Source: Actinomycetota bacterium (GTDB lineage: Bacteria; Actinomycetota; CADDZG01; JAHWKV01; JAOPZY01). From it: a DNA stretch of 64,000 bases. This document shows positions 1 to 64,000 of the stretch, in pieces (position 1 is the first letter of the stretch; each line of letters begins with the position of its first letter). Location of the stretch: positions 1-64,000 of the forward strand of contig DASTWV010000009.1 of the NCBI GenBank assembly GCA_035765775.1, read 5' to 3'. The translations under genes and the position numbers were made by a program. The notes under the pieces were generated by a model, which was not told the origin of the DNA, searched no databases, and worked only from the letters and a program-made list of their open reading frames with translations.

Positions 1-367
1 TCACGCACCGGGGGGCGACCCGGTGCACCTGGGCCAGGCGGCGCAGGCCGGTGGTGGTCATCTCCTCGGGGGAGACCAGCACCACGTCGGGTGCCTCGGC
101 CACCACCTGCTCGACCACCTGGGTGGGGTGGTCCACCAGGACCACCTTGGGCTCCGGGGACTGCTGGCGTGCCGCCCGCTCGATGTCGTGGGAGAAGGTT
201 CCCTTGCGGTCCACGACCAGCACGGTCAGGGGCGCGACCTCTTCTTCTTCTTCTTCTGGTTCTTCTTCGTCTTCTAGCTCGGGCCCGTCGTTGAACTGGG
301 TGATGAAGCGGGCCCCCCCGAAGGGGGGCCGCTCATCAGCGTGGTGCGATTCGTCGTCGTAGGTCAT
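1..367 (-). CDS. CpaE/TadZ-like Flp pilus assembly protein, N-terminal part
   Basis: Incomplete: the gene starts at an ATG at 367 and runs off the left edge, leaving about 122 residues. A low-complexity Glu/Asp/Pro stretch lies near residues 31-43. After it comes a receiver-like fold with hydrophobic strands (LTVLVVDR, then VVLVD, then PDVVLVSPEE). CpaE/TadZ proteins of Flp (Tad) pilus loci have such a degenerate response-regulator domain in front of a MinD/ParA-type ATPase that positions the pilus machine at the membrane. The ATPase half lies outside the window, so the call rests on this N-terminal impression and on context. The start lies only 9 bases after the cpaB stop, in the order flp, cpaB, this gene, which suggests one operon. 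A different receiver-like protein is possible. Confidence 0.55.
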   Translation of the reverse strand, partial: MTYDDESHHADERPPFGGARFITQFNDGPELEDEEEPEEEEEEVAPLTVLVVDRKGTFSHDIERAARQQSPEPKVVLVDHPTQVVEQVVAEAPDVVLVSPEEMTTTGLRRLAQVHRVAPRCV

Positions 368-376
368 TGCTGCCCC

Positions 377-1117
377 CTACTTGGTGATCGACGTAGCCAC
401 CTGGCCGGTGGTAACGGCGGGCGGGTCGCCGGGGTGAACCAGGGAGAACCACAGCTGCTCGTACTGCACAGCGACCAGGAGCTTCTCGGTGTCGGTTGGG
501 GACAGCGCCAGCGTCCAGACCTCGGGGCCGGTGGCCGGCACCGGGGCGACTGCGGCCGGGGTGTTGGCCACCACGGTCGAGAGCACGCCCACGTTGGAGA
601 GCAGCAGGCGGGCCGACTGCTCAGCCGGGGCACCGGGCACGATGCCGGCAATGTCCCGGCTCGTCATGAAGATGTTCACCTTGTCGCCCGGGCTGACGTA
701 GCCGGCCACGTCCTGCGGGTTCGGCACGTTGACGCTGACGGCGTTCATGCCGGCGGGGATCACCAGGCCGCTGGTGTCGGTGCTCGGGGTGCCGGCGGTG
801 CCGAACTGCGAGGTGGTGAGGACTTCGCCGGGCTCAAGGCGGCGCAGGGACACCAGGCCGGTCAGCTGGGTCAGGGAGGTGACGGCGTCTGCCGGGCGGG
901 CCGCGGTCGGGACCGAGGTTGCCTTGATCTCGCCGGTGAGGCCGCTGCCGGTGGTGCCGGCGGTGATCGGTGCGGTGACAACGTAGGCGCCGACGCTGCT
1001 GCCGCTGGCGGCGCCTGCGGAGCCGCGCAGGTTGTGGGCGTACACGAAGACCATCAGGGCCCCCAACAGCGCCACGGCGACGCCGGCCCCGATGATGGTG
1101 GTCGATCGGCTGTGCAT
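377..1117 (-). CDS. cpaB: Flp pilus assembly protein CpaB
   Basis: A 246-residue inner-membrane protein of the Flp (Tad) pilus machine, thought to work with the outer channel and to regulate pilus assembly. One N-terminal membrane segment (about residues 7-26) is followed by an extracytoplasmic region. That region contains a SAF-like stretch (YVVTAPITAGTTG; LEPGEVLTTSQF) and the CpaB/RcpC-type block NAVSVNVPNPQDVAGYVSPGDKVNIF, in which PGDKV is the hallmark. The ATG at 1117 was preferred to an upstream in-frame start because an AAAGGA Shine-Dalgarno sequence sits about 8 bases before it. The gene lies downstream of the pilin gene and immediately upstream of the cpaE-like gene, as in other Tad loci. 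Confidence 0.8.
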   Translation of the reverse strand: MHSRSTTIIGAGVAVALLGALMVFVYAHNLRGSAGAASGSSVGAYVVTAPITAGTTGSGLTGEIKATSVPTAARPADAVTSLTQLTGLVSLRRLEPGEVLTTSQFGTAGTPSTDTSGLVIPAGMNAVSVNVPNPQDVAGYVSPGDKVNIFMTSRDIAGIVPGAPAEQSARLLLSNVGVLSTVVANTPAAVAPVPATGPEVWTLALSPTDTEKLLVAVQYEQLWFSLVHPGDPPAVTTGQVATSITK

Positions 1118-1537
1118 GGTCCTCGTCCTTTCGTTCAGTCCGCCGCCTTCATCTGGGAATGGCGGGTCCGGCAAGGTATGGGTACTTCGTTGCTGAATTC
1201 CTGAGGAATTTCTTATGCTTCTCCTGCGCGCAAAAACCGTGAGCCTTGAAGCGGCGCACGGCCTGTGCAGCTCGGAACATCGACGATCGCGCCGTTCATG
1301 ACGAGGGTTCCACCCCCGTTGCCCAACCGAGCGTCCAATCTCGGGTCAGGTCTCCGATCTGCCGGTCCGCCGTACGGGCGGGGGGCGGCGATCCTCAACA
1401 TGAACGTCGACTCCTTCGCTGGGCCGTCCGGAGTGAAGGGGCTGCGCCGGGCCGGCCGGCAGGTGGTGCCCGGCCGGCCCGGGTGAAACCATGGAACTGG
1501 TGGTACCGGTGCTGCGTGTTGCTCGTGGAGCTCGCTA
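1118..1537. other. Intergenic region between flp and cpaB (420 bp)
   Basis: Besides the hairpin at 1447-1482 and the cpaB ribosome binding site I see no gene. The open frames here lack homology-like composition and ribosome binding sites. Confidence 0.5.
1447..1482 (-). terminator. Strong hairpin after the flp pilin gene
   Basis: A perfect 13-bp inverted repeat (CCGGGCCGGCCGG and its complement) with a 10-base loop, 56 bases after the pilin stop codon. There is no T-run, which is usual in GC-rich actinobacteria. It probably ends most pilin transcripts before cpaB, allowing pilin to be made in excess of the assembly proteins. Confidence 0.5.
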
Positions 1538-1759
1538 CTAGCAGGCGAGCGGGGCTGCCGCGGCCGTGGCGTTCACGGGCAGGTCGCTGGCGACGCAGTT
1601 GAAGGTGCCCTTGACCTTGTTGCCGAGGGTCGTGACGGCGACGATGATCACAACGGCGATCAGTGCAACGAGAAGGCCGTACTCAACGGCCGCGGCGCCC
1701 CGCTCGGCACCATTGCGCAGGGCCGCGATCCGGGCCTGCATCCACAGGGTGAGCTGCAT
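1538..1759 (-). CDS. flp: Flp family type IVb pilin
   Basis: A 73-residue prepilin, the structural subunit of Flp (Tad) pili used in adhesion. The prepilin peptidase site is clear: ERG followed by AAAVEYGLLVALI, so cleavage after Gly21 gives a mature protein with Glu at position 5 followed by Tyr, the type IVb signature. The hydrophobic helix covers about residues 22-44. A single Cys at 55 and another at the C-terminus could form a disulfide. The start is taken as the ATG at 1759, with AGGAAGG about 12 bases upstream. An in-frame TTG lies one codon earlier, and a GTG slightly further upstream is possible. It is the first gene of the pilus cluster, followed by a strong hairpin and then cpaB. 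Confidence 0.85.
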   Translation of the reverse strand: MQLTLWMQARIAALRNGAERGAAAVEYGLLVALIAVVIIVAVTTLGNKVKGTFNCVASDLPVNATAAAAPLAC

Positions 1760-2162
1760 CAAGGTGGTCACCTTCCTTTCGAAGTTCCTACAACCGACTG
1801 GACACCTACTGGTGAAGCTTGTGAACCGATTCCGCTCGCATTTCCCGGGTTCTGCTTTGTCATTCCGCTGGAACATTCACAGTTATCGGTAGAGAAATCG
1901 GCGATCCGCATAGACCCTTGGGAGGGTTTCTCACTGGTACCAACGCGCGGGATCGGGTGCCGTTTGGCCGAGCGCCCGGTAGTCACAAAAGAACCCCTGC
2001 ATGGCCCGTCCGGATCCCCCGCCATCACCCGGTTGGGTGAGATTGGCCCCAAGAACCGGGCAAATCGGGTGCCGTGACCGGCCCGAACGGAGGCGCGGGC
2101 GGGCCCAGGTGGGTGAGGCGCGATAGTCCCGCGCCCGGCGTCCCCAGGGTGCAAGAGCCGTC
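1760..2162. other. Intergenic region upstream of flp (403 bp)
   Basis: No gene is recognised. The region should hold the flp promoter and leader. It contains AGTTATCGG (read on + at 1881-1889), which also occurs upstream of the second CAP gene, and a 12-base direct repeat ATCGGGTGCCGT at 1952-1963 and 2064-2075. Confidence 0.45.
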
Positions 2163-3122
2163 TCAGGCCTGGTGGCGGCCGTGGGAGCGCCGCTGTGCCG
2201 CCCGACCGAGGCCGGCGGCCAGGAGCACCGCCAAGGCGCCGAGGGCCGCCACGGGCCACGGGATGCCCGTCCTGCGCGCGGTGAGCACGGCCCGCCCTGC
2301 GGCCAGGGGCTGCCCCGGGCGGCCACCGGATCCCGCCTTCGGGGCGCTAGCGCCCGGCGTGGCCGGAGCGACGATCGGGGTGGCGTCCGGTGCCGGGGTC
2401 GCCGGGGGCGGCGTGGGGGTTGGTGCGGCCGGCGTGGGGGTTGTTGTGGCCGCCGCGGCGGGGTGTGAAGCGGTGGTGGCGTGGGCCGCCGGTGGTGGCG
2501 GCGCTCCCGCCGCTCGGATGTCCACGAAATCCTCGGTCACGTAGACGTAGCCGATGCTGTCCCGGGCGATCCCGATGCCCACCTCGTTGAACAGCGGATA
2601 GAGGATGTTGGAGCGGTGCGTGGGGCTGGCCATCAGGGCGGCGTCGGCCTCGTCGAGGGTGTAGGCCATGCCCACGTTCTCGCCGTTGACGTACGCGTTC
2701 ACGGTCTGGTGCGCCAGGTCGACGAAGCCCGAGTAGTTGTGCCAGATGTCCCGGGCCGCCGCCATGTCGGCCGAGTGGGCCATCGCCACCGACTCTGCCC
2801 ACGGCTGCGTGGTCAGCGAGCCCAGCCCGGCCGCCGCCCGCTCCGAGTTGAGGTCGGCCAGGAGGGCGGCCTGCATTTGCGGGACGGTCCGGGTCTCAGT
2901 GGGCAGGTTGATCTGGGGCGCGCCCGATGCCGGGCTGGTGAGCGACACGATCGGCGGCAGCGTCAGCTGCGGCAGCGGCGACGGCAATGGGATCGTGATG
3001 GGGCTGGACCCCGACCCGGTGCCGGATGCCGCTGCCGGCCCGGCAATGGCGGCGGACAGAGCGGCGGCCGACAGCACGGCGCCCAGCACGGGCACCACCA
3101 TCCTTGCCCTCGACGCCCGCAT
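2163..3122 (-). CDS. Secreted CAP-domain (SCP/PR1-like) protein with C-terminal anchor
   Basis: A 319-residue exported protein of unknown activity. It has a signal peptide (about residues 1-32, cleavage near PAAA-SG), a Ser/Gly/Pro linker, and a CAP (cysteine-rich secretory / antigen 5 / PR-1) domain at about residues 75-205 with the family marks HS-DMAAA, GENVGM, SPTHRSNIL and YVTEDF. An Ala/Pro/Thr-rich tail follows, then a hydrophobic segment (PVAALGALAVLLAAGL) and a basic C-terminus that would hold it at the membrane. The ATG at 3122 has AGGAGG 5-6 bases upstream. A paralogue with the same layout lies at 16043-17077. CAP proteins are often lipid-binding or act at cell surfaces; the substrate cannot be told from sequence. 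Confidence 0.8.
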   Translation of the reverse strand: MRASRARMVVPVLGAVLSAAALSAAIAGPAAASGTGSGSSPITIPLPSPLPQLTLPPIVSLTSPASGAPQINLPTETRTVPQMQAALLADLNSERAAAGLGSLTTQPWAESVAMAHSADMAAARDIWHNYSGFVDLAHQTVNAYVNGENVGMAYTLDEADAALMASPTHRSNILYPLFNEVGIGIARDSIGYVYVTEDFVDIRAAGAPPPPAAHATTASHPAAAATTTPTPAAPTPTPPPATPAPDATPIVAPATPGASAPKAGSGGRPGQPLAAGRAVLTARRTGIPWPVAALGALAVLLAAGLGRAAQRRSHGRHQA

Positions 3123-3258
3123 GGCTGCCTCCTTTCCGTAGTGGGGAGGGCCGGATTCGGGCGTGGTGCGGGCCCGGGCTGGCCCCTACTTGGAGGTATC
3201 GGGACGCACGCGACCCACCTTCATGACGCGAAAGGGTGCTTGTGATGGCCCGGACGGA

Positions 3259-5754
3259 CTAGTGCTCGGCCAGGCCCTCGCGGAGGAGGTCGGCGGTGCG
3301 GAACCGGGCGGCGAGCAGGGCGGGGCCGGCGGCGATGAGCTCGGCGGCGAGCAGGGTGCCGGCGGCGATGAGGGCCAGCTGCCCCCACGGGACGACGACG
3401 TCGGCCACCACGCCGAACCCGTGGGCGAACAGGATCCAGGCCCCCCGCCCAGCCGCCACGCCCAAGGGGACGCCGGCCAGCAGCCCGAAGGCCAGGACGG
3501 CCAACGACTGCCAGGAGACCGCGGCCGCCGCCTGGCGGCGGACGAACCCGAGCGCCTTCAGAGTCCCCACCTCACCCCGCCGGCGGCTGACGCCGGCCAC
3601 CAGGACGTGGGCGAGCGTGGCGAGGGCGAAGACGATGACCATCAGCCCCAGCAGGGCGGGGAAGTTGACCGCGTTCCCGAAATTGATCAGGGAGGTGGGC
3701 GGGTTGGCGCTGGCCGGCTGCAGCTGCAGGTAGTAGAGAGGGTCGGCCGGATCCTGCGCCCGGGCCTCCAACCGGGCGAGGCCCCGCCGCCCGGCCGGAC
3801 TGTCGGCGAACGTGATGAAGACGGTGGGAGCCATCCTCGGGTCGCACTGGTCCGGCGGGCACCCGGCGGCGATCAGCGCGGGGATCACCATCGCCGCCCC
3901 GTTGCCCAGCCCGCCGTTGGACGAGTCGAATCCGGCCGGCAGCGCCACCTCGCCGACCACCCGCACGCTCACTGTGGCCGACACCGGGGCCAGGGGGATC
4001 GTCGCCCCGACCCGGGTGTGCAGCTCGCGCATGGTCGAGGCCCCCAGCGCCACCTCCCCGGGTCCCGCCGGGGCGCGCCCGGCGACCACCGACAGGGTCA
4101 GCGGGCCCCGGAGCGACTCCAGGCCCAGGATGCTGACCGGTCGGGAGCCGGAGGTACCGCCACCAGCGCCGCCGATGCTGATCTGCGCCACTCCGGGCAA
4201 CGTCGCCACGTCGCTGCGCAGCAACTGGATGACATCGGTCCCCGGCGGCGGTCTGGTGCCCCCACCGGGCGTGGCGAGGCTGAAGTCGTTGCCGTACAGC
4301 GCCGGCGTGGCCAACAGGTGGGTGAGCCCGGCGCCGAACACGGCGGCGCCGACCAGGGCGCTGATCCCGAGGGTGGCCCCAAGCAGGGCCGACCCCGGGG
4401 GCGTACCCCCGGGCCCGGGGGCACGTTCGAGGGCCCACCGGGTGCCGATGACCGCGGGCGGGGACCCCCCGCTCCGGGCGACCGACGCCGCGATGCCGGA
4501 AGGGTGTCGCGCTGGCCCAGCTTCCGATGCGTGGGTGCCCCGCGGCGCCCGGGCCCGGCGCCAGGCGGGCAATGCGCCCGCCAGCGTGACCATCAGAAGC
4601 ACCGCCAGCCCCCCCAGAAGCAATACCGGCGCGTCGAAGGCCAGCCCGGGCGCGATTTCGGCCACCCGGGCCACGCCCACCGGGGTCAGGGGCGACAGGG
4701 CGAAGGCGACGGCGATTGCTCCGGCGGCGCCGGCCACGCCGACCACCACCGCGCGCCCCATGCCGTAGACAAGGAGGGCCGCCGGACCCATGCCCAGCGC
4801 GCTCAACGTGGGCAGGGCTCCTGCCTCCGCGGCCGCCTGCCGGGCCAGCCCCTGGGCCACCACCGCTACGGCGCCGAGGGCGGCCAGGGCCGCCAGGATC
4901 CACCACCCGATGACCTGTGGGTGCAGGGAGTGCTCGACCACGCGGTACGCACTGCCGGCCGACACCACCAGGATGTTGCCGAAGCCCGGCTGGACGCCGG
5001 GGAGCTGCTGCAGCGCGGTCTCGGCGGCGGTCGTGCCCCCCGGCCGCACCCGGAGCAGCTGCAGGTTGACCGAAAGGGTCCGGGGCGCCTCCGCCCGGGC
5101 GAACGCCGGCGTTGTCTGCAGGAGGCCTCCGACGCCCACGGGAAGGCTGAGGCCCGCGATGTCGATGCCGACCACGTGCAGGGTCACCACCGGGCCGGTG
5201 CCCGGTGCGCTCTGCGTGGAGGCGAGGGCCTGGCCCGGGCCGTAGAACGAGACCCGGACCGTTGAGCCCACACTGAGGCCGGGAACCTTGCGCTCGAGCC
5301 CGTAGTCGGCCAGCACCTCGTCTGCCCGGTGGGGGTTGGGTTCCCGCCCGGCAATGAGGGCGGGAGCGAGACCGTCGGGACCGCCGGCCAAGCTGATGAG
5401 CGTGACCGCATTCTGGCTGGTGCCATAGGTGTTCCCGCCCACGGTGGCGCTGGCGAACAGATACGACGCGCCCGCATCCATCGAGACCACCCCCGGAAGG
5501 TGGCGAATCTGGCCGGGGGTGACCTGGGCATACCCGAGGTCGGGCGGGCCCCCGCTGACGACGATGATGTCCGGGCTCCGGGTCGCCGCTACCAGCTCCG
5601 GCAGGGCGGCCTCGGTCCGGCGCCCGGCGGCCAGCGCGGCGAGGCTGGCGCCCCCGGTGATGGCCACGAGCCCGGCGAGCGCGAGCCAGGACCGCAGCCG
5701 GCTCCGCAGTGCGGCCCGGAACACCATGCCCGCCGCCCCACTCCCGGCACCCAT
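3259..5754 (-). CDS. FtsX-like ABC transporter permease (MacB/LolE type)
   Basis: An 831-residue membrane protein with the layout of a full-length FtsX-family permease: N-terminal membrane helix (LRSWLALAGLVAITGGASLA), a large extracytoplasmic domain, a block of three helices around the middle, a second N-terminal-type helix, a second extracytoplasmic domain, and a final three-helix block that includes the typical cytoplasmic loop RRRGEVGTLKALGF. Such permeases move or extract lipoproteins or lipids, or transmit force to the envelope, driven by a partner ATPase. No ATP-binding subunit lies next to it here. The start could be the ATG at 5754 or, equally well, at 5727 just before the first helix. 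It is transcribed away from the lipoprotein gene at 5889. Confidence 0.75.
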   Translation of the reverse strand: MGAGSGAAGMVFRAALRSRLRSWLALAGLVAITGGASLAALAAGRRTEAALPELVAATRSPDIIVVSGGPPDLGYAQVTPGQIRHLPGVVSMDAGASYLFASATVGGNTYGTSQNAVTLISLAGGPDGLAPALIAGREPNPHRADEVLADYGLERKVPGLSVGSTVRVSFYGPGQALASTQSAPGTGPVVTLHVVGIDIAGLSLPVGVGGLLQTTPAFARAEAPRTLSVNLQLLRVRPGGTTAAETALQQLPGVQPGFGNILVVSAGSAYRVVEHSLHPQVIGWWILAALAALGAVAVVAQGLARQAAAEAGALPTLSALGMGPAALLVYGMGRAVVVGVAGAAGAIAVAFALSPLTPVGVARVAEIAPGLAFDAPVLLLGGLAVLLMVTLAGALPAWRRARAPRGTHASEAGPARHPSGIAASVARSGGSPPAVIGTRWALERAPGPGGTPPGSALLGATLGISALVGAAVFGAGLTHLLATPALYGNDFSLATPGGGTRPPPGTDVIQLLRSDVATLPGVAQISIGGAGGGTSGSRPVSILGLESLRGPLTLSVVAGRAPAGPGEVALGASTMRELHTRVGATIPLAPVSATVSVRVVGEVALPAGFDSSNGGLGNGAAMVIPALIAAGCPPDQCDPRMAPTVFITFADSPAGRRGLARLEARAQDPADPLYYLQLQPASANPPTSLINFGNAVNFPALLGLMVIVFALATLAHVLVAGVSRRRGEVGTLKALGFVRRQAAAAVSWQSLAVLAFGLLAGVPLGVAAGRGAWILFAHGFGVVADVVVPWGQLALIAAGTLLAAELIAAGPALLAARFRTADLLREGLAEH

Positions 5755-5843
5755 CGCGCCCGGAGCGTACGCCCGCAGCCAGGCCCAGTCGAGGGGGCTC
5801 GCCGGTGTCTTCCCAGTGGTGCAGGCCGCACCGGGCGGTACCG

Positions 5844-5849
5844 TAGAAT
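5844..5849 (+). promoter_or_regulatory. Candidate -10 element of the lipoprotein gene
   Basis: TAGAAT in the divergent gap between the permease and lipoprotein genes, 39 bases before the start codon, leaving room for the GGGGGG ribosome binding site. No convincing -35 is visible. Confidence 0.35.
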
Positions 5850-5888
5850 CTGGCAAAGGTTGGGAGATGTCGGTTCCGGGGGGCGTGG

Positions 5889-6890
5889 ATGAGGCTGGTT
5901 CGCTGGGTGGGTCCCATGCTCGCCGTGGGGCTCGCGGTGAATCTGCTGGCGGGCTGCTCGTCCAGGACCGCGTCCAGCTCGACCCCGCCGCCGACGTCCG
6001 CTCGGGGCGCCAGCGCCAGCCCGACAGCCGGGGCGAGTGGTGGCCCGAGCACTGGTGGCGGCGCACCGGGGAGCCCCTCGGCTGCGTCGGGCGCCCCGCA
6101 GAACCTCGTCGTCACGGACGCCCTCCGGGCCGATCTCCTTCGGGCGGGCGCCCAGTCGCACAGTCTCCCGGTGTCCGACTACACCGGCCTCGAGGCCGGG
6201 ATGACCTACTACGCCCTCGACCCCGGCACCGGCATCTACTGGGCGGGGGCGGCCCTGGTTCCCTCCTCCAGCTCCATCCCGGCCCAGGTGGCCAACCAGG
6301 ACGACGGCGCCTACCTCCTCTTTGAAAAGGTGCCCGGCGGGCAGTGGGTGGCGCACGACGACGGCTACGGTGCCCAGCCCGGGAGCGGCTGCCCGGCGCC
6401 GCTGCCGGCGGCGATCATCGCCCTGTGGCACTGGGACGCCGCCACCTGCCATCCGGCCACCGCACCGCCGGCGTCGACCCCCGCCGGTTCCGCGACCAGC
6501 TTCACCGGGTCCTGGACGGTGCACGGCGAGGTGCTGCAGATTGCGGCGACCTCTGCCACCTTGGTCTCCAATCTCGGCCCGTGCTCGCCGCCCGCCCAGG
6601 GCCTGTGCCATGAGACCGACACCATGTCGGCCTCCCAGGGCGCGGGGGGAGCGGTCCTGACGCTGGCGGTGACGTCGGTGGCCTTCGGTGACGGCAACGG
6701 CGGGCCGGCCACCGCCGCCGAGGCGGGCACGCCCGTGGCCGCGGTGGGCGATTCCCTGCAACTCACTGTCAGCGCCCCCGGCCTGCTGAAGCGGGCCATC
6801 GTCCACGGGTTTGCCGGGATGGCGGCTGGCAACCCGTACTTCTGCGGCGCCGGGGTGAGCCCGGCCAACCAGCAGCTCTGCGGCGCCTGA
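5889..6890 (+). CDS. Putative lipoprotein of unknown function
   Basis: A 333-residue protein I do not recognise. It has a lipoprotein signal peptide with lipobox LLAGC (Cys23), a Ser/Thr/Pro/Gly-rich linker to about residue 75, then a globular region. Features of that region are Tyr- and Asp-rich strands (SDYTGLEAGMTYYALDPGTGIYWAGAAL), a Trp-rich motif (ALWHWDAATC) and several Cys residues that could pair outside the membrane. The ATG at 5889 follows a G-rich ribosome binding site. It sits upstream of, and on the same strand as, the penicillin-binding protein gene, 133 bases apart. A role in the cell envelope is likely from its location alone. Confidence 0.6.
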   Translation: MRLVRWVGPMLAVGLAVNLLAGCSSRTASSSTPPPTSARGASASPTAGASGGPSTGGGAPGSPSAASGAPQNLVVTDALRADLLRAGAQSHSLPVSDYTGLEAGMTYYALDPGTGIYWAGAALVPSSSSIPAQVANQDDGAYLLFEKVPGGQWVAHDDGYGAQPGSGCPAPLPAAIIALWHWDAATCHPATAPPASTPAGSATSFTGSWTVHGEVLQIAATSATLVSNLGPCSPPAQGLCHETDTMSASQGAGGAVLTLAVTSVAFGDGNGGPATAAEAGTPVAAVGDSLQLTVSAPGLLKRAIVHGFAGMAAGNPYFCGAGVSPANQQLCGA

Positions 6891-7023
6891 TCTCCCGGCG
6901 GATAGCCCGAGGATTGCAGCAGGATTGCCGGAGGATTGCCGGGCCACGGTGATCCAGCGCGTGTACCGTTAGTAGCGAAATGACCGGCTGCACGAGCTCT
7001 TCTGCTTTGGGGCCGCAGCCCTG

Positions 7024-8895
7024 ATGCGCAAGTGGCTGGTGGGGGCTCTGGTCATCGCTGTGCTGGTGGGGGCAGGCATCGTCATCTACCTGCACACGCT
7101 CCCGCTCAACAGCCCGACCCAGGTTGCTGACGCCTACATCCGGCGCTGGGATGCCCAGGACTGGGGCGGCATGCGGGCGCTGGTCCGCCGCCCCCCCGCC
7201 GGGTTCAGGCAGGACCACACCCAGGTGATGAGCGACCTGCAGGTCTCCTCGCTCAAGGTCTCCGGCCAGCCGGCGGTGGTGGCGGGCAAGGTTGCCCAGG
7301 CGTCGGTCACCGTCACCCTCGACCTCAAGGGCCTGGGATCGTGGACCTACCAGAGCGTCGTGCACCTCTCGGAGCAGCAGCGCCGGTGGGAGGTGGACTG
7401 GTCGCCCGCCACCATCTTCCCCAAGCTGACCGCCGGCGAGCGTTTCACCCGCCACCTGACCTGGGCCACCCGGGCGCCCATCCAGGGGCGGGACGGCAGC
7501 GTGCTGCAGGGGTCGACCCCGGTGGAGAGCATTGGGGTGGAGCCCGCCGCCATCGCGGACATCGGCGCCGTCGAGGCTGCCCTGCAGCAGTTCGCCGGAG
7601 TGGTATCGGCGACGGTGACCAATGCCATCCACGCGCCCGGCGTCCAGCCCACCTGGTTCCTGCCCCTGACCACACTGCGCCCGGATGCTTTCTCGGCGGT
7701 CAAGTCCAAGCTGGCGGTGCCCGGGATCATCACGGAAGCCTCCAGCGCCCGGCTGCCGATCAGCGACGGGTTCGCCCTCCCGGTGCTGGGCACCACTGGC
7801 CCCATCACCGCCCAGTTGCTCGGCCACTTCGGCCCCCCGTACGTCACCGGCAGCGTCGTGGGGCTGTCGGGCCTCGAGCTGGCCTACGAGCGGCAGCTGG
7901 CCGGGACGCCGTCGGCCGATATCGAACTCGTCGACTCCTCGGGCAAGGCGGTGGGGGGCTCCCTGGACCACTTCCAGGGCACCGCCCCCAAACCGGTGCA
8001 GATCACCCTCGACGCCGCCACTCAAAGCGCCGCCGAGCAGGCCTTCGCCGGGGTGACCCAGACCGCCGCCCTGGTGGCGGTGGACGCCGCCACGGGGGAG
8101 ATCCGGGCGGTGGTCAACCGGCCCGCCGGCGGCTTCGATCGGGCGCTGGACGGCAACTACCCGCCCGGTTCCACCTTCAAGATCGTGACCACCGAGGCGT
8201 TGCTGGCCAAGGGCGACCCGCTCTCAATGCCCATCACCTGCCCCACCCAGACCGTCATCGACGGGAAGACCTTCAAGAACATCGAGAACGAGCAGTTCGG
8301 CAACATCGATCTGCAGACCGCCTTCGTGCAGTCGTGCAACACCGCCTACGTGCAGATGGCATCGACGCTGTCGGCGACCCAGATGGAGCAGGCGGCCTCC
8401 CTGCTGGGCTTCAACGCCCCCGAACCCCTGGGCCTGGCCTCCTCCGGCGCCAGCTACCCAGCCCCCAAGGACATCGTGGACCAGGATGCCTCGGCCATCG
8501 GCCAGGGCCGGGTGCTGACCTCCCCGGTCCACATGGCCAGTGTGGCGGCGGCGGTGGCGTCGGGGGCCTGGCACCAGCCGACGCTGGTCTCCGGCGAGAG
8601 CGCCACGGCAACCGTTCACCAGCTGGACCCGGGTGTGGCGGCCAACCTCCGCACCCTCATGGGCCTGGTGGTCACCCAGGGGACCGGCAAGGCGGCCGCG
8701 GTGGCGGGCGACCCGGTCTTCGGCAAGACCGGTACCGCCGAGTTCGGCACCGCCAACCCCCCGAAAACGCACGCCTGGTTCGTGGGCTTCCGGGGAGGCC
8801 TGGCCTTCGCCATCATCGTGGAGGGCGGCGGCGTGGGCGGCGTGGTGGCGGCCCCGATCGCGGCGAGGTTCCTCTCGGCGCTGCCGGGCTCCTGA
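7024..8895 (+). CDS. Class B penicillin-binding protein (transpeptidase)
   Basis: A 623-residue membrane-anchored DD-transpeptidase that cross-links peptidoglycan. It has one N-terminal membrane helix (residues 5-24), an NTF2-like MecA_N-type domain (about 28-140), a PBP dimerisation region (about 150-310) and a transpeptidase domain. The three active-site motifs are intact: STFK with the acylated Ser at 383, SCN at 437-439 and KTG at 568-570. The MecA_N plus dimerisation plus transpeptidase order is that of the PbpA/PBP2a-like group. The start is the ATG just before the membrane helix; the ribosome binding site is weak. A bidirectional hairpin follows the gene. Confidence 0.9.
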   Translation: MRKWLVGALVIAVLVGAGIVIYLHTLPLNSPTQVADAYIRRWDAQDWGGMRALVRRPPAGFRQDHTQVMSDLQVSSLKVSGQPAVVAGKVAQASVTVTLDLKGLGSWTYQSVVHLSEQQRRWEVDWSPATIFPKLTAGERFTRHLTWATRAPIQGRDGSVLQGSTPVESIGVEPAAIADIGAVEAALQQFAGVVSATVTNAIHAPGVQPTWFLPLTTLRPDAFSAVKSKLAVPGIITEASSARLPISDGFALPVLGTTGPITAQLLGHFGPPYVTGSVVGLSGLELAYERQLAGTPSADIELVDSSGKAVGGSLDHFQGTAPKPVQITLDAATQSAAEQAFAGVTQTAALVAVDAATGEIRAVVNRPAGGFDRALDGNYPPGSTFKIVTTEALLAKGDPLSMPITCPTQTVIDGKTFKNIENEQFGNIDLQTAFVQSCNTAYVQMASTLSATQMEQAASLLGFNAPEPLGLASSGASYPAPKDIVDQDASAIGQGRVLTSPVHMASVAAAVASGAWHQPTLVSGESATATVHQLDPGVAANLRTLMGLVVTQGTGKAAAVAGDPVFGKTGTAEFGTANPPKTHAWFVGFRGGLAFAIIVEGGGVGGVVAAPIAARFLSALPGS

Positions 8896-8932
8896 GGTCG
8901 AGTGGCGCCTGACTGCGCCCTTGTTGGGAGCT

Positions 8933-8973
8933 CGTGCGAGTTTGACCGCCAAAATGGCGGCGAACCTCGCACG
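8933..8973. terminator. Bidirectional hairpin between the convergent pbp and typA genes
   Basis: Outer arms CGTGCGAG / CTCGCACG with an inner stem CCGCCA / TGGCGG, placed between the two stop codons (8895 and 9012). It can fold on either strand and probably ends both transcripts. Confidence 0.55.
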
Positions 8974-9011
8974 AAACGTGCGCAGACGCTGGTGCCGGCG
9001 AGCCCGGCGGC

Positions 9012-10907
<1,896 letters not shown>

Positions 10908-10913
10908 GCCGCC

Positions 10914-10919
10914 AGGGTA
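10914..10919 (-). promoter_or_regulatory. -10 element of typA, leaderless
   Basis: TACCCT ends 6 bases before the typA ATG, so transcription would begin at or next to the start codon. Confidence 0.5.
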
Positions 10920-11014
10920 CCGTGCTGCCGCGTGGAGCCCAGCGGGCACCCAATCAGTCTGCGACCCGGACCCCGATCCCCGGCCCCCGCCTCGGCTCCC
11001 GGGCCCGGCCACGG

Positions 11015-11020
11015 TACCTT
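11015..11020 (+). promoter_or_regulatory. -10 element of the ABC exporter gene, leaderless
   Basis: TACCTT ends 8 bases before the ATG at 11029. No Shine-Dalgarno is present in the remaining bases. Confidence 0.45.
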
Positions 11021-11028
11021 GGGTGCAC

Positions 11029-13074
11029 ATGAGTACCGGATCCGGCATGCGAGCGGCAGCCAGGAACATCTACCGCACGCCTGGGCTCCCGCCCGGGATG
11101 AAGGCCAAGCCGGTCAACATCCGGAAGGCCGCCCGCCGGGTGGTGAAGATCTTCAAGCCCTACCGGGCCGAGATCGGGGTCCTTGCCGTCACCATCGTCG
11201 TCACCTCCGGCCTCGGCATCATCAACCCGCTCCTGATCAAGGAGGTCTTCGACAAGGCCCTCTTCGGCACCGGCAGCGTGGGGAAGTCGTGCGCCGGCAC
11301 GCCGTGCCCGAACCTAGGCCGCCTCTACGTCTACGTGGCCCTGATGGTCGGGATCCCGCTGGTCACCAGCCTCATCGGCATCGGCCAGACCTACCTGTCC
11401 AACTCCATCGGCCTCCGGCTCATGCGGGACCTGCGCAACGACCTCTATGCGCACCTGCAGAAGATGGCGCTGCGCTTCTTCACCTCCACCCGCACCGGGG
11501 AGATCCAGTCCCGGCTCACCAACGACGTCGCCGGGGTGCAGACGGTGGTGACCGACACCGCCTCCACCATCCTGGCCAACGTGGTGATCATCACCAGCTC
11601 GCTGGTGGCGATGCTGGTGCTGTCCTGGCAGCTCACCGTGGTGTCGCTGTGCCTGGTGCCGATCTTTCTCGTCTTCACCTGGAAGGTGGGCAAGGCCCGC
11701 AAGGAGGTGCAGTCGATTGCCCAGCAGTCGCTGGCCGACCTCACCGCCATCGCCGAGGAGACGCTCTCGGTGTCCGGGGTCCTGCTGGCCAAGGTCTTCG
11801 GCCGCCAGCGCCATGAGATCGCCCGCTTCCGGGACGAGAACGACCGCCTGACGCAGGTGCAGCTGCGCCAGCGCCTCATCGGCCGCTACTTCTTCGCCCT
11901 GGTGGGCACCTTCTTCTCCATCACACCGGCCATCGTCTACCTGGTGGCGGGCCTCGTCATCCACCGGGACGGCGCCCACGCCGTCGGCGTGCTGAGCGCC
12001 GGGTCCATTGTCGCCTTCACCACCCTGCAGTCCCGCCTGTTCTTCCCCATCGGATCGATGTTGCAGGTAGGGCCGGACATCCAGTCCTCGATGGCCCTCT
12101 TCGAGCGCATCTTCGAGTACATGGACATGCCGGTCGAGATCGCCGACGCCCCGGACGCCATATCCCTCACGCCCCAGGAGGTGCGGGGCGAGGTCGTCTT
12201 CCGGGACGTCTCGTTCCGCTACGAGGCGCCCCGCGAGCGGCCGCCGGCCCCGGCGCCCTCCCAGAACGAGAACGGGGAGGCCCCGGAACCGGGGCCGGGC
12301 AGCGAGGGCCCCCGGGAATGGACCCTGGAGCACATCGACCTCGACATCCAGCCCGGCCAGCTCGCCGCCCTGGTGGGGCCCTCCGGGGCGGGCAAGACGA
12401 CGATGACCTACCTGGTCCCCCGCCTCTACGACGTCCAGGAGGGGGCGGTGGAGATCGACGGGATCGACGTGCGCCGGCTGTCGCTCGAGTCCATCGGCGA
12501 CCTCATGGGTGTGGTGACCCAGGAGACCTACCTCTTCCACACCTCGATCCGGCGCAACCTGGAACAGGGCCGACTGCAGGCCACCGACGCCGAGCTGGAA
12601 GCTGCCTGCCGGGCGGCCTTCATCCACGAACGGATCATGGAGCTGCCCGAGGGCTACGACACGGTGGTCGGGGAGCGGGGCTACAAGCTCTCGGGCGGCG
12701 AGAAGCAGCGCCTGGCCATCGCCCGGGTCATCCTGAAGAACCCCCGCATCCTCATCCTGGACGAGGCGACCTCCAGCCTGGACACGACGTCGGAGCGCCT
12801 GGTGCAGGAGGCCCTGAAGCCGTTGATGCAGCACCGGACCACCATCGCCATCGCCCACCGGCTGTCCACCATCCTCTCGGCCGACGTCATCTTCGTGGTC
12901 GAGCGGGGCCGGATCGTCGAGCGGGGCACCCACGAGCAGCTGGTGCGCCTCGGCGGGCTCTACGCCCAGCTCTACGAGCAGCAGTTCCGGGGCGGGCTGG
13001 TGGAGGCGGAGTGCGAGGATGGCCTCGTGCTCTCCACCGGCGCGGTCGTGCCCTCGGGTCCGGCCGCCCTCTAG
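11029..13074 (+). CDS. ABC exporter, fused membrane and ATPase domains (MsbA/multidrug type)
   Basis: A 681-residue half-transporter that would dimerise to export a hydrophobic or lipid substrate. Residues about 45-350 form a type 1 six-helix membrane domain. A Pro/Glu-rich insertion (about 400-425) precedes the nucleotide-binding domain, which has Walker [10 protein letters not shown] near residue 450, the signature LSGGEKQRL, Walker [13 protein letters not shown] and the switch His in IAHRLSTI. The ATG at 11029 was chosen because TACCTT lies 8 bases upstream; longer upstream frames run antisense through typA. The mannosyltransferase gene follows after a short gap on the same strand. The substrate cannot be predicted. 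Confidence 0.9.
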
Positions 13075-13088
13075 CGGCCCGGACCGCC

Positions 13089-14429
13089 GTGCACGGGGTC
13101 GCCCCGGCCCACCCCCGCGCAGGGGAGGGGACGCCTCACCCTCCCCCGTGCTGGGAGCGGCTGGACTGGGGGCTGCTGGCGGGGGCCACCGCCCTGGGGG
13201 CGGTGCTCCGCTTCTGGGGGCTCGGCTTCCCGCACCGCTTCGTCTTTGACGAGACCTACTACGCCAAGGACGCCTGCCTCTACCTCGGGCGGAGCCTCGC
13301 CAGCTGCCAGGCCCCACATCCGGCCACTGCCAGCGGTGCCCTCGGCATCGGGCCGGAGCAGTCCTTCGTGCACCCCGAGCTCGGCAAGTGGCTGATCGCC
13401 GCCGGGGAGAAGCTGGTGGGCTACACCTCGTTCGGGTGGCGGCTGATGCCGGCGCTGTTCGGGACCGGGCTGGTGGTGCTGGTGTTCCTGTTGGGGCGGC
13501 GCCTCTTCGGACGCTGGGGCGGGGCGGTGGGAGGCTTCCTGGCGGCCACCGACTTCGTCCTCATCACCCAGAGCCGGCTGGCGATGCTGGATGTCTTCCT
13601 CGCCTTCTTCGTGGTGCTGGGCTTCTTCTTCGTGGCCCTGGAGCGAGAGCGGGTGGTGCGCCAGCGCATCGCCAGTGACGCAGCAATCGACGTCCGCTGG
13701 CGCGTGGCCATCGGCGCCGCCCTGGGGGCGGCGAGCGCGGTGAAATGGTCGGGTGCCTACGCCCTGGCCGGCGCCGGGCTTCTGGTGGCGGCCTGGGCCT
13801 TCGGCACCGCCCGGCGCCGGGGGGCGAGCCCGGTCCCCGAGTTGGCCGCCACCGCGGCTGCGGTTGGCGGGCCGGCCGTCGTGGTCTACCTGCTGAGCTA
13901 CGGACGCTGGTTCGCCGGCCACCACTGGTCATTCAGGGTGTTCCTCACCCTGCAGCACGCCATGGAGTCCTACCAGGCCCACCTGAGCCAGCCCCACCCC
14001 TACCAGACCTCGGCGTGGACCTGGCCCTTCGCCATCCACCCCATCGCCTACTGGCACCTGCCGGGAAACCCGGGCGCCCACCAGATCCTGCTGATGCCCA
14101 ACCCGCTGGTGTGGTTCGCCGCCCTCCCGGCGGGGGCCTGGTGCCTGTACCGGGCGCTGCGCCGCCACGGCGCGGCGGAGGGCATCGTCATGACCGGCTG
14201 GCTGGCCCAGTACCTGCCCTGGCTGGCGGTGACCCGGCCCCTGTTCTTCTTCTACCTGACGCCGGTGGTGCCCTTCATGGACCTGGCGCTGGCCGGTTCC
14301 CTGGTGGCCCTGGCAGCCACCTCGCCGTCCCGGCGCCGGCTCGCGGCGGTGTTCCTGGCCGCAGTGGTGGTGGTGCTGATCTACGACTACCCGGGCCTGG
14401 TGGGGGCGCTGCACCCGCACCTGCTCTGA
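13089..14429 (+). CDS. Dolichyl-phosphate-mannose--protein mannosyltransferase (GT39)
   Basis: A membrane enzyme of about 446 residues that transfers mannose from polyprenyl-phosphate-mannose to Ser/Thr of exported proteins. After a short Pro-rich N-terminus and a first helix (GLLAGATALGAVLRFWGL) comes the family's catalytic acidic motif in the first loop, FDETYYAKDA, followed by HPELGKWLIA and about nine further membrane segments, as in PMT_2 / actinobacterial Pmt proteins. The start is uncertain: the in-frame GTG at 13089 lies 14 bases after the ABC exporter stop and gives a reasonable N-terminus. Many secreted proteins in this window have Pro/Ala/Thr-rich tails that would be natural targets (inference). 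Confidence 0.8.
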   Translation: MHGVAPAHPRAGEGTPHPPPCWERLDWGLLAGATALGAVLRFWGLGFPHRFVFDETYYAKDACLYLGRSLASCQAPHPATASGALGIGPEQSFVHPELGKWLIAAGEKLVGYTSFGWRLMPALFGTGLVVLVFLLGRRLFGRWGGAVGGFLAATDFVLITQSRLAMLDVFLAFFVVLGFFFVALERERVVRQRIASDAAIDVRWRVAIGAALGAASAVKWSGAYALAGAGLLVAAWAFGTARRRGASPVPELAATAAAVGGPAVVVYLLSYGRWFAGHHWSFRVFLTLQHAMESYQAHLSQPHPYQTSAWTWPFAIHPIAYWHLPGNPGAHQILLMPNPLVWFAALPAGAWCLYRALRRHGAAEGIVMTGWLAQYLPWLAVTRPLFFFYLTPVVPFMDLALAGSLVALAATSPSRRRLAAVFLAAVVVVLIYDYPGLVGALHPHLL

Positions 14430-14435
14430 GCGGCT

Positions 14436-15011
14436 CTAGCCGCCCCGGGCTGCCTTGGCCTCGGCCACCACCCGGCGGATCTGCGCGAAGTGGGCGTCCT
14501 CGTGGGACAGCCCGCGCACGAAGCGCTCCCGGGCCTGCGCCCAGCTGGGCACGGTCTCGTCCTGGTCAACGTCCTTGGGGGGGAGCGCCGGCCACATCTG
14601 CAGGCTGGCCAGGCGCATGCGCCGGCTGTCGGCCAGGCGCCTCCGGCACTGCTCGGCCGTGGTGACGCTCTGCCAGGGCACCTCCCAGCGGGACCGGCCG
14701 TGGAAGGGAACCCCCCGGGCCAGCTCGCAGGCGAGCGCTGCCGACTCCTCCGCCGAGGCGGTGACATGCACGATGAGGTGGCCCAGGGTCCACGCCAGCG
14801 ACATGTCCTCCGGGTCGGCGGCGTCGGCGTCGAAGGCGTCCGGATCGGAGGGGACGAACACCACGTCGGCGTCGGTGATGCCTTCCAGGAGTCCCTCGAC
14901 GACGGCGATGGAGGACCGGGTGGCGTCCTCCAGGTCCGCCACGCCGAGATCCTCGACCAGGTGGGCCAGCGTCGTTTCCCGGGTCCGGACCCGGGAGAAA
15001 TCGAGAGCCAT
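14436..15011 (-). CDS. DinB-like four-helix protein
   Basis: A 191-residue protein of the DinB/YfiT fold, a four-helix bundle that often holds a metal through three His residues. Candidate ligands are His in WTLGHLIVHVTAS and His in LSHEDAHFAQIRR, the usual positions for the second and third ligands. Family members include mycothiol- or bacillithiol-dependent enzymes, but most are uncharacterised. The ATG at 15011 is preferred to the in-frame ATG four codons earlier because TATGGT ends 7 bases before it and overlaps the earlier codon, indicating a leaderless message. It is convergent with the mannosyltransferase gene; the stop codons are 6 bases apart. Confidence 0.7.
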   Translation of the reverse strand: MALDFSRVRTRETTLAHLVEDLGVADLEDATRSSIAVVEGLLEGITDADVVFVPSDPDAFDADAADPEDMSLAWTLGHLIVHVTASAEESAALACELARGVPFHGRSRWEVPWQSVTTAEQCRRRLADSRRMRLASLQMWPALPPKDVDQDETVPSWAQARERFVRGLSHEDAHFAQIRRVVAEAKAARGG

Positions 15012-15018
15012 GTCTCTT

Positions 15019-15024
15019 ACCATA
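15019..15024 (-). promoter_or_regulatory. -10 element of the DinB-like gene, leaderless
   Basis: TATGGT ends 7 bases before the ATG at 15011. Confidence 0.5.
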
Positions 15025-15089
15025 CCCGGCTAGCCGAGCAAATCAGCTGGCTACCCGCAGGTCAGTTCCGCCACCGGTGCGAGGGGCTC

Positions 15090-15779
15090 TCAGTAGCCGT
15101 AGTTGTAGGTGGGCTGCGGGCTGGGCGGCGCCGCCGTCGGCGAGGGGGCAGGGGCGGTGGTGTGGGTGGCCACCGGCGCCGGCGTCGTGGTGTGGACCGC
15201 CGGCGGGACGACCGACTTCACCGGCGCCGGGCTGGGCGAGGGTGCGGGCGAGGGTGCCGGGGGAGCCATGACCGTGCCCGAGACCGACAGGGTCTCCCAG
15301 GTGCCGCCGAAGCTGTGGATGCCCTGACCGGTGGCCACGCCCGGGGAAGCGTCCCCCGAGTAGGTGTAGACCGGGTAGCCGCCGAAGGTGACGTGGCTCT
15401 TGCCGGCGGCATCCTTCACCGTGCCCAGCTGGGAGGCATCCACCCCCGGCCCCGCCGTGGCGGCCTTCACCCCCGAGGGCAGCTCGGTGTCCGGCCAGAC
15501 GGCGGTGCACCCGTTGGCATCGGTGCAGGTGATGTTCCCGCCCGCCTCCGAGCTGAGGGCGTAGAGCGTGCGTCCGGACCCGTTGACCACCACGGTGCCC
15601 AGGCCCGGGACTAGGGCCTCGTTGATGCTGACTCCGGGCGGTGTCTTGGGGGTGTTCCCCGACCCCGTCGAGGTCTTCTTGGCGCACGCCGCCAGGGTCA
15701 GCGTCGCGGCTGCCGCCAGGCAGCCGGCGGTCATCCAACGGCTGGCCCGCAGCGGGCTGGTGGAGCGGAACGTACGCAT
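15090..15779 (-). CDS. Secreted lipoprotein, COG4315 type (Lipoprotein_15 repeats)
   Basis: A 229-residue lipoprotein. The signal peptide ends in lipobox LAAC (Cys32). Two copies of the COG4315 motif are visible: GRTLYALSSE followed by CTDANGCTAVWP, and GGYPVYTYSGD followed by GQGIHSFGGTW. A Pro/Thr/Ser/Ala-rich tail ends in NYGY. The family's function is unknown; members are common in soil actinobacteria and some are linked to redox proteins. The four Cys positions near residues 110-120 may form a disulfide. The ATG at 15779 is used because it directly precedes the basic signal-peptide start. A structured leader (15851-15929) lies upstream. Confidence 0.75.
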   Translation of the reverse strand: MRTFRSTSPLRASRWMTAGCLAAAATLTLAACAKKTSTGSGNTPKTPPGVSINEALVPGLGTVVVNGSGRTLYALSSEAGGNITCTDANGCTAVWPDTELPSGVKAATAGPGVDASQLGTVKDAAGKSHVTFGGYPVYTYSGDASPGVATGQGIHSFGGTWETLSVSGTVMAPPAPSPAPSPSPAPVKSVVPPAVHTTTPAPVATHTTAPAPSPTAAPPSPQPTYNYGY

Positions 15780-15850
15780 CGACGAGGCCTCCTCTCCCGA
15801 CGCCTGCTCGGACTGCGACGCCGGCGAACGCCGGTAGTACGCCGGGCGCG

Positions 15851-15929
15851 CCGGAAGGGATTGCCCGTGGCGCAGCGGCGGCCACGCCGACCCCTTCAGC
15901 GAGGAGTCTGGTCCGGGCAATCCCTCCGG
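15851..15929 (-). repeat. Long imperfect inverted repeat in the leader of the lipoprotein gene
   Basis: Arms of 17 bases (CCGGAAGGGATTGCCCG at 15851-15867; complement at 15913-15929 with one mismatch or bulge) enclose 45 bases that can form a further hairpin (GGCG/CGCC). It lies 72-150 bases upstream of the lipoprotein start and about 114 bases after the preceding CAP gene's stop. It may be a terminator-antiterminator or a regulatory RNA structure; I match it to no known riboswitch class. Confidence 0.4.
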
Positions 15930-16042
15930 TGCAAACCCAGTTCCCGGGGCTGGGTCCCCGGGGCGTGGGAATGCCTGAGCGGTGCGGCGGCGGACAGTAC
16001 TGCAGCGCCCGCACGGAGCCGAGCCCCGCCGGGAAGCCGGCC

Positions 16043-17077
16043 CTACCGGGGCGGCTGCCAGGTGCTGGTCCCGCTCCTGCCCGCCCGGCCCAGTCCGCCT
16101 GCCCGGCCCGCCCGGGAGCCGGCCAGCGACGCCGAGCGGGGAGGCCGGGGGCCGCGGATCCCCACGCTGGGCGTCGGCTGGTGGCCCAGGCGGTGGGCGA
16201 ACACCGAGGCGGCGCCGAAGCAGGAGCCTGCCGTGAGCAGGATCCCGAGGATCAGGCCCAGTACCGGGGCAGGGGAGGAGTGGGACACCGGGGTAGTCGC
16301 CACCGAGGCCTTGGCCGCCAGGGCAGCCGGTTTGGCGGGAGCCGGTGCACCGGGCGGCGGGGCCGGGGTAGTCGGCACCGCGAGGGGAACTGCGGCGGCA
16401 GCCGGGACCGGCGCCGGAGTCGCCGGGGTCACCGGGACCACCACCGCAGGCTTGGGGGCCGGGGCGGGGGGAGGCGCCACGGCCGGCTTGGGAGCGGCCG
16501 GCTTGGGAGCGGCCGGCTTCACAGGGGCGGCGGCCACGGCAACATGCGTGGAACCGCCGGGAATCTGGGCGAAGTCCTCCGTCAAATACACCCAGTTACG
16601 GGAGTCCAATGCCACGCCGACACCCACGTAGTTGAAGCGGGAATCGAGCAGGATGTCTCGGTGTGCAGGATCTCCCATGAGCAGCTGCTCGATGGCCGAG
16701 AGCGTGCTGTCCATCCCGACATTCTCACCGAGGTAGAGAGCGTTCATCGCCAGGTGACCAGCGCTGATGAAGCCGGTGATGTTGTGAAAGATGTTCTGGG
16801 CTGCCGCCATGTCCTCGCTGTGCTGGGTGGCCACACCGGTGGCCCAGGGCTGCAGCGCCACCGGGCCCACGCCCGCGGCCGCCCGCTGGGCATTGATGAA
16901 CGACAGGTCCTGCGACTGCAGGTCGGCCGGGCTGGGCGGCGGGCCTGCGGGCTGCGACGGGGCCGGGGCGACGACCGGGGTCTCGCCACCGGAGCTTGCA
17001 AGTGCGGCGCTGGCAGGGGCCATCAGCGAGAATCCGGCCACTCCAAGCACCATGAATCCAACCAAACGGCGGTGCAT
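16043..17077 (-). CDS. Secreted CAP-domain (SCP/PR1-like) protein, paralogue of the one at 2163
   Basis: A 344-residue exported protein with a signal peptide (about residues 1-28), a CAP domain at about 50-170 (LQPWATGVATQHSEDMAAA, GENVGM, DPAHRDILL, VYLTEDF), a long Ala/Pro/Lys tail containing short repeats of the type PAAPKPA, a hydrophobic segment (VLGLILGILLTAGSCFGAASVF) and a basic C-terminus. The same order of domains and the same motif spacing occur in the protein encoded at 2163-3122, so the two are probably paralogues. The ATG at 17077 has GGAGAGGAG 5 bases upstream. AGTTATCGG, also found upstream of flp, lies about 64 bases before the start. Confidence 0.8.
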   Translation of the reverse strand: MHRRLVGFMVLGVAGFSLMAPASAALASSGGETPVVAPAPSQPAGPPPSPADLQSQDLSFINAQRAAAGVGPVALQPWATGVATQHSEDMAAAQNIFHNITGFISAGHLAMNALYLGENVGMDSTLSAIEQLLMGDPAHRDILLDSRFNYVGVGVALDSRNWVYLTEDFAQIPGGSTHVAVAAAPVKPAAPKPAAPKPAVAPPPAPAPKPAVVVPVTPATPAPVPAAAAVPLAVPTTPAPPPGAPAPAKPAALAAKASVATTPVSHSSPAPVLGLILGILLTAGSCFGAASVFAHRLGHQPTPSVGIRGPRPPRSASLAGSRAGRAGGLGRAGRSGTSTWQPPR

Positions 17078-17348
17078 TTAGACTCCTCTCCGGGGACCAG
17101 CACCCGGACTCCGGGTCGCAAGGTGGTGGTCCTATGGATGAGTTATCGGCCCTGCAGCCGCCGTTGAGATGGGCTCTTGGTGTCATTTTTGGCTGGGAGA
17201 AACTAGGGATGACGGATGCACCCAGGGGACCCCTCGGGAAGGGGAATGGGCGACGTGCGTTAGCGCCAATTAGCTAGGGGTTTCTCCGCCATTTGGGGGA
17301 GGTGATGTGCCCCGTGGGGGCCAACCTGAGGGGATGCTCAGGTTGGCG
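17078..17348. other. Intergenic region between ftsH and the CAP gene (271 bp)
   Basis: Holds the ftsH terminator hairpin (17320-17347) and the promoter/leader of the CAP gene, including AGTTATCGG at 17141-17149 (on +). No gene is seen. Confidence 0.5.
17320..17347 (-). terminator. ftsH terminator hairpin
   Basis: A perfect 11-bp stem, GCCAACCTGAG / CTCAGGTTGGC, with a 6-base loop, starting one base after the ftsH stop codon. Confidence 0.65.
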
Positions 17349-19283
17349 TCAGGCGGTGGGCGGGTCCAGCGGGATGACGGGCGAGGTGGCATGCGCCAGG
17401 GCGGCGGCGTCCTGCCCCCCGGAGGCGCCCGCGGCGATGGCAAGCACCTCATCGCCGTCGATGGTCTCCTTCTCCAGCAGCAGCGCCGTGAGGGCGTCCA
17501 GGCTGGCCCGGTGCTTGGTGAGCAGAGCGGTGGCTCGCTCGTCGGCCTCCTTGAGGAGGCGCTCGGCCTCCTCGTCGATCACCCGCTGCGTGTCCTCGGA
17601 GTACTGCCGGCTGGAGATCGGCTGGTCGCCCAGGTAGGCGGGATCCTCGGAGGAGAATCCCACCGGCCCCACCCGAGGGCTCATGCCGAACTCCCGCACC
17701 ATCCGGAAGGCAAGCTGGGTGGCGCCCGCCAGGTCGTTGGCCGCCCCGGTGGAGACCTCGCCCAGTACGAGGCGTTCGGCCGCCCGGCCCCCCATGCGGA
17801 TCGCCAGGGATTCCTGCAGGTAGCTCTCCGGGTACAGGTGGCGTTCGTCCACCGGGAGCTGCTGGGTCACCCCGAGGGCGTGGCCCGCCGGCAGGATGGT
17901 CACCTTGGACACCGGGTCGGAGTGGGGCGACAGGGCAGCCACCAGGGCGTGGCCGGCCTCATGGACCGCAACCGAGTTCTTCTCGTTGGGCAGCAGGGCA
18001 TTCGACGCCTCGCGGCGTCCCAGCAGGATGCGGTCCCGGGCCTCGAAGAAGTCGTCCAGGCCGATGGTTTCCCGGCCCGCCCGGATGGCCACGATCGCCG
18101 CCTCGTTGACCAGGTTGGCCAGGTCGGCCCCGGAGAAGCCGGGCGTGCCCCGAGCCACCGCCTCCAGGTCCACTCCTGCTGCCAGCGTCTTGGTGGCGGC
18201 GTGCAGGCCCAGGATCAGCGTGCGCTCCTTCTGGTTGGGCAGCGGGATCTCCACCTGGCGGTCGAAGCGCCCCGGGCGCAGCAGGGCTTTGTCCAGGGTC
18301 TCGGGCCGGTTGGTGGCGGCCATCACCACGACGCCGGTCGACGGGTCGAAGCCGTCCATCTCGGCCAGCATCTGGTTGAGGGTCTGCTCGCGCTCGTCGT
18401 TGGCCACCACGGCCCCGCCCCGGCGCTGGCCGATGGCGTCGATCTCGTCGATGAAGATGATGGCGGGCGCCCGCTTGCGGGCCTCGGCGAACAGGTCGCG
18501 CATCCGGGAGGCACCGACGCCCACGAAGATCTCCACGAAGCTGGACCCGGTGACCGAGTAGAAGGGGACGCCGGCCTCACCGGCCACCGCTCGGGCCAGC
18601 AGCGTCTTGCCGGTGCCCGGCGGGCCGACCATCAGCACGCCCTTGGGGCCCACCGCCCCGATCTTGGTGTAGCGCTCGGGCTCCTTCAGGAAGTCGACCA
18701 CCTCCTTGACCTCCTGCTTGGCGCCCTCGTAGCCGGCGACATCGGAGAAGCGGGTGGCCGGCTTGGTGGCGTCGTAGAGCTTGGCGCGGCTGCCGGTCAA
18801 CCCACCGACCGACGCCATCTGGCGCCCGGCCCGGCGGCTGATCCACAGGAACAGCCCGAGGAAGAACAGCAGGGGCAGGAAGCTCAGGATGACGGACAAC
18901 AGGGTGTCCGAGGCCGGCGGCTCGCCGGTGATCGCCACATGGTGCGCTTCGAGCAGGGGGGCCACCGTGTTGTCGGTCAGGGCCACCGGCAGCTGCGAGG
19001 TGTAGGACTTGCCGCTGGCCAGCTTGCCGGTGATGGCGCCGTTGGCGTCGATGGTGGCCGAGTGCACCTGGTCGCTGGTGACGTCGCCCAGGAACTGCGA
19101 GTAGGTGAGGCTCACCGGCGGCTTGGGGGCGCCCGCCACCCGGAGCAGCGACGCGATGGTGAGGGCGACGCCGGCCAGGATCAGCCAGTGCCGCCAAGCG
19201 GGCGGGCGTGGGGGTGCGGGGCCCCGGGCCCGGCGGTTCAGGCCGGGATCCGGCCCCCGTGCGGGCGAGGTCGGGTGATTCAC
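17349..19283 (-). CDS. ftsH: ATP-dependent zinc metalloprotease FtsH
   Basis: A 644-residue membrane protease that unfolds and degrades damaged membrane proteins and short-lived regulators. It has two N-terminal membrane segments (about residues 31-49 and 128-147) flanking an extracytoplasmic domain, then an AAA+ ATPase with Walker A GPPGTGKT, Walker B IIFIDEID and the second region of homology ([20 protein letters not shown]), and a zinc protease domain with HEAGH. The GTG at 19283 was chosen because GGAGGT precedes it by 7 bases; longer frames have no ribosome binding site. It lies next to phoU rather than beside tilS-hpt-folE as in many actinobacteria. Confidence 0.95.
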
Positions 19284-19408
19284 CGCGGCACCTCCGGTGG
19301 CGGTCGATGTGTGTTCATGATACGGGCGGGCACCCGGGAGCCCCCTGAGTCCCGCCTGGGGAGTTCCTGTGCACCGGCTCAGGCCGGCGGCATGCCGCGG
19401 TCGGCAGG

Positions 19409-19975
19409 TCAGGCGACGGTGCGGGGTGCCTCCGCCCGGGTCAGCACCTCGGGGTGCTCCACCTCGGGATGCGAGGCGTCGGTGAATTCGACGAACCGGC
19501 CGGTGACGATGTAGGAAACCTGCTCGCCGATGTCGACGGCGTGGTCGCCGATCCGCTCGATCTCCCGGGCGATGAAATGCATGCCGATGCCCCAGCGCAG
19601 CATGGCGACGTCGCTGGTCTCCAGGATGCGGGCCAGCATGCCCCGGTTCAGGTGGTCGATCGAGGCGTCCATGACGGTGAGGTGCCGGCACAGGCGCACA
19701 TCCCGCCGGGCGAAGGCGTCCCGGGCCGCAGCGAGCATCTTCAGGGCGACGGGGGTCTGCAGGGCGAAGACCGAGAGGATCTGGCGCTCGATGGCGAAGT
19801 AGTAGCCGTCCACGACGTCGTCGCCGGCGATGACCTCGTCGCACAGCCTGGCTTCGTCCTCGGACACCGCCCGCACGGCGCTCTCGACCAGGTCCTCGGC
19901 CGCCATGCCCATGTCCTGGATCTGCTGCTCAAGGTCCTCAAGTTGCTGGTGGAAATGCCGCCGTTGATCGCGCAT
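19409..19975 (-). CDS. phoU: Phosphate transport/regulation protein PhoU
   Basis: A 188-residue cytoplasmic protein of two three-helix bundles that links the PstSCAB transporter to the PhoR kinase. The PhoU repeats are recognisable: an N-terminal copy around DLVESAVRAVSEDEARLCDEVIAGDDVVD, and a second with the metal-binding block HFIAREIERIGDHAVDIGE. It is shorter than many PhoU proteins (about 210-230), mainly at the C-terminus. The ATG at 19975 is preferred over an upstream in-frame start because AAGGG lies about 8 bases before it. It lies 125 bases upstream of ftsH on the same strand, and divergent from the GH99-like gene. No pst genes are in the window. Confidence 0.85.
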   Translation of the reverse strand: MRDQRRHFHQQLEDLEQQIQDMGMAAEDLVESAVRAVSEDEARLCDEVIAGDDVVDGYYFAIERQILSVFALQTPVALKMLAAARDAFARRDVRLCRHLTVMDASIDHLNRGMLARILETSDVAMLRWGIGMHFIAREIERIGDHAVDIGEQVSYIVTGRFVEFTDASHPEVEHPEVLTRAEAPRTVA

Positions 19976-20064
19976 CGACAGTGCCCTTCTACCCCAGGAC
20001 AATGAAGGCCCCGCCCCTCGCGCACCATTGGTGTCTCGGCCGGCGCCGATATGCTTGCCCCCCT

Positions 20065-21438
20065 ATGGCGCTCGGGGGGGTGACGGGCAGGGCGCGCCCT
20101 GCCCGTCTGGCGCTCATCCTCGTCACCGTGGTCCTGGCGTGCTGCGCCGTCGTGCGGGCCCGCACCGGGGCGCCCGCCGGCCGGGGGCCGACCGGGCCGG
20201 CGTCCCCGGCTGCCTCCCGGACCCAGGCCCTGCCGCTCATCGGCGCCTATTACTACTTGTGGTACCCCGAGAACCTGGCCGGGGGCAGCCTGGGCAGCCA
20301 CCTGGCCCCACCGGCGGGCCCGGACCCATCGGACGAGATCTCCGCCAGCCCGGACGACGCCGCCCGGGCCATCAGCCAGGCGACGTCGGCGGGCGTCGAC
20401 TTTTTCGCCCTCGATTACTGGGCCAATCGCCTGGATCTGGACGCCCGCATCGATTCGGGCTTCCTGCAGGCGCCCAACCTTTCCTCGACCCATTTCGCCA
20501 TCAACTACGAGACCCAGGCCCTGGGGCCCAACGTGCCCTACCCGATCTCCACGCCGATGACGGCTGCCGCCCGGGCGACGCTGGTCGCCAACATGGTGGC
20601 CATCGCCCAGGACTACTTCAACAACCCGCAGTACCTGCGCATCGAGGGCCGGCCGGTGGTGTTCTGGTACCTCAGCCGGACCATGACCGGCGATGTCGCC
20701 GGGGCGGTGAACGCGGTGCGGGTTGCCCTGGCCAACATGGGCTACAACATCTACATCGTGGGCGACGAGGTGTTCTGGCGGGTGACCACCGTCAGCGGCA
20801 CGGAAACCACGGCGCCGCAGGTGGACCGGGCCCGCCTGTTCGATGCGGTGACCTGGTACAACCTCTACGACGCCTCGACGCCCGCTTTGGCCGGGTACGG
20901 CTCGCAGTCGTCGTTCCTCAGTGCCTCCGAGGGCTTGGCCGACACCTACCGCACCGCCCTCGGCTCGCAGACGCCGGTGATCCCCGACGTGCTCCCGGGC
21001 TACAACGACCGGGCCACCCGCCCGAAGGAGAACCACCCGGCGATCCCCCGGCAATGGGGGCCGGGCGACCCCGACGGGTCGTTTCTGGCCCGTGAGCTGG
21101 AGGGCCTCGCCGCACCCAACATCGACCCCGACGTGCCGATGCTGATGGTGACCACCTGGAACGAGTGGAACGAGCAGACGGCGGTCGAGCCGGTGTCGGC
21201 CACCGTGGCGACCAGCCGGGACGACAGCTCCACCCGGACGCACTACACCCAGGGCTACACCTACGGCGGATCCGGGGAAGGGGCGCTGGACGCCCTGCGG
21301 GCGTGGGCGGCGGGGCGGACGGTGGTGACCGCCTCGGCGAACCCGTTCGACCCCAGCCAGGATTGGCGCAGGTTCGTGCACCCCGCCACGAAACCCGGCA
21401 CCAAACCCGGCGCCAAACCCGCCACCAAGGGAGGATGA
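20065..21438 (+). CDS. Exported glycoside hydrolase-like protein (GH99/WbsX-like barrel)
   Basis: A 457-residue protein with an N-terminal signal/anchor (ARLALILVTVVLACCAVV) and a barrel domain resembling GH99-like proteins, whose known members are endo-mannosidases or act in polysaccharide modules. Supporting stretches are IGAYYYLWYPEN at the start of the domain, AGVDFFALDYWA, IEGRPVVFWYLSR, FDAVTWYNLYD, and TWNEWNEQTAVEP near the end, the family's NEWNE motif. The C-terminal tail repeats KPGTKPGAKP and is basic. TATGCT ends 9 bases before the ATG at 20065. The last bases overlap a possible upstream ATG of the next gene. The substrate is unknown; an alpha-mannan would fit the neighbouring mannosyltransferase only loosely. 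Confidence 0.7.
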   Translation: MALGGVTGRARPARLALILVTVVLACCAVVRARTGAPAGRGPTGPASPAASRTQALPLIGAYYYLWYPENLAGGSLGSHLAPPAGPDPSDEISASPDDAARAISQATSAGVDFFALDYWANRLDLDARIDSGFLQAPNLSSTHFAINYETQALGPNVPYPISTPMTAAARATLVANMVAIAQDYFNNPQYLRIEGRPVVFWYLSRTMTGDVAGAVNAVRVALANMGYNIYIVGDEVFWRVTTVSGTETTAPQVDRARLFDAVTWYNLYDASTPALAGYGSQSSFLSASEGLADTYRTALGSQTPVIPDVLPGYNDRATRPKENHPAIPRQWGPGDPDGSFLARELEGLAAPNIDPDVPMLMVTTWNEWNEQTAVEPVSATVATSRDDSSTRTHYTQGYTYGGSGEGALDALRAWAAGRTVVTASANPFDPSQDWRRFVHPATKPGTKPGAKPATKGG

Positions 21439-21443
21439 GCACC

Positions 21444-21995
21444 ATGGGCGGTCCCCTGCAGGTGAGCTTCGTGGGCGGCGAGCACGGCGAGTGGCAGGTC
21501 GAGCGGATCACCGCGGTCCGCGGGGCGGGGCTGAAGGAGGTCGCCGCGGTGCACATGCTGGAGGGTCCCTGGCCGTTCGGGCTGGGCGGCACCTGGATGG
21601 TGCGGGGCGTGGTGAGCTACGCCCGCTACACCACCACTGCCGAGCAGCAGGCGCTGCGGGCGGTGCAGGAGGGCCTGGGGCGGCCGTCGGCGACGTCCGC
21701 CGCCCTCATCCCGATGAGCAAGAGCGCCGCCTGGTGGGAGCTGGCTGCCGACGAGCGCCGGGCCATCCTCCAGGAGCGCTCCCACCACATCGCGGTCGGG
21801 CTGCGCTACCTGCCCGCCATCGCCCGCCGACTGGCACACGGCCACGACCAGGGCGAGGAGTTCGACTTCCTGACCTGGTTCGAGTTCGCCCCGGCCGATG
21901 CCGGTGCGCTCGACGAGCTGCTCGGCCTGCTCCGGGAGACCGAGGAGTGGACTTTCGTGGAGCGGGAGGTGGAGGTGCGCCTCACCCGGGCATGA
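21444..21995 (+). CDS. Chlorite dismutase-like heme protein
   Basis: A 183-residue protein of the chlorite dismutase / coproheme decarboxylase superfamily. The family-typical C-terminal block is clear: RSHHIAVGLRYLPAIARRLAHGHDQGEEFDFLTWFEF, in which one of the His residues is the likely proximal heme ligand and EFDFLTWFEF forms the conserved strand. It is shorter than HemQ (about 230-250), close to the short Cld-like group. Two starts are possible: an ATG at 21435 overlapping the stop of the previous gene, and the ATG at 21444. I use the second because GGGAGG stands directly against the first but 9 bases before the second. Translational coupling to the hydrolase gene is likely. Confidence 0.65.
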   Translation: MGGPLQVSFVGGEHGEWQVERITAVRGAGLKEVAAVHMLEGPWPFGLGGTWMVRGVVSYARYTTTAEQQALRAVQEGLGRPSATSAALIPMSKSAAWWELAADERRAILQERSHHIAVGLRYLPAIARRLAHGHDQGEEFDFLTWFEFAPADAGALDELLGLLRETEEWTFVEREVEVRLTRA

Positions 21996-22095
21996 CCTTG
22001 AAGGTTCTGGGGAGTTCTTGATCCCATTTTCGGGCCCAAATCCTCCCCGGAGCTTCCCCGGAACCCCTTTAGGAAGCCAAACCGAGCCCGGCGGC

Positions 22096-22887
22096 CTACG
22101 GGTGCAGGACCGGCTTCACGTCGAGGACCGGCGTCCCGTCGATCGCCTCGAGGTGGCCCACCTTGATGCGGAGACCGTCGACCTCGAGGACCGGCACCCG
22201 GTGCAGCCCGATGGGGTTGGGCCGGTCCGGCGAGCGGGTGCTGAAGACTCCCCGCTCGGGCTGGGACTGGTCGTCCCGGGGATGGGTGCGGAGCGTGTCC
22301 CGGCGGGCCTGGTGCAGCCAGGTGAGGACGAGGATCTCGGTACCCGGGGCCAGGTCGGTGAGGGCGTCCGCCACCTCTTGGTGGAAGACCAGCCATGCTT
22401 CCGGAGACCCCTCATCGCCCTGCTTGGGGGCGAGGGCACGACCGGTGAGCGGTGATTCCACCCGACCGATGGGCGTGAGGTCGATGGCGGGCGCCAGCCG
22501 GGCCTCCGCCCGGGTGGGCTCGAAGAGCTCGACGGGGTTGCCGGAAGGATCCTCCACCAGGACCTGCTTGCCGCCCACGCCGGTGACGATGTCGTTGCGG
22601 AAGTGGGCGCCGGCGTTCCTGAGGGCTGCCGCGGTGGCCTCGAGATCCTCGACCTGCACGGAGAACCGGTTCCAACCGCCCGGCTCCGGCAGGGTGCCGT
22701 CGGGCATCGCCGCCCCGCCGCCCGGGCCGCCCCCCGGTGCGCTGAGCACGAGGCGGAGCTCCCCCCGGGCGAGCATGGCGAAGGCGGGGGCCGGGTGCAT
22801 GACCTCGCTGAAGCCGAGGTGGGTGCAGTAGAAGGCGATGGCGGCATCGACGTCGTGGACGAAGTAGCGCACGCTGACCGAAGGCAT
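22096..22887 (-). CDS. VOC (glyoxalase-like) domain fused to a TrmO/TsaA domain
   Basis: A 263-residue two-domain protein. Residues 3-123 form a vicinal-oxygen-chelate domain (VRYFVHDVDAAIAFYCTHLGF at the start, VLVEDPSGNPVELFEP at the end). Residues 136-263 form a TrmO/TsaA domain with the diagnostic motif GVFSTRSPDRPNPIG at 213-227. TrmO uses SAM to methylate N6-threonylcarbamoyladenosine 37 in tRNA-Thr. The VOC part could be a small-molecule sensor or enzyme. The reading frame is continuous across the junction. TAGGCT ends 7 bases before the ATG at 22887 and there is no Shine-Dalgarno, so the message is probably leaderless. Confidence 0.8.
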   Translation of the reverse strand: MPSVSVRYFVHDVDAAIAFYCTHLGFSEVMHPAPAFAMLARGELRLVLSAPGGGPGGGAAMPDGTLPEPGGWNRFSVQVEDLEATAAALRNAGAHFRNDIVTGVGGKQVLVEDPSGNPVELFEPTRAEARLAPAIDLTPIGRVESPLTGRALAPKQGDEGSPEAWLVFHQEVADALTDLAPGTEILVLTWLHQARRDTLRTHPRDDQSQPERGVFSTRSPDRPNPIGLHRVPVLEVDGLRIKVGHLEAIDGTPVLDVKPVLHP

Positions 22888-23365
22888 TGCGGTCAGCCTA
22901 GCGTGGGCTGGGTTTCGAGGGGCCGGGCTAGGCCGGGAGGCCGGGCAAGTCCTTGCCTGGGACCATCAACAGAGATCCTTCGTGGACAACGCCACGTACT
23001 TCGAGCCGTACGCCCGCTGGCCGATGTCGACTCACCGAGTCTCGGGTAGGCGGGGGGCGCTGTGGGGCGGGATTCTCCCGAGCCCCTGGTCCTCGCCGCT
23101 CTCGGCCTGTTTGTGATTGCCGGTGCCATGGCAATCGTGACGAACGCCCCCAAGTGCCATCGGGTGTCCAGGCTGAGGCAGCAAGGAGGCAGCAAGGCAG
23201 ACGACCTGGCGCTGGCGGTGCGGGAGTGGCTCAGCAGCGGGTCGCGGCACCACCGCTGGAGCTTCTCCGGCGGCGATGCACACCTGGGCGTCGGGCACGA
23301 GACGCCAAGAAGATTTGCATTACCCGAGCTGAGGCGGCAAATCCTTGCCGTAAGGGAGGGGCAGG
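22888..23365. other. 478-bp stretch with no clear gene
   Basis: Contains the VOC-TrmO promoter at its left end. The rest has no recognised gene. A weak GTG-started frame at 23062-23412 contains one good membrane-helix stretch (LVLAALGLFVIAGAMAIVTNAP), but its second half overlaps the neighbouring gene and lacks protein-like order. A short protein-like run (FVDNATYFEPYARWPMS, from about 22980 on +) may be a remnant. Confidence 0.4.
22895..22900 (-). promoter_or_regulatory. -10 element of the VOC-TrmO gene, leaderless
   Basis: TAGGCT ends 7 bases before the ATG at 22887. Confidence 0.5.
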
Positions 23366-23412
23366 CTAGGAATCGGTCCCCTCGACGATTCGGTCGGGGC
23401 GCTCGGCCTTGA
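23062..23412 (+). CDS. Possible small membrane protein, doubtful
   Basis: A 116-residue frame with a GTG start preceded by a G-rich stretch. Residues about 9-30 form a plausible single membrane helix; the rest is basic and Arg/His/Gly-rich. It overlaps the 3' end of the RraA-like gene on the opposite strand by 47 bases. I recognise no family and would treat it as unproven. Confidence 0.2.
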   Translation: MGRDSPEPLVLAALGLFVIAGAMAIVTNAPKCHRVSRLRQQGGSKADDLALAVREWLSSGSRHHRWSFSGGDAHLGVGHETPRRFALPELRRQILAVREGQARNRSPRRFGRGARP

Positions 23413-24025
23413 TTTGTTCCAGGTCGGCCGCGTCCTGGCCCCGGATCCCCGCCGCCTCCTCAAGCACCTCACGTACCGCATCGGCCGGGATGAACACGGC
23501 CCCGGCGGCGTCAGCGTAGACGTAATGCCCTGGCATCACCCCCACCCCCTCCAGGACGACAGGCACATTCGCCTGGAAGGGGGTGACCGAGTCTCCACCC
23601 CATCTTGTTGTCTCCCCCTTGCAGTACGTGGCGAATCCATACCGGCCAAGTTCATCGAAGTCCCGCAACCTGGCGTCTGCGAGGAGTCCCGCCAGGCCAT
23701 GGTTCTCCAGGCGGGACATCTTGGTACCACCTCCGAGGGAGACGTCAGGGTGCCCGTTGCTGGCGAGGACGAGCACCTTGCCTGCCGGCTCGGTGCCCAC
23801 GGCCTGATAGAAGAGGCGAGCAAAGTTGTAGCGCTGCGGGTCGAGCGCGCGGGAACAGGACGGGAAGTACGAGATGGTCACGACAGGGCCGAAAAGGACC
23901 CGGTTCGGCGTCGGTGTTACCAGGTCGAGGAGGTGGCAACGGTGGCGGTGGATGCGACCCATCGCGTCGACCAAGGACGAGGAGTTGACGCGCCCCAACC
24001 AGTGCCTGAGATCCTCCTTCAGCAC
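23366..24025 (-). CDS. RraA-like protein (HMG/CHA aldolase / RNase E regulator fold)
   Basis: A 219-residue protein of the RraA/MenG-like family. Members include aldolases for 4-hydroxy-4-methyl-2-oxoglutarate, and in proteobacteria an RNase E inhibitor. The catalytic-type Arg-Asp pair appears in LLADARLRDFDEL, and the conserved late block is VMPGHYVYADAAGAVFIPADAV. The usual glycine-rich loop is replaced by SLGGGTKMSRLENHGLAG. The start is a GTG at 24025. A 59-residue Cys protein gene ends 24 bases upstream on the same strand, so both may share a message. The substrate is unknown. Confidence 0.75.
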   Translation of the reverse strand: MLKEDLRHWLGRVNSSSLVDAMGRIHRHRCHLLDLVTPTPNRVLFGPVVTISYFPSCSRALDPQRYNFARLFYQAVGTEPAGKVLVLASNGHPDVSLGGGTKMSRLENHGLAGLLADARLRDFDELGRYGFATYCKGETTRWGGDSVTPFQANVPVVLEGVGVMPGHYVYADAAGAVFIPADAVREVLEEAAGIRGQDAADLEQIKAERPDRIVEGTDS

Positions 24026-24049
24026 GGCTGGCTACCTCGTCGAATCACG

Positions 24050-24229
24050 CTAGCGATGCTGGTGGTCGGGCTCGTTCTTTGCGACCTCCACTGTCTTGAC
24101 CAGCATCTGAATGGCCTCGTCCAGGGAGAGGTGGTCGAGCTTGGCGCTCTTCTCTAGGCCCTCGATAGTGAGATAGTCGGGGTTCCCGTGGTCTTCGTGT
24201 GGCAGTAAACACCCACATGTAAGGCACAT
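24050..24229 (-). CDS. Small Cys-containing protein (MCLTCGC family)
   Basis: A 59-residue protein starting MCLTCGC. The CxxCxC opening followed by PHEDHGNPDYLTIEGLEKSA and a helical C-terminus (LSLDEAIQMLVKTVEVAKNE) resembles a family of uncharacterised short actinobacterial proteins with the same CLTCGC...DHGD pattern. The Cys and His residues could bind zinc or iron. The ATG at 24229 has GGAGAGGAG 5 bases upstream, which favours it over the in-frame GTG two codons earlier. It lies between tRNA-Glu and the RraA-like gene, all on the minus strand. Confidence 0.6.
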   Translation of the reverse strand: MCLTCGCLLPHEDHGNPDYLTIEGLEKSAKLDHLSLDEAIQMLVKTVEVAKNEPDHQHR

Positions 24230-24297
24230 ACTCACTCCTCTCCCGTCATCAATTCTCCTTACGCATGCGTACAGCTCGCCTGGCTCCGAGGGTTTGA

Positions 24298-24373
24298 TGG
24301 TACCCCCAACGGGATTCGAACCCGTGCTACCACCTTGAAAGGGTGGTGACCTAGGCCGCTAGTCGATGGGGGC
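24298..24373 (-). tRNA. tRNA-Glu (TTC)
   Basis: A complete cloverleaf: acceptor GCCCCCA / TGGGGGT with A discriminator, anticodon stem CCACC / GGTGG with loop CTTTCAA (anticodon TTC), and T-arm CACGGGTTCGAATCCCGT. CCA is encoded (24298-24300). The first 15 bases of the tRNA overlap the 3' end of the inositol-monophosphatase-family gene, whose stop codon TAG lies at the start of the D-arm. Confidence 0.95.
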
Positions 24374-25195
24374 GGACGCTTCAGTATGACCGACGGCGCT
24401 CCCCGTCCCGATGCCCTGCAGGATCTCGGCGTGCAGCCGGCCGTTCGTCGTCAGGCAGCTGGTCTTGCCCGGCACCGCCCGCAGCGGCTGCCCGGCGAAG
24501 TCCGTGATCCGGCCCCCGGCTTCGGTGACGATCGGGATGAGGGCCGCCACATCCCATAGTTCCAGCTCGGGCTCGGCCATAGCGTCGGCCGCCCCCCGGG
24601 CCACCAGCATGTGCGCCCAGAAGTCCCCGAAGCCCCGGGAGCGCTTGCAGCGGGCCAGCAGGTCGCCCCAGGCCCCGGCGAGCCCGGCCTGCACCCACTC
24701 CTCCCAGGTGGCGAACACCAGGCGCCCCTCGGAGACCGACGGCACCGTGGACACCGAGATCGGCGACCCGTTCATGAAGGCCCGCTCGCCCAGTGCGGCC
24801 CAGTACCGCTCGCCCAGAGCGGGGGCGCTGGCGACGCCCACCGCCACCTCGCCGTCCACCGCCAGGGCGATCAGCGAGCCGAAGATCGGGATCCCCCAGG
24901 CGAAGTTGTTGGTCCCGTCGATGGGGTCGATGATCCAGCACGGTGCACCCGATCCCGCCGCGGCGGCGGGCCCCCCGCCCTCCTCCCCGAACACCGAATG
25001 TTCCGGGAACCGGGCGGCAATGCGCTCCCGGAGGGTGGCTTCGATGAGCCGGTCGGTCTCGGTGACCAACGTCCCGTCGGCCTTGGTGAACGCCTCCCGC
25101 CCAGGCGACGGCCCAGGCGACCGGGAGAACCCACGCAGCGCGAGGGCATCGGCCTCGTCGGCCAGCTCGAGGGCAAACGCCAGCTCGTCACGCAT
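24359..25195 (-). CDS. Inositol monophosphatase family protein (possible histidinol phosphatase)
   Basis: A 278-residue Mg-dependent phosphatase of the inositol monophosphatase family. The metal and substrate motifs are intact: GEEGG (first metal Glu), WIIDPIDGTNNF (DPIDGT) and the C-terminal WDVAALIPIVTEAGG. Actinobacterial members include HisN-type histidinol-phosphatases as well as true inositol monophosphatases needed for phosphatidylinositol and mycothiol; sequence alone does not decide. The final codons overlap the 5' end of tRNA-Glu, so its stop codon is inside the tRNA. Start: ATG at 25195. The LysM-protein gene ends 42 bases upstream on the same strand. Confidence 0.85.
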   Translation of the reverse strand: MRDELAFALELADEADALALRGFSRSPGPSPGREAFTKADGTLVTETDRLIEATLRERIAARFPEHSVFGEEGGGPAAAAGSGAPCWIIDPIDGTNNFAWGIPIFGSLIALAVDGEVAVGVASAPALGERYWAALGERAFMNGSPISVSTVPSVSEGRLVFATWEEWVQAGLAGAWGDLLARCKRSRGFGDFWAHMLVARGAADAMAEPELELWDVAALIPIVTEAGGRITDFAGQPLRAVPGKTSCLTTNGRLHAEILQGIGTGSAVGHTEASAPID

Positions 25196-25237
25196 GGCGC
25201 CGGCAGTGAGGCCAAACAGGCGGCCCGGACCCGAAGG

Positions 25238-25864
25238 CTAGTGCTTGGTCGATGACGGCGACGGGCGGGGCGAGGTGGCGGCCGGCGTGGTGGGGGTGAT
25301 CACCGGGGCGGTCGGGGACGGCACGGTCACGGTGTTCACCTCCGAGGCCGGCGGGATGGTGAGCTTCATGCCCGGCCGGATGGTCGTGCTCTGCAGCCCG
25401 TTGGCCTGCTCGATCAGCGTGGTGTAGGGCAGCCCGATCTGGTGGTAGAACTTCGACTCGATCGTCGACAGGGTGTCGCCCACCTGGACCGTGTAGGTGC
25501 CGCCGGCCGGGCTCGCCGCGGTGGGCGACGGGCTCGGTTGCGGTGTGGGCGACGGCGGGGGTTGGCCCACCGGTGCGTTGGTGGAGGTCGTGGTCGGTTG
25601 CGTCACCGCGCTGGGCGGCGGCTGGGCGCTCAACTCGGCGACGGTCGCCTGGAGGCTCTGGATCTTGGTGTTGTCGGCGGTGACCTGGTTCTGGAGCCTG
25701 GTCACCTGGCTGGAATCGGAACTCTTGCCCACGGAAATCCGGCCGATGAGGAAGCAGAAGATGACCAAGCCGGCCAGCACGGCAACCCGGCCCCAGAGGA
25801 TCCGGGGCCCCCGCCCGAAGGGGTCCTCGCGGTCGTACGAGGGCTCTATCTCGAAGGCTTCCAA
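25238..25864 (-). CDS. Membrane-anchored LysM-domain protein
   Basis: A 208-residue protein with a short acidic cytoplasmic N-terminus, one membrane helix (about 26-46), a coiled-coil-like segment (SSQVTRLQNQVTADNTKIQSLQATVAELS, written in parts: VTRLQNQVTADN, KIQSLQATVAEL), a Pro/Thr linker, one LysM domain (about 121-170; TYTVQVGDTLSTIE to RPGMKLTIPP) and a Pro/Thr/Ser tail. LysM binds peptidoglycan, so it probably links membrane and wall. No ATG or GTG exists in frame between the upstream stop and the conserved part, so the start is most likely the TTG at 25864. It is divergent from the thioredoxin gene. Confidence 0.75.
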   Translation of the reverse strand: MEAFEIEPSYDREDPFGRGPRILWGRVAVLAGLVIFCFLIGRISVGKSSDSSQVTRLQNQVTADNTKIQSLQATVAELSAQPPPSAVTQPTTTSTNAPVGQPPPSPTPQPSPSPTAASPAGGTYTVQVGDTLSTIESKFYHQIGLPYTTLIEQANGLQSTTIRPGMKLTIPPASEVNTVTVPSPTAPVITPTTPAATSPRPSPSSTKH

Positions 25865-26112
25865 CCGGCTGGCCTCATCCCGGACGCCTTCTTGGCTCGC
25901 ATAACCTGGAAAAGCCTATCTGGAACGTGGGAAAAATTCACCATCGCGGCCGCGGCCCAACGTTCCGCACGTGCCGCCGGGCTCAGCATCGCACAACCCG
26001 TCCAGCACGGGCCGGATCAGCCGGCGAGCGGGGAATAATGCACCAAGGGGGTGTGTTTAAGGACGAGACTGCGCACTGAGAGGAGGAGGGCCCAACGGGC
26101 CCAAACAGGACT

Positions 26113-26454
26113 ATGGCAGCCATCACAACCGTAACTGATGAGAACTTTGAGGCGGAAGTGACGAGCTCGGCTCAGCCGGTGCTGATCGACTTCTGGGCCG
26201 AGTGGTGCCACCCGTGCCACATGGTGGCCCCCGAGGTCGAGGCCATCGCCGAGGCCGAGACTGCCCGCCTGAAGGTCGGCAAGCTCAACGTGGACGACAG
26301 CCCCGGGACCGCCGGCCGCTTCGGCGTCTTCTCCATCCCGACCCTGCTGCTCTTCGTCGACGGCCAGGAGAAGGCCCGCATGGTGGGCGTCCGCCGGCGT
26401 GAGGCGATCCTCGCCGAGATCACGCCCTACCTCGCCGCTGCGGCCACGGCTTAA
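26113..26454 (+). CDS. Thioredoxin-family protein with CHPC active site
   Basis: A 113-residue single-domain thioredoxin. The fold is full length: IDFWAEWC at the end of strand 3, the cis-Pro loop SIPTLLLF, and DGQEKARMVG. The active site reads C32-H33-P34-C35 in place of the usual CGPC, and the next residue is His36. In known thioredoxin variants the residues between the cysteines set the redox potential; a His there usually makes the disulfide more oxidising. The gene is preceded by GGAGGAGG and a small GGGCCC-AAC-GGGCCC hairpin (26088-26102) between that site and the ATG, so the nearer AGGA may be the real ribosome binding site. A substrate is not evident. Confidence 0.8.
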   Translation: MAAITTVTDENFEAEVTSSAQPVLIDFWAEWCHPCHMVAPEVEAIAEAETARLKVGKLNVDDSPGTAGRFGVFSIPTLLLFVDGQEKARMVGVRRREAILAEITPYLAAAATA

Positions 26455-26489
26455 GGGGCGACCGGGCAGCACACGAAGAAGCCGGCGGC

Positions 26490-28034
26490 CTACGGGTCGC
26501 CGGCCAGCACCACCCGAGCCGCATTGCGCCCGGCGGCGCCCATGACGCAGCCGCCGGGCGAAGCGCCCGACCCGCATAGGAACAGGCCGGGCACCGGCGT
26601 CCGGTACCCGAACCGGTTGCCGAAGGCCTGATCGGGCAGCATCGATCCGTGGAAGATGTCGCCGCCGGTCAGGCCGAAACGGGACTCGAGATCGGCGGGC
26701 AGCAGCACCTGGGAGCCGATGACCGCCCCGGGCAAGGATGGCGCCACCGCCGACAACGTCTCCAGGACGGCGCCCAGCGCGGCAGCGTGCAGGTCTTCGG
26801 GAGCCCCCTCACCGCCCACGGCTGGGGCGTACTGCACAAACGCCGAGGCGGTGTGGCCCCCGGGGGGTGCCAGGGCCGGGTCCACCGCCGTCTGGAAGAA
26901 CACCTCCATGAACGGCCGCCGGGGCACCGAGCCCGCCGCGGCCTCCTCCCAGGCCCGGTGCAGATACCCGAGCGAGGGCGAGATCAGCAGCGTCGCCCGG
27001 TGCTCGTCGCCCCCCGGGCCGGCTCCCACCAGTGGTGGGAGCGCATTGAGCGCCAGGTTGATCTTTATGACCGCCCCGTCCATCCGCCAGCCCCGGACCC
27101 GATCAACAAACAAATCGTCGAGCGTGGCCGCCGGCACCAGGCCGAGGAACGTCCGCACCGGATCGGCGTTGGACACCACCACGGGCGCGGTCACCACCGC
27201 CCCGCTGTCCAGCACCACGCCGGCGGCGCCACCGGCCCCCATCAGGACCGAGGCCACCGGGCAGGAGGTCCGGATCTCCACCCCGGCCTCCCGGGCGGCA
27301 TCCGCCAGGCACCGGGTCACCGACCCCATCCCGCCTTCCACTGATGCCCACGTCCCGTCGGCACCGTTCAGCTCGCCGCCGAGGGCGTGGAACGCCATGA
27401 TCCAGGCCGTTCCCGGGTGTTCGGGTGAAGCGTGGGTGCCGATGATGCCCTGGGGGGCGAAGGCGCCCCGGATCTCGTCGGCCTCGAAGAACGCCCCGAC
27501 GCAGTCGGCCGCGCTCCCGGCGACCGCCAGGCGCCAGACGTCGCTGCGCCCCTGCCGGTCCAGCCAGGTCTCCACCTCGGCCGGCGTGGGTGGGGAAGGG
27601 TCCTCCACCAGCGGCCGCAGGAGGGCGACCGCCCCGTCCCAGAACGCCGACCACCGCAGGTAGCCGTCCCCGTCCGGGCGGTGGATCGCGGCCAGTTCCT
27701 CCCGGGTACGGACGCCGTCGCGCCAGACCCGGAAGGACCGCCCGTCGGGCAGCGGGACGAACATCTGGGGATCCTTCGGGCGCCACCGCAGGCCCCGCTC
27801 CACGAGGCCCAGCTCGGCGATGATGTCGGGGCGCAGCATGCTGAGGGCGTAGGAGCCCGTCGAGCTCCGGTAGCCCGGGATGATCTCCTCGGTGACCGCC
27901 GCCCCGCCCGCCACCGCCGCCCGCTCGCACACCAGCACCCGCCGCCCGGCCCGCCCGAGGTAGGCGGCCGCCACCAGGCCGTTGTGGCCGGCGCCGACGA
28001 TGACGACGTCGTAGTCGGGGGTCCCGTGCATCAT
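26490..28034 (-). CDS. FAD-dependent oxidoreductase, phytoene dehydrogenase / PYROXD2-like
   Basis: A 514-residue flavoprotein. It has an N-terminal dinucleotide-binding motif VVIVGAGHNGLVAAAYL, then the family's RRVLVCERAAVAGGAAVTEE block, and a C-terminal FAD-closing motif (LFLCGSGASPGGCVMGAAGRNAA). Members of the PYROXD2 / CrtI-related group act as oxidases, desaturases or isomerases on lipophilic substrates. Most bacterial ones are uncharacterised, and no carotenoid genes lie nearby. The ATG at 28034 is followed by a second ATG; GAGGAG stands 4 bases before the first. The gene is divergent from the thioredoxin-NHL protein gene. Confidence 0.8.
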   Translation of the reverse strand: MMHGTPDYDVVIVGAGHNGLVAAAYLGRAGRRVLVCERAAVAGGAAVTEEIIPGYRSSTGSYALSMLRPDIIAELGLVERGLRWRPKDPQMFVPLPDGRSFRVWRDGVRTREELAAIHRPDGDGYLRWSAFWDGAVALLRPLVEDPSPPTPAEVETWLDRQGRSDVWRLAVAGSAADCVGAFFEADEIRGAFAPQGIIGTHASPEHPGTAWIMAFHALGGELNGADGTWASVEGGMGSVTRCLADAAREAGVEIRTSCPVASVLMGAGGAAGVVLDSGAVVTAPVVVSNADPVRTFLGLVPAATLDDLFVDRVRGWRMDGAVIKINLALNALPPLVGAGPGGDEHRATLLISPSLGYLHRAWEEAAAGSVPRRPFMEVFFQTAVDPALAPPGGHTASAFVQYAPAVGGEGAPEDLHAAALGAVLETLSAVAPSLPGAVIGSQVLLPADLESRFGLTGGDIFHGSMLPDQAFGNRFGYRTPVPGLFLCGSGASPGGCVMGAAGRNAARVVLAGDP

Positions 28035-28084
28035 GGTCTCCTCACCCAACCTACTCACCCAACCTACCGTGAGGCGTCCCGACC

Positions 28085-29539
28085 ATGGCCATCCACGCCC
28101 CCGCCTTCCCGCCCGATGCCGTCTGGTTGAACGTCGAGCGCCCCCTCACCACCGAGGATCTCCGGGGCCACATCGTGCTGGTCCACTTCTGGACCTACGC
28201 CTGCATCAACTGCCAGCACGCCCTGCAGACCCTGGCGGCCCTGGAGCGGGAGCTGGAGGGGGAGCCGCTGGTGGTCGTGAGCGTCCACTCGCCCAAGTTC
28301 CCCACGCAGCGGGAGGAGGAGCGGGTGCGCGAGGCGGTACGCCAGCTCGAGGTCCGCCACCCGGTGGTCCTGGACCCCGACTCCTCGATCACCCACAGCT
28401 ACGCCGTGCGGGGCTGGCCCACCATCGTCTTCGTGGATCCCGCCGGCGCCATCCTGGGCGTCGGCCCGGGCGAGCCCGAGCCGCAGGCGCTCCTCGGGGT
28501 CATGCGCCAGGCGCTCGCCCAGTACCGGGTCCAAGGGGTGCTGACCGGCGGGCCGCTGCCGATCCACGTCGAGCCCCCCGAGCCCCGCACGCTGTCGTTC
28601 CCCAGTGCCGTGGTGACCGGCACGGTGGCCGGCACCGAGTGCGTGATCGTGGCCGATGCCGGCCACAACGAGGTGGCGGTGTTCGACCACGCCGGGGCCA
28701 AGGTCCGCCGCCTAGGGTCAGGGGTGCTCCACCGGCCCTGCGGGCTGGCCCTGGTGGACGGCACCCTCTACGTCGCCGACACCGGCAACCACGTGGTCCG
28801 TGCCTTCGATCTGGCCAGCGGCGACGTCACCAGCGTGGCCGAGGCCCCCGGTCTGCGCTCACCCTGGGGCCTGGCCTGGGACGGCAGCCGGCTCTACATC
28901 GCCGGGGCCGGGACCCACCAACTGTGGGTCTTCGACCCGGTAACCGCCGACACGAGCCTCCTGGCCGGGACCGGGGCCGAGGGAGGCCGGGACGGCGGGG
29001 CAAGCGCGGCCACCTTCGCCCAGCCCAGTGGCCTGGCCCTGGCGGGCGACACCCTCTATGTTGCCGACAGCGAGACCTCCAGCATCCGGGCGGTCACCGA
29101 CCTGGACGGCACCCCGCAGGTCCGGACGATCGTGGGCCGGGGGGACCTCTTCGGCTTCGGCGACCGCGACGGCGCCGGTCCGGTGGTGGAGATGCAGCAC
29201 CCGATCGGCATCGCCACCGGGGCCCCGGGGGGCGGGCGCCTGTACGTCGCCGACACCTTCAACCACAAGGTGCGCACCCTCGATGCCGCCACCCGGGCCT
29301 GCCGGACCCTCTTCGGCAACGGGGACTCCGAGCTGGCACCGGGCGGCACTCCGGGCACCGGGCTGACCTCGGCCAGCCCCACCCTGCCCGCCTTCATCGA
29401 GCCCGAGGGCCTGGCGTGGTGGCCCGGGCCGGACCTCGGCCCGGACAACGGCGGCGAGCTCCTGGTCGCCGACACCGGCAACCACCGCCTCCTGGCGATC
29501 CGCCTGAGCGACGGCGCCCGCCGGGTGCTGGTCGGCTGA
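28085..29539 (+). CDS. Thioredoxin-like plus NHL-repeat protein (NHLRC2-like)
   Basis: A 484-residue protein with two parts. Residues about 1-150 form a TlpA/thioredoxin-like domain with the pair C40-I-N-C43 in FWTYACINCQH, and the cis-Pro region RGWPTIVFVDPAG. Residues about 165-484 form a beta-propeller of NHL repeats (repeated LYVADTGNH- or LYVADTFNH-type strands, at least five). The same order and the same CINC motif characterise animal NHLRC2 and its bacterial relatives, whose biochemical role is unsettled. No signal peptide is visible, so it is probably cytoplasmic. Start: ATG at 28085 with no strong Shine-Dalgarno. Confidence 0.85.
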   Translation: MAIHAPAFPPDAVWLNVERPLTTEDLRGHIVLVHFWTYACINCQHALQTLAALERELEGEPLVVVSVHSPKFPTQREEERVREAVRQLEVRHPVVLDPDSSITHSYAVRGWPTIVFVDPAGAILGVGPGEPEPQALLGVMRQALAQYRVQGVLTGGPLPIHVEPPEPRTLSFPSAVVTGTVAGTECVIVADAGHNEVAVFDHAGAKVRRLGSGVLHRPCGLALVDGTLYVADTGNHVVRAFDLASGDVTSVAEAPGLRSPWGLAWDGSRLYIAGAGTHQLWVFDPVTADTSLLAGTGAEGGRDGGASAATFAQPSGLALAGDTLYVADSETSSIRAVTDLDGTPQVRTIVGRGDLFGFGDRDGAGPVVEMQHPIGIATGAPGGGRLYVADTFNHKVRTLDAATRACRTLFGNGDSELAPGGTPGTGLTSASPTLPAFIEPEGLAWWPGPDLGPDNGGELLVADTGNHRLLAIRLSDGARRVLVG

Positions 29540-29577
29540 CGCCGCCCGTGACGTGTGGGATGCCCCGGGGCGGAGAA

Positions 29578-31662
29578 CTAGTGGCCGGCCTGGACGGCGT
29601 TCAGCGCCTCGTCCAGTGAGCTGACCCCCAGCACGTCGGCCACCGGCCCCTTGGCCTCCTGCGTCTCGCTCGCCGGGACGATGAACAGCCTGGCCCCCTG
29701 GTCGGCGGCCCCGATGGCCTTGAGGTCCACGTCGCCCACGTCGCCCACGGCCCCGGCTCGGTCGATGGTGCCGGTGGCGGCGATCGCCCGGCCCCCGGTG
29801 TCGAGGTTGCCCAGGGCGTCGGAGATCGCCAGGGCGTAGACCAGCCCGGCGGACGGCCCCCCGATCGGGCGGTCCCGGAACGAGATCGTGAACGGCCCGG
29901 ATACCGAGATGTCCTTGGTCAGCAGGTCGACGCCGATGGCGTTCAGGCCGTCGATCCGCGAGCTGGTCACCTGCACGGCCACCGCCTGCCCATGGCGCAC
30001 GATGTGCAGCAGGAAGGCCGTGCCCGCCGGGTGGGAGCGCACCACCGCCTGCAGGTCGAACTCAGTACCCACCGATTGCCCGGCCACCCCGGTGATGAGG
30101 TCGCCGGTGCGCAGGACCGAGGCCGCGGGCGAGCCCGCCCGGACCCCGGTGACCTCGGCACCGTGCCCGGTCATGGTCACCTGCATGCCGTCGGCGGTGG
30201 CGGCCGCCGCGGCTGCCAGCATGCGGCTCTCCCGGAACAGGTCGTTCTCGAAAGCCTGGGTGCCCACCGCCGACGAGGGGATCAGGGAACGGTGGGGGTG
30301 GAAGGCCTCGGCGATGGTGCCGAACAGGGTGTGCTGGTCCGCCCGCACGGCCACCAGCAGGAACCTGCCCGAGACCGGGTGGACGGGCACTCCATTGATG
30401 GTGATGTCCTGCGAGATGTCGACCGCGGGGGTCGGCGACGCCACGTAGATGGGCGGGTGGTAGACGAAACCGACGACCAACAGCAGGAGCACGGCCGCCC
30501 CGATCCCCCCACCGAGCCGGGCCCGGTGCGCCCGCCAGGGCGACGGCCGGCCGTTCTGGAGCCGGGACTGCAGGGCGCGGGCCACGTCGTCCATGGTCAC
30601 GATGCCGGCGATGCTACCGCCGCCGTCGACCACCACTGCCGGCCTCGACGCCGCCTGCAGGGTGCCGAGCACCGCCCGGACCGGCTCGTCGGCCCCCAGC
30701 CGGGCGACCTGGGCTGCGGGGGTCATGGTCTGGGCGACGGTGCGGGCAGCGCGGTCGGCGGCGGGCACGTTCTCGGCCTGCTCCCGGGACAGCAGGCCGA
30801 CCAGGTTGCCGGCGGTGGTGACCGGGAACCACGCCGGCCGGGCGCCACCGGCAGCGAGCGCGTCGGCCACCGAGGAGGCCGCCTCGACGGTGCGCGGGGG
30901 CGCCATGACGTCCCGGACCCGGGCGGCGCCGAACGCCCGGTCCACGGTCCCGGCGGCCAGTTCGGAGCGGGCCGCTTGGACGATGAAGACTCCGATGAGG
31001 CAGAGCCAGAGGCCGGTGGTCAGGGCGTCGGCGGTCAGGTTGGCGATGCCCAGCCCGCACAGCACGAGGCCGAAGCCCTGGCCGAGGATCCCGGTGGTGG
31101 TGGTGGCGCCGGCGAAGTTGCCCTTGTGGCGCCACAGCAGCGCCCGCAGCATGCGCCCCCCGTCCAGGGGGAGGGCGGGGACGAGGTTGAACGCCAGCAG
31201 CAGCAGGTTGACCGCCGCCAGGTAGACGAGCACACCCCGGACGGCGGCCGGGAGCCCGGCATGGACCGCCGCCCACCCGGCCGCACCGAAGGCGGCGAGC
31301 AGGACGGCGGTTACTGCTGGGCCGGCGGCGGCGATGCGCAACTCGGCCCCGGGCGAGGGGAACATGCCGACGAAGCGGGCCACCCCGCCGAAGAGCCACA
31401 GCGTGATGCCGTCGATCTGCATCCCCTCCCGGAGCGCCCGGAGGGCGTGGCCCAACTCGTGGAGCACGACCGAGGCGAACAGCGCCAGGGCCGCCACCAC
31501 GGCCATCACCAGGTAGGCGCCCGAACTCAGGCCGGGGAAGTTCTCCGGGAAGATCCGGGTCTGCAGGGACCAGACCAAGAACACCACGATCGGGACCCAC
31601 GACCAGCTGATGTCGATGGGGATCCCGCGGACCCGCAGGACCGTGATGCGGGTCGAGTGCAC
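29578..31662 (-). CDS. Fused site-2 metalloprotease, CBS pair, PDZ and Lon-like serine protease
   Basis: A 694-residue membrane protein combining two proteases. Residues 1-235 are a site-2 protease (M50) core with zinc motif HELGH at 68-72 and the third ligand in NLVPALPLDGG (Asp167). Residues about 248-370 are a CBS pair, as in some M50 enzymes. A membrane helix lies at about 386-401. Residues about 480-566 form a PDZ domain. Residues about 567-694 form a Lon-type (S16) protease domain like YlbL, with Ser604 in GGPSAG and Lys648, a spacing of 44 like that of Lon. The reading frame is continuous. The start is a GTG at 31662; TACACT ends 6 bases upstream, indicating a leaderless message. A role in processing membrane-bound regulators or clearing membrane proteins is inferred. 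Confidence 0.85.
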   Translation of the reverse strand: MHSTRITVLRVRGIPIDISWSWVPIVVFLVWSLQTRIFPENFPGLSSGAYLVMAVVAALALFASVVLHELGHALRALREGMQIDGITLWLFGGVARFVGMFPSPGAELRIAAAGPAVTAVLLAAFGAAGWAAVHAGLPAAVRGVLVYLAAVNLLLLAFNLVPALPLDGGRMLRALLWRHKGNFAGATTTTGILGQGFGLVLCGLGIANLTADALTTGLWLCLIGVFIVQAARSELAAGTVDRAFGAARVRDVMAPPRTVEAASSVADALAAGGARPAWFPVTTAGNLVGLLSREQAENVPAADRAARTVAQTMTPAAQVARLGADEPVRAVLGTLQAASRPAVVVDGGGSIAGIVTMDDVARALQSRLQNGRPSPWRAHRARLGGGIGAAVLLLLVVGFVYHPPIYVASPTPAVDISQDITINGVPVHPVSGRFLLVAVRADQHTLFGTIAEAFHPHRSLIPSSAVGTQAFENDLFRESRMLAAAAAATADGMQVTMTGHGAEVTGVRAGSPAASVLRTGDLITGVAGQSVGTEFDLQAVVRSHPAGTAFLLHIVRHGQAVAVQVTSSRIDGLNAIGVDLLTKDISVSGPFTISFRDRPIGGPSAGLVYALAISDALGNLDTGGRAIAATGTIDRAGAVGDVGDVDLKAIGAADQGARLFIVPASETQEAKGPVADVLGVSSLDEALNAVQAGH

Positions 31663-31668
31663 ACAATC

Positions 31669-31674
31669 AGTGTA
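31669..31674 (-). promoter_or_regulatory. -10 element of the fused protease gene, leaderless
   Basis: TACACT ends 6 bases before the GTG at 31662, and no Shine-Dalgarno is present. Confidence 0.5.
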
Positions 31675-31706
31675 GGTGAGGCTCTAGGTGCCGACGGTCG
31701 AAACGG

Positions 31707-31904
31707 CTAGTTGTCGGTGACCGCCTCTTTGCCCTTGGCGGCGGCGTCCTTGACCTCGCCCCAGGCTTCCCGGGCCTTGCCCTTGGCCTGGTCCAGGTGG
31801 CCCCGGCCCTCGAGCTCCGGGTCGTCGATGTGCTCGCCGAGCTTCTCCTTGACTTCACCTTTGGCCTCGTCGTACTTCGCCTTCACCTTCTCTTCCAGGT
31901 CCAT
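31707..31904 (-). CDS. CsbD-family stress protein
   Basis: A 65-residue hydrophilic protein of the CsbD family (KAKYDEAKGEVKEKLG, then GRGHLDQAKGKAREAWGEVKDAA), rich in Lys, Glu and Ala with two related helical segments. Family members are made under general stress and have no assigned activity. The ATG at 31904 has AAAGGAGG 7 bases upstream, which excludes the longer frame. It lies between the fused protease gene and hemD, all on the minus strand. Confidence 0.85.
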   Translation of the reverse strand: MDLEEKVKAKYDEAKGEVKEKLGEHIDDPELEGRGHLDQAKGKAREAWGEVKDAAAKGKEAVTDN

Positions 31905-31982
31905 GAGGGGACCTCCTTTCGATCGGTTCCTCATGCACCTGCCTACCCACGGTGCCCCCCGACCATGCCCCCAATCGGGGCC

Positions 31983-32849
31983 TCAGACGCCGGCTTTGCT
32001 CCGCACGGCGGGGGCCGCCGCCGCCAGCGCCCGGAGCAGGGCTCCCAACCGGGGCGGGTCGGCCACCAGGTCCGATGCCACGCCCTCGGCTTCCAGCCCC
32101 CGGCGGGCCACCCCGCCCACGGCGGCCACGAAGATCCGGGAGGTGAGCGCCCGGCGCAAGCCCTCCTCGACGCCCAGTCCCCGGGCGACCGCAAACAGGT
32201 GGGTGGCCTGCACGGCGCTGGTCACCACGATCGCCTGGGCCCCGCCCGCCGCCAGGGAGCGGACGAAGGCCTCGGCCCGCTCGCGGTCGGCGGGGTCGGT
32301 CGGCAGGCTCCACCGGTAGGGCGCCACCTCGATGGGGCGGGCGCCTGCCCCGGCTACGGCCTCCGACAGGGCCCGCACCGGCTCGCCCGACAGCTGGATG
32401 GCCACGGTGTCGGCGGCCGTGAGTCGCCCGCCCAGCCCGGCGGCGATCTCGGCCGACGTCTCGCCTTCCGGCACCCAGACGGGCCGCAGGCCGCGCTCGC
32501 CGAGCGCCGCCGAGGTCTTCTGCCCCCGGGCGACGATCTGGCCGGCCCCCAGCACCCCCAGGAGAGCCTCGAGCTGGCCCCAGCCCGCCGCCCGCTCGAA
32601 CCAGGCCCGGGTGCCGACGCCGGTGAGGTGCACCGACCACGTGGCGGGCGCCGCCAGGACGGCGTCGGTCGCCGCCCGCAGCGGCCCCTCGTCCTCCACC
32701 GGGATCTCCTCCAGGAGGGGAGCCACCAGCGGCTCACCGCCCCACCGGCGGATGAGGGCGGCGGTCTCGATCGCCCGGCGGGTGGCGGGCGCCGCCACCG
32801 TCAGCCCGGCCAGGGCGTCGCTGGGCGTCGGTGCGGGGTCGGTGGCCAT
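31983..32849 (-). CDS. hemD: Uroporphyrinogen-III synthase
   Basis: A 288-residue enzyme that cyclises hydroxymethylbilane to uroporphyrinogen III for heme, cobalamin and siroheme. The two-lobed HemD fold is recognisable from GLTVAAPATRRAIETAALIRRWGGEPLVAPLLEE at the start, WSVHLTGVGTRAWF in the first lobe, and AIVVTSAVQATHLFAVARGLG plus VAAVGGVARRGLEAEG in the second. Sequence conservation in HemD is low, so this rests on the pattern and length. TATCCT ends 8 bases before the ATG at 32849, suggesting a leaderless message. No other heme genes are adjacent. Confidence 0.75.
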   Translation of the reverse strand: MATDPAPTPSDALAGLTVAAPATRRAIETAALIRRWGGEPLVAPLLEEIPVEDEGPLRAATDAVLAAPATWSVHLTGVGTRAWFERAAGWGQLEALLGVLGAGQIVARGQKTSAALGERGLRPVWVPEGETSAEIAAGLGGRLTAADTVAIQLSGEPVRALSEAVAGAGARPIEVAPYRWSLPTDPADRERAEAFVRSLAAGGAQAIVVTSAVQATHLFAVARGLGVEEGLRRALTSRIFVAAVGGVARRGLEAEGVASDLVADPPRLGALLRALAAAAPAVRSKAGV

Positions 32850-32857
32850 GTGCGCTC

Positions 32858-32863
32858 AGGATA
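32858..32863 (-). promoter_or_regulatory. -10 element of hemD, leaderless
   Basis: TATCCT ends 8 bases before the ATG at 32849. Confidence 0.45.
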
Positions 32864-32955
32864 GTGGGAGCCCCACCTGGGATCCCGAGCGATCCAGAGC
32901 CTGTTCCCAAGCTGTCGCCAGCCCGTTCCCAGACGGCGGCAGTTCACTACCCGAC

Positions 32956-33714
32956 ATGAAGCTGCGCTACGGCCTGTCCCTCCTCGCCCTGGCGTTCGGT
33001 GCCGTGGCGTGCGGCGGGGCGGCGAAGACAGCGGCATCGACCCCTTCGCCGACCCCGAGTACGCGGGCGCGGGGGCGGGGTGCGGGCGTCGCCGGGACCG
33101 TGGCCAGCGTGAAGGGCGGTACCATCGTGGTGAACCTGCGGGCGGGCGGGTCGGCCACCGTCGATACCTCGTCGTCCACCGTCGTCATGAAGACGGTGAC
33201 CACCACGGTGAGCGCCCTCACCCCCAGCACCGCCGTGCTCGTCACCGGTCCCATGAACGCCGACGGCACCTACACCGCCAACGCCATCACCATCACGCCA
33301 GCGGGGGGAGCAGGCGGGTTCGGCGGGTTCGGAGGCGGCGGCGGTGGTGGGTTCGGAGGCTTCGGCGGCGGAGGTAGCGGCGCTTTCAGCCCGCGGCCGG
33401 GAGCCTCCGGTGGGCCGGGCGCCGGCCGGGGGCGGGCGGCGGTGGGCACCGTCACCAACGTCAACGGTGCCGACGTCTTCATCCAGACGGCCGCCGGGGC
33501 CACAGTCGAGGCCGTCACCTCGGCCAGTACCGTGGTGAGCGAGACCCAGACCGGCGCCCTGTCGGACCTCACGCCCGGCTCCACCATCACCGTGGTCGGG
33601 GCCCGGGGCAGTACCGGGGCCTACGCCGCCACCCGGATCATCATCGGGAATTTGGGCCGGGGCGGGGGCTTCGGCGGTTTCTTCGGCGGCGGAGGCAGCG
33701 GCACCGCGGCCTGA
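32956..33714 (+). CDS. Lipoprotein with two DUF5666-like beta domains and Gly/Phe linkers
   Basis: A 252-residue exported protein. The signal peptide ends in lipobox AVAC (Cys19). Two similar domains follow (about 45-115 and 160-235), each with a VxGTVxxVxGxxxxV strand and a later STxVxxTxTxxxxxLTPxSxxxVxG segment, as in DUF5666-type small beta barrels. They are separated by a glycine-rich stretch with GGFGGFGGGG repeats, and a similar stretch ends the protein. Function is unknown; extracellular binding is plausible. Start: ATG at 32956. It is convergent with the TMEM175-like gene. Confidence 0.65.
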   Translation: MKLRYGLSLLALAFGAVACGGAAKTAASTPSPTPSTRARGRGAGVAGTVASVKGGTIVVNLRAGGSATVDTSSSTVVMKTVTTTVSALTPSTAVLVTGPMNADGTYTANAITITPAGGAGGFGGFGGGGGGGFGGFGGGGSGAFSPRPGASGGPGAGRGRAAVGTVTNVNGADVFIQTAAGATVEAVTSASTVVSETQTGALSDLTPGSTITVVGARGSTGAYAATRIIIGNLGRGGGFGGFFGGGGSGTAA

Positions 33715-33741
33715 GCCCGGAGCTGCCGCCCCGGCCCAGCC

Positions 33742-34359
33742 TTACTCCGCGTCCTCCTGCCGGGAGAACCGCCGGTCCGGGATGAACCACATCAACGCCA
33801 CCCCGGCATAGAGGGCATAGGCAATCCACGGCTTGATCGCCGAGAGCAGCACCGCCGCCAGATAGATCACCAGTGAGGCGTAGCCCTTGCGGTCGTCGCC
33901 GATGGCCCGGGCCACTGCCGAGTCCTTCCCGTTGCAGCGGACCAACGCCTGCACCAGCACCGAATAGGCGACCCCCGCGCCCAGGCACACCGTCCCGTAG
34001 GCGGCCGCGGGGAGGCTGTGGTTGTACTCCTTGCTCACCCACTCGGTCATCACCGGGGTCAGGGACAGCCAGAACAGCACGGAGAGGTTTGCCCACATCA
34101 CCGCACCGTTGATGCCGCGGGCCGCCCGGAGCAGGTGGTGGTGGTTCACCCAGTAGATGCCGACGTAGGTGAAGCTCAGGATGTAGACCAGCAGGGCGGG
34201 GAGCTCGGCCCGCATGTCCTTGAAGCTGGAGCCCGCCGGTGCCTTGAGGTTGAAGGCCATGATCGTGATGATCACGGCCATCACCCCGTCGCTGAAGGCC
34301 TCCACGCGGGCGGCAGCCCGTTCCTCCCGGCGCTCCGCCGTCCCCTCTTCGCTTGCCAT
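33742..34359 (-). CDS. TMEM175-family (DUF1211) putative potassium channel
   Basis: A 205-residue membrane protein with six predicted helices and the family signature RVEAFSDGVMAVIITIMAFNL in the first helix, where the FSD motif is essential in characterised members. Bacterial TMEM175 proteins form tetrameric potassium channels. The conserved second-helix region SFTYVGIYWVNHHHLL is also present. GATAAT ends 9 bases before the ATG at 34359, so the leader is very short. It is divergent from a small membrane-protein gene; a 16-base palindrome (34401-34416) lies between them and may control both. Confidence 0.85.
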   Translation of the reverse strand: MASEEGTAERREERAAARVEAFSDGVMAVIITIMAFNLKAPAGSSFKDMRAELPALLVYILSFTYVGIYWVNHHHLLRAARGINGAVMWANLSVLFWLSLTPVMTEWVSKEYNHSLPAAAYGTVCLGAGVAYSVLVQALVRCNGKDSAVARAIGDDRKGYASLVIYLAAVLLSAIKPWIAYALYAGVALMWFIPDRRFSRQEDAE

Positions 34360-34400
34360 ACGGCATCGATTATCCGGCGCCGAGGCCTGTTACCCTGAGG

Positions 34401-34416
34401 TTGAGCGATCGCTCAA
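34401..34416. promoter_or_regulatory. Perfect 16-bp palindrome, likely TetR-type operator
   Basis: TTGAGCGATCGCTCAA in the divergent gap between the TMEM175-like gene and the gene at 34437. Size and symmetry match operators of TetR-family repressors. It overlaps the expected promoter of the rightward gene and lies just upstream of that of the leftward one. No TetR gene is in the window. Confidence 0.55.
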
Positions 34417-34436
34417 ACATCGAGGAGGAGGCCGGC

Positions 34437-34892
34437 GTGGCATCCCTGCGTTCCACGATCGCCGGGCTGGCCGGTGCCTGGGCGCTGGCCGGGGCCGCCA
34501 TCGCCCTGCCCGCCCTCCCGAGCTCGACCGCCGATGCCCGACCTCTGGTCACCGCCGCCAGCCTTGCCTTGCCGATCTGTGCGGCCCTCGCCGCCCTGTT
34601 CGTCCTCGCCGGCTACCGGGTCGCCCCGGCGGCGCTGCTCCTCGCGTCCATTGCCACCCCCACCTACTTCGCCACCGAGCTCAATCTCCTCCCGGCGGCC
34701 CTCGCCGCAGTGCTGGCGATTCAGGCGGTGAAGTCCCGCCGGTCCGCCGGGCCGCTCCCGGCCGCCAGCACCTCGGCCAGGTCGAGGGCGGGCGGGCGGT
34801 CCAGCTGGTCGAACGTGCACGACGCCGGATCGCGGTCCGGCCGCCAGCGCCGCAGGTGGGCGACGTGGCGCAAGCGCTGGCCCTCCATGTAG
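34437..34892 (+). CDS. Small membrane protein of unknown function
   Basis: A 151-residue frame with three hydrophobic helices (AGLAGAWALAGAAIALPAL; VTAASLALPICAALAALFVLAG; VAPAALLLASIATPTYFA) and a fourth shorter one. The GTG at 34437 has GAGGAGGAG 6 bases upstream, which makes translation likely. The last 55 codons are basic, lack family character, and run antisense over the 3' end of the DNA ligase gene (172 bases), so the original stop may have been lost. I recognise no family. Confidence 0.5.
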   Translation: MASLRSTIAGLAGAWALAGAAIALPALPSSTADARPLVTAASLALPICAALAALFVLAGYRVAPAALLLASIATPTYFATELNLLPAALAAVLAIQAVKSRRSAGPLPAASTSARSRAGGRSSWSNVHDAGSRSGRQRRRWATWRKRWPSM

Positions 34893-35848
34893 TCGTAGGC
34901 CACCTCCACCACCAGCTCGGGCCGGAGCGGTTCCCAGGACTGGTCCTTGCCGTGGCTCCACCGGTTCGGCTCGCCGGGGAGGCGCTCGTACTCGCCCTCG
35001 GGCGCCCACGGGTGCGCCTCGCCGGGCTGGATGCGGTAGGGCAGCAGCTTCTCCCGGAGGCGCTGGCGCTCGGCGGCCGAGAACGACGCCGCCACCCCGA
35101 TGGGCCACAGGAAACCGCCGGCATCGTGCAGGCCCAGCATCAGGGAGCCCACCCCGTCGTCGTTCTTGTAGAACCGGAAGCCACCCACCACGCAGTCGGC
35201 GGTGCGCTCGTGCTTGATCTTGAACATCACCCGCCGGTCCTGGACGTAGTGGATCCCAAACGGCTTGGCCATCACCCCGTCCAGGCCCGCCCCTTCGAAG
35301 GCGTGGAACCACTCCCGGGCCCGTTCGACCGAGGTCGTGACCGGCGAGAGGAAGACCGCGGAGCCTTGGCCAAGCGGCAGAGATTCAGGCCCCCGGACAC
35401 CGCCGAGCGCCTCCTCCAGCACCGTCCGGCGCTCGACGAACGGCCGGGCGACCAGGGACTCGTCACCGAGGGCCAGGAGGTCGAAGACCACGAGGGCGGC
35501 GGGTGTCTGCTCGGCCAGCAGTTTGATCCGGGAGGCGGCGGGGTGGATGCGCTGCTGCAGGACCTCGAACTCCAGCCGGCCGCCCTGCACTACGATGATC
35601 TCGCCGTCCACCACACAGCGCTCGGGCAGCTCCCGGCGCACCGCGGCGACCACGTCGGGGAAGTACCGGGTGAGCGGCCGCTCGTTGCGGCTGCCCAGCT
35701 CCACGGTGTCGCCGTCCTTGAAGGTGATGCAGCGGAAGCCGTCGAACTTGGGCTCGTAGTAGGCGCCGCCCGCCGGGCTGGGGATGTCGGGCACCAGCTT
35801 GGCCAGCATGGGCTTCACCGGTGGCGTCACCGGCAGGTTCAGGCCCAT
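34721..35848 (-). CDS. ATP-dependent DNA ligase (LigC-like)
   Basis: A 375-residue ligase of the ATP-dependent type found in actinobacterial repair systems. The adenylation domain has the catalytic Lys in EPKFDGFR, then SRNERPLTRYFPDV, DGEIIV (motif III), LLALGDESL, and GLDGVMAKPFGIHYVQDRR with motif V FKIKHERTADCVVGGFRFYK. The OB domain follows. Length matches LigC; there is no polymerase or nuclease domain of LigD, and no Ku gene nearby. Start: ATG at 35848, 15 bases after the aconitase stop on the same strand. The 3' end overlaps the convergent small membrane-protein gene. Confidence 0.9.
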   Translation of the reverse strand: MGLNLPVTPPVKPMLAKLVPDIPSPAGGAYYEPKFDGFRCITFKDGDTVELGSRNERPLTRYFPDVVAAVRRELPERCVVDGEIIVVQGGRLEFEVLQQRIHPAASRIKLLAEQTPAALVVFDLLALGDESLVARPFVERRTVLEEALGGVRGPESLPLGQGSAVFLSPVTTSVERAREWFHAFEGAGLDGVMAKPFGIHYVQDRRVMFKIKHERTADCVVGGFRFYKNDDGVGSLMLGLHDAGGFLWPIGVAASFSAAERQRLREKLLPYRIQPGEAHPWAPEGEYERLPGEPNRWSHGKDQSWEPLRPELVVEVAYDYMEGQRLRHVAHLRRWRPDRDPASCTFDQLDRPPALDLAEVLAAGSGPADRRDFTA

Positions 35849-35863
35849 CTGGCTAGCGCACCC

Positions 35864-38476
35864 TCACAGCATCGAGCGCAGCACCATCGGCAGGATGCCG
35901 CCGTTGGTGTAGTACTCCACCTCGGCCTGGGCGTCGACGCGCACCGTCACCGTGAAGCGGAGCGGGGCGCCGGTGTCCGGGACCGCCTCCACCACCAGGT
36001 CCTGGCCGGGCGCCAGGCCGGCGGCGATGCCCCGGATGGTGAAGGTCTCCCGGCCGCTGAGGCCCAGGGACTCCGCCGACTCCCCGGCCCTGAACTGCAG
36101 TGGCAGCACGCCCATCCCCACCAGGTTGGAGCGGTGGATGCGCTCGTAGCTCTCGGCGATCACCGCTCGCACGCCTAGCAGCCGGGTGCCTTTGGCCGCC
36201 CAGTCCCGGGAGCTGCCCGAGCCGTACTCCCTGCCCGCCAGGACCACCAGGGGAACCCCGTCGGCGGCGTACCGGCTGGCCGCCTCGTAGATGGCCATCG
36301 GTTCGCCGCCCAGGAGGTGCACGGTCCACGGCCCCTCGGTCCCGGGTGCCAGCCGGTTGCGCAGGCGCACGTTGGCGAAGGTGCCCCGCACCATGACCTC
36401 GTGGTTGCCCCGCCGGGCGCCGTAGCTGTTGAAATCCCGGGGCGGGACGCCCTCGGCGACCAGGAACCTGCCGGCGGGGGAGTCGACCTTGATCGACCCG
36501 GCGGGCGAGATGTGGTCGGTGGTGATCGAGTCGCCCAGCCAGGCCAGCACCCGACCGCCGACGATGTCGCCCGGCGGCGTGACCGTAGGACCCACCCCGG
36601 CGAAGTAGGGCGGCTCCCGCACGTAGGTCGACGACGGGTCCCAGGCGAACAGTGTGCCGGTCGGGGCGGGCAGCGCCCGCCAGTGCTCGTCCCCCTCGAA
36701 GATCCGGCCGTACTCCCGCTCGAACTGGGCGGCCGAGATCGCGCCGGACAGTGCGTGGCTGACCTCGGCCGGGGAGGGCCACAAGTCGGCCAGCATGACC
36801 GGTGTGCCGTCCGCAGCGGTGCCGACCGGCTCGGCGGTGAGGTCGATGTCCACGGTGCCCGCCAGGGCGTAGGCCACCACCAGCGGCGGGGAGGCCAGGT
36901 AGCTGGCCCGCACCTGCGGATGGATGCGACCCTCGAAATTGCGGTTGCCGGAGAGCACCGCCACCACCGCCAGGTCGCCATCCGTCACCGCCGCGGCCAC
37001 CTCGTCGGGCAGGGGCCCGGAGTTGCCGATGCACGTGGTGCAGCCGTAGCCCACGAGGTTGAACCCCAGCTTGTCCAGGTAGGAGAGCAGCCCGGCGGCG
37101 TCCAGGTAGTCCGTGACCACCCGCGAGCCGGGCGCCATGCTGGTCTTTACCCAGGGCTTGGGGGCCAGGCCCGCCTCCACCGCCGCGCGGGCCAGGAGCC
37201 CGGCGGCCACCATCACCGAGGGGTTGGAGGTGTTGGTGCAGCTGGTGATCGAGGCGATGACCACCGACCCGTTTGACACCGCCTCCCGGGAGGGCGGAGA
37301 GGCCGCCAGCCGGTCAGCGAAGACCTCGGCGAAGGAGGCCCGCACCCCGGGCAGGGAGCGCCGGTCCTGGGGACGCCGGGGGCCGGCGAGCGACGGCTCC
37401 ACCGTGGCCAGGTCCAGCTCCACGATCTCGCTGAAGACCGGGTCGGGGTCGTCGTCGGTGCGGAACAGGCCCTGCTCCTTGGTGTAGGCCTCCACCAGCG
37501 GCCAGAGGGCGGCCCGGCCGGTCTCCCGCAGGTAGTGCAGCGTCCGGCGGTCGGCGGGGAACAGGGCGGCGGTGGCGCCGTACTCCGGGCACATGTTGGA
37601 GAGCGTCGCCCGGTCCTCGATGCGCAGCGTCGAGAGCCCGGCGCCGAAGAACTCGACGAAGCTCCCCACCACCCCCCGGGCGCGGAGGATCTCGGTGAGG
37701 GTCAGCACGAGGTCGGTGGCAGTGGTACCGGCCCGCAGCGCCCCGAGGGTCCTCACGCCCACCACCCGGGGCCAGGGGAGGAACATCGGCTGGCCCAGCA
37801 TCGCCGCCTCGGCCTCGATGCCGCCCACCCCCCAGCCCAGCACCCCGAGGCCGTTGACCATCGTGGTGTGCGAGTCGGTCCCCAGCAGTGTGTCGGGGAA
37901 GGCGACCCCGTCCCGCACCGCAACCACCTGACTGAGGTGTTCGAGGTTGACCTGGTGGCAGATGCCCATTCCCGGGGGCACGACCCGGAAGTGGCGGAAG
38001 GCCCCCTGCGCCCAGCGCAGCAGGGCATACCGCTCGGCGTTGCGCCGGTACTCGAAGTCGATGTTGAGCCGGTACGCACCCTCGGTGCCGAAGGCGTCCA
38101 CCTGGACCGAGTGGTCGATCACCAGGTCCACCGGCACCAGCGGGTTGACCCGCTCCGGGTCGCCCCCGCCCGAGGCCACGGCCGCCCGGAGGGCGGCGAG
38201 GTCCACCACCGCCGGCACCCCGGTGAAGTCCTGCATCAACACCCGGGCGGGAACGAACGCCACCCGGGCGCCCGGGGCGGGCTGCGGCCAGCCGGCCAGG
38301 GCTTCGACGTCGGACGCCGACACGTCCCGGGATCCCTGCCGGCGGAGGAGGTTCTCCAGCAGGATCTTCACGGTGTGGGGAAGGCGGGTGAGGTCAGCCC
38401 CGGGCACGCCGTCCAGCCGGTGCAGGCGCACGGGGCCGGAGGGGGTGTCCAGGGTGTGGATGCCGGGGCCGCTCAC
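35864..38476 (-). CDS. acnA: Aconitate hydratase A
   Basis: An 870-residue [4Fe-4S] enzyme interconverting citrate and isocitrate in the TCA cycle. Cluster ligands are in TSCTNTSNP and in GYGCTTCIGNSG. The catalytic region DSITTDHISPAG and the swivel-domain motif GREYGSGSSRDWAAKG are intact. Length fits AcnA (about 870-930). The start is a GTG at 38476; TAGATT ends 6 bases upstream, so the transcript is probably leaderless. The DNA ligase gene follows after 15 bases. Fumarase lies 5 kb away in the same orientation. Confidence 0.95.
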   Translation of the reverse strand: MSGPGIHTLDTPSGPVRLHRLDGVPGADLTRLPHTVKILLENLLRRQGSRDVSASDVEALAGWPQPAPGARVAFVPARVLMQDFTGVPAVVDLAALRAAVASGGGDPERVNPLVPVDLVIDHSVQVDAFGTEGAYRLNIDFEYRRNAERYALLRWAQGAFRHFRVVPPGMGICHQVNLEHLSQVVAVRDGVAFPDTLLGTDSHTTMVNGLGVLGWGVGGIEAEAAMLGQPMFLPWPRVVGVRTLGALRAGTTATDLVLTLTEILRARGVVGSFVEFFGAGLSTLRIEDRATLSNMCPEYGATAALFPADRRTLHYLRETGRAALWPLVEAYTKEQGLFRTDDDPDPVFSEIVELDLATVEPSLAGPRRPQDRRSLPGVRASFAEVFADRLAASPPSREAVSNGSVVIASITSCTNTSNPSVMVAAGLLARAAVEAGLAPKPWVKTSMAPGSRVVTDYLDAAGLLSYLDKLGFNLVGYGCTTCIGNSGPLPDEVAAAVTDGDLAVVAVLSGNRNFEGRIHPQVRASYLASPPLVVAYALAGTVDIDLTAEPVGTAADGTPVMLADLWPSPAEVSHALSGAISAAQFEREYGRIFEGDEHWRALPAPTGTLFAWDPSSTYVREPPYFAGVGPTVTPPGDIVGGRVLAWLGDSITTDHISPAGSIKVDSPAGRFLVAEGVPPRDFNSYGARRGNHEVMVRGTFANVRLRNRLAPGTEGPWTVHLLGGEPMAIYEAASRYAADGVPLVVLAGREYGSGSSRDWAAKGTRLLGVRAVIAESYERIHRSNLVGMGVLPLQFRAGESAESLGLSGRETFTIRGIAAGLAPGQDLVVEAVPDTGAPLRFTVTVRVDAQAEVEYYTNGGILPMVLRSML

Positions 38477-38482
38477 GACCCC

Positions 38483-38488
38483 AATCTA
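38483..38488 (-). promoter_or_regulatory. -10 element of acnA, leaderless
   Basis: TAGATT ends 6 bases before the GTG at 38476. Confidence 0.5.
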
Positions 38489-38519
38489 GCGCTGCTGATC
38501 GCCCCCCTGGCTGCCCTGA

Positions 38520-39788
38520 GTGTGTGCTGTGGGGCCGGTCCCCGGCCGGACGGGGGTATTCCACAACGACGGGGGCCGGGTCAACTACCTCCTAATACCC
38601 CGCCACCCTGGGGAGTTCCATGCCACCAATAACGAGGTCGCCCTGCAGGCCCGCCAGCACGCCCAGCTGGTCAAGAGCTGCACGTCCGGCACCGACCTGG
38701 TGCACCTCCGCCACGTGAACCGTGCCATCGGGTTCGAGCAGGACCCCCAGGCGGAGGCCGCCAACACCCTGGCGCGGGCCTTCAACCAGGGCGGGGCGTT
38801 TACCGCCGCCGACGGGTCGGTCACGTCGGAGGCGCAGGCCTACGCCCTGTTGCGGGCGGTGTGGTCCAACGACCCCGAGGGCTTCGACGCGGCGTGGGCC
38901 TGGAGCCAGGCGCACCTCCTGCGCCCCGACGGGCTGTGCTCGTGGCTGTGGCGGGGTGGTGCCGTGGCCGACCCCAGCAGCGCGACCGACGCCGACACCG
39001 ACATGGCTTACGCCCTGCTGGTGGCCGGTAAGCGCTGGGGGCGGCCCGCCCTGGAATCCGCCGGAAACCATATGGCGCAGGCGATCTGGGCCACCGAGGT
39101 GGTGACCGTCCAGGGGCGCCCGTGCGCGGTGGCGGGGGACTGGGGGTCCAAGGACGCCGTCCTGCCCATCAACCCGAGCTACTTCTCGCCCTTCGCCTAC
39201 CGGGTCTTCGGCGCCGTCGATCCGGGCCACGACTGGCTCGGTCTCCTGGATGCCGGCTACGAACTGATTGACAGCGCCGCCCGGGCGCCCCTCGGCGGCG
39301 CCGCCTCGGCCGGCCTCCCGCCCGACTGGATCGGCCTGGACCGGACCAGCGGGGCGCTGGTGGCTCTGTCGCTGCCCGGCAAGAACACCACCCAGTACAG
39401 CTTCGACGCCGCCCGGACGTTCTGGCGGGTGGCGCTGGACGATCGCTGGGCCAACGACGGGCGGGGCGCCGCCTTCCTGCAACGGGCGCAGTTCCTGGGC
39501 GAGGAGGTCGGCCGGAAGGGGACGGTGTCGGCGGCCTATGCCCACGACGGCTCGGTCGTGCTGGCCCCGCCCAGCACGGTATCGGTGGCCGGGGCGCTGG
39601 CCGCCCTCATGACCATCGACGGTACGAAAGCCGACGCCCTGTACTGGGGCTCGATCGTGGGGGCCGCCACCCCCGGCCCGCACGGGAGCACCTGGGGTGA
39701 CCCGGCCGACCTGTACGCCCAGGAATGGGCCTGGTTCGCCGCCGCCTTTTACAACAACACGCTGCCCGATCTCTGGGCGGCCCCATAG
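38520..39788 (+). CDS. Glycoside hydrolase family 8-like protein
   Basis: A protein of up to 422 residues with the alpha/alpha-toroid marks of GH8 (endoglucanase / BcsZ group): SVTSEAQAYALLRAVW (Glu104 in the position of the catalytic acid; the family usually has SEGQ), DGLCSWLW, ATDADTDMAYALLVAGKRW, and GDWGSKDAVLPINPSYFSPFAYRVF. No signal peptide exists in this frame, and the first 20 or so codons look random. A hydrophobic, lipobox-like run (LALLIAPLAALSVCCG) lies immediately upstream in another frame, so a frameshift or a different start is possible. It is divergent from acnA. Confidence 0.65.
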   Translation: MCAVGPVPGRTGVFHNDGGRVNYLLIPRHPGEFHATNNEVALQARQHAQLVKSCTSGTDLVHLRHVNRAIGFEQDPQAEAANTLARAFNQGGAFTAADGSVTSEAQAYALLRAVWSNDPEGFDAAWAWSQAHLLRPDGLCSWLWRGGAVADPSSATDADTDMAYALLVAGKRWGRPALESAGNHMAQAIWATEVVTVQGRPCAVAGDWGSKDAVLPINPSYFSPFAYRVFGAVDPGHDWLGLLDAGYELIDSAARAPLGGAASAGLPPDWIGLDRTSGALVALSLPGKNTTQYSFDAARTFWRVALDDRWANDGRGAAFLQRAQFLGEEVGRKGTVSAAYAHDGSVVLAPPSTVSVAGALAALMTIDGTKADALYWGSIVGAATPGPHGSTWGDPADLYAQEWAWFAAAFYNNTLPDLWAAP

Positions 39789-39902
39789 ACCTCCTCGGGC
39801 ACCGCTGGGGAACGTCGCACGAGCATTCGCCACAGCTCAGGGATGCCCGGCCCTTCCGGGTTCCGCGGTCCTTCTCCTTAATTTTCCCCGGCGGCTGCGC
39901 TA

Positions 39903-39922
39903 GGCCCGAGCCCTGTCGGGCC
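39903..39922 (+). terminator. Hairpin downstream of the GH8 gene
   Basis: GGCCCGA / TCGGGCC, 7-bp stem with a 6-base loop, 115 bases after the stop codon. A modest terminator candidate. Confidence 0.3.
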
Positions 39923-40066
39923 GGGCCGGGGTGAAGTGGGGGGCCGTGGGTGGCTCCTCGGGCATAGTTGGCGGCGTGGTACAGCCAGTGGATGTACTAC
40001 TCCACCAACTATCCCCGTAAGGCCCCGGCGCTGGTCCCGGTAGCTCCCCGGCGGCTTCGCCAGCCG

Positions 40067-40072
40067 TACAAT
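40067..40072 (+). promoter_or_regulatory. -10 element of the 90-residue protein gene, leaderless
   Basis: TACAAT ends 7 bases before the ATG at 40080; there is no Shine-Dalgarno. Confidence 0.5.
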
Positions 40073-40079
40073 CGGCTCC

Positions 40080-40352
40080 ATGGACGACGAGGCCCTGCTG
40101 CGCCGGGCGGAAGCGGCTCTGGCGGAGATCGACCGCACCCTGGGCCTGTCGGACGAGCACGCCGAGGTCCTCGCCGCCCTCCGGATCCGGATCGAGGGCG
40201 CCCCCCGGGCGACGCTCGAGGAGATGCTGCGGGTGGCCGGGGACCTGCGGGGCAAGCGGTCGCTGGAGGACCCGGTGCCCGGCAAGGCGAAGCCCTCGCT
40301 GGAGGACGCCCTGAAGAAAGCGTCGCCGAAGAAGGAGTGGCCTGGGCTCTGA
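40080..40352 (+). CDS. Hypothetical 90-residue helical protein
   Basis: Not a family I recognise. The sequence is charged and helical (DDEALLRRAEAALAEIDRTL; EEMLRVAGDLRGK), with a basic Lys/Pro-rich C-terminus (KAKPSLEDALKKASPKKEW). The codon composition is typical of its neighbours and TACAAT sits 7 bases before the ATG, which supports a real, leaderless gene. It is convergent with the FIST-domain gene; a 12-base direct repeat CTCCTGGTTGAC (40365 and 40378) lies between them. Confidence 0.6.
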   Translation: MDDEALLRRAEAALAEIDRTLGLSDEHAEVLAALRIRIEGAPRATLEEMLRVAGDLRGKRSLEDPVPGKAKPSLEDALKKASPKKEWPGL

Positions 40353-40391
40353 GCCGGTGGGGCACTCCTGGTTGACGCTCCTGGTTGACCG

Positions 40392-41570
40392 CTACTCGTT
40401 CACGAAGAGCGCCACGCTGGCGGTGAAGCCGTGCAGGAAGTTCTTGCCCCCCACCGGGCCGATCTCCCCGGCGCAGAACATGCCTGCCACCGGGAGCGGG
40501 CCGAGGTGGGAGCGCACCGCGGCGACATCGTGATCCGGGGCGCCGAACAGGTTCATCCCCCGGCCGTTGCAGGTGAACAGGAGCGCCCCGGCGATGGTGC
40601 TCGGGTCGCCCACCCGGGAGAGTTCCAGGACGCCGAGCGAGCCGTTCAGATCCTCGTCGGCCGCGGAGGCGTCCCGGATGTGGAACTGCACCGTCTGGCC
40701 GACGCTCACCGGCTCCCCGATGGCGATCCAGCCGGAGCGCTGGTCGGCGCCGATGACGTTGCGGATGAGGAAGTCGCCCGGCCCGAACTCGGAGGCGTAC
40801 TCGTCGATCACCACGCCTACATGTAGCCCGTGGCGGGCCCGTTCCTGGTCGTCGGGAGCCAGCGAGCGGAAGAGGTCGCCCAGTTTCTCCATGGGCAGCG
40901 ACCCGGCGAGGCCCTGGATCACGTTGCCGTCGGCAGCGGTGACCACGGACGTTGCGCCGATGGGCTTGCACCCCTGGGACACCAGGGTCTCGATGCGGAT
41001 GTCACCGCTGAGCGTCACCCCGACCGCACCCGCGGTGCGGACGTCGCCGTTGTAGACGAGCGCATGATGGCCCCGCCCCCGGCCACCGCTGGCCATCCCA
41101 CCGATCACCGGGATGGGCGCATCGCCCGCCCGGAGGGCGTTGAGCTGCTCGAGCGCGTCGGTGGGGAAGGTGTAGGGCTCGCCGAGCAGGATGATCGCCC
41201 GGGTGTCGTCCGCCACCGGCGGGATGCCCAGGATCGTGGGGCCGTCGTCGGTCTGGGCTTCGCCCAGGACGAAGGGCTCCACCCGGGCGCCGTCCAGCCG
41301 GGCTGCCCAGACGCTGAACGCCGGACCGGCCTCCACCTCGCGCCCGTCGCCCACCACTGCCTGGGCGGTGCAGCCGATGACCGCCGCCGGCTTCGCCCCG
41401 GTGGCGAGCATGCCGGCGACCTCGGCGATCCGGGCCAGGTGGTGGATCGAGTGGAAGGCCACCACCAGGTCGGGCTGCTCGCCCTCGAGGGCCTCGAGGG
41501 CCCGGCCGAGCGCCTCCCGGGCAGCCTCGGGGGCATCGGGGAGGGTCGAGAGGGCAGCGCCGATCCGCAT
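40392..41570 (-). CDS. FIST-domain sensory protein
   Basis: A 392-residue protein with FIST_N and FIST_C domains, a ligand-sensing module also found in signal transduction proteins and in FBXO22. FIST_N: PDLVVAFHSIHHLARIAEVAGML, AAVIGCTAQAVVGDGREVEAGP. FIST_C: FLIRNVIGADQRSGWIAIGEPVSVGQTVQFHIRDA, LLFTCNGRGMNLFGAPDHD and MFCAGEIGPVGGKNFLHGFTAS. The ligand is unknown; small metabolites such as amino acids have been proposed. The ATG at 41570 is chosen over the in-frame GTG three codons upstream because TAGGGT ends 7 bases before it. Confidence 0.85.
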   Translation of the reverse strand: MRIGAALSTLPDAPEAAREALGRALEALEGEQPDLVVAFHSIHHLARIAEVAGMLATGAKPAAVIGCTAQAVVGDGREVEAGPAFSVWAARLDGARVEPFVLGEAQTDDGPTILGIPPVADDTRAIILLGEPYTFPTDALEQLNALRAGDAPIPVIGGMASGGRGRGHHALVYNGDVRTAGAVGVTLSGDIRIETLVSQGCKPIGATSVVTAADGNVIQGLAGSLPMEKLGDLFRSLAPDDQERARHGLHVGVVIDEYASEFGPGDFLIRNVIGADQRSGWIAIGEPVSVGQTVQFHIRDASAADEDLNGSLGVLELSRVGDPSTIAGALLFTCNGRGMNLFGAPDHDVAAVRSHLGPLPVAGMFCAGEIGPVGGKNFLHGFTASVALFVNE

Positions 41571-41577
41571 GGCGTTC

Positions 41578-41583
41578 ACCCTA
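41578..41583 (-). promoter_or_regulatory. -10 element of the FIST gene, leaderless
   Basis: TAGGGT ends 7 bases before the ATG at 41570 and overlaps the alternative upstream GTG. Confidence 0.5.
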
Positions 41584-41597
41584 CTCCGCCCACCGCC

Positions 41598-43010
41598 CTA
41601 CTCGGCCCCGGGCGGCCCCAGGCCGGGCTCGGTCATGCGCCGCAGGTCGAGGGCGGCGTCCACCTCATCGGCCCCCATGAGGCCCCGGGCCACCACGATC
41701 TCCTTGAGCGAGGCGCCGGTGGCGTAGGCCTCCTTGGAGACCTCGGCGGCAGCGTCGTAGCCGATCAGCGGCACGAGGGCGGTCACCGTCACCAGCGAGC
41801 GGTCGAGCAGGCCCCGGGCCCGCTCTTCGTCGGCCTCGATCCCGGCCACGCATTTGGCGGCCAGCAGGGCGGCGGCGATGCCGAGGGTCTCGGCGGAGAA
41901 CAACAGGTCGTGGGCCATCAGGGGCATCATCGTGTTGAGCTCGAAGACGCCCCCCAGACCACCGAGCGTGATGGCAATGTCGTTGCCGATCACCTGGGCG
42001 GCCACCTGGATCACTGCCTCGGGGATCACCGGGTTCACCTTCCCCGGCATGATGCTGGAGCCCGGCTGGAGCGCCGGCAGCTTGATCTCGGCGATGCCGG
42101 TGCGGGGGCCGGAGGCCAGCCAACGCAGATCATTGGCGATGCGTGCGACCGCCACCGCCGCGCCCCGCAGCGCCCCCGACGTCTCCACCACGGCATCCCG
42201 GGCGCTCTGCGCCTCGAAGTGGTTGGGCGCCTCGCGCAGGCTGAAGCCGGTCCGCCGGACCAGCTGTCGGATGGCGGCGGCGGCGAACGAGGGGTGGGCG
42301 TTGATCCCGGTCCCCACGGCCGTCCCACCCAGCGCCACCTCCTCCAGGTGCGTGCGGCAGCCCGCCACCCAGGTCATGGCGTGGTCCACCTGGGCGGCGA
42401 AGCCGGCGAACTCCTGCCCCAGGCGCACCGGCGTGGCGTCCATGAGGTGGGTACGGCCCGACTTCAAGATGTGGTCGAAACGGGCCGCCTTGCCCTTCAG
42501 CTCGTTGCTCAGCTCCCCCAGCCCGGGCAGGAGGATCTCCCGGAGGGCGGTGAGGGTGGCCAGGTGCGTGACGGTGGGGATGACATCGTTGGAGGACTGG
42601 CAGCGGTTGACGTGGTCGTTGGGGTGCACCGGGTGCCTGGCCCCCCGGGTGCCGCCCAGCAGCTCGCTGGCCCGGTTGGCGATGACCTCGTTGGCGTTCA
42701 TGTTGGTGGAGGTGCCCGAGCCGGTCTGGAACACGTCGATGACGAACTGGTCGTCGTGGCGGCCGTCCACCACTTCCTGGGCGGCCTCCCGGATCGCCCC
42801 CGCCAGGCGGGGCTCCAGCAGGCCCAACTCCTCGTTGGCCTGTGCCGCCGCCCACTTGACATGGCCCAGGGCACGGATGAAGCGCCGGCCGAAGCGCCAC
42901 GACGAGAGCGGGAAGTTCTCCACCGCCCGCTGGGTCTGGGCGCCGTAGAGGGCACCGGCGGGCACCGGCACCTCGCCCATGCTGTCTCGCTCCACCCGGG
43001 TCTCGGCCAT
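41598..43010 (-). CDS. fumC: Fumarate hydratase class II
   Basis: A 470-residue enzyme of the fumarase/aspartase superfamily, hydrating fumarate to malate in the TCA cycle. Diagnostic motifs: TGSGTSTNMNANEVIANRA, HPNDHVNRCQSSNDVIPT, KSGRTHLMDATPVRLGQEF and the signature GSSIMPGKVNP. The length is normal. The ATG at 43010 has TATGAT ending 8 bases upstream. The promoter is divergent with that of the phosphatase gene at 43069. The related aspartase is less likely given the fumarase-type HPNDHVN and ALG-HVKWAAA segments. Confidence 0.92.
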   Translation of the reverse strand: MAETRVERDSMGEVPVPAGALYGAQTQRAVENFPLSSWRFGRRFIRALGHVKWAAAQANEELGLLEPRLAGAIREAAQEVVDGRHDDQFVIDVFQTGSGTSTNMNANEVIANRASELLGGTRGARHPVHPNDHVNRCQSSNDVIPTVTHLATLTALREILLPGLGELSNELKGKAARFDHILKSGRTHLMDATPVRLGQEFAGFAAQVDHAMTWVAGCRTHLEEVALGGTAVGTGINAHPSFAAAAIRQLVRRTGFSLREAPNHFEAQSARDAVVETSGALRGAAVAVARIANDLRWLASGPRTGIAEIKLPALQPGSSIMPGKVNPVIPEAVIQVAAQVIGNDIAITLGGLGGVFELNTMMPLMAHDLLFSAETLGIAAALLAAKCVAGIEADEERARGLLDRSLVTVTALVPLIGYDAAAEVSKEAYATGASLKEIVVARGLMGADEVDAALDLRRMTEPGLGPPGAE

Positions 43011-43018
43011 CGCCGAGC

Positions 43019-43024
43019 ATCATA
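43019..43024 (-). promoter_or_regulatory. -10 element of fumC, near-leaderless
   Basis: TATGAT ends 8 bases before the ATG at 43010. Confidence 0.5.
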
Positions 43025-43056
43025 CGGAGGCGCCTCCCCCGGAGGGGGTCTGACGG

Positions 43057-43062
43057 TAGGGT
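43057..43062 (+). promoter_or_regulatory. -10 element of the phosphatase-DUF3090 operon, leaderless
   Basis: TAGGGT ends 6 bases before the ATG at 43069. Confidence 0.5.
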
Positions 43063-43068
43063 GCTCGG

Positions 43069-43743
43069 ATGCTCCTGCTCCTCGTCCGCCACGGCACCAC
43101 CGCCCTCACCGGATCGACCCTCACCGGGCGCATGCCGGGCGTCCACCTGTCGGAGGAGGGCGCCCGCCAGGCCAAGGGGGTCGCCGAGCGCCTGAGCAGC
43201 CTGCCGGTCAAGGCGGTGTACGCCTCCCCCCTCGAGCGGTGCCAGGAGACCGCCGAGCCCATCGCCGCCTCCTACCGGCTCACCACCCGCACCCTGGAGG
43301 GCGTGGCCGAGGTGGACTACGGTGCCTGGGCGGGCCGCACGTTCAAGCAGCTCACCCGCCTCAAGGCCTGGCAGGAGCTCCACGCCCGGCCCGCCGACTT
43401 CCGCTTCCCGGGCGGTGAGAGCATCCGGGAGGCCCAGACCCGGGGGATGGCGGCGGTCCACGACCTCGCCGCCAAGCACCCCAAGCAGGCAGTGGTGGTG
43501 GTCTCCCACGCCGACATCATCCGGCTGATCGTCGCCGGATCCCTCGGCCTCGGCCTGGACCTGTACCAGCGGGTTATCGTCGGGGTGGCCTCGGTCAGCG
43601 CCGTGCTCTACGGCGACCGGGTGCCCCGGCTCATCCGGCTGTCGGACACCGGGTCGCTGGAGGAGCTGGCGGAGCGGCTGAAGCCGAGGCGCGAGGACTC
43701 GGCCCCGAAGAAGGGGACCGGAGGGAGGGCGGGGAGCCAATGA
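43069..43743 (+). CDS. Histidine phosphatase family protein (MSMEG_4193 type)
   Basis: A 224-residue phosphatase of the branch-1 histidine phosphatase superfamily. Active-site residues: LLVRHGTT (catalytic His and Arg), ASPLERCQETAEPIA (second Arg), FPGGESIREAQTR (acid/base Glu) and VVVVSHADIIRLI (second His). In many actinobacteria this gene is followed by a DUF3090 gene and an SCO1664-family gene, exactly as here; the DUF3090 start overlaps its stop by 4 bases (ATGA). The role of the trio is unknown; in other genomes it often neighbours mycothiol ligase mshC, which is not here. Leaderless start at 43069. Confidence 0.88.
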   Translation: MLLLLVRHGTTALTGSTLTGRMPGVHLSEEGARQAKGVAERLSSLPVKAVYASPLERCQETAEPIAASYRLTTRTLEGVAEVDYGAWAGRTFKQLTRLKAWQELHARPADFRFPGGESIREAQTRGMAAVHDLAAKHPKQAVVVVSHADIIRLIVAGSLGLGLDLYQRVIVGVASVSAVLYGDRVPRLIRLSDTGSLEELAERLKPRREDSAPKKGTGGRAGSQ

Positions 43744-44264
43744 GCGAGGACATCGAGTTCGACGGCGTCGATCGCATCACCTTCGGCACCGTCGGCCCGC
43801 CCGGGCGGCGGACGTTCTACCTGCAGGCCCGGCGGGGCACCGTCATGGTCACGCTCGTGGTCGAGAAGGAGCACCTGGTGGCGCTCGGGGAGGGCACCGA
43901 GGAGATCTTCAAGGCCGAGGGCTACCCGGACCCCGCCACCGGGGGCACCGACGAGGACCCCCCCATGGAGCTCGAGGAGCCCATCGAGCCGATGTTCCGG
44001 GTGGGTGCGGTGGCACTCGGATTCGCCGAGGACCGGGACCTGGTGCTCATCGAGTGCCGGGCGATGGCGCCCGAGGACGAGGAGTCGCCCGCCGCCCGCT
44101 TCTGGATCACCAAGGCGCAGCTGGAGGCCCTGAGCGCCCGGGGCGTGGAGGTGGCCTCCCAGGGCCGCCCGCTCTGCCCGCTCTGCCGGGTGCCGATGGA
44201 CCCCGAGGGCCACGAGTGCTTCGCCTCCAACGGGCACCGCACGGGCTCCGCGCTGGACTCGTAA
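43740..44264 (+). CDS. DUF3090 family protein
   Basis: A 174-residue protein of an actinobacterial family without known function. The typical start DRITFGTVGPPGRRTFYLQARRG and the block RFWITKAQLEALSARGVEVASQGRPLCPLCRVPMDPEGHECFASNGH are present. The last block (CPLC, then HEC and H) looks like a small zinc site. It overlaps the phosphatase gene by ATGA, so it is translationally coupled, and it is followed by the kinase-like SCO1664-family gene. Confidence 0.88.
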   Translation: MSEDIEFDGVDRITFGTVGPPGRRTFYLQARRGTVMVTLVVEKEHLVALGEGTEEIFKAEGYPDPATGGTDEDPPMELEEPIEPMFRVGAVALGFAEDRDLVLIECRAMAPEDEESPAARFWITKAQLEALSARGVEVASQGRPLCPLCRVPMDPEGHECFASNGHRTGSALDS

Positions 44265-44355
44265 GCCGCCCGCCGGAGCCCACCCGGGGCATGACCTGAA
44301 ACCGCTGCCCTCCACCCAGGAGCTGCTGGCCGAGGAGCTGGAGGTCCTCGGCCTC

Positions 44356-45027
44356 ATGCCGGGCGCGTCGAACTACACGTTCCTGTGCCGCCTGGGGCCC
44401 GAGATGGAAGGTGAGGCCGAGGACGGGGCCGGCGAACGCCTGGCGATCTACAAGCCCCGGCGGGGCGAGGCCCCTCTGTGGGACTTCCCCTCCGGGACGC
44501 TCTGCCAGCGAGAGGTGGCGGCCTACCTGGTGAGCGCCGCGGCCGGCTTCGATCTGGTGCCCCCAACGGTGCTGCGCGACGGCCCGGCCGGGCCGGGGTC
44601 GGTGCAGGCGTTCGTGCACCACGACTTCGACTGCACCGCCTTCGATCTCTACCGGAGCAACGACGCCGATCTCCGCCGCATCGCCCTGTTCGACCTGGTG
44701 ATCAACAACGCCGACCGCAAGGCCGGCCACGTCTTTGTGGACGTCGGGGGCCACGTGTGGGCGATCGACCACGGGATCTGCTTCCACGCCGAACCCAAGC
44801 TGCGCACCGTCCTTTGGGACTTCGCCGGGACCCCGATCACCGACGGGGAGCGGGCGCTCCTCGACCGCCTGGTGGAGGCGCTCACGGGCGACCTGGGCGA
44901 CCGGCTCCGGCCGCTCCTGGACGCCGAGGAGCGGGTGGCTCTGCGCAGGCGCCTGCGGGCGGCCCGCGGGGCAAAGGTGTTCCCCCAGCCCGGGCCGGGC
45001 CGCTCCTTTCCCTGGCCGCCGGTCTGA
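44356..45027 (+). CDS. SCO1664-family protein (PI3/PI4-kinase-like fold), start uncertain
   Basis: A protein of at least 223 residues in the SCO1664 family, third member of the phosphatase-DUF3090 cassette. Kinase-like motifs: LAIYKPRRGEAPLWDFP (phosphate-binding Lys region), LFDLVINNADRKAGHVFVD (catalytic-type Asn/Asp) and VWAIDHGICF (metal-type Asp). The first in-frame ATG is at 44356. However, in-frame codons upstream encode LPSTQELLAEELEVLGLMPGASNY, which looks like the family's N-terminus, and no ATG, GTG or TTG precedes them. A CTG at 44296 or a sequence error is likely. Substrate unknown. Confidence 0.75.
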   Translation: MPGASNYTFLCRLGPEMEGEAEDGAGERLAIYKPRRGEAPLWDFPSGTLCQREVAAYLVSAAAGFDLVPPTVLRDGPAGPGSVQAFVHHDFDCTAFDLYRSNDADLRRIALFDLVINNADRKAGHVFVDVGGHVWAIDHGICFHAEPKLRTVLWDFAGTPITDGERALLDRLVEALTGDLGDRLRPLLDAEERVALRRRLRAARGAKVFPQPGPGRSFPWPPV

Positions 45028-45049
45028 GGAGGGTCCCCGGTATCGGGTC

Positions 45050-45055
45050 TACCAT
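45050..45055 (+). promoter_or_regulatory. -10 element of the aldehyde dehydrogenase gene, leaderless
   Basis: TACCAT ends 6 bases before the GTG at 45062. Confidence 0.45.
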
Positions 45056-45061
45056 GGAGGG

Positions 45062-46543
45062 GTGACCGAAGGGCGCAACTGGATCGGAGGGCGCTGGGTG
45101 CCCGCCGCCTCGGGGGAGACCTTCCCGAGCGGGAACCCGGCCGACCGGGACGAGGTGCTCGGCACGTTCCCCGCGTCGGGCGCGGCCGATATCGATGCTG
45201 CCGTCGGCGCCGCTACCGGGGCTTACCCGGGCTGGCGCCGCACCCCCACTCCCCGCCGGGCCGACTACGTCCTGCGGGCCGGGCTGGTCCTCGAGCAGCG
45301 CAAGGAGGAGCTGGCCCGGCTCATGACCCGGGAGATGGGCAAGACGCTGCGCGAGACCCGGGCCGACGTCCAGGAGGGCATCGACTTCTGCCTCTACATG
45401 GCCGGCGAGGGCCGCCGCTCCTTCGGCAACACCCTGCCCGCCGAGTTGCCCAGCAAGTTCTCCATGACGCTTCGCCACCCCGTCGGCGTGGTGGGCCTGA
45501 TCACCCCGTGGAACTTCCCCGTCGCCATCCCGCTGTGGAAGATCGCCCCCGCCCTGATCGCGGGCTGCACCTGCGTGTTCAAGCCCGCCGAGGACACGCC
45601 GCTGCTGGCCGGGATCTTGGTGGAGGTCTTCGAGGAGGTCGGGCTGCCGCCCGGTGTCTTGAACCTGGTCCACGGCCTGGGGGAGGCCGCGGGCGCCGCG
45701 CTGGTCGAGCACCCCGGCGTCGCCGCCATCTCGTTCACCGGGAGCCTGGCGGTGGGGCGGCAGGTGGCCGAGGTCTGCGCCCGCCAGGGCAAGCGCTGTT
45801 CGCTGGAGCTGGGGTCGAAGAACGCCATGGTGGTGCTGCCCGACGCCGACCTGGACCTGGCGGTGGAGGCCGCCGCCTGGGGGGCATTCGCCACCAGCGG
45901 CCAGCGCTGCACCTCCACCAGCCGGTTGATCGTGCTGCCCGACATCAAGGAGGCGTTCACCGAGGCCCTTCTCGCCCGGGTGGGTGCCATGAAGGCCGGC
46001 TCCGGGCTGGACCCCGACGTCGAGCTGGCCCCGGTGATCAACGCCACCCAGAAGGCCCGCATCCTGGACTACATCGCCGTCGGCCGGCAGGAGGGAGCCG
46101 TGGTCCTCACCGGCGGCCACGAGCTGACCGGCGGGGTCTACGACCGGGGCAACTTCATTGCCCCGACTGTCTTCGACGCCATGACCCCGCAGATGCGCAT
46201 CGCCCGGGAGGAGATCTTCGGGCCGGTGACCGGCATCATCACGGTGCCCAACCTCGATGCCGCCCTCGCGGTGGCGAACGGGACCGAGTACGGCCTCTCG
46301 TGCGCGGTCTACACCCGGGACATCGGGGCCACGTTCACCGCCATCGCCGAGCTGGAGTTCGGCGTCGTCTACATCAACGCCCCCACCATCGGAGCCGAGG
46401 TCCAGCTGCCCTTCGGGGGGATGAAATCCACCGGCAACGGTCATCGGGAGGCAGGCCCGCAGGCGCTGGACGAGTTCACCGAGTGGAAGGCGGTGTCGGT
46501 GGACTTCTCCGGCCGGGTACAGAAGGCCCAGGGGATCGACTGA
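45062..46543 (+). CDS. NAD(P)-dependent aldehyde dehydrogenase
   Basis: A 493-residue enzyme oxidising an aldehyde to an acid. Motifs: ITPWNFPVAIPLWKIAPAL, the cofactor-loop FTGS, the general-base Glu in LELGSKNA (Gly to Ser relative to the usual ELGGKN), catalytic Cys in FATSGQRCTSTSR, and EEIFGPVTGI. It is closest in feel to the 2,5-dioxovalerate / alpha-ketoglutaric-semialdehyde or succinate-semialdehyde dehydrogenases, but the substrate is open. The start is the GTG at 45062; TACCAT lies 6 bases upstream and GGAGGG is too close to act normally. The nucleotidyltransferase gene follows after 9 bases. Confidence 0.9.
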   Translation: MTEGRNWIGGRWVPAASGETFPSGNPADRDEVLGTFPASGAADIDAAVGAATGAYPGWRRTPTPRRADYVLRAGLVLEQRKEELARLMTREMGKTLRETRADVQEGIDFCLYMAGEGRRSFGNTLPAELPSKFSMTLRHPVGVVGLITPWNFPVAIPLWKIAPALIAGCTCVFKPAEDTPLLAGILVEVFEEVGLPPGVLNLVHGLGEAAGAALVEHPGVAAISFTGSLAVGRQVAEVCARQGKRCSLELGSKNAMVVLPDADLDLAVEAAAWGAFATSGQRCTSTSRLIVLPDIKEAFTEALLARVGAMKAGSGLDPDVELAPVINATQKARILDYIAVGRQEGAVVLTGGHELTGGVYDRGNFIAPTVFDAMTPQMRIAREEIFGPVTGIITVPNLDAALAVANGTEYGLSCAVYTRDIGATFTAIAELEFGVVYINAPTIGAEVQLPFGGMKSTGNGHREAGPQALDEFTEWKAVSVDFSGRVQKAQGID

Positions 46544-46552
46544 GGCGCACCG

Positions 46553-47278
46553 GTGACCGAGATCCCGCCCGTGCCGGACACCACCATCCTGCTGGTCGAG
46601 GTCGGCTCGACTGCCCACGGCACCGGCCTGCCGGGGGGCGAGGACCACGACCAGATGGGCATCGTCGTCGAGCGCCCGCGCGACGTCCTCGGCCTGCGCG
46701 ATGGCGGGCTGCCCAGTGTGATGCAGCGCACCCAGCTGGGCGGCCTGCAGTCCGGCCCGGGCGACACCGACCGGACGCTGCACTCGCTGCGCCGCTTCCT
46801 CCGGCTGGCCGCCAGCGGCAACCCCTCCATCCTCATGGCCTGCTGGGCGCCGGTGCTCCAGGCCACTGCCGAGGGCCGGGAGCTGCAGGCGATGGGCGAC
46901 CGCTTCATCGGTCGCCACCTGGTGGCCCGCTACCGGGGGTACATGCAGTCCCAGGCCCGGGAGCTGCTGGCTGCGCCCCCCCTCACCCGCACCTTCAACA
47001 CCAAGCGGGCCATGCATGCCTGCCGCCTCGGTTACCAGGGCCTGGAGCTACTCACCACCCGGTCCCTGTCGCTGCCGATGGCCGGCGAGACCGCCGGGTG
47101 GCTCCGGGCGGTGCGCAAGGGCGAGGTGCCCCTGGGGGAATGGCGCCGGGAGTTCGAGCGCCTCGACGCCAGCCTGGCGGCCGCGCTCACCGACGGCACC
47201 ATCCCCGAGGCCCCCGACCGGGCGGCGATCGAAGCATGGTCGATCGAGGTCCACCTCCGCCTGTGGGGCGCCGCCTAG
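46553..47278 (+). CDS. DNA polymerase beta superfamily nucleotidyltransferase (RlaP-like)
   Basis: A 241-residue protein with the nucleotidyltransferase start VEVGSTAHGTGLPGGEDHDQMGIVVE, i.e. the GS motif and an acidic pair (here E-D-H-D), as in the YcgL/RlaP group (phage T4 RlaP-like). The later part is helical (TFNTKRAMHACRLGYQGLELL). Members are uncharacterised or thought to act on RNA ligase pathways. It starts with a GTG 9 bases after the aldehyde dehydrogenase stop and is convergent with the helicase gene, whose stop is 27 bases away. Confidence 0.75.
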   Translation: MTEIPPVPDTTILLVEVGSTAHGTGLPGGEDHDQMGIVVERPRDVLGLRDGGLPSVMQRTQLGGLQSGPGDTDRTLHSLRRFLRLAASGNPSILMACWAPVLQATAEGRELQAMGDRFIGRHLVARYRGYMQSQARELLAAPPLTRTFNTKRAMHACRLGYQGLELLTTRSLSLPMAGETAGWLRAVRKGEVPLGEWRREFERLDASLAAALTDGTIPEAPDRAAIEAWSIEVHLRLWGAA

Positions 47279-47305
47279 CGTCGTGCCGTGCCGGCCGTCA
47301 CCGTC

Positions 47306-49627
47306 CTACCTCGTCGCCGGCTCGCCCAGGATCGTCGCCATCAGCCGGATGGCGGCCGCCTTGTCCAGCGGGTCGTTGCCGTTGCCGCACTTGGGCGACT
47401 GGACACAGGCCGGGCATCCCCGCTCACAGCGGCATCCCCGCACGGCCTCCAGGGTGGCCGCCAGGTGCTCCTCGGCCCGGGCAAAGCCCCGCTCGGCGAT
47501 GCCCATGCCGCCGGGGTAGCCGTCGTAGATGAAGACGGTGGGCAGGCCGGTGTCGGCCGACAGGGCAGTGGAGACCCCGCCGATGTCCCAGCGATCGGCC
47601 ATGGCGAAGAGCGGCAGGACCCCGATGCCGGCGTGCTCGGCGGCGTGCAGCGCCCCGGGCAGGTCGGGGGCGTCGATGCCGGCGCGGGCAACGATGGCCG
47701 GGGGCACCGTGTACCACATGGCCACGGTGGCGAGGACCTCGGGGGGCAACTCCAGCGGGGTGACGTCGAGCAGTTCGCCGGTGTCGATGGACCGGCGGGC
47801 GTAGGCCACCACCTGGCGGCCCACCTCGACCTTCCCCAGGAAGCAGTCCACCGCCCCCAGACGGGCCGAGGCGGTCACCCCGATCACCCGCAGGTCCGAC
47901 GTGTCCCGGGCCTGGGTGAAGTAGTCCGGCGTCCCCGCCTCCACCAGTGCCACCCGCTCGGCGAGGTCGAGGCCCGCCACCACGTAGCTCTCCCCCTGGT
48001 GGAGGTAGGTCGCCCCGGGGTGGACCTGGCCGAAGGCCCGGGCGGCGTCCACCGTGCCCAGCAGGGCCCCGGTGCCGGCGTCCACGATCCGGTAGGCCTC
48101 GCCCCCCAGGGACCGCAGGTCGAGGGCCCCGCCCGGGGCTTCCCGACGGCGCCAGTGGAGGCGGGTGCGCCCGCCCGCCTTGGGGGTCCGCACCGCCAGG
48201 TCGCCGGCTGCCACCATCGCCCCGACCACCGGCGCCGCCCCCTCGCCGAAGGTCGCCTCGGCCTCACCTTCGGCCAGCGGCAGCTCGTGGGCGGCACACC
48301 CCAGGTGCGGTTCCAGGATCCGCGGGTTGGTGACGTCCACCAGGGCCGCCTCGTGCGGCTTGGTGAGCAGCACGTCGGGATGCGAGAGGTAGTACTGGTC
48401 CAAGGGGTCCTCGTGGCCCACCAGCACGGCCACCGATTCGCCCCCCGACCGCCCGGCCCGCCCGGCCTGCTGCCAGACCTGGGCCACCGTGCCGGGGAAC
48501 CCGTTCATCACCACCGCGTCCAGGCCCCCGACGTCCACCCCGAGCTCGAGGGCCGTGGTGGCGGCCACACCCAGGAGCTCGCCGCTGAAGAGCTGCTGCT
48601 CGATCTCCCGGCGCTCGGCCGCCAGGTACCCCGCCCGGTAGGCGCGCACCCGCCGGGCGGTCTCGGGCGCCTCAATGATGCTGCGGGCATGCTTGGCCAC
48701 CAGCTCGGCGCCCTTGCGGGACTTGGCGAAGGCCAGGGTGCGCACCCCGTCCTCGACGAACGCCGCCATCAGCCGGGCCGTCTCCCAGTTGGACGACGCC
48801 CGGCGGCCGGACGCCTCGTCCTTGAGCGGCGGGTTCCAGAAGGCGAACAGGCGGCTGCCCTTCGGCCCGGCGTCGTGCTGCACGGCATCGAAGGGCGCCC
48901 CGATCAGGCGCTCGGCCAGGTCGCCCGGGTTCCCGATGGTGGCCGACGCCAGGATGAAGGTGGGGTCGGCCCCGTAGTGGCGGGCGACCCGGCGCAGGCG
49001 GCGCAGGATGCAGCCGACGTGCGACCCGAAGACCCCGCGGAGGGTATGGGCCTCGTCCACCACCACGAAGGCGAGGCCCCCGAAGAGATCCGCCCACCGG
49101 GCATGGCTGGCCAGCAGCCCGAAATGGGCCATGTCGGGGTTGGTGAGGACGATACGGGCGTAGCGCCGCACCATGGCGCGCTCATCGCCCGGCGTGTCGC
49201 CGTCGTAGGTGGCCGCCGTCACCGGGGGGACCGCCAGCGCGCGCAGCGCCCGGAGCTGGTCCTGGGCGAGGGCCTTGGTGGGGTACAGGTACAGCGCCCG
49301 GGCCCGCCGCTCGGCCAGCAGCCGCTCCAGGACCGGCAGGTTGAAGCACAGGCTCTTGCCGCTGGCGGTCCCGGTGGACACGATGACGTTGTGCCCGGCC
49401 CGGACGGCGGCCAGCGCCTCGGCCTGGTGGGTCCAGAGCCCGGTGATCCCCAGGGCTTGCAGCCGGGCCGCCAGCAACCGGGGGAGCGGTGGGTCGGGAG
49501 CCACGGCCGTCCCCGCCCGGGCGGGGAGGCGCACAAGGCGCACCAGGCCCTCGTCGGGGGCCTCCTCCGGGTCGGCCGGGGGGTGACCGTCGGGGGACAG
49601 GCTGGTCAGCAGGGACTCGAGATCCAC
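47306..49627 (-). CDS. DEAH-box helicase with DUF1998 domain (MrfA/YprA-like)
   Basis: A 773-residue superfamily 2 helicase. Walker A STGTASGKSLCF, DEAH box VVVDEAHTLRG, motif III ILASATIGN, and RecA2 motifs ELGVDVGGLDAV and QQAGRAGRSG are intact. A C-terminal region carries a four-Cys zinc site (CRCERGCPACVQSPKCGNGN), as in the DUF1998/MZB part of B. subtilis MrfA and eukaryotic Hrq1, which repair mitomycin-type or crosslink damage. The MrfB exonuclease partner is not adjacent. The start is a GTG at 49627; TAGCGT lies 9 bases upstream and may drive a nearly leaderless message. Confidence 0.9.
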   Translation of the reverse strand: MDLESLLTSLSPDGHPPADPEEAPDEGLVRLVRLPARAGTAVAPDPPLPRLLAARLQALGITGLWTHQAEALAAVRAGHNVIVSTGTASGKSLCFNLPVLERLLAERRARALYLYPTKALAQDQLRALRALAVPPVTAATYDGDTPGDERAMVRRYARIVLTNPDMAHFGLLASHARWADLFGGLAFVVVDEAHTLRGVFGSHVGCILRRLRRVARHYGADPTFILASATIGNPGDLAERLIGAPFDAVQHDAGPKGSRLFAFWNPPLKDEASGRRASSNWETARLMAAFVEDGVRTLAFAKSRKGAELVAKHARSIIEAPETARRVRAYRAGYLAAERREIEQQLFSGELLGVAATTALELGVDVGGLDAVVMNGFPGTVAQVWQQAGRAGRSGGESVAVLVGHEDPLDQYYLSHPDVLLTKPHEAALVDVTNPRILEPHLGCAAHELPLAEGEAEATFGEGAAPVVGAMVAAGDLAVRTPKAGGRTRLHWRRREAPGGALDLRSLGGEAYRIVDAGTGALLGTVDAARAFGQVHPGATYLHQGESYVVAGLDLAERVALVEAGTPDYFTQARDTSDLRVIGVTASARLGAVDCFLGKVEVGRQVVAYARRSIDTGELLDVTPLELPPEVLATVAMWYTVPPAIVARAGIDAPDLPGALHAAEHAGIGVLPLFAMADRWDIGGVSTALSADTGLPTVFIYDGYPGGMGIAERGFARAEEHLAATLEAVRGCRCERGCPACVQSPKCGNGNDPLDKAAAIRLMATILGEPATR

Positions 49628-49712
49628 GGTCCCGCCACGCTATCTCGGGGCCGTGCTCGCTCCCGGAAACCCGAGCCGGCCCCTGGGAAACGCGAAGGCC
49701 CCCAGACGCGCA

Positions 49713-49738
49713 GCTACCCGCTTGGGGGAGCGGGTAGC
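49713..49738 (-). terminator. Hairpin between the BldC-like gene and the helicase gene
   Basis: A perfect 10-bp stem, GCTACCCGCT / AGCGGGTAGC, with a 6-base loop, 48 bases after the BldC-like stop. It probably ends that transcript before the helicase gene. Confidence 0.5.
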
Positions 49739-49764
49739 CAGTGCTGGTGCAAATCTGAACCGCT

Positions 49765-49794
49765 GCTAGTTCCGGCTAGTTCCGGCTAGTTCCG
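49765..49794. repeat. Three tandem copies of a 10-base unit
   Basis: GCTAGTTCCG repeated three times, starting in the intergenic region and reaching the stop codon of the BldC-like gene. Each unit carries TAG on the minus strand. Confidence 0.6.
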
Positions 49795-50025
49795 GCCTCC
49801 GGGGGTCTGGCTCAGTACCTCTTCAATGGAGATCGACTCGGACGCCAGGCGCTCGGCCAGCTCACGGATTGGGGCTCCCGGGAACCGCCGGTGCCCACCC
49901 AGGGTGCGAACGTAGGGCAGCTTGCCCTCCTTCGCCCACCGGGACACCGTCTTCGGCGATACGTGCAGCAGGCGAGCTACCTGCGCAGCCAGCAGGTACT
50001 CGTTCTCTCGCGCCTCTCCTGCCAT
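49786..50025 (-). CDS. BldC-like MerR-type DNA-binding regulator
   Basis: A 79-residue protein consisting of a winged helix-turn-helix: YLLAAQVARLLHVSPKTVSRWAKEGKLPYVRTLGGHRRFPGAPIRELAERL. The blocks KTVSRWAKEGKL and RTLGGHRRF are those of Streptomyces BldC, a small MerR-related protein that binds head-to-tail on direct repeats and controls development and many other genes. The ATG at 50025 has AAAGGAAGGGGG 4-5 bases upstream. It faces the second HTH gene at 50300; an inverted repeat in the gap (50072-50093) may be its own operator. Confidence 0.85.
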   Translation of the reverse strand: MAGEARENEYLLAAQVARLLHVSPKTVSRWAKEGKLPYVRTLGGHRRFPGAPIRELAERLASESISIEEVLSQTPGGRN

Positions 50026-50071
50026 GTTGCCCCCTTCCTTTCGCTAAACCACTTCCCGCGACCTGGACAGA

Positions 50072-50093
50072 TAACCTCAACTACGTGAGGTTA
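50072..50093. promoter_or_regulatory. Inverted repeat in the BldC-like promoter region
   Basis: TAACCTCA, 6-base spacer, TGAGGTTA: a perfect 8-bp inverted repeat ending 47 bases before the BldC-like start codon. On the minus strand the left arm runs into TTATCT, a plausible -10. A dimeric regulator binding here would cover the promoter. Confidence 0.45.
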
Positions 50094-50222
50094 CCACGAT
50101 ACGGATGGTACATGTGGCGTGGCTCGAACTCCCTCCCCAAACCTGAGTCCGATGTGGTCATTGCACGCTGGAGCATACCGGCTACTTTGCACGAGGTGGC
50201 GGATCCCAAGTCAGAAAATCGC

Positions 50223-50228
50223 TAGAAT
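50223..50228 (+). promoter_or_regulatory. Candidate -10 of the HTH-bS22 genes
   Basis: TAGAAT, 71 bases before the ATG at 50300. No clear -35 at normal spacing. Confidence 0.35.
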
Positions 50229-50299
50229 TCTGCGATGATGTGTGTCGGGATCGCTAAATTGGGCATGTCAGTGCCAACCCGGCCTGCCTAACCAGCTCC

Positions 50300-50473
50300 A
50301 TGAAGCTGCTGAGCGTGGCCGAAGTGGCCCGCGTGATGCGGGTATCCAACATGACGGTGTACCGGCTGATCCGTTCCGGGACGCTGCCCGCGCAGCGGGT
50401 GGGCAACCGGTACCGGGTCCGGGAGTCCGACGTCGAGGCGTACCTGAGGAACGCCTACTCCGACGCCGGGTGA
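50300..50473 (+). CDS. Helix-turn-helix (excisionase-type) DNA-binding protein
   Basis: A 57-residue protein that is a single MerR/excisionase-type domain: LLSVAEVARVMRVSNMTVYRLIRSGTLPAQRVGNRYRVRESDVEAYL. It strongly resembles mycobacterial Rv0500A, which also sits directly upstream of the bS22 gene. Start: the ATG at 50300, which begins the domain; upstream codons are not protein-like. The bS22 gene follows after 122 bases on the same strand. It may regulate its own operon or the nearby genes. Confidence 0.85.
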   Translation: MKLLSVAEVARVMRVSNMTVYRLIRSGTLPAQRVGNRYRVRESDVEAYLRNAYSDAG

Positions 50474-50595
50474 ACCGGCCCCGACCGCACTGACCTGCCG
50501 GAGCGCGCGGCTTCCCGTCATACTGCTGGTTTGCCTTTCTCAAGCTCGGGCTCAACGTCGGGCTCAAGGTCGGACTACAGGTCGGGGGTGAATGC

Positions 50596-50697
50596 ATGTC
50601 GTCGGTTGTGAAGAAGCGCCGGAAGAAGATGCGTAAGAAGAAGCACAAGAAGATGCTGCGCAAGACGCGCTGGCAGCGCCGTCAGCTCGGCCGGTAG
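50596..50697 (+). CDS. Small ribosomal protein bS22 (AURKAIP1/COX24 type)
   Basis: A 33-residue, extremely basic protein beginning SSVVKKRRKKMRKKKHKK and ending RRQLGR. It matches the actinobacterial bS22 family, first seen bound in the 30S decoding region of mycobacterial ribosomes. Start: the ATG at 50596. It follows the HTH gene, the same pair as Rv0500A-Rv0500B, and is followed by the SAM hydrolase gene. Too short for most gene callers. Confidence 0.92.
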   Translation: MSSVVKKRRKKMRKKKHKKMLRKTRWQRRQLGR

Positions 50698-50792
50698 GAC
50701 CCGCGCAAGAGGGTCCTACCGTCTCGGCGGGGGAGGGGTACCGCTACACCACCATCGGCTTCCTGTCCGACTACGGGCTGGCGGACGAGTTT

Positions 50793-51584
50793 GTGGGGGT
50801 GTGCCACGGCGTCATCCGGCGGGTGGCGCCGGCGGCCACCGTGGTGGACATCACCCACGGCGTGCTGCCGAACGACATTGCCGTGGGGGCGGCGCTGCTC
50901 GCCGAAGCGGTTCGCCACTTCCCGCCCGCCGTCCACCTGGCCGTCGTCGACCCCGGGGTGGGGACCAAGCGGCGTGGGATCGTGCTCCAGACCGGCAGCG
51001 GCTCCTGCCTGGTCGGTCCCGACAACGGCCTGCTGATCCCGGCCTCCGAAGCGCTGGGCGGCCCCGCGCAGTGCTACGAGCTCACCAACCCCACGCTGCG
51101 GGCGGAGCGCCCGTCACAGACCTTTCACGGGCGGGACATCTTCGCCCCGGCTGCCGGCCACATCGCCCGGGGCGTCGAGCTGAGCGCGTTCGGCCCGGCA
51201 GTGCCGGTCGCCGAGCTGGTGACCCCGGAGCCCCCCTTCGCCGGCGTCGTCGAAGGCAGGCCGGTACGAGAGGCGGTGGGGGAAGTGGTCCTCATCGACC
51301 GCTTCGGCAACCTGACCACGAGCCTGGCCGCATCCCACCTCGCGGCCGCCGGTGCTGTCCCGGGGGACGTGCTGGACATCGTGGTCGGGGACCAGCGGTT
51401 GCGGGCGCCCTACGGCGACACGTTCGCCAGCGTGGGGTCGGGAGAACCGGTGGTACTGGTGGACTCCCATGATCTGGTGGCCATCTGCTACAACCGGGGC
51501 AGCGCCGCCGAGGCGCTCGGTGCCGGCCGAGGAACCAAGGTAACCCTCAGCCTCGCGGGCGGATCTCCTGCGGCCGGGATCTAG
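50793..51584 (+). CDS. S-adenosyl-L-methionine hydrolase (DUF62 / SAM hydroxide adenosyltransferase), start uncertain
   Basis: A protein of at least 263 residues in the DUF62 family, which splits SAM into adenosine and methionine and is related to the fluorinase. Family blocks: VDITHGVLPNDIAVGAALLAEAV, HLAVVDPGVGT, LVGPDNGLL, TFHGRDIFAPAAGHIARG and VVLIDRFGNLTTSL. The GTG at 50793 is the first canonical start, but in-frame codons from about 50739 read YRYTTIGFLSDYGLADEF, which contains the essential N-terminal Asp motif (SDYG). No ATG, GTG or TTG precedes it before an in-frame stop at 50634, so a CTG start, or an error, is likely. Convergent with a tiny membrane-protein gene. Confidence 0.82.
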   Translation: MGVCHGVIRRVAPAATVVDITHGVLPNDIAVGAALLAEAVRHFPPAVHLAVVDPGVGTKRRGIVLQTGSGSCLVGPDNGLLIPASEALGGPAQCYELTNPTLRAERPSQTFHGRDIFAPAAGHIARGVELSAFGPAVPVAELVTPEPPFAGVVEGRPVREAVGEVVLIDRFGNLTTSLAASHLAAAGAVPGDVLDIVVGDQRLRAPYGDTFASVGSGEPVVLVDSHDLVAICYNRGSAAEALGAGRGTKVTLSLAGGSPAAGI

Positions 51585-51590
51585 CGGGAT

Positions 51591-51692
51591 CTAGTGGGGC
51601 AGCTCGTGGCTGACCTGCAGCACCCCCAGCACGCCAGCCAGCAGGATCGCGGCCAACAGGAGCACAATGGCGAAGAACGTGTTACGCCGCAT
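51591..51692 (-). CDS. 33-residue single-helix membrane protein
   Basis: A short frame: MRRNTFF, then a continuous hydrophobic helix (AIVLLLAAILLAGVLGVLQV) and a polar tail (SHELPH). The basic start fits insertion with the N-terminus inside. The ATG at 51692 has AGGAG 6-7 bases upstream. It ends 6 bases from the SAM hydrolase stop, and its start faces the GlsB-like gene at only 35 bases. I recognise no family; translation is likely but unproven. Confidence 0.5.
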   Translation of the reverse strand: MRRNTFFAIVLLLAAILLAGVLGVLQVSHELPH

Positions 51693-51727
51693 GGGCTGCT
51701 CCTGAGCGCGCAGGAGGTGGTGTTGCG

Positions 51728-52021
51728 CTGACGCTGGCCGACTCGCACCAGGGCCTCGAGCTGGCCATCTTCTGGATCATCGTCGGCGGGCTGGCCGGAT
51801 GGCTGGCCAGCCTGGTGGCACGAACCGGGCCCCGCATGGGCTGCCTCCTCAATGTCGTCGTCGGTGTGGTGGGCGCGGTCATCGGCGGCTGGGTGTACCG
51901 CAACCTCGGCGTCTCGGTCCCCCAGGGCCACCCGTTCTGGGCGACCGTGCTCATGGCCTTCATCGGGGCCGTCGTCCTGCTGCTCATCCTCCGCCTCCTC
52001 GGCGGGCTCGCCCGGCGCTGA
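51728..52021 (+). CDS. GlsB/YeaQ/YmgE-family membrane protein, probable CTG start
   Basis: A small membrane protein of the GlsB/YeaQ (transglycosylase-associated) family, associated with stress. The family needs a first helix (IFWIIVGGLAGWLASLV), then RMGCLLNVVVGVVGAVIGGWVYRNLG and a last helix (ATVLMAFIGAVVLLLILRLL). The first helix lies upstream of any in-frame ATG, GTG or TTG except the GTG at 51815, which would cut it off. A CTG at 51728 with AGGAGG 10 bases upstream restores the full 97-residue protein. If CTG starts are not used, the product is 68 residues from 51815. Confidence 0.7.
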   Translation: MTLADSHQGLELAIFWIIVGGLAGWLASLVARTGPRMGCLLNVVVGVVGAVIGGWVYRNLGVSVPQGHPFWATVLMAFIGAVVLLLILRLLGGLARR

Positions 52022-52063
52022 GAGCCGCCCACGGCCCACACGATAGCGGCCTCAGGATAGTCG

Positions 52064-52915
52064 CTACGCCGTCCGCTCCAGGCAGTAGTCCCGCGCCCGG
52101 CGCAGGGCGTCGAGCAGTTTCTTCGGCTCGGGGGTGAGGCCCCGCAGGTCCAGTTCCAGGGCCACGGTGCCCCGGTAGCCCACATCCGGCAGGCGGCGCA
52201 GGAAGCTGTCCAGCGGGAGCACGCCGCTGCCCGGCAGCGCATGGTTGTCGCGGTGGTCGCAGTGCGAGTCCGACAGGTGAATGTGCGCCAGCTTGGGGGC
52301 CACGGTGTCCAGCGAGGCCAGGATGTCGCTCCCGTCCACCGCGCAGTGGCTGGTGTCCAGGGTGACGTTGGGGAACTGCTGCACCTCGGTGGGGGACAGC
52401 CACCGGTAGCCCTTCACCGCCCGGCCCCGCACCCAGACGTGGAACATGTTCTCGACCCCGATGGTCACCTCCCGGTCCCGCTCGTAGGTGTCGAGGTCAC
52501 CCAGGAGCCACGCCTGGTACTTCACGTCCCACATCAGGGGCGGATGCACGACGACGAGGTCGGTCCCCAGCTGCTTGGCCAGGTCCACGGAGCGGTCGAT
52601 GATCCGGAGCGAGTTCGGCCCCCACACCCGCCGGGTCACCACCAGCATCGGGGCGTGCACCGCGATGAAGCGCAGGCCGTCCCGGCGGGCGAGATCCTGG
52701 GGGACCCGCGCCGACTGGGTGCGGGGATCCCGGGTCACCATCAGCTCGATGGCGTCGAAGCCTGCTTCGGCGATGGTGCCGAAGGTCCGCTCGAGGTCCC
52801 ACATCCAGAAGGAGCCTGTCGAGCAGGCGATCGTCGGCCCGGCCTGCTCGGGGAGGTGGTCACCCACCGGCGCATTGTAGTGGCCGGGATTGAGCACCGG
52901 GCTGCCCGGGGACAC
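52064..52915 (-). CDS. Sugar phosphate isomerase/epimerase-like TIM barrel
   Basis: A 283-residue protein of the xylose isomerase-like / AP endonuclease 2 TIM-barrel superfamily. Supporting stretches: GFDAIELMV at the end of strand 2, LRFIAVHAPM, LVVVHPPLMWD, VTIGVENMF (Glu metal ligand), VTLDTSHCAVDG (Asp, His), LAHIHLSDSH (His, Asp) and GTVALELDL (Glu). These positions match the metal site of the family. The substrate is unknown. The start is a GTG at 52915; an upstream promoter is not evident. Confidence 0.78.
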   Translation of the reverse strand: MSPGSPVLNPGHYNAPVGDHLPEQAGPTIACSTGSFWMWDLERTFGTIAEAGFDAIELMVTRDPRTQSARVPQDLARRDGLRFIAVHAPMLVVTRRVWGPNSLRIIDRSVDLAKQLGTDLVVVHPPLMWDVKYQAWLLGDLDTYERDREVTIGVENMFHVWVRGRAVKGYRWLSPTEVQQFPNVTLDTSHCAVDGSDILASLDTVAPKLAHIHLSDSHCDHRDNHALPGSGVLPLDSFLRRLPDVGYRGTVALELDLRGLTPEPKKLLDALRRARDYCLERTA

Positions 52916-52987
52916 TCAAGACAGAGCAGCCGAAGGCGGAACGCCGGTACTGACCGGAGCCGAGAGACGACGTACGGAGGTGACGCG

Positions 52988-53425
52988 ATGCGCAACGCGT
53001 GGAAGGGACTGATGATCGGTGCGTTCACGGGCGCCGGAGTGGGTCTGGTCCTGGATCTGATCGACCAGGTCGCCCTCACGGGCGTGAAGGGGGCCATCGA
53101 GGTGAAGAACAAGGCGCCTGAGGCCATCCACTGGGCCAGGGACGCGGCCAAGGACGCGGCCGAGCGGGCGACGGAACGGATCCGGGAAGCAGAAGGACCC
53201 GCGGGCGAAGCGCTGAAGAAGGTGCCCGACAAGGTCCACGACCTCGCCCAGCGCCTGGCACAGTCGGACGCCGCCAGCAAGGCCCTCGACGCCGCCGGCA
53301 AGGCCGCGGAGAAGGCCGGCGAGGCAGCGGGTAAGGCCGCCGGCAGGGCTGGGGACGCCGCCGGCAAGGCCGCCGGTAAGGCAGCAGAAACCTTTGGGAA
53401 GGCGGTGGCCGCGGCCACTGGGTAG
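52988..53425 (+). CDS. Ala/Lys-rich repetitive membrane-anchored protein
   Basis: A 145-residue protein with a short N-terminal hydrophobic region (GLMIGAFTGAGVGLVLDLIDQVAL) and a long amphipathic Ala/Lys/Glu helix made of irregular 4- and 11-residue units (AAGKAAEKAGEAAGKAAG type). It resembles LEA-like, apolipoprotein-like or H1-like tails. The N-terminal part recalls YtxH-type proteins. Stress protection or envelope organisation is plausible, not shown. The ATG at 52988 has GGAGGT 7 bases upstream. Confidence 0.65.
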   Translation: MRNAWKGLMIGAFTGAGVGLVLDLIDQVALTGVKGAIEVKNKAPEAIHWARDAAKDAAERATERIREAEGPAGEALKKVPDKVHDLAQRLAQSDAASKALDAAGKAAEKAGEAAGKAAGRAGDAAGKAAGKAAETFGKAVAAATG

Positions 53426-53454
53426 GGCACCGACGCACTAGTCTGTGCCGCACC

Positions 53455-54201
53455 GTGTGGCTCTTCCCCCTCGGCGCGGCCCTGGTCAGCACCGCCTTCG
53501 CCGCCCAGCTCGCCAAGCAGTACCTGGCCAAGCGGCGGCCCCACCAGCTGGCGTGGACCGCGGCGCTCAGCATGTTCGCGCTCGCCACGCTGGCCACCGC
53601 CGAGGGCGTCCGGGGAGGGTGGACGCCGGGCCTGTTCCGCTTGTACTACCTGTTCGGCGCCCTGATCAACGTTCCCTTCCTGGCGGTGGGGACGGTGTAC
53701 CTGCTGGCCCCCCGCCGGTGGGCGCACGTCTTCGCCGCCCTGGTGGTGGGCGCAGCGACGGTCGGGGCGTGGACCCTGGTGCGGGCGCCGCTCGACGCCA
53801 TCGCACTGGCGGCCGTCCGCGGCATCCCGGAGTCCAGCGTGGTGATCATCGGGCGGGCGCCGCTGTCCCGGGCCCTGTCCCGCTACTACTCCTACACCGC
53901 CTTCGCCATCGTCGTGCTCGGCGCCCTGTGGTCCTCCGGGCGTCTCCTGCGGCAGCGGTCGGAGCACCTGCGCCGGCTGGCCACAGGAAACCTGATGATC
54001 GCCGGCGGCACGCTGGTGGTGGCCGCCGCCAGCATCGCCATCCGGCTGGGCAGGGGATCGGACGTGGCGGCGCTCTTCTCAACCGGCCTCCTCGCCGGGA
54101 TCACCCTTATGTTCCTGGGTTTCCTGCGCACCCGCAGCCGCCCCGCCGCGGCCCCGGCCACGGTGCCTGCCGCCGATGGCCCCGCCCCGGCCACGCCCTG
54201 A
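53455..54201 (+). CDS. Multi-pass membrane protein of unknown function
   Basis: A 248-residue protein with about seven predicted helices (first: MWLFPLGAALVSTAFAAQLA; last: FSTGLLAGITLMFLGFL) and an Ala/Pro-rich C-terminus. The layout suggests a sensor or small-solute membrane protein, but I recognise no family. Start: GTG at 53455, with TAGTCT ending 10 bases upstream, so the leader is very short. The glutaredoxin gene follows after 26 bases on the same strand, suggesting an operon. Confidence 0.65.
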   Translation: MWLFPLGAALVSTAFAAQLAKQYLAKRRPHQLAWTAALSMFALATLATAEGVRGGWTPGLFRLYYLFGALINVPFLAVGTVYLLAPRRWAHVFAALVVGAATVGAWTLVRAPLDAIALAAVRGIPESSVVIIGRAPLSRALSRYYSYTAFAIVVLGALWSSGRLLRQRSEHLRRLATGNLMIAGGTLVVAAASIAIRLGRGSDVAALFSTGLLAGITLMFLGFLRTRSRPAAAPATVPAADGPAPATP

Positions 54202-54227
54202 CATCCCCGACGAACGAAGGGGAGCCG

Positions 54228-54503
54228 ATGGCGACGGTGGTGGTCTACAGCCGGCCCGGCTGCCACCTGTGCGACGGTGTCCGGCGGGTACTGGACACCG
54301 CCGGCGTGACCTACGACGAGGTGGACATCGACCGGGATGAGGCCCTCAAGGCCGAGTACGGCTGGATCGTCCCGGCGGTCGCCGTGGGCGGGCGCCTGGT
54401 CTACGAGGTGGGGATGGACCCAGCCGTGCTGCCCGGCCTGCTGCGGGAGACCGAGCAGATTCGCACCCGGCCGGCCACCGATGGGGGCCAGAGCGGGGAT
54501 TAG
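54228..54503 (+). CDS. Glutaredoxin-family protein
   Basis: A 91-residue glutaredoxin-like protein: VVVYSRPGCHLCDGVRRVL with CHLC near residues 12-15, YDEVDIDRDEALKAEYGWIVPAVAV with the cis-Pro, and GGRLVYEVG. This type (CxxC, DUF836-like) is common in actinobacteria, where it may use mycothiol or thioredoxin reductase; the partner is unknown. The ATG at 54228 has GAAGGGGAG 3-4 bases upstream. Confidence 0.85.
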   Translation: MATVVVYSRPGCHLCDGVRRVLDTAGVTYDEVDIDRDEALKAEYGWIVPAVAVGGRLVYEVGMDPAVLPGLLRETEQIRTRPATDGGQSGD

Positions 54504-54614
54504 TCCGTTGCGTGCAAAGGGACTGGGGGGTCATGCCGCCTTTTTGGCGGGTCGAGGGCACCCGGACCCGCGCCATCCTTTGGGGTCCACGGATGCGGCC
54601 CCTCGGCGGAGGTC

Positions 54615-54651
54615 GGGGACATTCGTCCCGGGCAGTGGGACAAATGTCCCC
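54615..54651. terminator. Double palindrome between convergent genes
   Basis: Two nested palindromes: outer arms GGGGACATT / AATGTCCCC and inner arms GTCCC / GGGAC, 14 paired bases in all. Each half is also a palindrome by itself. It lies between the glutaredoxin gene (+) and the end of the bc operon (-) and can stop both transcripts. Confidence 0.55.
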
Positions 54652-54681
54652 CGGAAGTCGGCCCCTGAGGAGGCTTCGGCC

Positions 54682-55653
54682 TTAGGTGGGCTGCCCGGCC
54701 AGGGCGGACTGCTTGCGGGCCTTCTCGTAGCGGTTGAGGCCCAGCAGGTGGAGCAGGAAGAGGATCATCGATACCACGAACACAATCGCCGCCGGCGTGT
54801 GGAGGTCGCCCCGGACCCGCACGGCGACGATGGTCACCGGTGGCGGGGAACCCGGGTGGCTCGAGACATCCAGGATCAGGATCGGCACCCCGGCCCGGAC
54901 CAGGGAGCCGGCCGCGGGCCCGAAGGCGGCCACCACCCCGGAGTCGGTGGACGGCAGGTTGAAGCTCTGGCCGTTGGCGGTCGCCTCCAGCACGTCCTGG
55001 CCGTTGCTGACGGTATCGCCGACCTTCACCAGGTACTTGACCACCGTGGCGGTCTGCAGGTTGTTGGGGAGGCTCTGCTCGCTGACCGGGGCCGAGGCGA
55101 CGCCCTTGGCCACCGCGATGATGGAGGCCTTGCCCTTGACCGTCGCCGGCTGCATGCGGATGTCGGTTTCGGTGAACTTGCCGGTCTCTAGGCCGATGGT
55201 GCCCTGGATGAGCGGCTTCACCTGGGCAAGGACACCCGGGATGGGGCTGATGGCGTTGCCCACAAGGCCGTCCATGACGGTCTTGACCTCCGACTCCTCG
55301 GCCAGCTCGTCATCGGCGCTCTTGAGGTCCGCCAGGTACTTGCCCTGTGTGGGCTTCACCCACGGCGGGCTGTTGGGATAGCTGGACAGGTCGTACGTGG
55401 TGCCGTCGAAGCTGGCCTTGGTGATGCCCGGCCCCACCCCGATGCCCTGCCACGCCGTGGCGTTCCCTGTCGGGCCGAGGGCGCTGATGGTCCAGATGAA
55501 GCCCATGATCACCAGGCAGCCGAAGGTCACGCAGGCCTCTACGAGGTAGGCGAGCTTGGCGCCGAGGATCATCGACAGCAGCATGTAGACGAGGAGGAAG
55601 AGCACGCCCGGCACTGCGATGGTGGCGATGACGCCCTTGGTGAACACGCTCAC
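54682..55653 (-). CDS. Membrane protein with lipoyl/HlyD-like domain, last gene of the bc operon
   Basis: A 323-residue protein. Two N-terminal membrane helices (about 7-30 and 35-58), an extracytoplasmic region, a biotinyl/lipoyl-like fold at about 200-263 (VVKYLVKVGDTVSNGQDVLEATANGQ, then SGVVAAFGP, then VRAGVPILILD), and a C-terminal helix (about 286-305) with a basic tail. The hairpin that would carry a modified Lys has none, so it resembles the HlyD-type use of the fold. It follows the cytochrome c gene after 49 bases on the same strand, so a role in or around the bc complex is inferred. I know no named family. Confidence 0.6.
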   Translation of the reverse strand: MSVFTKGVIATIAVPGVLFLLVYMLLSMILGAKLAYLVEACVTFGCLVIMGFIWTISALGPTGNATAWQGIGVGPGITKASFDGTTYDLSSYPNSPPWVKPTQGKYLADLKSADDELAEESEVKTVMDGLVGNAISPIPGVLAQVKPLIQGTIGLETGKFTETDIRMQPATVKGKASIIAVAKGVASAPVSEQSLPNNLQTATVVKYLVKVGDTVSNGQDVLEATANGQSFNLPSTDSGVVAAFGPAAGSLVRAGVPILILDVSSHPGSPPPVTIVAVRVRGDLHTPAAIVFVVSMILFLLHLLGLNRYEKARKQSALAGQPT

Positions 55654-55702
55654 TGGGCGGCTCCCTTCAGCTGGGTCTGCACGTCGGTCTTCACGGTCTG
55701 CG

Positions 55703-56410
55703 TCATGGCGTGGGGGAAGCAGCCGGCGAGGAAGCAGCCGGGGAGGGCGCCACCACCGGCTTCTGGATGGTCTCCAGGTAGGCGAGGATGTCGTTGATCT
55801 GCTGGTCGGTCAGCGGGCCGCCGTACTTCTGGCTCCAGGTGGGCATGTCGTCGCCGTCGCCGATCACCCCGTTGGTGCGGCCCTGCTCGATGGTGGACTG
55901 GATGAAGGCCAGCGCCGTCTTGTAGCCGGGCCGCTTGGCCGGGTTGGCGTAACGGGCGAAGACCCCGGTGAGGTTCGGCACCACGGCGGTCGATGACTTG
56001 CCGGTGGTGGAGTCGATGTAGGTGTTCGTGCCGCCATCGGCGTTGTCGCCGTAGTTGTCGCCCGAGGTGATGTTGCCGTTGCCGTGGCAGCGGGCGCAGC
56101 CGATGCCCCGGGTGTTGGTCAGGCCGGTCTTGGGGTCCGTCGGCAGGTAGAAGTACTGCTGGCCCCGCAGGACCTGGTTGTGGTCGAAGAAGGCGGTGGC
56201 GTTGGTCATCCGGGTGGGCTCGTGGACCCAGTAGAAGAAGATGAACAGGGCCACCAGCAGGCTCATGATCAGCCCCCACACCGAGATGCGGGTGAGGCGC
56301 GGGCCCTCCAGGACGTCGTCGGTGTCCCCGGGCCGCAGGGCGGGGGGGACCTTCTCAGGCTTGCGCCGCATGGGCTGCATGGGCCCCGTGGGGCCTCCAG
56401 GATCGCTCAT
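55703..56410 (-). CDS. Membrane-anchored monoheme cytochrome c of the bc complex
   Basis: A 235-residue protein with a charged cytoplasmic N-terminus, one membrane helix (about 42-62) and a class I cytochrome c domain. The heme site is CARCH at 105-109, and a Met in GDDMPTWSQKYGG is the likely sixth ligand. A Pro/Ala/Ser tail follows. It sits immediately downstream of the Rieske gene (start 6 bases from the Rieske stop), so it is probably the c1-like electron acceptor of the complex. Actinobacterial QcrC normally has two hemes; this one has a single heme. Confidence 0.88.
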   Translation of the reverse strand: MSDPGGPTGPMQPMRRKPEKVPPALRPGDTDDVLEGPRLTRISVWGLIMSLLVALFIFFYWVHEPTRMTNATAFFDHNQVLRGQQYFYLPTDPKTGLTNTRGIGCARCHGNGNITSGDNYGDNADGGTNTYIDSTTGKSSTAVVPNLTGVFARYANPAKRPGYKTALAFIQSTIEQGRTNGVIGDGDDMPTWSQKYGGPLTDQQINDILAYLETIQKPVVAPSPAASSPAASPTP

Positions 56411-56416
56411 CGCCGG

Positions 56417-57175
56417 CTATGCCCCCGAGATGTTCACGCAGTGGGTACCCTCGGCATTGGGCTGCGAGGTGACGGTCCCCCGGGGCGGCCCGGTGATCAG
56501 GGTGGAGGTGTCCACGACGACCTGGCCGTTGACGATGTCCACCCGGAACCGGTCCAGGCTGCGGGGAGCGGGCCCTGCCCGGTACTCGCCGTTGATCGAG
56601 TACTTGGAGCCGTGGCACGGGCACTCGAACCACTTCGAGGTGTTGCAGAAGGGCACCGTGCAGCCCAGGTGCACGCACTTGCGGTACAAGGCCACGAAGC
56701 CTGACTCGGCGGTGTTGGCCTGCACGTAGGCCGGGACCTTGGCCGCGGCCGCCGGCTGGCCCTCGTAGGTCATGAGGAAGATGCCGGGGGGGAGCACGGC
56801 GGTGTCGCTGTCGGCGATGGGCACCCGGGTGCTCTCCAGCTGCGAGCGGAGCTGGCTGGCGTCGCCCACGATGACCTTGCCCCCGAGGCCCCCGGTGTTG
56901 CGGGGCCAGAGGAAGTCGAGCGAAGCAAGGGCGAAGTTGCCGAGAGCCACCACCACGGCGGCAACGTAGGCCCGGTTGAGGAACTGGCGCCGGGTGACGC
57001 CCGCGGCGTCGTCGAAGGAAGCCCGGGGCCGCGGGTTCCGCTCCCCGGACGAAGCCATGATCGAGCCCTCGATTTCCGGGGCAGCGTCCGGCTTGGCCCG
57101 CAGGTAGACCATGAAGAGGACCCACGCGGCCAGCGTGATGAAGACGATCAGCGCTACAAGGCTACCGATACTCAT
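56417..57175 (-). CDS. Rieske iron-sulfur subunit of the cytochrome bc complex
   Basis: A 252-residue protein. Cluster motifs: CVHLGC at 167-172 and CPCHGS at 185-190, so the [2Fe-2S] ligands are Cys167, His169, Cys185 and His188, with Cys172-Cys187 as the disulfide. An extra Cys lies at 177. There is an N-terminal helix (about 5-24), then a twin-arginine motif TRRQFL at 61-66 before the second helix. Only two helices are seen, fewer than the three of typical actinobacterial QcrA. The ATG at 57175 is used since upstream codons are not protein-like. Confidence 0.92.
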   Translation of the reverse strand: MSIGSLVALIVFITLAAWVLFMVYLRAKPDAAPEIEGSIMASSGERNPRPRASFDDAAGVTRRQFLNRAYVAAVVVALGNFALASLDFLWPRNTGGLGGKVIVGDASQLRSQLESTRVPIADSDTAVLPPGIFLMTYEGQPAAAAKVPAYVQANTAESGFVALYRKCVHLGCTVPFCNTSKWFECPCHGSKYSINGEYRAGPAPRSLDRFRVDIVNGQVVVDTSTLITGPPRGTVTSQPNAEGTHCVNISGA

Positions 57176-57227
57176 ATCCGGACGGCTCCTGAACCAGTGG
57201 ACGGGCGCGCGACAACAGCGGGGTGCA

Positions 57228-58271
57228 TCACAACTCGAATCCGTGTTCCCCGAGGGAGTCGAGGTTCCGTAAGTAGAACAGCCCGTCCTTCCAGGGGTAG
57301 ACCCAGTTCTGGCCGGGGCCTCGGAACAGGACGCCCACGGAGACCAGCACCGCAAAGAAGCACATGAAGATCGTCATCAGCACGATCGCCAGCTTGCGGT
57401 CCGCCGGCTTGGTGGACGGGTTCCGGTCGACGAAGGGGGCGGCCATGAAGCCCACGATGATCCACTGGGGGATGGTCACTCCGGCCACCTGCGGGTGGAA
57501 GTAGCGCAGCAGCTCCTGCAGGCCGAGGAAGTACCAGGGGGCCTTCGAGGGGTTCGGCGTCTGGTTGATGTTGGCCATCTCGCGGAACGGGGCGTTGATG
57601 ACCAGCGCCATCACCAGCAGGAAGAGGGTGGCCGCCAGGATGGCCAACATCTCGGCCGCCATCAGGTGGGGCCAGGTGTTGACCCGGTCGATGGGCTCCT
57701 TCTCGACCCGCTGGATGGCCTCGGGCTTGACCACCGCCAGCAGGCGCTGGATCCGCTCGGGGACCGGCTCGGAACTGGCCGCGCGGGCGGCCCGGGCGGC
57801 AGATCCCCGGCCCCGGGGCGCCGCGGAGGCCGCGGGCGCCGCAGCGGTGGCGGCGGCCACCCCGGCACCCACCGGGACGCCCGCCGACGCGGTGGGCAGG
57901 GAGGTGCCCCGTTGGGCACGCATCCGGGCGGCCTTGGCCCGGGCCTGGGCCACCGCCGGGGATGATCCCTTGGCCTGCTCCTCGGCGAGCACCCGGGTGA
58001 AGGCGGCCTCCGGGTCCTCGCCTCCGGCGGTCGGGCCTGCCGGAGCGGCGGCCGCGGCGGCAGGAGCCTGGGCGGGGGGCGGGGCGGCCTCGGCTGCGTG
58101 GGCCGATTCCGCCGACCGCGCCGCGGCCGCCTCGGCCGCAGTGGTGGGCAGGCCCTTGGACGCCCGCATCCGGGCAGCCTTGGCCCGCGCCTGAGCGACC
58201 TGGGGCGAGGAGCCTTTCCCCTGCTCCTCGGCCAGTACCCGCTCGTATACCTCGTCTGGTGTTTCTGCCAT
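57228..58271 (-). CDS. Cytochrome b C-terminal (subunit IV-type) with duplicated N-terminal repeat
   Basis: A 347-residue protein. The C-terminal 160 residues are a subunit IV / cytochrome b C-terminal module with three helices and the quinol-site motif in NPSKAPWYFLGLQELLRYFHP (PWY in place of PEWY). The first 175 residues are an extension with two 36-residue repeats (5-40 and 87-122; 27 of 36 positions identical) reading EEQxKGSSPxVAQARAKAARMRA, joined by Ala/Pro linkers. The ATG at 58271 has GAGG 7 bases upstream. It follows the cytochrome b6-type gene in the same operon. Confidence 0.88.
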   Translation of the reverse strand: MAETPDEVYERVLAEEQGKGSSPQVAQARAKAARMRASKGLPTTAAEAAAARSAESAHAAEAAPPPAQAPAAAAAAPAGPTAGGEDPEAAFTRVLAEEQAKGSSPAVAQARAKAARMRAQRGTSLPTASAGVPVGAGVAAATAAAPAASAAPRGRGSAARAARAASSEPVPERIQRLLAVVKPEAIQRVEKEPIDRVNTWPHLMAAEMLAILAATLFLLVMALVINAPFREMANINQTPNPSKAPWYFLGLQELLRYFHPQVAGVTIPQWIIVGFMAAPFVDRNPSTKPADRKLAIVLMTIFMCFFAVLVSVGVLFRGPGQNWVYPWKDGLFYLRNLDSLGEHGFEL

Positions 58272-58315
58272 ATTCAGCCTCAATCAGCCCGTAGTCAGCC
58301 TGTGTCAGCTCGTGG

Positions 58316-59089
58316 TTAGAGCGGACCGGAGATACCGCCGTCCTTCCGCACCCGCCAGAAGTGCACCGCCATCAGGATGACGATCACGAAGGGCAGGGCT
58401 AAAACGTGTAAGGTATACCATCGTACTAAGGTGGACGCACCGATCTGCGAGCCACCAAGTAAGACGAAGTAGACTTCTTTGCCGACCACCGGCGAGTTGT
58501 TCATCATGTTGGTGCCCACGGTGACCGCCCAGATGGCCAGCTGGTCCCAGGGCAGCAGGTAGCCGGTGAAGGCCAGCAGCAGGGTCACCAGCAGGAGGGT
58601 CACGCCGATGATCCAGTTGAACTCCCGGGGCGGCTTGTAGGCGCCGGTGTAGAACACCCGGCCCATGTGCAGGAACACGGTGATCACCATGAGGTGGGCG
58701 CCCCAGCGGTGCAGGTTGCGCACCAACTGCCCGAAGGCCACCGTGGTGTGGAGGTTCACCATGTCGGCGTAGACCACGTCGGTGGAGGGCCGGTAGAAGA
58801 ACATCAGGAAGATGCCCGTGATGGTGAGGAAGATGAACAGGAAGAACGAGAGGCCCCCCAGGCACAGGGTGTAGGAGAGCTTGATCCCGTGCCGCTTCAC
58901 CTTTACCGGGTGGAGGTGGTACAGGACCGAGTTCATCACCACGTACGCCCGGTTGCGGGGCGAGTCCTGGTAGCCCTTCCGGAAGATCGATCCGGGCCGG
59001 AAGATGGCGCGGAAGAGCTGCGTCTCCCGGAACTTGCTCGCCTTTTCGGCGATCTCCGCCGGGCTCGGTGGCCGCAGTTTCGTTGCCAT
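58316..59089 (-). CDS. Cytochrome b (b6-type N-terminal half) of the bc complex
   Basis: A 257-residue four-helix cytochrome b. Heme ligands: His127 and His141 in helix 2 (spacing 14) and His228 and His243 in helix 4 (spacing 15, as in b6-type rather than mitochondrial-type). Cys76 in TLCLGGLSFF matches the Cys that binds the extra covalent heme (ci/cn) in cytochrome b6 and Bacillus QcrB, and FFYRPS matches the following b6 motif. It pairs with the subunit-IV-type protein downstream to form a split cytochrome b. Start: ATG at 59089. Confidence 0.92.
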   Translation of the reverse strand: MATKLRPPSPAEIAEKASKFRETQLFRAIFRPGSIFRKGYQDSPRNRAYVVMNSVLYHLHPVKVKRHGIKLSYTLCLGGLSFFLFIFLTITGIFLMFFYRPSTDVVYADMVNLHTTVAFGQLVRNLHRWGAHLMVITVFLHMGRVFYTGAYKPPREFNWIIGVTLLLVTLLLAFTGYLLPWDQLAIWAVTVGTNMMNNSPVVGKEVYFVLLGGSQIGASTLVRWYTLHVLALPFVIVILMAVHFWRVRKDGGISGPL

Positions 59090-59152
59090 CTACTCGTTAG
59101 CCTCCCTACTGGCGCTACTTGGGTGCTGCTGGGTCAGGTCGGTGCAGCCCTT

Positions 59153-59545
59153 CTAGTCGACCCGCTGTTCCCCCGACACCGTGCCGAGGGCCCGGGCGCC
59201 GCCACCCTTGGCGGCCTCCAGGCGGCCCATGGTGAGGGCGCCGGTGGGGCAACGCTCCACGCACAGGTTGCAGCGCGTGCAGGCGTCGTCGTCGATCACG
59301 AAGAGGATGTCGTTCTCCCGCATGTCCCGGGCGATCTCGTCCGAACCGGTCTCAGAGACGATGTCCGAGGTGAGCATGAAGATGGTGTACCAGGGGCAGA
59401 TGTCCACACACCCCTCGCACAGGATGCAGAGCTCAGGGATGAAGTTGATGTAGCGCGGTGGCTTCCGGATGGACTTCAGCCACTCCGGCGCCACCTCTTG
59501 GGCGACGTAATCCGAGCGCAGCGTTGGCCTCTCGATGTCTTCCAT
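59153..59545 (-). CDS. Ferredoxin with two [4Fe-4S] clusters in the bc operon
   Basis: A 130-residue protein with two cluster motifs: Cys40, 43, 46, 50 (CILCEGCVDICP) and Cys89, 92, 95, 99 (CTRCNLCVERCP), separated by a 38-residue insertion (FMLTSDIVSETGS onward). No membrane helix. The spacing resembles NuoI-like or polyferredoxin electron-transfer subunits. It lies between a small membrane protein and cytochrome b in the operon, so it may deliver or accept electrons at the complex (inference). ATG at 59545. Confidence 0.85.
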   Translation of the reverse strand: MEDIERPTLRSDYVAQEVAPEWLKSIRKPPRYINFIPELCILCEGCVDICPWYTIFMLTSDIVSETGSDEIARDMRENDILFVIDDDACTRCNLCVERCPTGALTMGRLEAAKGGGARALGTVSGEQRVD

Positions 59546-59638
59546 AGCCTCACCCCTTGCCGGAACGGTGCTACTTGCCTGGTACCTACCTGCTACCTGG
59601 TGCCGTGCTGCTACGTACCTGCTGCGATGCCCGTACTG

Positions 59639-60004
59639 CTACTTGCCTGGGAGATAGCCCTTCACATCATCCGCCCCCCGCTGCCCCAGCCGGCGGCGCT
59701 TCCGCTCGCCGTGGATGTAGGCGGCGGCCAGCACCACGGCCAGCACCGTCGTCTGGTAGCCCATGCTGATGGCGTCCCGCACCCTGGTCGAGGTGTAGGG
59801 CTGGATGGTGTGGTGCTTGAAGCCCGGGATCCAGTGCACGACGTCCTGGACGTACTTCTGGGCTGAGAGGTCCCGCGCCGTCCACCAGTAGGTGTAGTAG
59901 GACGGGATCCACGCCAGGAGCACGAGCAACAGGGCCACGATCGCGAGCCCGAGAACGATGGCTTTCACCCAGGTCGTTTCGGTGGACTGCGGTCGTCTTA
60001 GCAT
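59639..60004 (-). CDS. Small membrane protein, first gene of the bc operon
   Basis: A 121-residue protein with a helix at about 14-33 (AIVLGLAIVALLLVLLAWIP), a Tyr/Trp-rich extracytoplasmic segment (SYYTYWWTARDLSAQKYVQDVVHWIPGFKHH), a second helix (about 80-97) and a basic end. I recognise no family. The ATG at 60004 has no Shine-Dalgarno and overlaps the stop of a tiny upstream frame (M-N-C-A-C). It is the first gene after the strong promoter at 60065-60092, so it is likely a subunit or assembly factor of the complex. Confidence 0.6.
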   Translation of the reverse strand: MLRRPQSTETTWVKAIVLGLAIVALLLVLLAWIPSYYTYWWTARDLSAQKYVQDVVHWIPGFKHHTIQPYTSTRVRDAISMGYQTTVLAVVLAAAYIHGERKRRRLGQRGADDVKGYLPGK

Positions 60005-60015
60005 GCGCAGTTCAT
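59998..60015 (-). CDS. Possible five-codon upstream ORF (M-N-C-A-C)
   Basis: ATG AAC TGC GCA TGC TAA in the leader of the bc operon. Its stop overlaps the start of the 121-residue protein. Two of five codons are Cys. It could serve for reinitiation or Cys-responsive control, as described for Cys-rich upstream ORFs in mycobacteria. Unproven. Confidence 0.25.
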   Translation of the reverse strand: MNCAC

Positions 60016-60064
60016 GTGGTGGCGGGGGTCCTTGGTGAGTGGCCTTGGTCCAATGACGGGCCGC

Positions 60065-60092
60065 ATTATAGCGGAGCGGCCAACGCCCACAA
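60065..60092 (-). promoter_or_regulatory. Promoter of the bc operon
   Basis: -35 TTGTGG (60087-60092), 16-base spacer, -10 TATAAT (60065-60070), read on the minus strand, 60 bases before the first start codon. It is the best match to the housekeeping consensus seen in the window. Confidence 0.65.
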
Positions 60093-60182
60093 CTCCAGCA
60101 TGAACGGGGTGTGAGCGACTACCTTCGACACGCGAGCAGGCATCAGGAGCATCTCCTGCACGGGTGTGCGCGCCGAACCGGG

Positions 60183-60332
60183 CTAGTCGCCGGGGCGCTG
60201 CTCGGCGGCCTGGAGCTGCTCGAGGCGCCGGTCGATGGCGCGCTGGCGGCGGTCCAGGATGATCAGGTAGCAGCCGATCGCCGCCCACACCACGATGAAG
60301 GCGAGACCCAGGTAGCCCAGTCCGCCCTTCAT
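60183..60332 (-). CDS. ccmD: Heme exporter protein CcmD
   Basis: A 49-residue protein: one membrane helix (GYLGLAFIVVWAAIGCYLIIL) followed by a basic helical tail (DRRQRAIDRRLEQLQAA), the CcmD pattern. It helps release heme-loaded CcmE from the CcmABC complex. Its ATG at 60332 overlaps the ccmC stop (ATGA), so it is coupled to ccmC. Confidence 0.8.
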   Translation of the reverse strand: MKGGLGYLGLAFIVVWAAIGCYLIILDRRQRAIDRRLEQLQAAEQRPGD

Positions 60333-61132
60333 CCCGCCGCGGCTCCCCGAGCGGGCTCCACCGGCGGCACCGGGCGGCCCCCGGCCGGCTGGCGGCGGGC
60401 ACGGGCGTCGGCGGCCTCCTCGAAGGCGGCCTCGGCCTCGGCGAGCGCGTCCTGCGCCATCTCCAGGCGCATGCGCAGCAGCATCAGCAGCACGAACAAC
60501 CCGGCAAACACCACCGTCATCCACAGGAACGTCACCAGCATCTGCCAGGGCAGCGACTGGGGGCCGTTCAAGTTGATGAGCCGCATGTCGGGGTGCAGCC
60601 CCCGCCACCAGGTCACCGAGTAGTGCACGATCGGGATGTCCACGAAGCCCACGATGCCGATCACGGCTGCGATGCGGGCGCCCCGGGAGGCGTCGGTGGC
60701 CATCGCCCGGAACACCAGGTAGCCGACGTAGATGAGCAGCATCACGAAGGTGGTCGTGAGCCGCGGGTCCCAGGTCCAGTAGGTGCCCCAGATGGGCCGG
60801 CCCCAGAGCATGCCGGCCACGATGCAGGCCCCGGTGAATAGCACACCGACCTCCGCCGAGGCGTGGGCCAGCGCATCCCAGCGCCGCTTGCTGGTCTTCA
60901 GGTAGCCGATGGAGCCCAGCAGTACGAGGCCGAAGGCGAGGTAGGACACCAGGGCGGTGGGCACGTGGACGTAGAAGATGCGCTGGGGCAGGCCCTGCAC
61001 CGCGTCGGTGGGCACCCAGAAGAAAATGGCGATCATGCCCGCCAGGCCGGCCAGCGGGACCGCGAGGCTCAGCCGCCGGATGGCAGACTGCATCGAGGTT
61101 TCTCGGGTCATGGGTTTTTTTGGGTCATGCAC
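60329..61132 (-). CDS. ccmC: Heme exporter / cytochrome c biogenesis protein CcmC
   Basis: A 267-residue six-helix membrane protein of the heme-handling family. The tryptophan-rich WWD-type motif is clear in WGRPIWGTYWTWDPRLTTTF, and two conserved His are in FYVHVPTALVSY and IVHYSVTWWRGLHP. It loads heme onto the chaperone CcmE. The C-terminus has an extra coiled, Glu/Ala/Arg-rich and Pro-rich tail (about 50 residues) not usual in CcmC. Start: the GTG at 61132 has GAGGA close by; ATG 61111 is an alternative. It lies 10 bases after ccmB. Confidence 0.88.
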   Translation of the reverse strand: MHDPKKPMTRETSMQSAIRRLSLAVPLAGLAGMIAIFFWVPTDAVQGLPQRIFYVHVPTALVSYLAFGLVLLGSIGYLKTSKRRWDALAHASAEVGVLFTGACIVAGMLWGRPIWGTYWTWDPRLTTTFVMLLIYVGYLVFRAMATDASRGARIAAVIGIVGFVDIPIVHYSVTWWRGLHPDMRLINLNGPQSLPWQMLVTFLWMTVVFAGLFVLLMLLRMRLEMAQDALAEAEAAFEEAADARARRQPAGGRPVPPVEPARGAAAG

Positions 61133-61142
61133 GTTCCTCGGA

Positions 61143-61856
61143 TCATTCGTTCACCACGTATTCGAAAACCGCGGCGCCGATCGCCGGGATGACGAGATCG
61201 AAGGTACAGAGCAGCATAAACCACTGCCCCTGGGAGGCTAGGCCGCCCCCGGTGAGCAGCGATGCGGTGAGCCGCTCGGCCCCCATGATCAAGGGGAGGA
61301 CCACCGGGAAGAGCACCAGCGGCAGCACCAGCTCCCGGGCCCGGACGTACTGCGAGGCCGCCCCGAACAGCGTGCCGGCCGACGCCAGCCCGATGTTGGC
61401 CACCAGCGCCACCAGCAGGATGCCGGGCAGGAGCGTGCCGGGGGAGACGTCGAAGAACAGCACGAAGGCGGGGAACAGCACCAGCTCCACCACCCACAGG
61501 TAGAGGAAGTTCGCCAGCGCCTTGGCGGCGAAGATGGCCGCCGGGTCCACCGGTGCCAGGAGCAGGCCCTCGATGCGGCCCCCCTCGCGCTCCATCGCCG
61601 CGCTGCGGCCGAAGCCGAGGATGCCGGCGAACAGCAGGCAGACCCACAGGAAGGCCCCCGCCAAGTCCCGGCTGCCCACCCCGCCCGCGGTCGGGGGCGG
61701 GATGGGGGCCCGCCCGGCGCCGGGCGGGAAGTCCAAGGTGAAAAGGAACACGAGAATCAGCCCGAACAGGACCATGAGCGGGGCGATCTCCTTGCCCCGC
61801 ACCTCGGACCGCAGGTCCTTGCCCGTGAGGAGGAGCATTTTTCGCAAATTGCTCAT
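61143..61856 (-). CDS. ccmB: Heme exporter protein CcmB
   Basis: A six-helix membrane protein of 237 residues. CcmB marks: KDLRSEVRGKEIAPLMVLFGLILVFLF, GRSAAMEREGGRIEGLLLAPVDPAAIFAAK, and PLVLFPVVLPLIMGA. With CcmA and CcmC it forms the ABC part of the System I cytochrome c maturation machine. The ATG at 61856 is preferred to a TTG two codons earlier. Confidence 0.9.
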   Translation of the reverse strand: MSNLRKMLLLTGKDLRSEVRGKEIAPLMVLFGLILVFLFTLDFPPGAGRAPIPPPTAGGVGSRDLAGAFLWVCLLFAGILGFGRSAAMEREGGRIEGLLLAPVDPAAIFAAKALANFLYLWVVELVLFPAFVLFFDVSPGTLLPGILLVALVANIGLASAGTLFGAASQYVRARELVLPLVLFPVVLPLIMGAERLTASLLTGGGLASQGQWFMLLCTFDLVIPAIGAAVFEYVVNE

Positions 61857-61953
61857 TGTCAAGAGGCTCCCCGGACCCGTGCTGGATTCTGTCTACACCG
61901 GGAGCCGTGGGCAGCCCCTGGGTGCACACAGAATGCAAAAGCCCGCGAAACGG

Positions 61954-62562
61954 TCATGGGTCCACCAGGCGGCCGCGCTCGAGGGTGGCGATGCGGGTGG
62001 CGATCGCCTTGCCCCGGTCCACGTCGTGGGTGGCCACGACCAGCGTGCGCCCCTCCCGGGCCAGCACGGCGGGCAGGGCGGCCGCCGACGCCTCATCGAG
62101 GCCCGAGAACGGCTCGTCCACCAGGAGGACGTCGGGGTCGTGCAGCGTCGCCCGGGCGAGCGCTGCCCGCTGGGCCTCGCCCCGGGACAGGGTGCGGCCG
62201 AGCGCCTCCGCCTTGTGCACCAGGCCCACGGCCGCCAGCGCGGCCTCGGCCTCCGCCGGGCTCCGGTCGAAGAGGCGGGCGGCCAGGACGAGGTTCTCGG
62301 CCACCGTCAGGTAGGGGTAGAGGTAGTGCTCGTGGCCGAGGTAGCCCACCCGGCCCCGCACCGCCCGGGGCGGCTGGCCGTCGATGGCCACGTCCCCCGA
62401 GGTCGGCCGCAGGAGCCCGGCGAGGACCTTCAGCAGCGTGGTCTTGCCCGAGCCGTTGTGGCCGAAGATGACCAGGGTCTCACCGGTGGCGATGTCCAGG
62501 CTGATCCCGGAGAGCGCCCGGGTGGAGCCGTACAGCCGGGACACCTTCCGCAGGGTGATCAC
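61954..62562 (-). CDS. ccmA: Cytochrome c biogenesis ATP-binding protein CcmA
   Basis: A 202-residue ABC ATPase: Walker A FGHNGSGKTTLLK, signature LSRGEAQR (a variant of LSGGQ), Walker B VLLVDEPFSGLD and switch His in ATHDVDRG. It drives the CcmAB complex. The GTG at 62562 overlaps the stop of the upstream gene (GTGA). Confidence 0.9.
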   Translation of the reverse strand: MITLRKVSRLYGSTRALSGISLDIATGETLVIFGHNGSGKTTLLKVLAGLLRPTSGDVAIDGQPPRAVRGRVGYLGHEHYLYPYLTVAENLVLAARLFDRSPAEAEAALAAVGLVHKAEALGRTLSRGEAQRAALARATLHDPDVLLVDEPFSGLDEASAAALPAVLAREGRTLVVATHDVDRGKAIATRIATLERGRLVDP

Positions 62563-63776
62563 GTCTCTCCTGCGCCCTCGTCTACCTCTGCATCGAGGTT
62601 TCCCTCCCCAATGCCGGCCGCGGTCAGCGCCCGAAGCTTCGTTTTCAACAGCTTCCGGCGGGAGGTGTAGGTGTCATCCTCCACCTCGCCCGCCTCATGG
62701 GCTTCGTCGAGTGCGGCGATCTCCTCGACCAGATCGTCCCGGGAGGGCGCCTCCAGCCCCGGCTGCGCCGGCCGGGTGGCCTTGGCCCAGCGGAACAGGC
62801 GGGGGAAGCCCAGGGCCGAGCCGATGGCCAGGACGAGCAGGAAGGCCAGGCTGATCCACAGCGTGAGGCTGTTGGAGCTGGCGTAGGTGATGCTGGCGCT
62901 CAGCGCCGTCCCGGGCGCCAGCGCGCCACCCTGGTAATCGGTATAGGGCTTCTTCTGGATGGTGACGGTCTTCAGCTTGTGCAGCCCGGGCCCGGTGAGC
63001 GACAGCCCGGAGTCCAGAAGGATCTCCTCCCGGCCGGTCGGGTAGATGACCGGGCGCGAGAGCGGCCAGCCGCTGCGCGCCACGGTGACGTCGTAGAAGT
63101 AGGTGACGCTGGTGGTGCCCGGGTTGACCGGGTCCGAGGACATGGGCATCCCGTCGGCACCGGTGGAGAGCTGCCCGGTGATCCCCGGACCGGGGGCGAA
63201 CTGGGAGAAGCCGGTGGGGGCGGGAAGCTCGACGGTCTGGCGGAGCCCGGACCCGGCGGGGTCGGGGGCTCCGATGTAGGTGCGGTCCGAGCTGTTGCGC
63301 ACCGCCAGCACCTGGATGACGTTGAACGTGTCGCCCTTGGTGGTGAGCACGGTCAGCGTCTCGGAGGGCACCGAGAGCACGGTGGGGTCGGTGGTGGTCT
63401 CGTAGATGCTGAGCACGGTCGATGTCGGCGGGTGGGCCTCGGCAACGTAGGTCACGCCCAGGTAGTCGGCCGTGATGGCGAAGCGGTCCCCGGGCTTCGC
63501 CGGCAGGTTGCCGATCGACCAGGCCCCGCCCGGCCCCACCACAACCGTGCTGCTGGCGACCTCCGTGGTGGCGCCCGAGTCCAGCTCGTGGGCGGTCACG
63601 GTCAGGCCCGCCGGTACGGACCCGCCTGCCGTGGCGTTCTTCACGGTGCCCTGCAGCGGGGTGGCGGCCGGCGCCTGCGCCCGGGCAGCGGGCGCACCGC
63701 CTGCCACCAACAGGCACAAGAGGAGAGCGGCGAGGGCGGCCAGGCGCGCCTGAGTCCGCGAAGAAACCGAAGTCAT
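62559..63776 (-). CDS. Exported membrane protein of the ccm cluster, unknown function
   Basis: A 405-residue protein with a signal peptide (about 1-33, ends in ARAQA), an extracytoplasmic beta-rich region (carboxypeptidase-regulatory-like start, LQGTVKNATAGGSVPAGLTVTAHEL), a membrane helix (LTLWISLAFLLVLAIGSALGF, about 312-332) and a cytoplasmic helical tail with an acidic end. Some respiratory-gene clusters carry similar proteins, whose function is unknown; this one lies directly upstream of ccmA with overlapping codons, so it probably serves heme delivery or cytochrome c assembly. ATG at 63776. Confidence 0.65.
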   Translation of the reverse strand: MTSVSSRTQARLAALAALLLCLLVAGGAPAARAQAPAATPLQGTVKNATAGGSVPAGLTVTAHELDSGATTEVASSTVVVGPGGAWSIGNLPAKPGDRFAITADYLGVTYVAEAHPPTSTVLSIYETTTDPTVLSVPSETLTVLTTKGDTFNVIQVLAVRNSSDRTYIGAPDPAGSGLRQTVELPAPTGFSQFAPGPGITGQLSTGADGMPMSSDPVNPGTTSVTYFYDVTVARSGWPLSRPVIYPTGREEILLDSGLSLTGPGLHKLKTVTIQKKPYTDYQGGALAPGTALSASITYASSNSLTLWISLAFLLVLAIGSALGFPRLFRWAKATRPAQPGLEAPSRDDLVEEIAALDEAHEAGEVEDDTYTSRRKLLKTKLRALTAAGIGEGNLDAEVDEGAGET

Positions 63777-63792
63777 GCCGGCAGTATCGCCC

Positions 63793-64000
63793 TCAGGCCC
63801 CCGTCTGGGGGCGCAACCGGCTCCGGGCGGCCGCGATCTCGGCCTCCAGCCGGTCCTCCAGCGATGTGCCCGCCGGGGCGTCGCCCGACTCCAGGCCGGC
63901 CCCGGCCTCAGAGTCTGCTGCCAAGGCCCCACCCGCCCCCTCCGTCCCGGGCGCGCCCCGCTCCGCCGCCATGGCGTCCATCCGGGCGAGCACCCCGAGT
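63793..64000 (-). CDS. C-terminal part of an unidentified ccm-cluster protein
   Basis: Only the last 68 or so residues are in the window. They are polar, rich in Ala, Gly and Glu, and end in a predicted helix (EDRLEAEIAAARSRLRPQTG). No family can be assigned. It lies 16 bases upstream of the exported protein gene, in the same transcription unit. Confidence 0.4.
   Translation of the reverse strand, partial: LGVLARMDAMAAERGAPGTEGAGGALAADSEAGAGLESGDAPAGTSLEDRLEAEIAAARSRLRPQTGA

Follow-up and report, generated by a model that had tools for sequence, protein, structure and literature searches.

M50 site-2 protease and PDZ-S16 peptidase domains joined in one polypeptide at least twice in little-known actinobacteria

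Within the window, by which we mean the whole stretch of 64,000 nucleotides that was analysed, the gene of interest lies on the reverse strand and runs without an internal stop (Table 1). Along its 694-residue product Pfam places Peptidase_M50, CBS, PDZ_2 and Lon_C in this order, and the Pfam, NCBIfam and PDB sequence matches all back the reading as a fusion gene. The AlphaFold (AF2) model of the whole fusion, built from a 53-row alignment, has a mean pLDDT of 94.3 and a pTM of 0.78 and contains six core helices, the CBS region, a helix at residues 375-400 and, behind it, the PDZ and S16 folds; a second model of residues 402-694 alone reached a pLDDT of 93.7 and a pTM of 0.89. Every domain of the fusion is supported by the predicted structure together with Foldseek comparisons. 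The first-pass annotation of this DNA had read an M50 core, a CBS pair, a PDZ domain and a Lon-like domain in one frame, which Pfam, the model and homologues confirm, and the HELGH and LPLDGG motifs, Ser604 and Lys648 all lie where it had placed them. Elsewhere in the window, a gene convergent with the fusion gene (28085-29539) encodes a single protein in which NHL repeats follow a thioredoxin-like domain. Positions 33742-34359 encode a homologue of the TMEM175 family of potassium channels. The membrane protein encoded at 54682-55653, close to genes for cytochrome b and cytochrome c assembly, matches a biotin/lipoyl domain in its later part (1e-06), an odd combination.

Table 1. Features of the fusion gene and its surroundings, with the loci of the shorter fusions. 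Positions refer to the window unless a locus is named.
Feature	Position	Strand	Evidence or remark
Fusion gene M50 - CBS pair - TM7 - PDZ - S16	29578..31662	(-)	694 aa, GTG start, single open frame
M50 site-2 protease core, residues 1-244, six membrane helices	30931..31662	(-)	Peptidase_M50 1.5e-17; Foldseek
HELGH zinc-binding and catalytic motif, residues 68-72	31447..31461	(-)	H68, E69, H72 identical 73/73
LPLDGG motif, residues 164-169, third zinc ligand D167	31156..31173	(-)	D167 identical 73/73
CBS pair, residues 245-372, cytoplasmic by topology	30547..30930	(-)	CBS 9.2e-07; Foldseek CBS-pair matches
Seventh membrane helix, residues 375-400, taking the chain outwards	30463..30540	(-)	AF2 model; hydrophobic peak 383-401
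PDZ domain, residues 492-565	29968..30189	(-)	PDZ_2 2.2e-07; Foldseek
Lon-like S16 peptidase domain, residues about 577-694	29581..29934	(-)	Lon_C; Lon structure matches
Ser604, putative S16 catalytic serine in GGPSAG	29851..29853	(-)	identical 55/55 aligned PDZ-S16 proteins
Lys648, putative S16 catalytic lysine, 44 residues past Ser604	29719..29721	(-)	identical 55/55
CsbD-family gene, directly upstream of the fusion, 44-nt gap	31707..31934	(-)	CsbD 9.3e-14
CBS-less M50-PDZ-S16 fusion loci	L132:7801-9600, L133:7633-9498, L138, L164		four genomes

The M50 core scores 64.1 bits against a cut-off of 27.2 for Peptidase_M50 (PF02163), and Foldseek matches it to mjS2P, the S2P of M. jannaschii (3b4r; E 4.7e-12, TMt 0.81), and also to SpoIVFB. 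Not only the residues of the two motifs but also N152 are identical in all 73 aligned M50 cores. By these motifs and the fold match, the fusion would be a putative protease acting within the membrane. The CBS region reaches 29.5 bits in the window protein (Pfam cut-off 24); its first repeat is detected by Pfam only in homologues and not in the window protein itself, and the AF2 model of the latter displays the pair. Structures matched by this region in Foldseek are CBS pairs with AMP/ATP. A nucleotide-type motif, G-h-h-[ST]-x-x-D, is present in the second repeat of 15/15 fusions, and the first repeat of the fusions has no Asp in this motif.

Behind the CBS pair the chain is predicted to cross the membrane outwards. 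The seventh helix is flanked in the window protein by five K/R residues before and none after it, and an excess of K/R before the helix is seen in all 15 fusions; the CBS domain of the CBS-bearing S2P subfamily lies in the cytoplasm (PMC6242693). Hence, the PDZ and S16 domains are predicted to be outside the cell, as in YlbL, which gives an answer to the question of the side of the Lon-like domain that the first-pass annotation had left to a topology check.

Within this outer half, the PDZ domain resembles those of Lmo2051 (3i18, rmsd 1.2) and RseP, and the model of residues 402-694 matches RseP and YlbL-type PDZ domains as well as Lon proteolytic domains, among them 8dvh and 1xhk for the S16 part. 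Lon_C scores 20.6 bits in the window protein (3.7e-04), 0.5 bit short of its cut-off of 21.1, which homologous fusions pass with 34.2 and 31.6 bits. A profile of 27 PDZ-S16 relatives finds Lon structures with an E-value of 2.5e-17 and the YlbL PDZ domain with 5.7e-16. The serine-lysine spacing is close to that of the YlbL dyad, Ser234 and Lys279, which are 45 residues apart (PMC6051672). With the zinc site kept in all cores and the dyad in all PDZ-S16 proteins compared, the claim of two complete catalytic centres is borne out. No activity could be measured in vitro for YlbL from which the membrane segment was missing (PMC6051672), so the S16 activity of such proteins stays putative. The best NCBIfam match is SepM_fam_S16 over residues 388-670 (7.9e-30), but the SepM equivalog scores 104 bits and does not reach its cut-off of 200; by sequence, the C-terminal half appears to be a relative of SepM, and we do not call it SepM. 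The RseP equivalog TIGR00054 likewise falls below its cut-off (20.9 bits vs 147.55), with the PDZ part alone matched. Neither Pfam nor NCBIfam finds an AAA match in the 694 residues, and hence no AAA+ ATPase domain before the S16 domain.

The halves of the protein are separate genes in other lineages, as they would be if a chance frame or an artefactual join had brought two genes together at this locus. A frameshift or an assembly join, which the first-pass annotation had itself considered, was checked and is excluded by 14 more complete colinear proteins, all of similar length, and one that is split over two contigs. The active sites are invariant in these copies, and a tree built from 73 M50 cores unites the window-type fusions in one clade (99/98), with stand-alone M50-CBS proteins next to it. 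An artefact is thus already refuted and retains next to no probability.

The window-type architecture was found in 16 copies in 14 genomes, namely that of the window, G001, G002, G004, G005 (two copies), G006 (two copies), G007, G013, G021, G028, G043, G056, G139 and G003, the last with its copy broken across two contig ends. The complete copies share 39-53% identity with the window protein. Sampling was within the phylum of the window, where the fusion occurs in three classes, in 10/24 genomes of the window's own class and in 2/3 and 2/27 genomes of the two others; at E <= 1e-90 it was found in none of the 349 genomes of the class of G095. A scan of contigs with short exact peptides returned M50-CBS relatives and no fusion, a search too narrow to indicate absence. 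Besides the fusion, the window's genome encodes one separate M50-CBS gene and one separate PDZ-S16 gene; therefore, the fusion is an addition and not a replacement.

The same two proteins are also linked at the level of gene order. In the class of G219 the M50 and PDZ-S16 proteins are encoded by adjoining genes, and in total 28 distinct gene pairs were found, spread over 27 genomes, of which G001 belongs to the window's own family. The M50 gene comes first and on the same strand in 28/28 pairs, with none reversed or opposed, and in 27 of them the stop and start codons share 4 nt (ATGA/GTGA) or 1 nt (TGATG), a sign of translational coupling. Beside several of these pairs (L123-L129, L133, L135), in many genomes, lies a convergent gene whose product resembles anthranilate synthase component II. 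Four genomes of this class (G219, G081, G112 and G352) have both proteins in a single chain, about 585-640 residues long; a Pfam search of two of these short fusions finds M50, PDZ and Lon_C but no CBS. The CBS-less fusions are nested within the clade of the pairs (99/93) in the tree of M50 cores. A single origin was rejected when all fusions were held as one clade (p-AU 0.000155). Hence, M50 and PDZ-S16 proteins were joined at least twice independently, in little-known actinobacteria. In the tree of the C-terminal halves the CBS-less fusions fall into two groups, so there may have been three fusion events. Of the first-pass reading, the fusion itself stands, but the pairing is no isolated case, because a coupled operon exists in a sister lineage and a second fusion arose without the CBS pair.

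Among the stand-alone M50-CBS genes closest to the window-type fusions are some, at L034, L035 and G095, that have protease partners of another fold. In two soil actinobacterial MAGs (AC_44, L034:564-2785; AC_11, L035:2485-4715) the M50-CBS gene overlaps by 4 nt a gene for a membrane-anchored trypsin-PDZ protein of the HtrA type (S1), and this gene pair may be a site-1/site-2 operon with an S1 protease. In G095 an HtrA-type gene lies divergently, directly beside the M50-CBS gene. Judged by gene context, M50-CBS proteins repeatedly partner an extracytoplasmic PDZ serine protease, whatever its peptidase fold. As HtrA-type S1/PDZ genes adjoin these relatives, the constant partner appears to be a PDZ serine protease and not S16 specifically.

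Each part of the fusion has a known counterpart. As in S2P subfamily 3 (mjS2P MJ0392, SpoIVFB), an M50 core of six helices, bearing the HExxH and DGG motifs, is directly followed by a cytoplasmic CBS domain, and the best Foldseek matches of the fusion are structures of this kind (3b4r, 8vjl). Known members of the subfamily end after the CBS domain and have no extracytoplasmic PDZ domain (PMC6242693), whereas the fusion continues with helix 7, PDZ and S16. The C-terminal half shares with the YlbL/SepM family the order of membrane helix, PDZ and S16 domain and a serine-lysine dyad with a spacing of 44 instead of 45; members of that family are stand-alone proteins with one helix, while here the helix is the seventh and a metalloprotease stands at the head of the chain. 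RseP (S2P subfamily 1) also combines an M50 core with extracytoplasmic PDZ in one chain, but its PDZ pair is inserted in the M50 protein and it has neither CBS nor a second protease, whereas PDZ and S16 of the fusion follow C-terminally after the CBS pair. ATP-dependent Lon has an AAA+ ATPase before its S16 domain, which the fusion does not. A working relation between an extracytoplasmic PDZ serine protease and an M50 protease is known from SpoIVB-SpoIVFB and DegS-RseP, as separate proteins with S55 or S1 peptidases; here the peptidase is S16, in one chain or a coupled gene pair. The first-pass annotation did not know this combination, in line with the open-access literature searched, in which no earlier description of an M50-CBS-PDZ-S16 protein was found; a survey of microbial PDZ proteins treats PDZ-M50 and PDZ-Lon_C as separate families and does not mention CBS (PMC6411480). 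The fusion is a new architecture made from known families, and its convergent origin is the surprising element.

The pairing, the topology and precedent together suggest a site-1/site-2 cascade. In the two-protein precedent, SpoIVB is the PDZ serine protease acting at site 1 and SpoIVFB the M50-CBS protease acting at site 2 (PMC6242693). We give about an even chance to the fusion being a single-chain site-1/site-2 protease, with an outer cut by S16 and a subsequent cut by M50 in the membrane. The extracytoplasmic PDZ domain would recognise a membrane-anchored substrate by its outer part, the S16 serine-lysine peptidase would clip this part, and the shortened stub would be handed to the M50 metalloprotease core of the same molecule, whose cut within the membrane would release or destroy the cytoplasmic side. 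Where present, the cytoplasmic CBS pair would probably tune the M50 step via adenine nucleotide binding; its loss in the second fusion fits the ability of SpoIVFB to work in vivo without its CBS domain (PMC6242693). We infer that both sites are active and act sequentially on one substrate, and that the CBS pair binds nucleotide. Two proteases that each act on a different substrate would fit the shared location as well. The wider proposal is that a single polypeptide houses an entire regulated-intramembrane-proteolysis cascade, with the substrate passed from the outer to the inner active site, that this arrangement arose two or more times out of a partnership of M50 and PDZ proteases, and that a Lon-type S16 peptidase is its site-1 enzyme; this we hold more tentatively, at somewhat below even likelihood.

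The gene neighbourhood hints at stress and names no substrate. In G001, of a sister genus, the fusion has the same CsbD neighbour before it as in the window (L073:6923-7198, CsbD 1.4e-20). A second family has a cluster of four genes (L079:4751-9812, L080:2526-7557, L081:93-5145), in which genes for a PknB-like kinase, a membrane protein of ~160 residues and a thioredoxin-like lipoprotein without a Pfam match come before that of the fusion protease, and two copies in this family adjoin Hsp20 genes. Otherwise the neighbours vary between families, without a conserved neighbourhood that would name a substrate, and no anti-sigma or sigma family is among the best 25 neighbour families listed. The CsbD genes in two genomes of the window's family and the Hsp20 genes would suit a two-sided membrane quality control, in which the outer S16 and the inner M50 clear misfolded membrane proteins or left-behind signal peptides independently and in no fixed order, and RseP-type M50 proteases are known for the removal of signal peptides (PMC8144685). 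We consider this unlikely, though the foremost of the alternatives, as an S16 domain without an AAA+ unfoldase makes processive degradation improbable and the strict pairing with PDZ serine proteases of two folds resembles a site-1 role. For the first-pass suggestion that the chain degrades proteins on the other side of the membrane, this means that the outer placement holds, but that a limited site-1 cut is likelier than degradation, given the missing ATPase and the HtrA-type pairing of the relatives.

Less probable still is that the PDZ-S16 half serves chiefly to gate or activate the M50 core, either by filtering for size or through cleavage of a linker or partner, and not as a site-1 protease for substrates. 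The PDZ domain of RseP, whose structures are matched by that of the fusion, is thought to be a size-exclusion filter, and SpoIVB activates SpoIVFB through cutting the inhibitor SpoIVFA (PMC6242693). However, a purely structural gate would not need the serine and lysine that all 55 PDZ-S16 proteins retain, and no SpoIVFA- or BofA-like partner was recognised among the best 25 neighbour families listed. More remote is a role in the maturation of secreted peptides such as pheromones, where M50 would detach a signal peptide or pro-peptide from the membrane for trimming by S16. Pheromones derived from lipoproteins are released by M50 proteases such as Eep, the gene before the fusion encodes a lipoprotein in four genomes of one family, and the best NCBIfam match of the C-terminal half is the pheromone-processing SepM family, but the score stays below the SepM cut-off and none of the genes next to the fusions was recognised as coding for a small peptide.

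In the current understanding of regulated intramembrane proteolysis, separate proteases act in a relay, and debate continues on how the second cut is licensed by the first. One chain, a coupled operon and a second, independent fusion form a natural experiment on this relay; the fusions and coupled pairs suggest that the physical coupling of both cuts matters and that the CBS pair is dispensable. As a compact protein the fusion lends itself to work on structure and substrate transfer. For the PDZ-S16 proteins of actinobacteria, which are widespread but little characterised, the findings suggest a role as partners of M50 proteases. They also suggest that one molecule could carry out a two-step signalling or clean-up cascade which other bacteria divide between two proteins.
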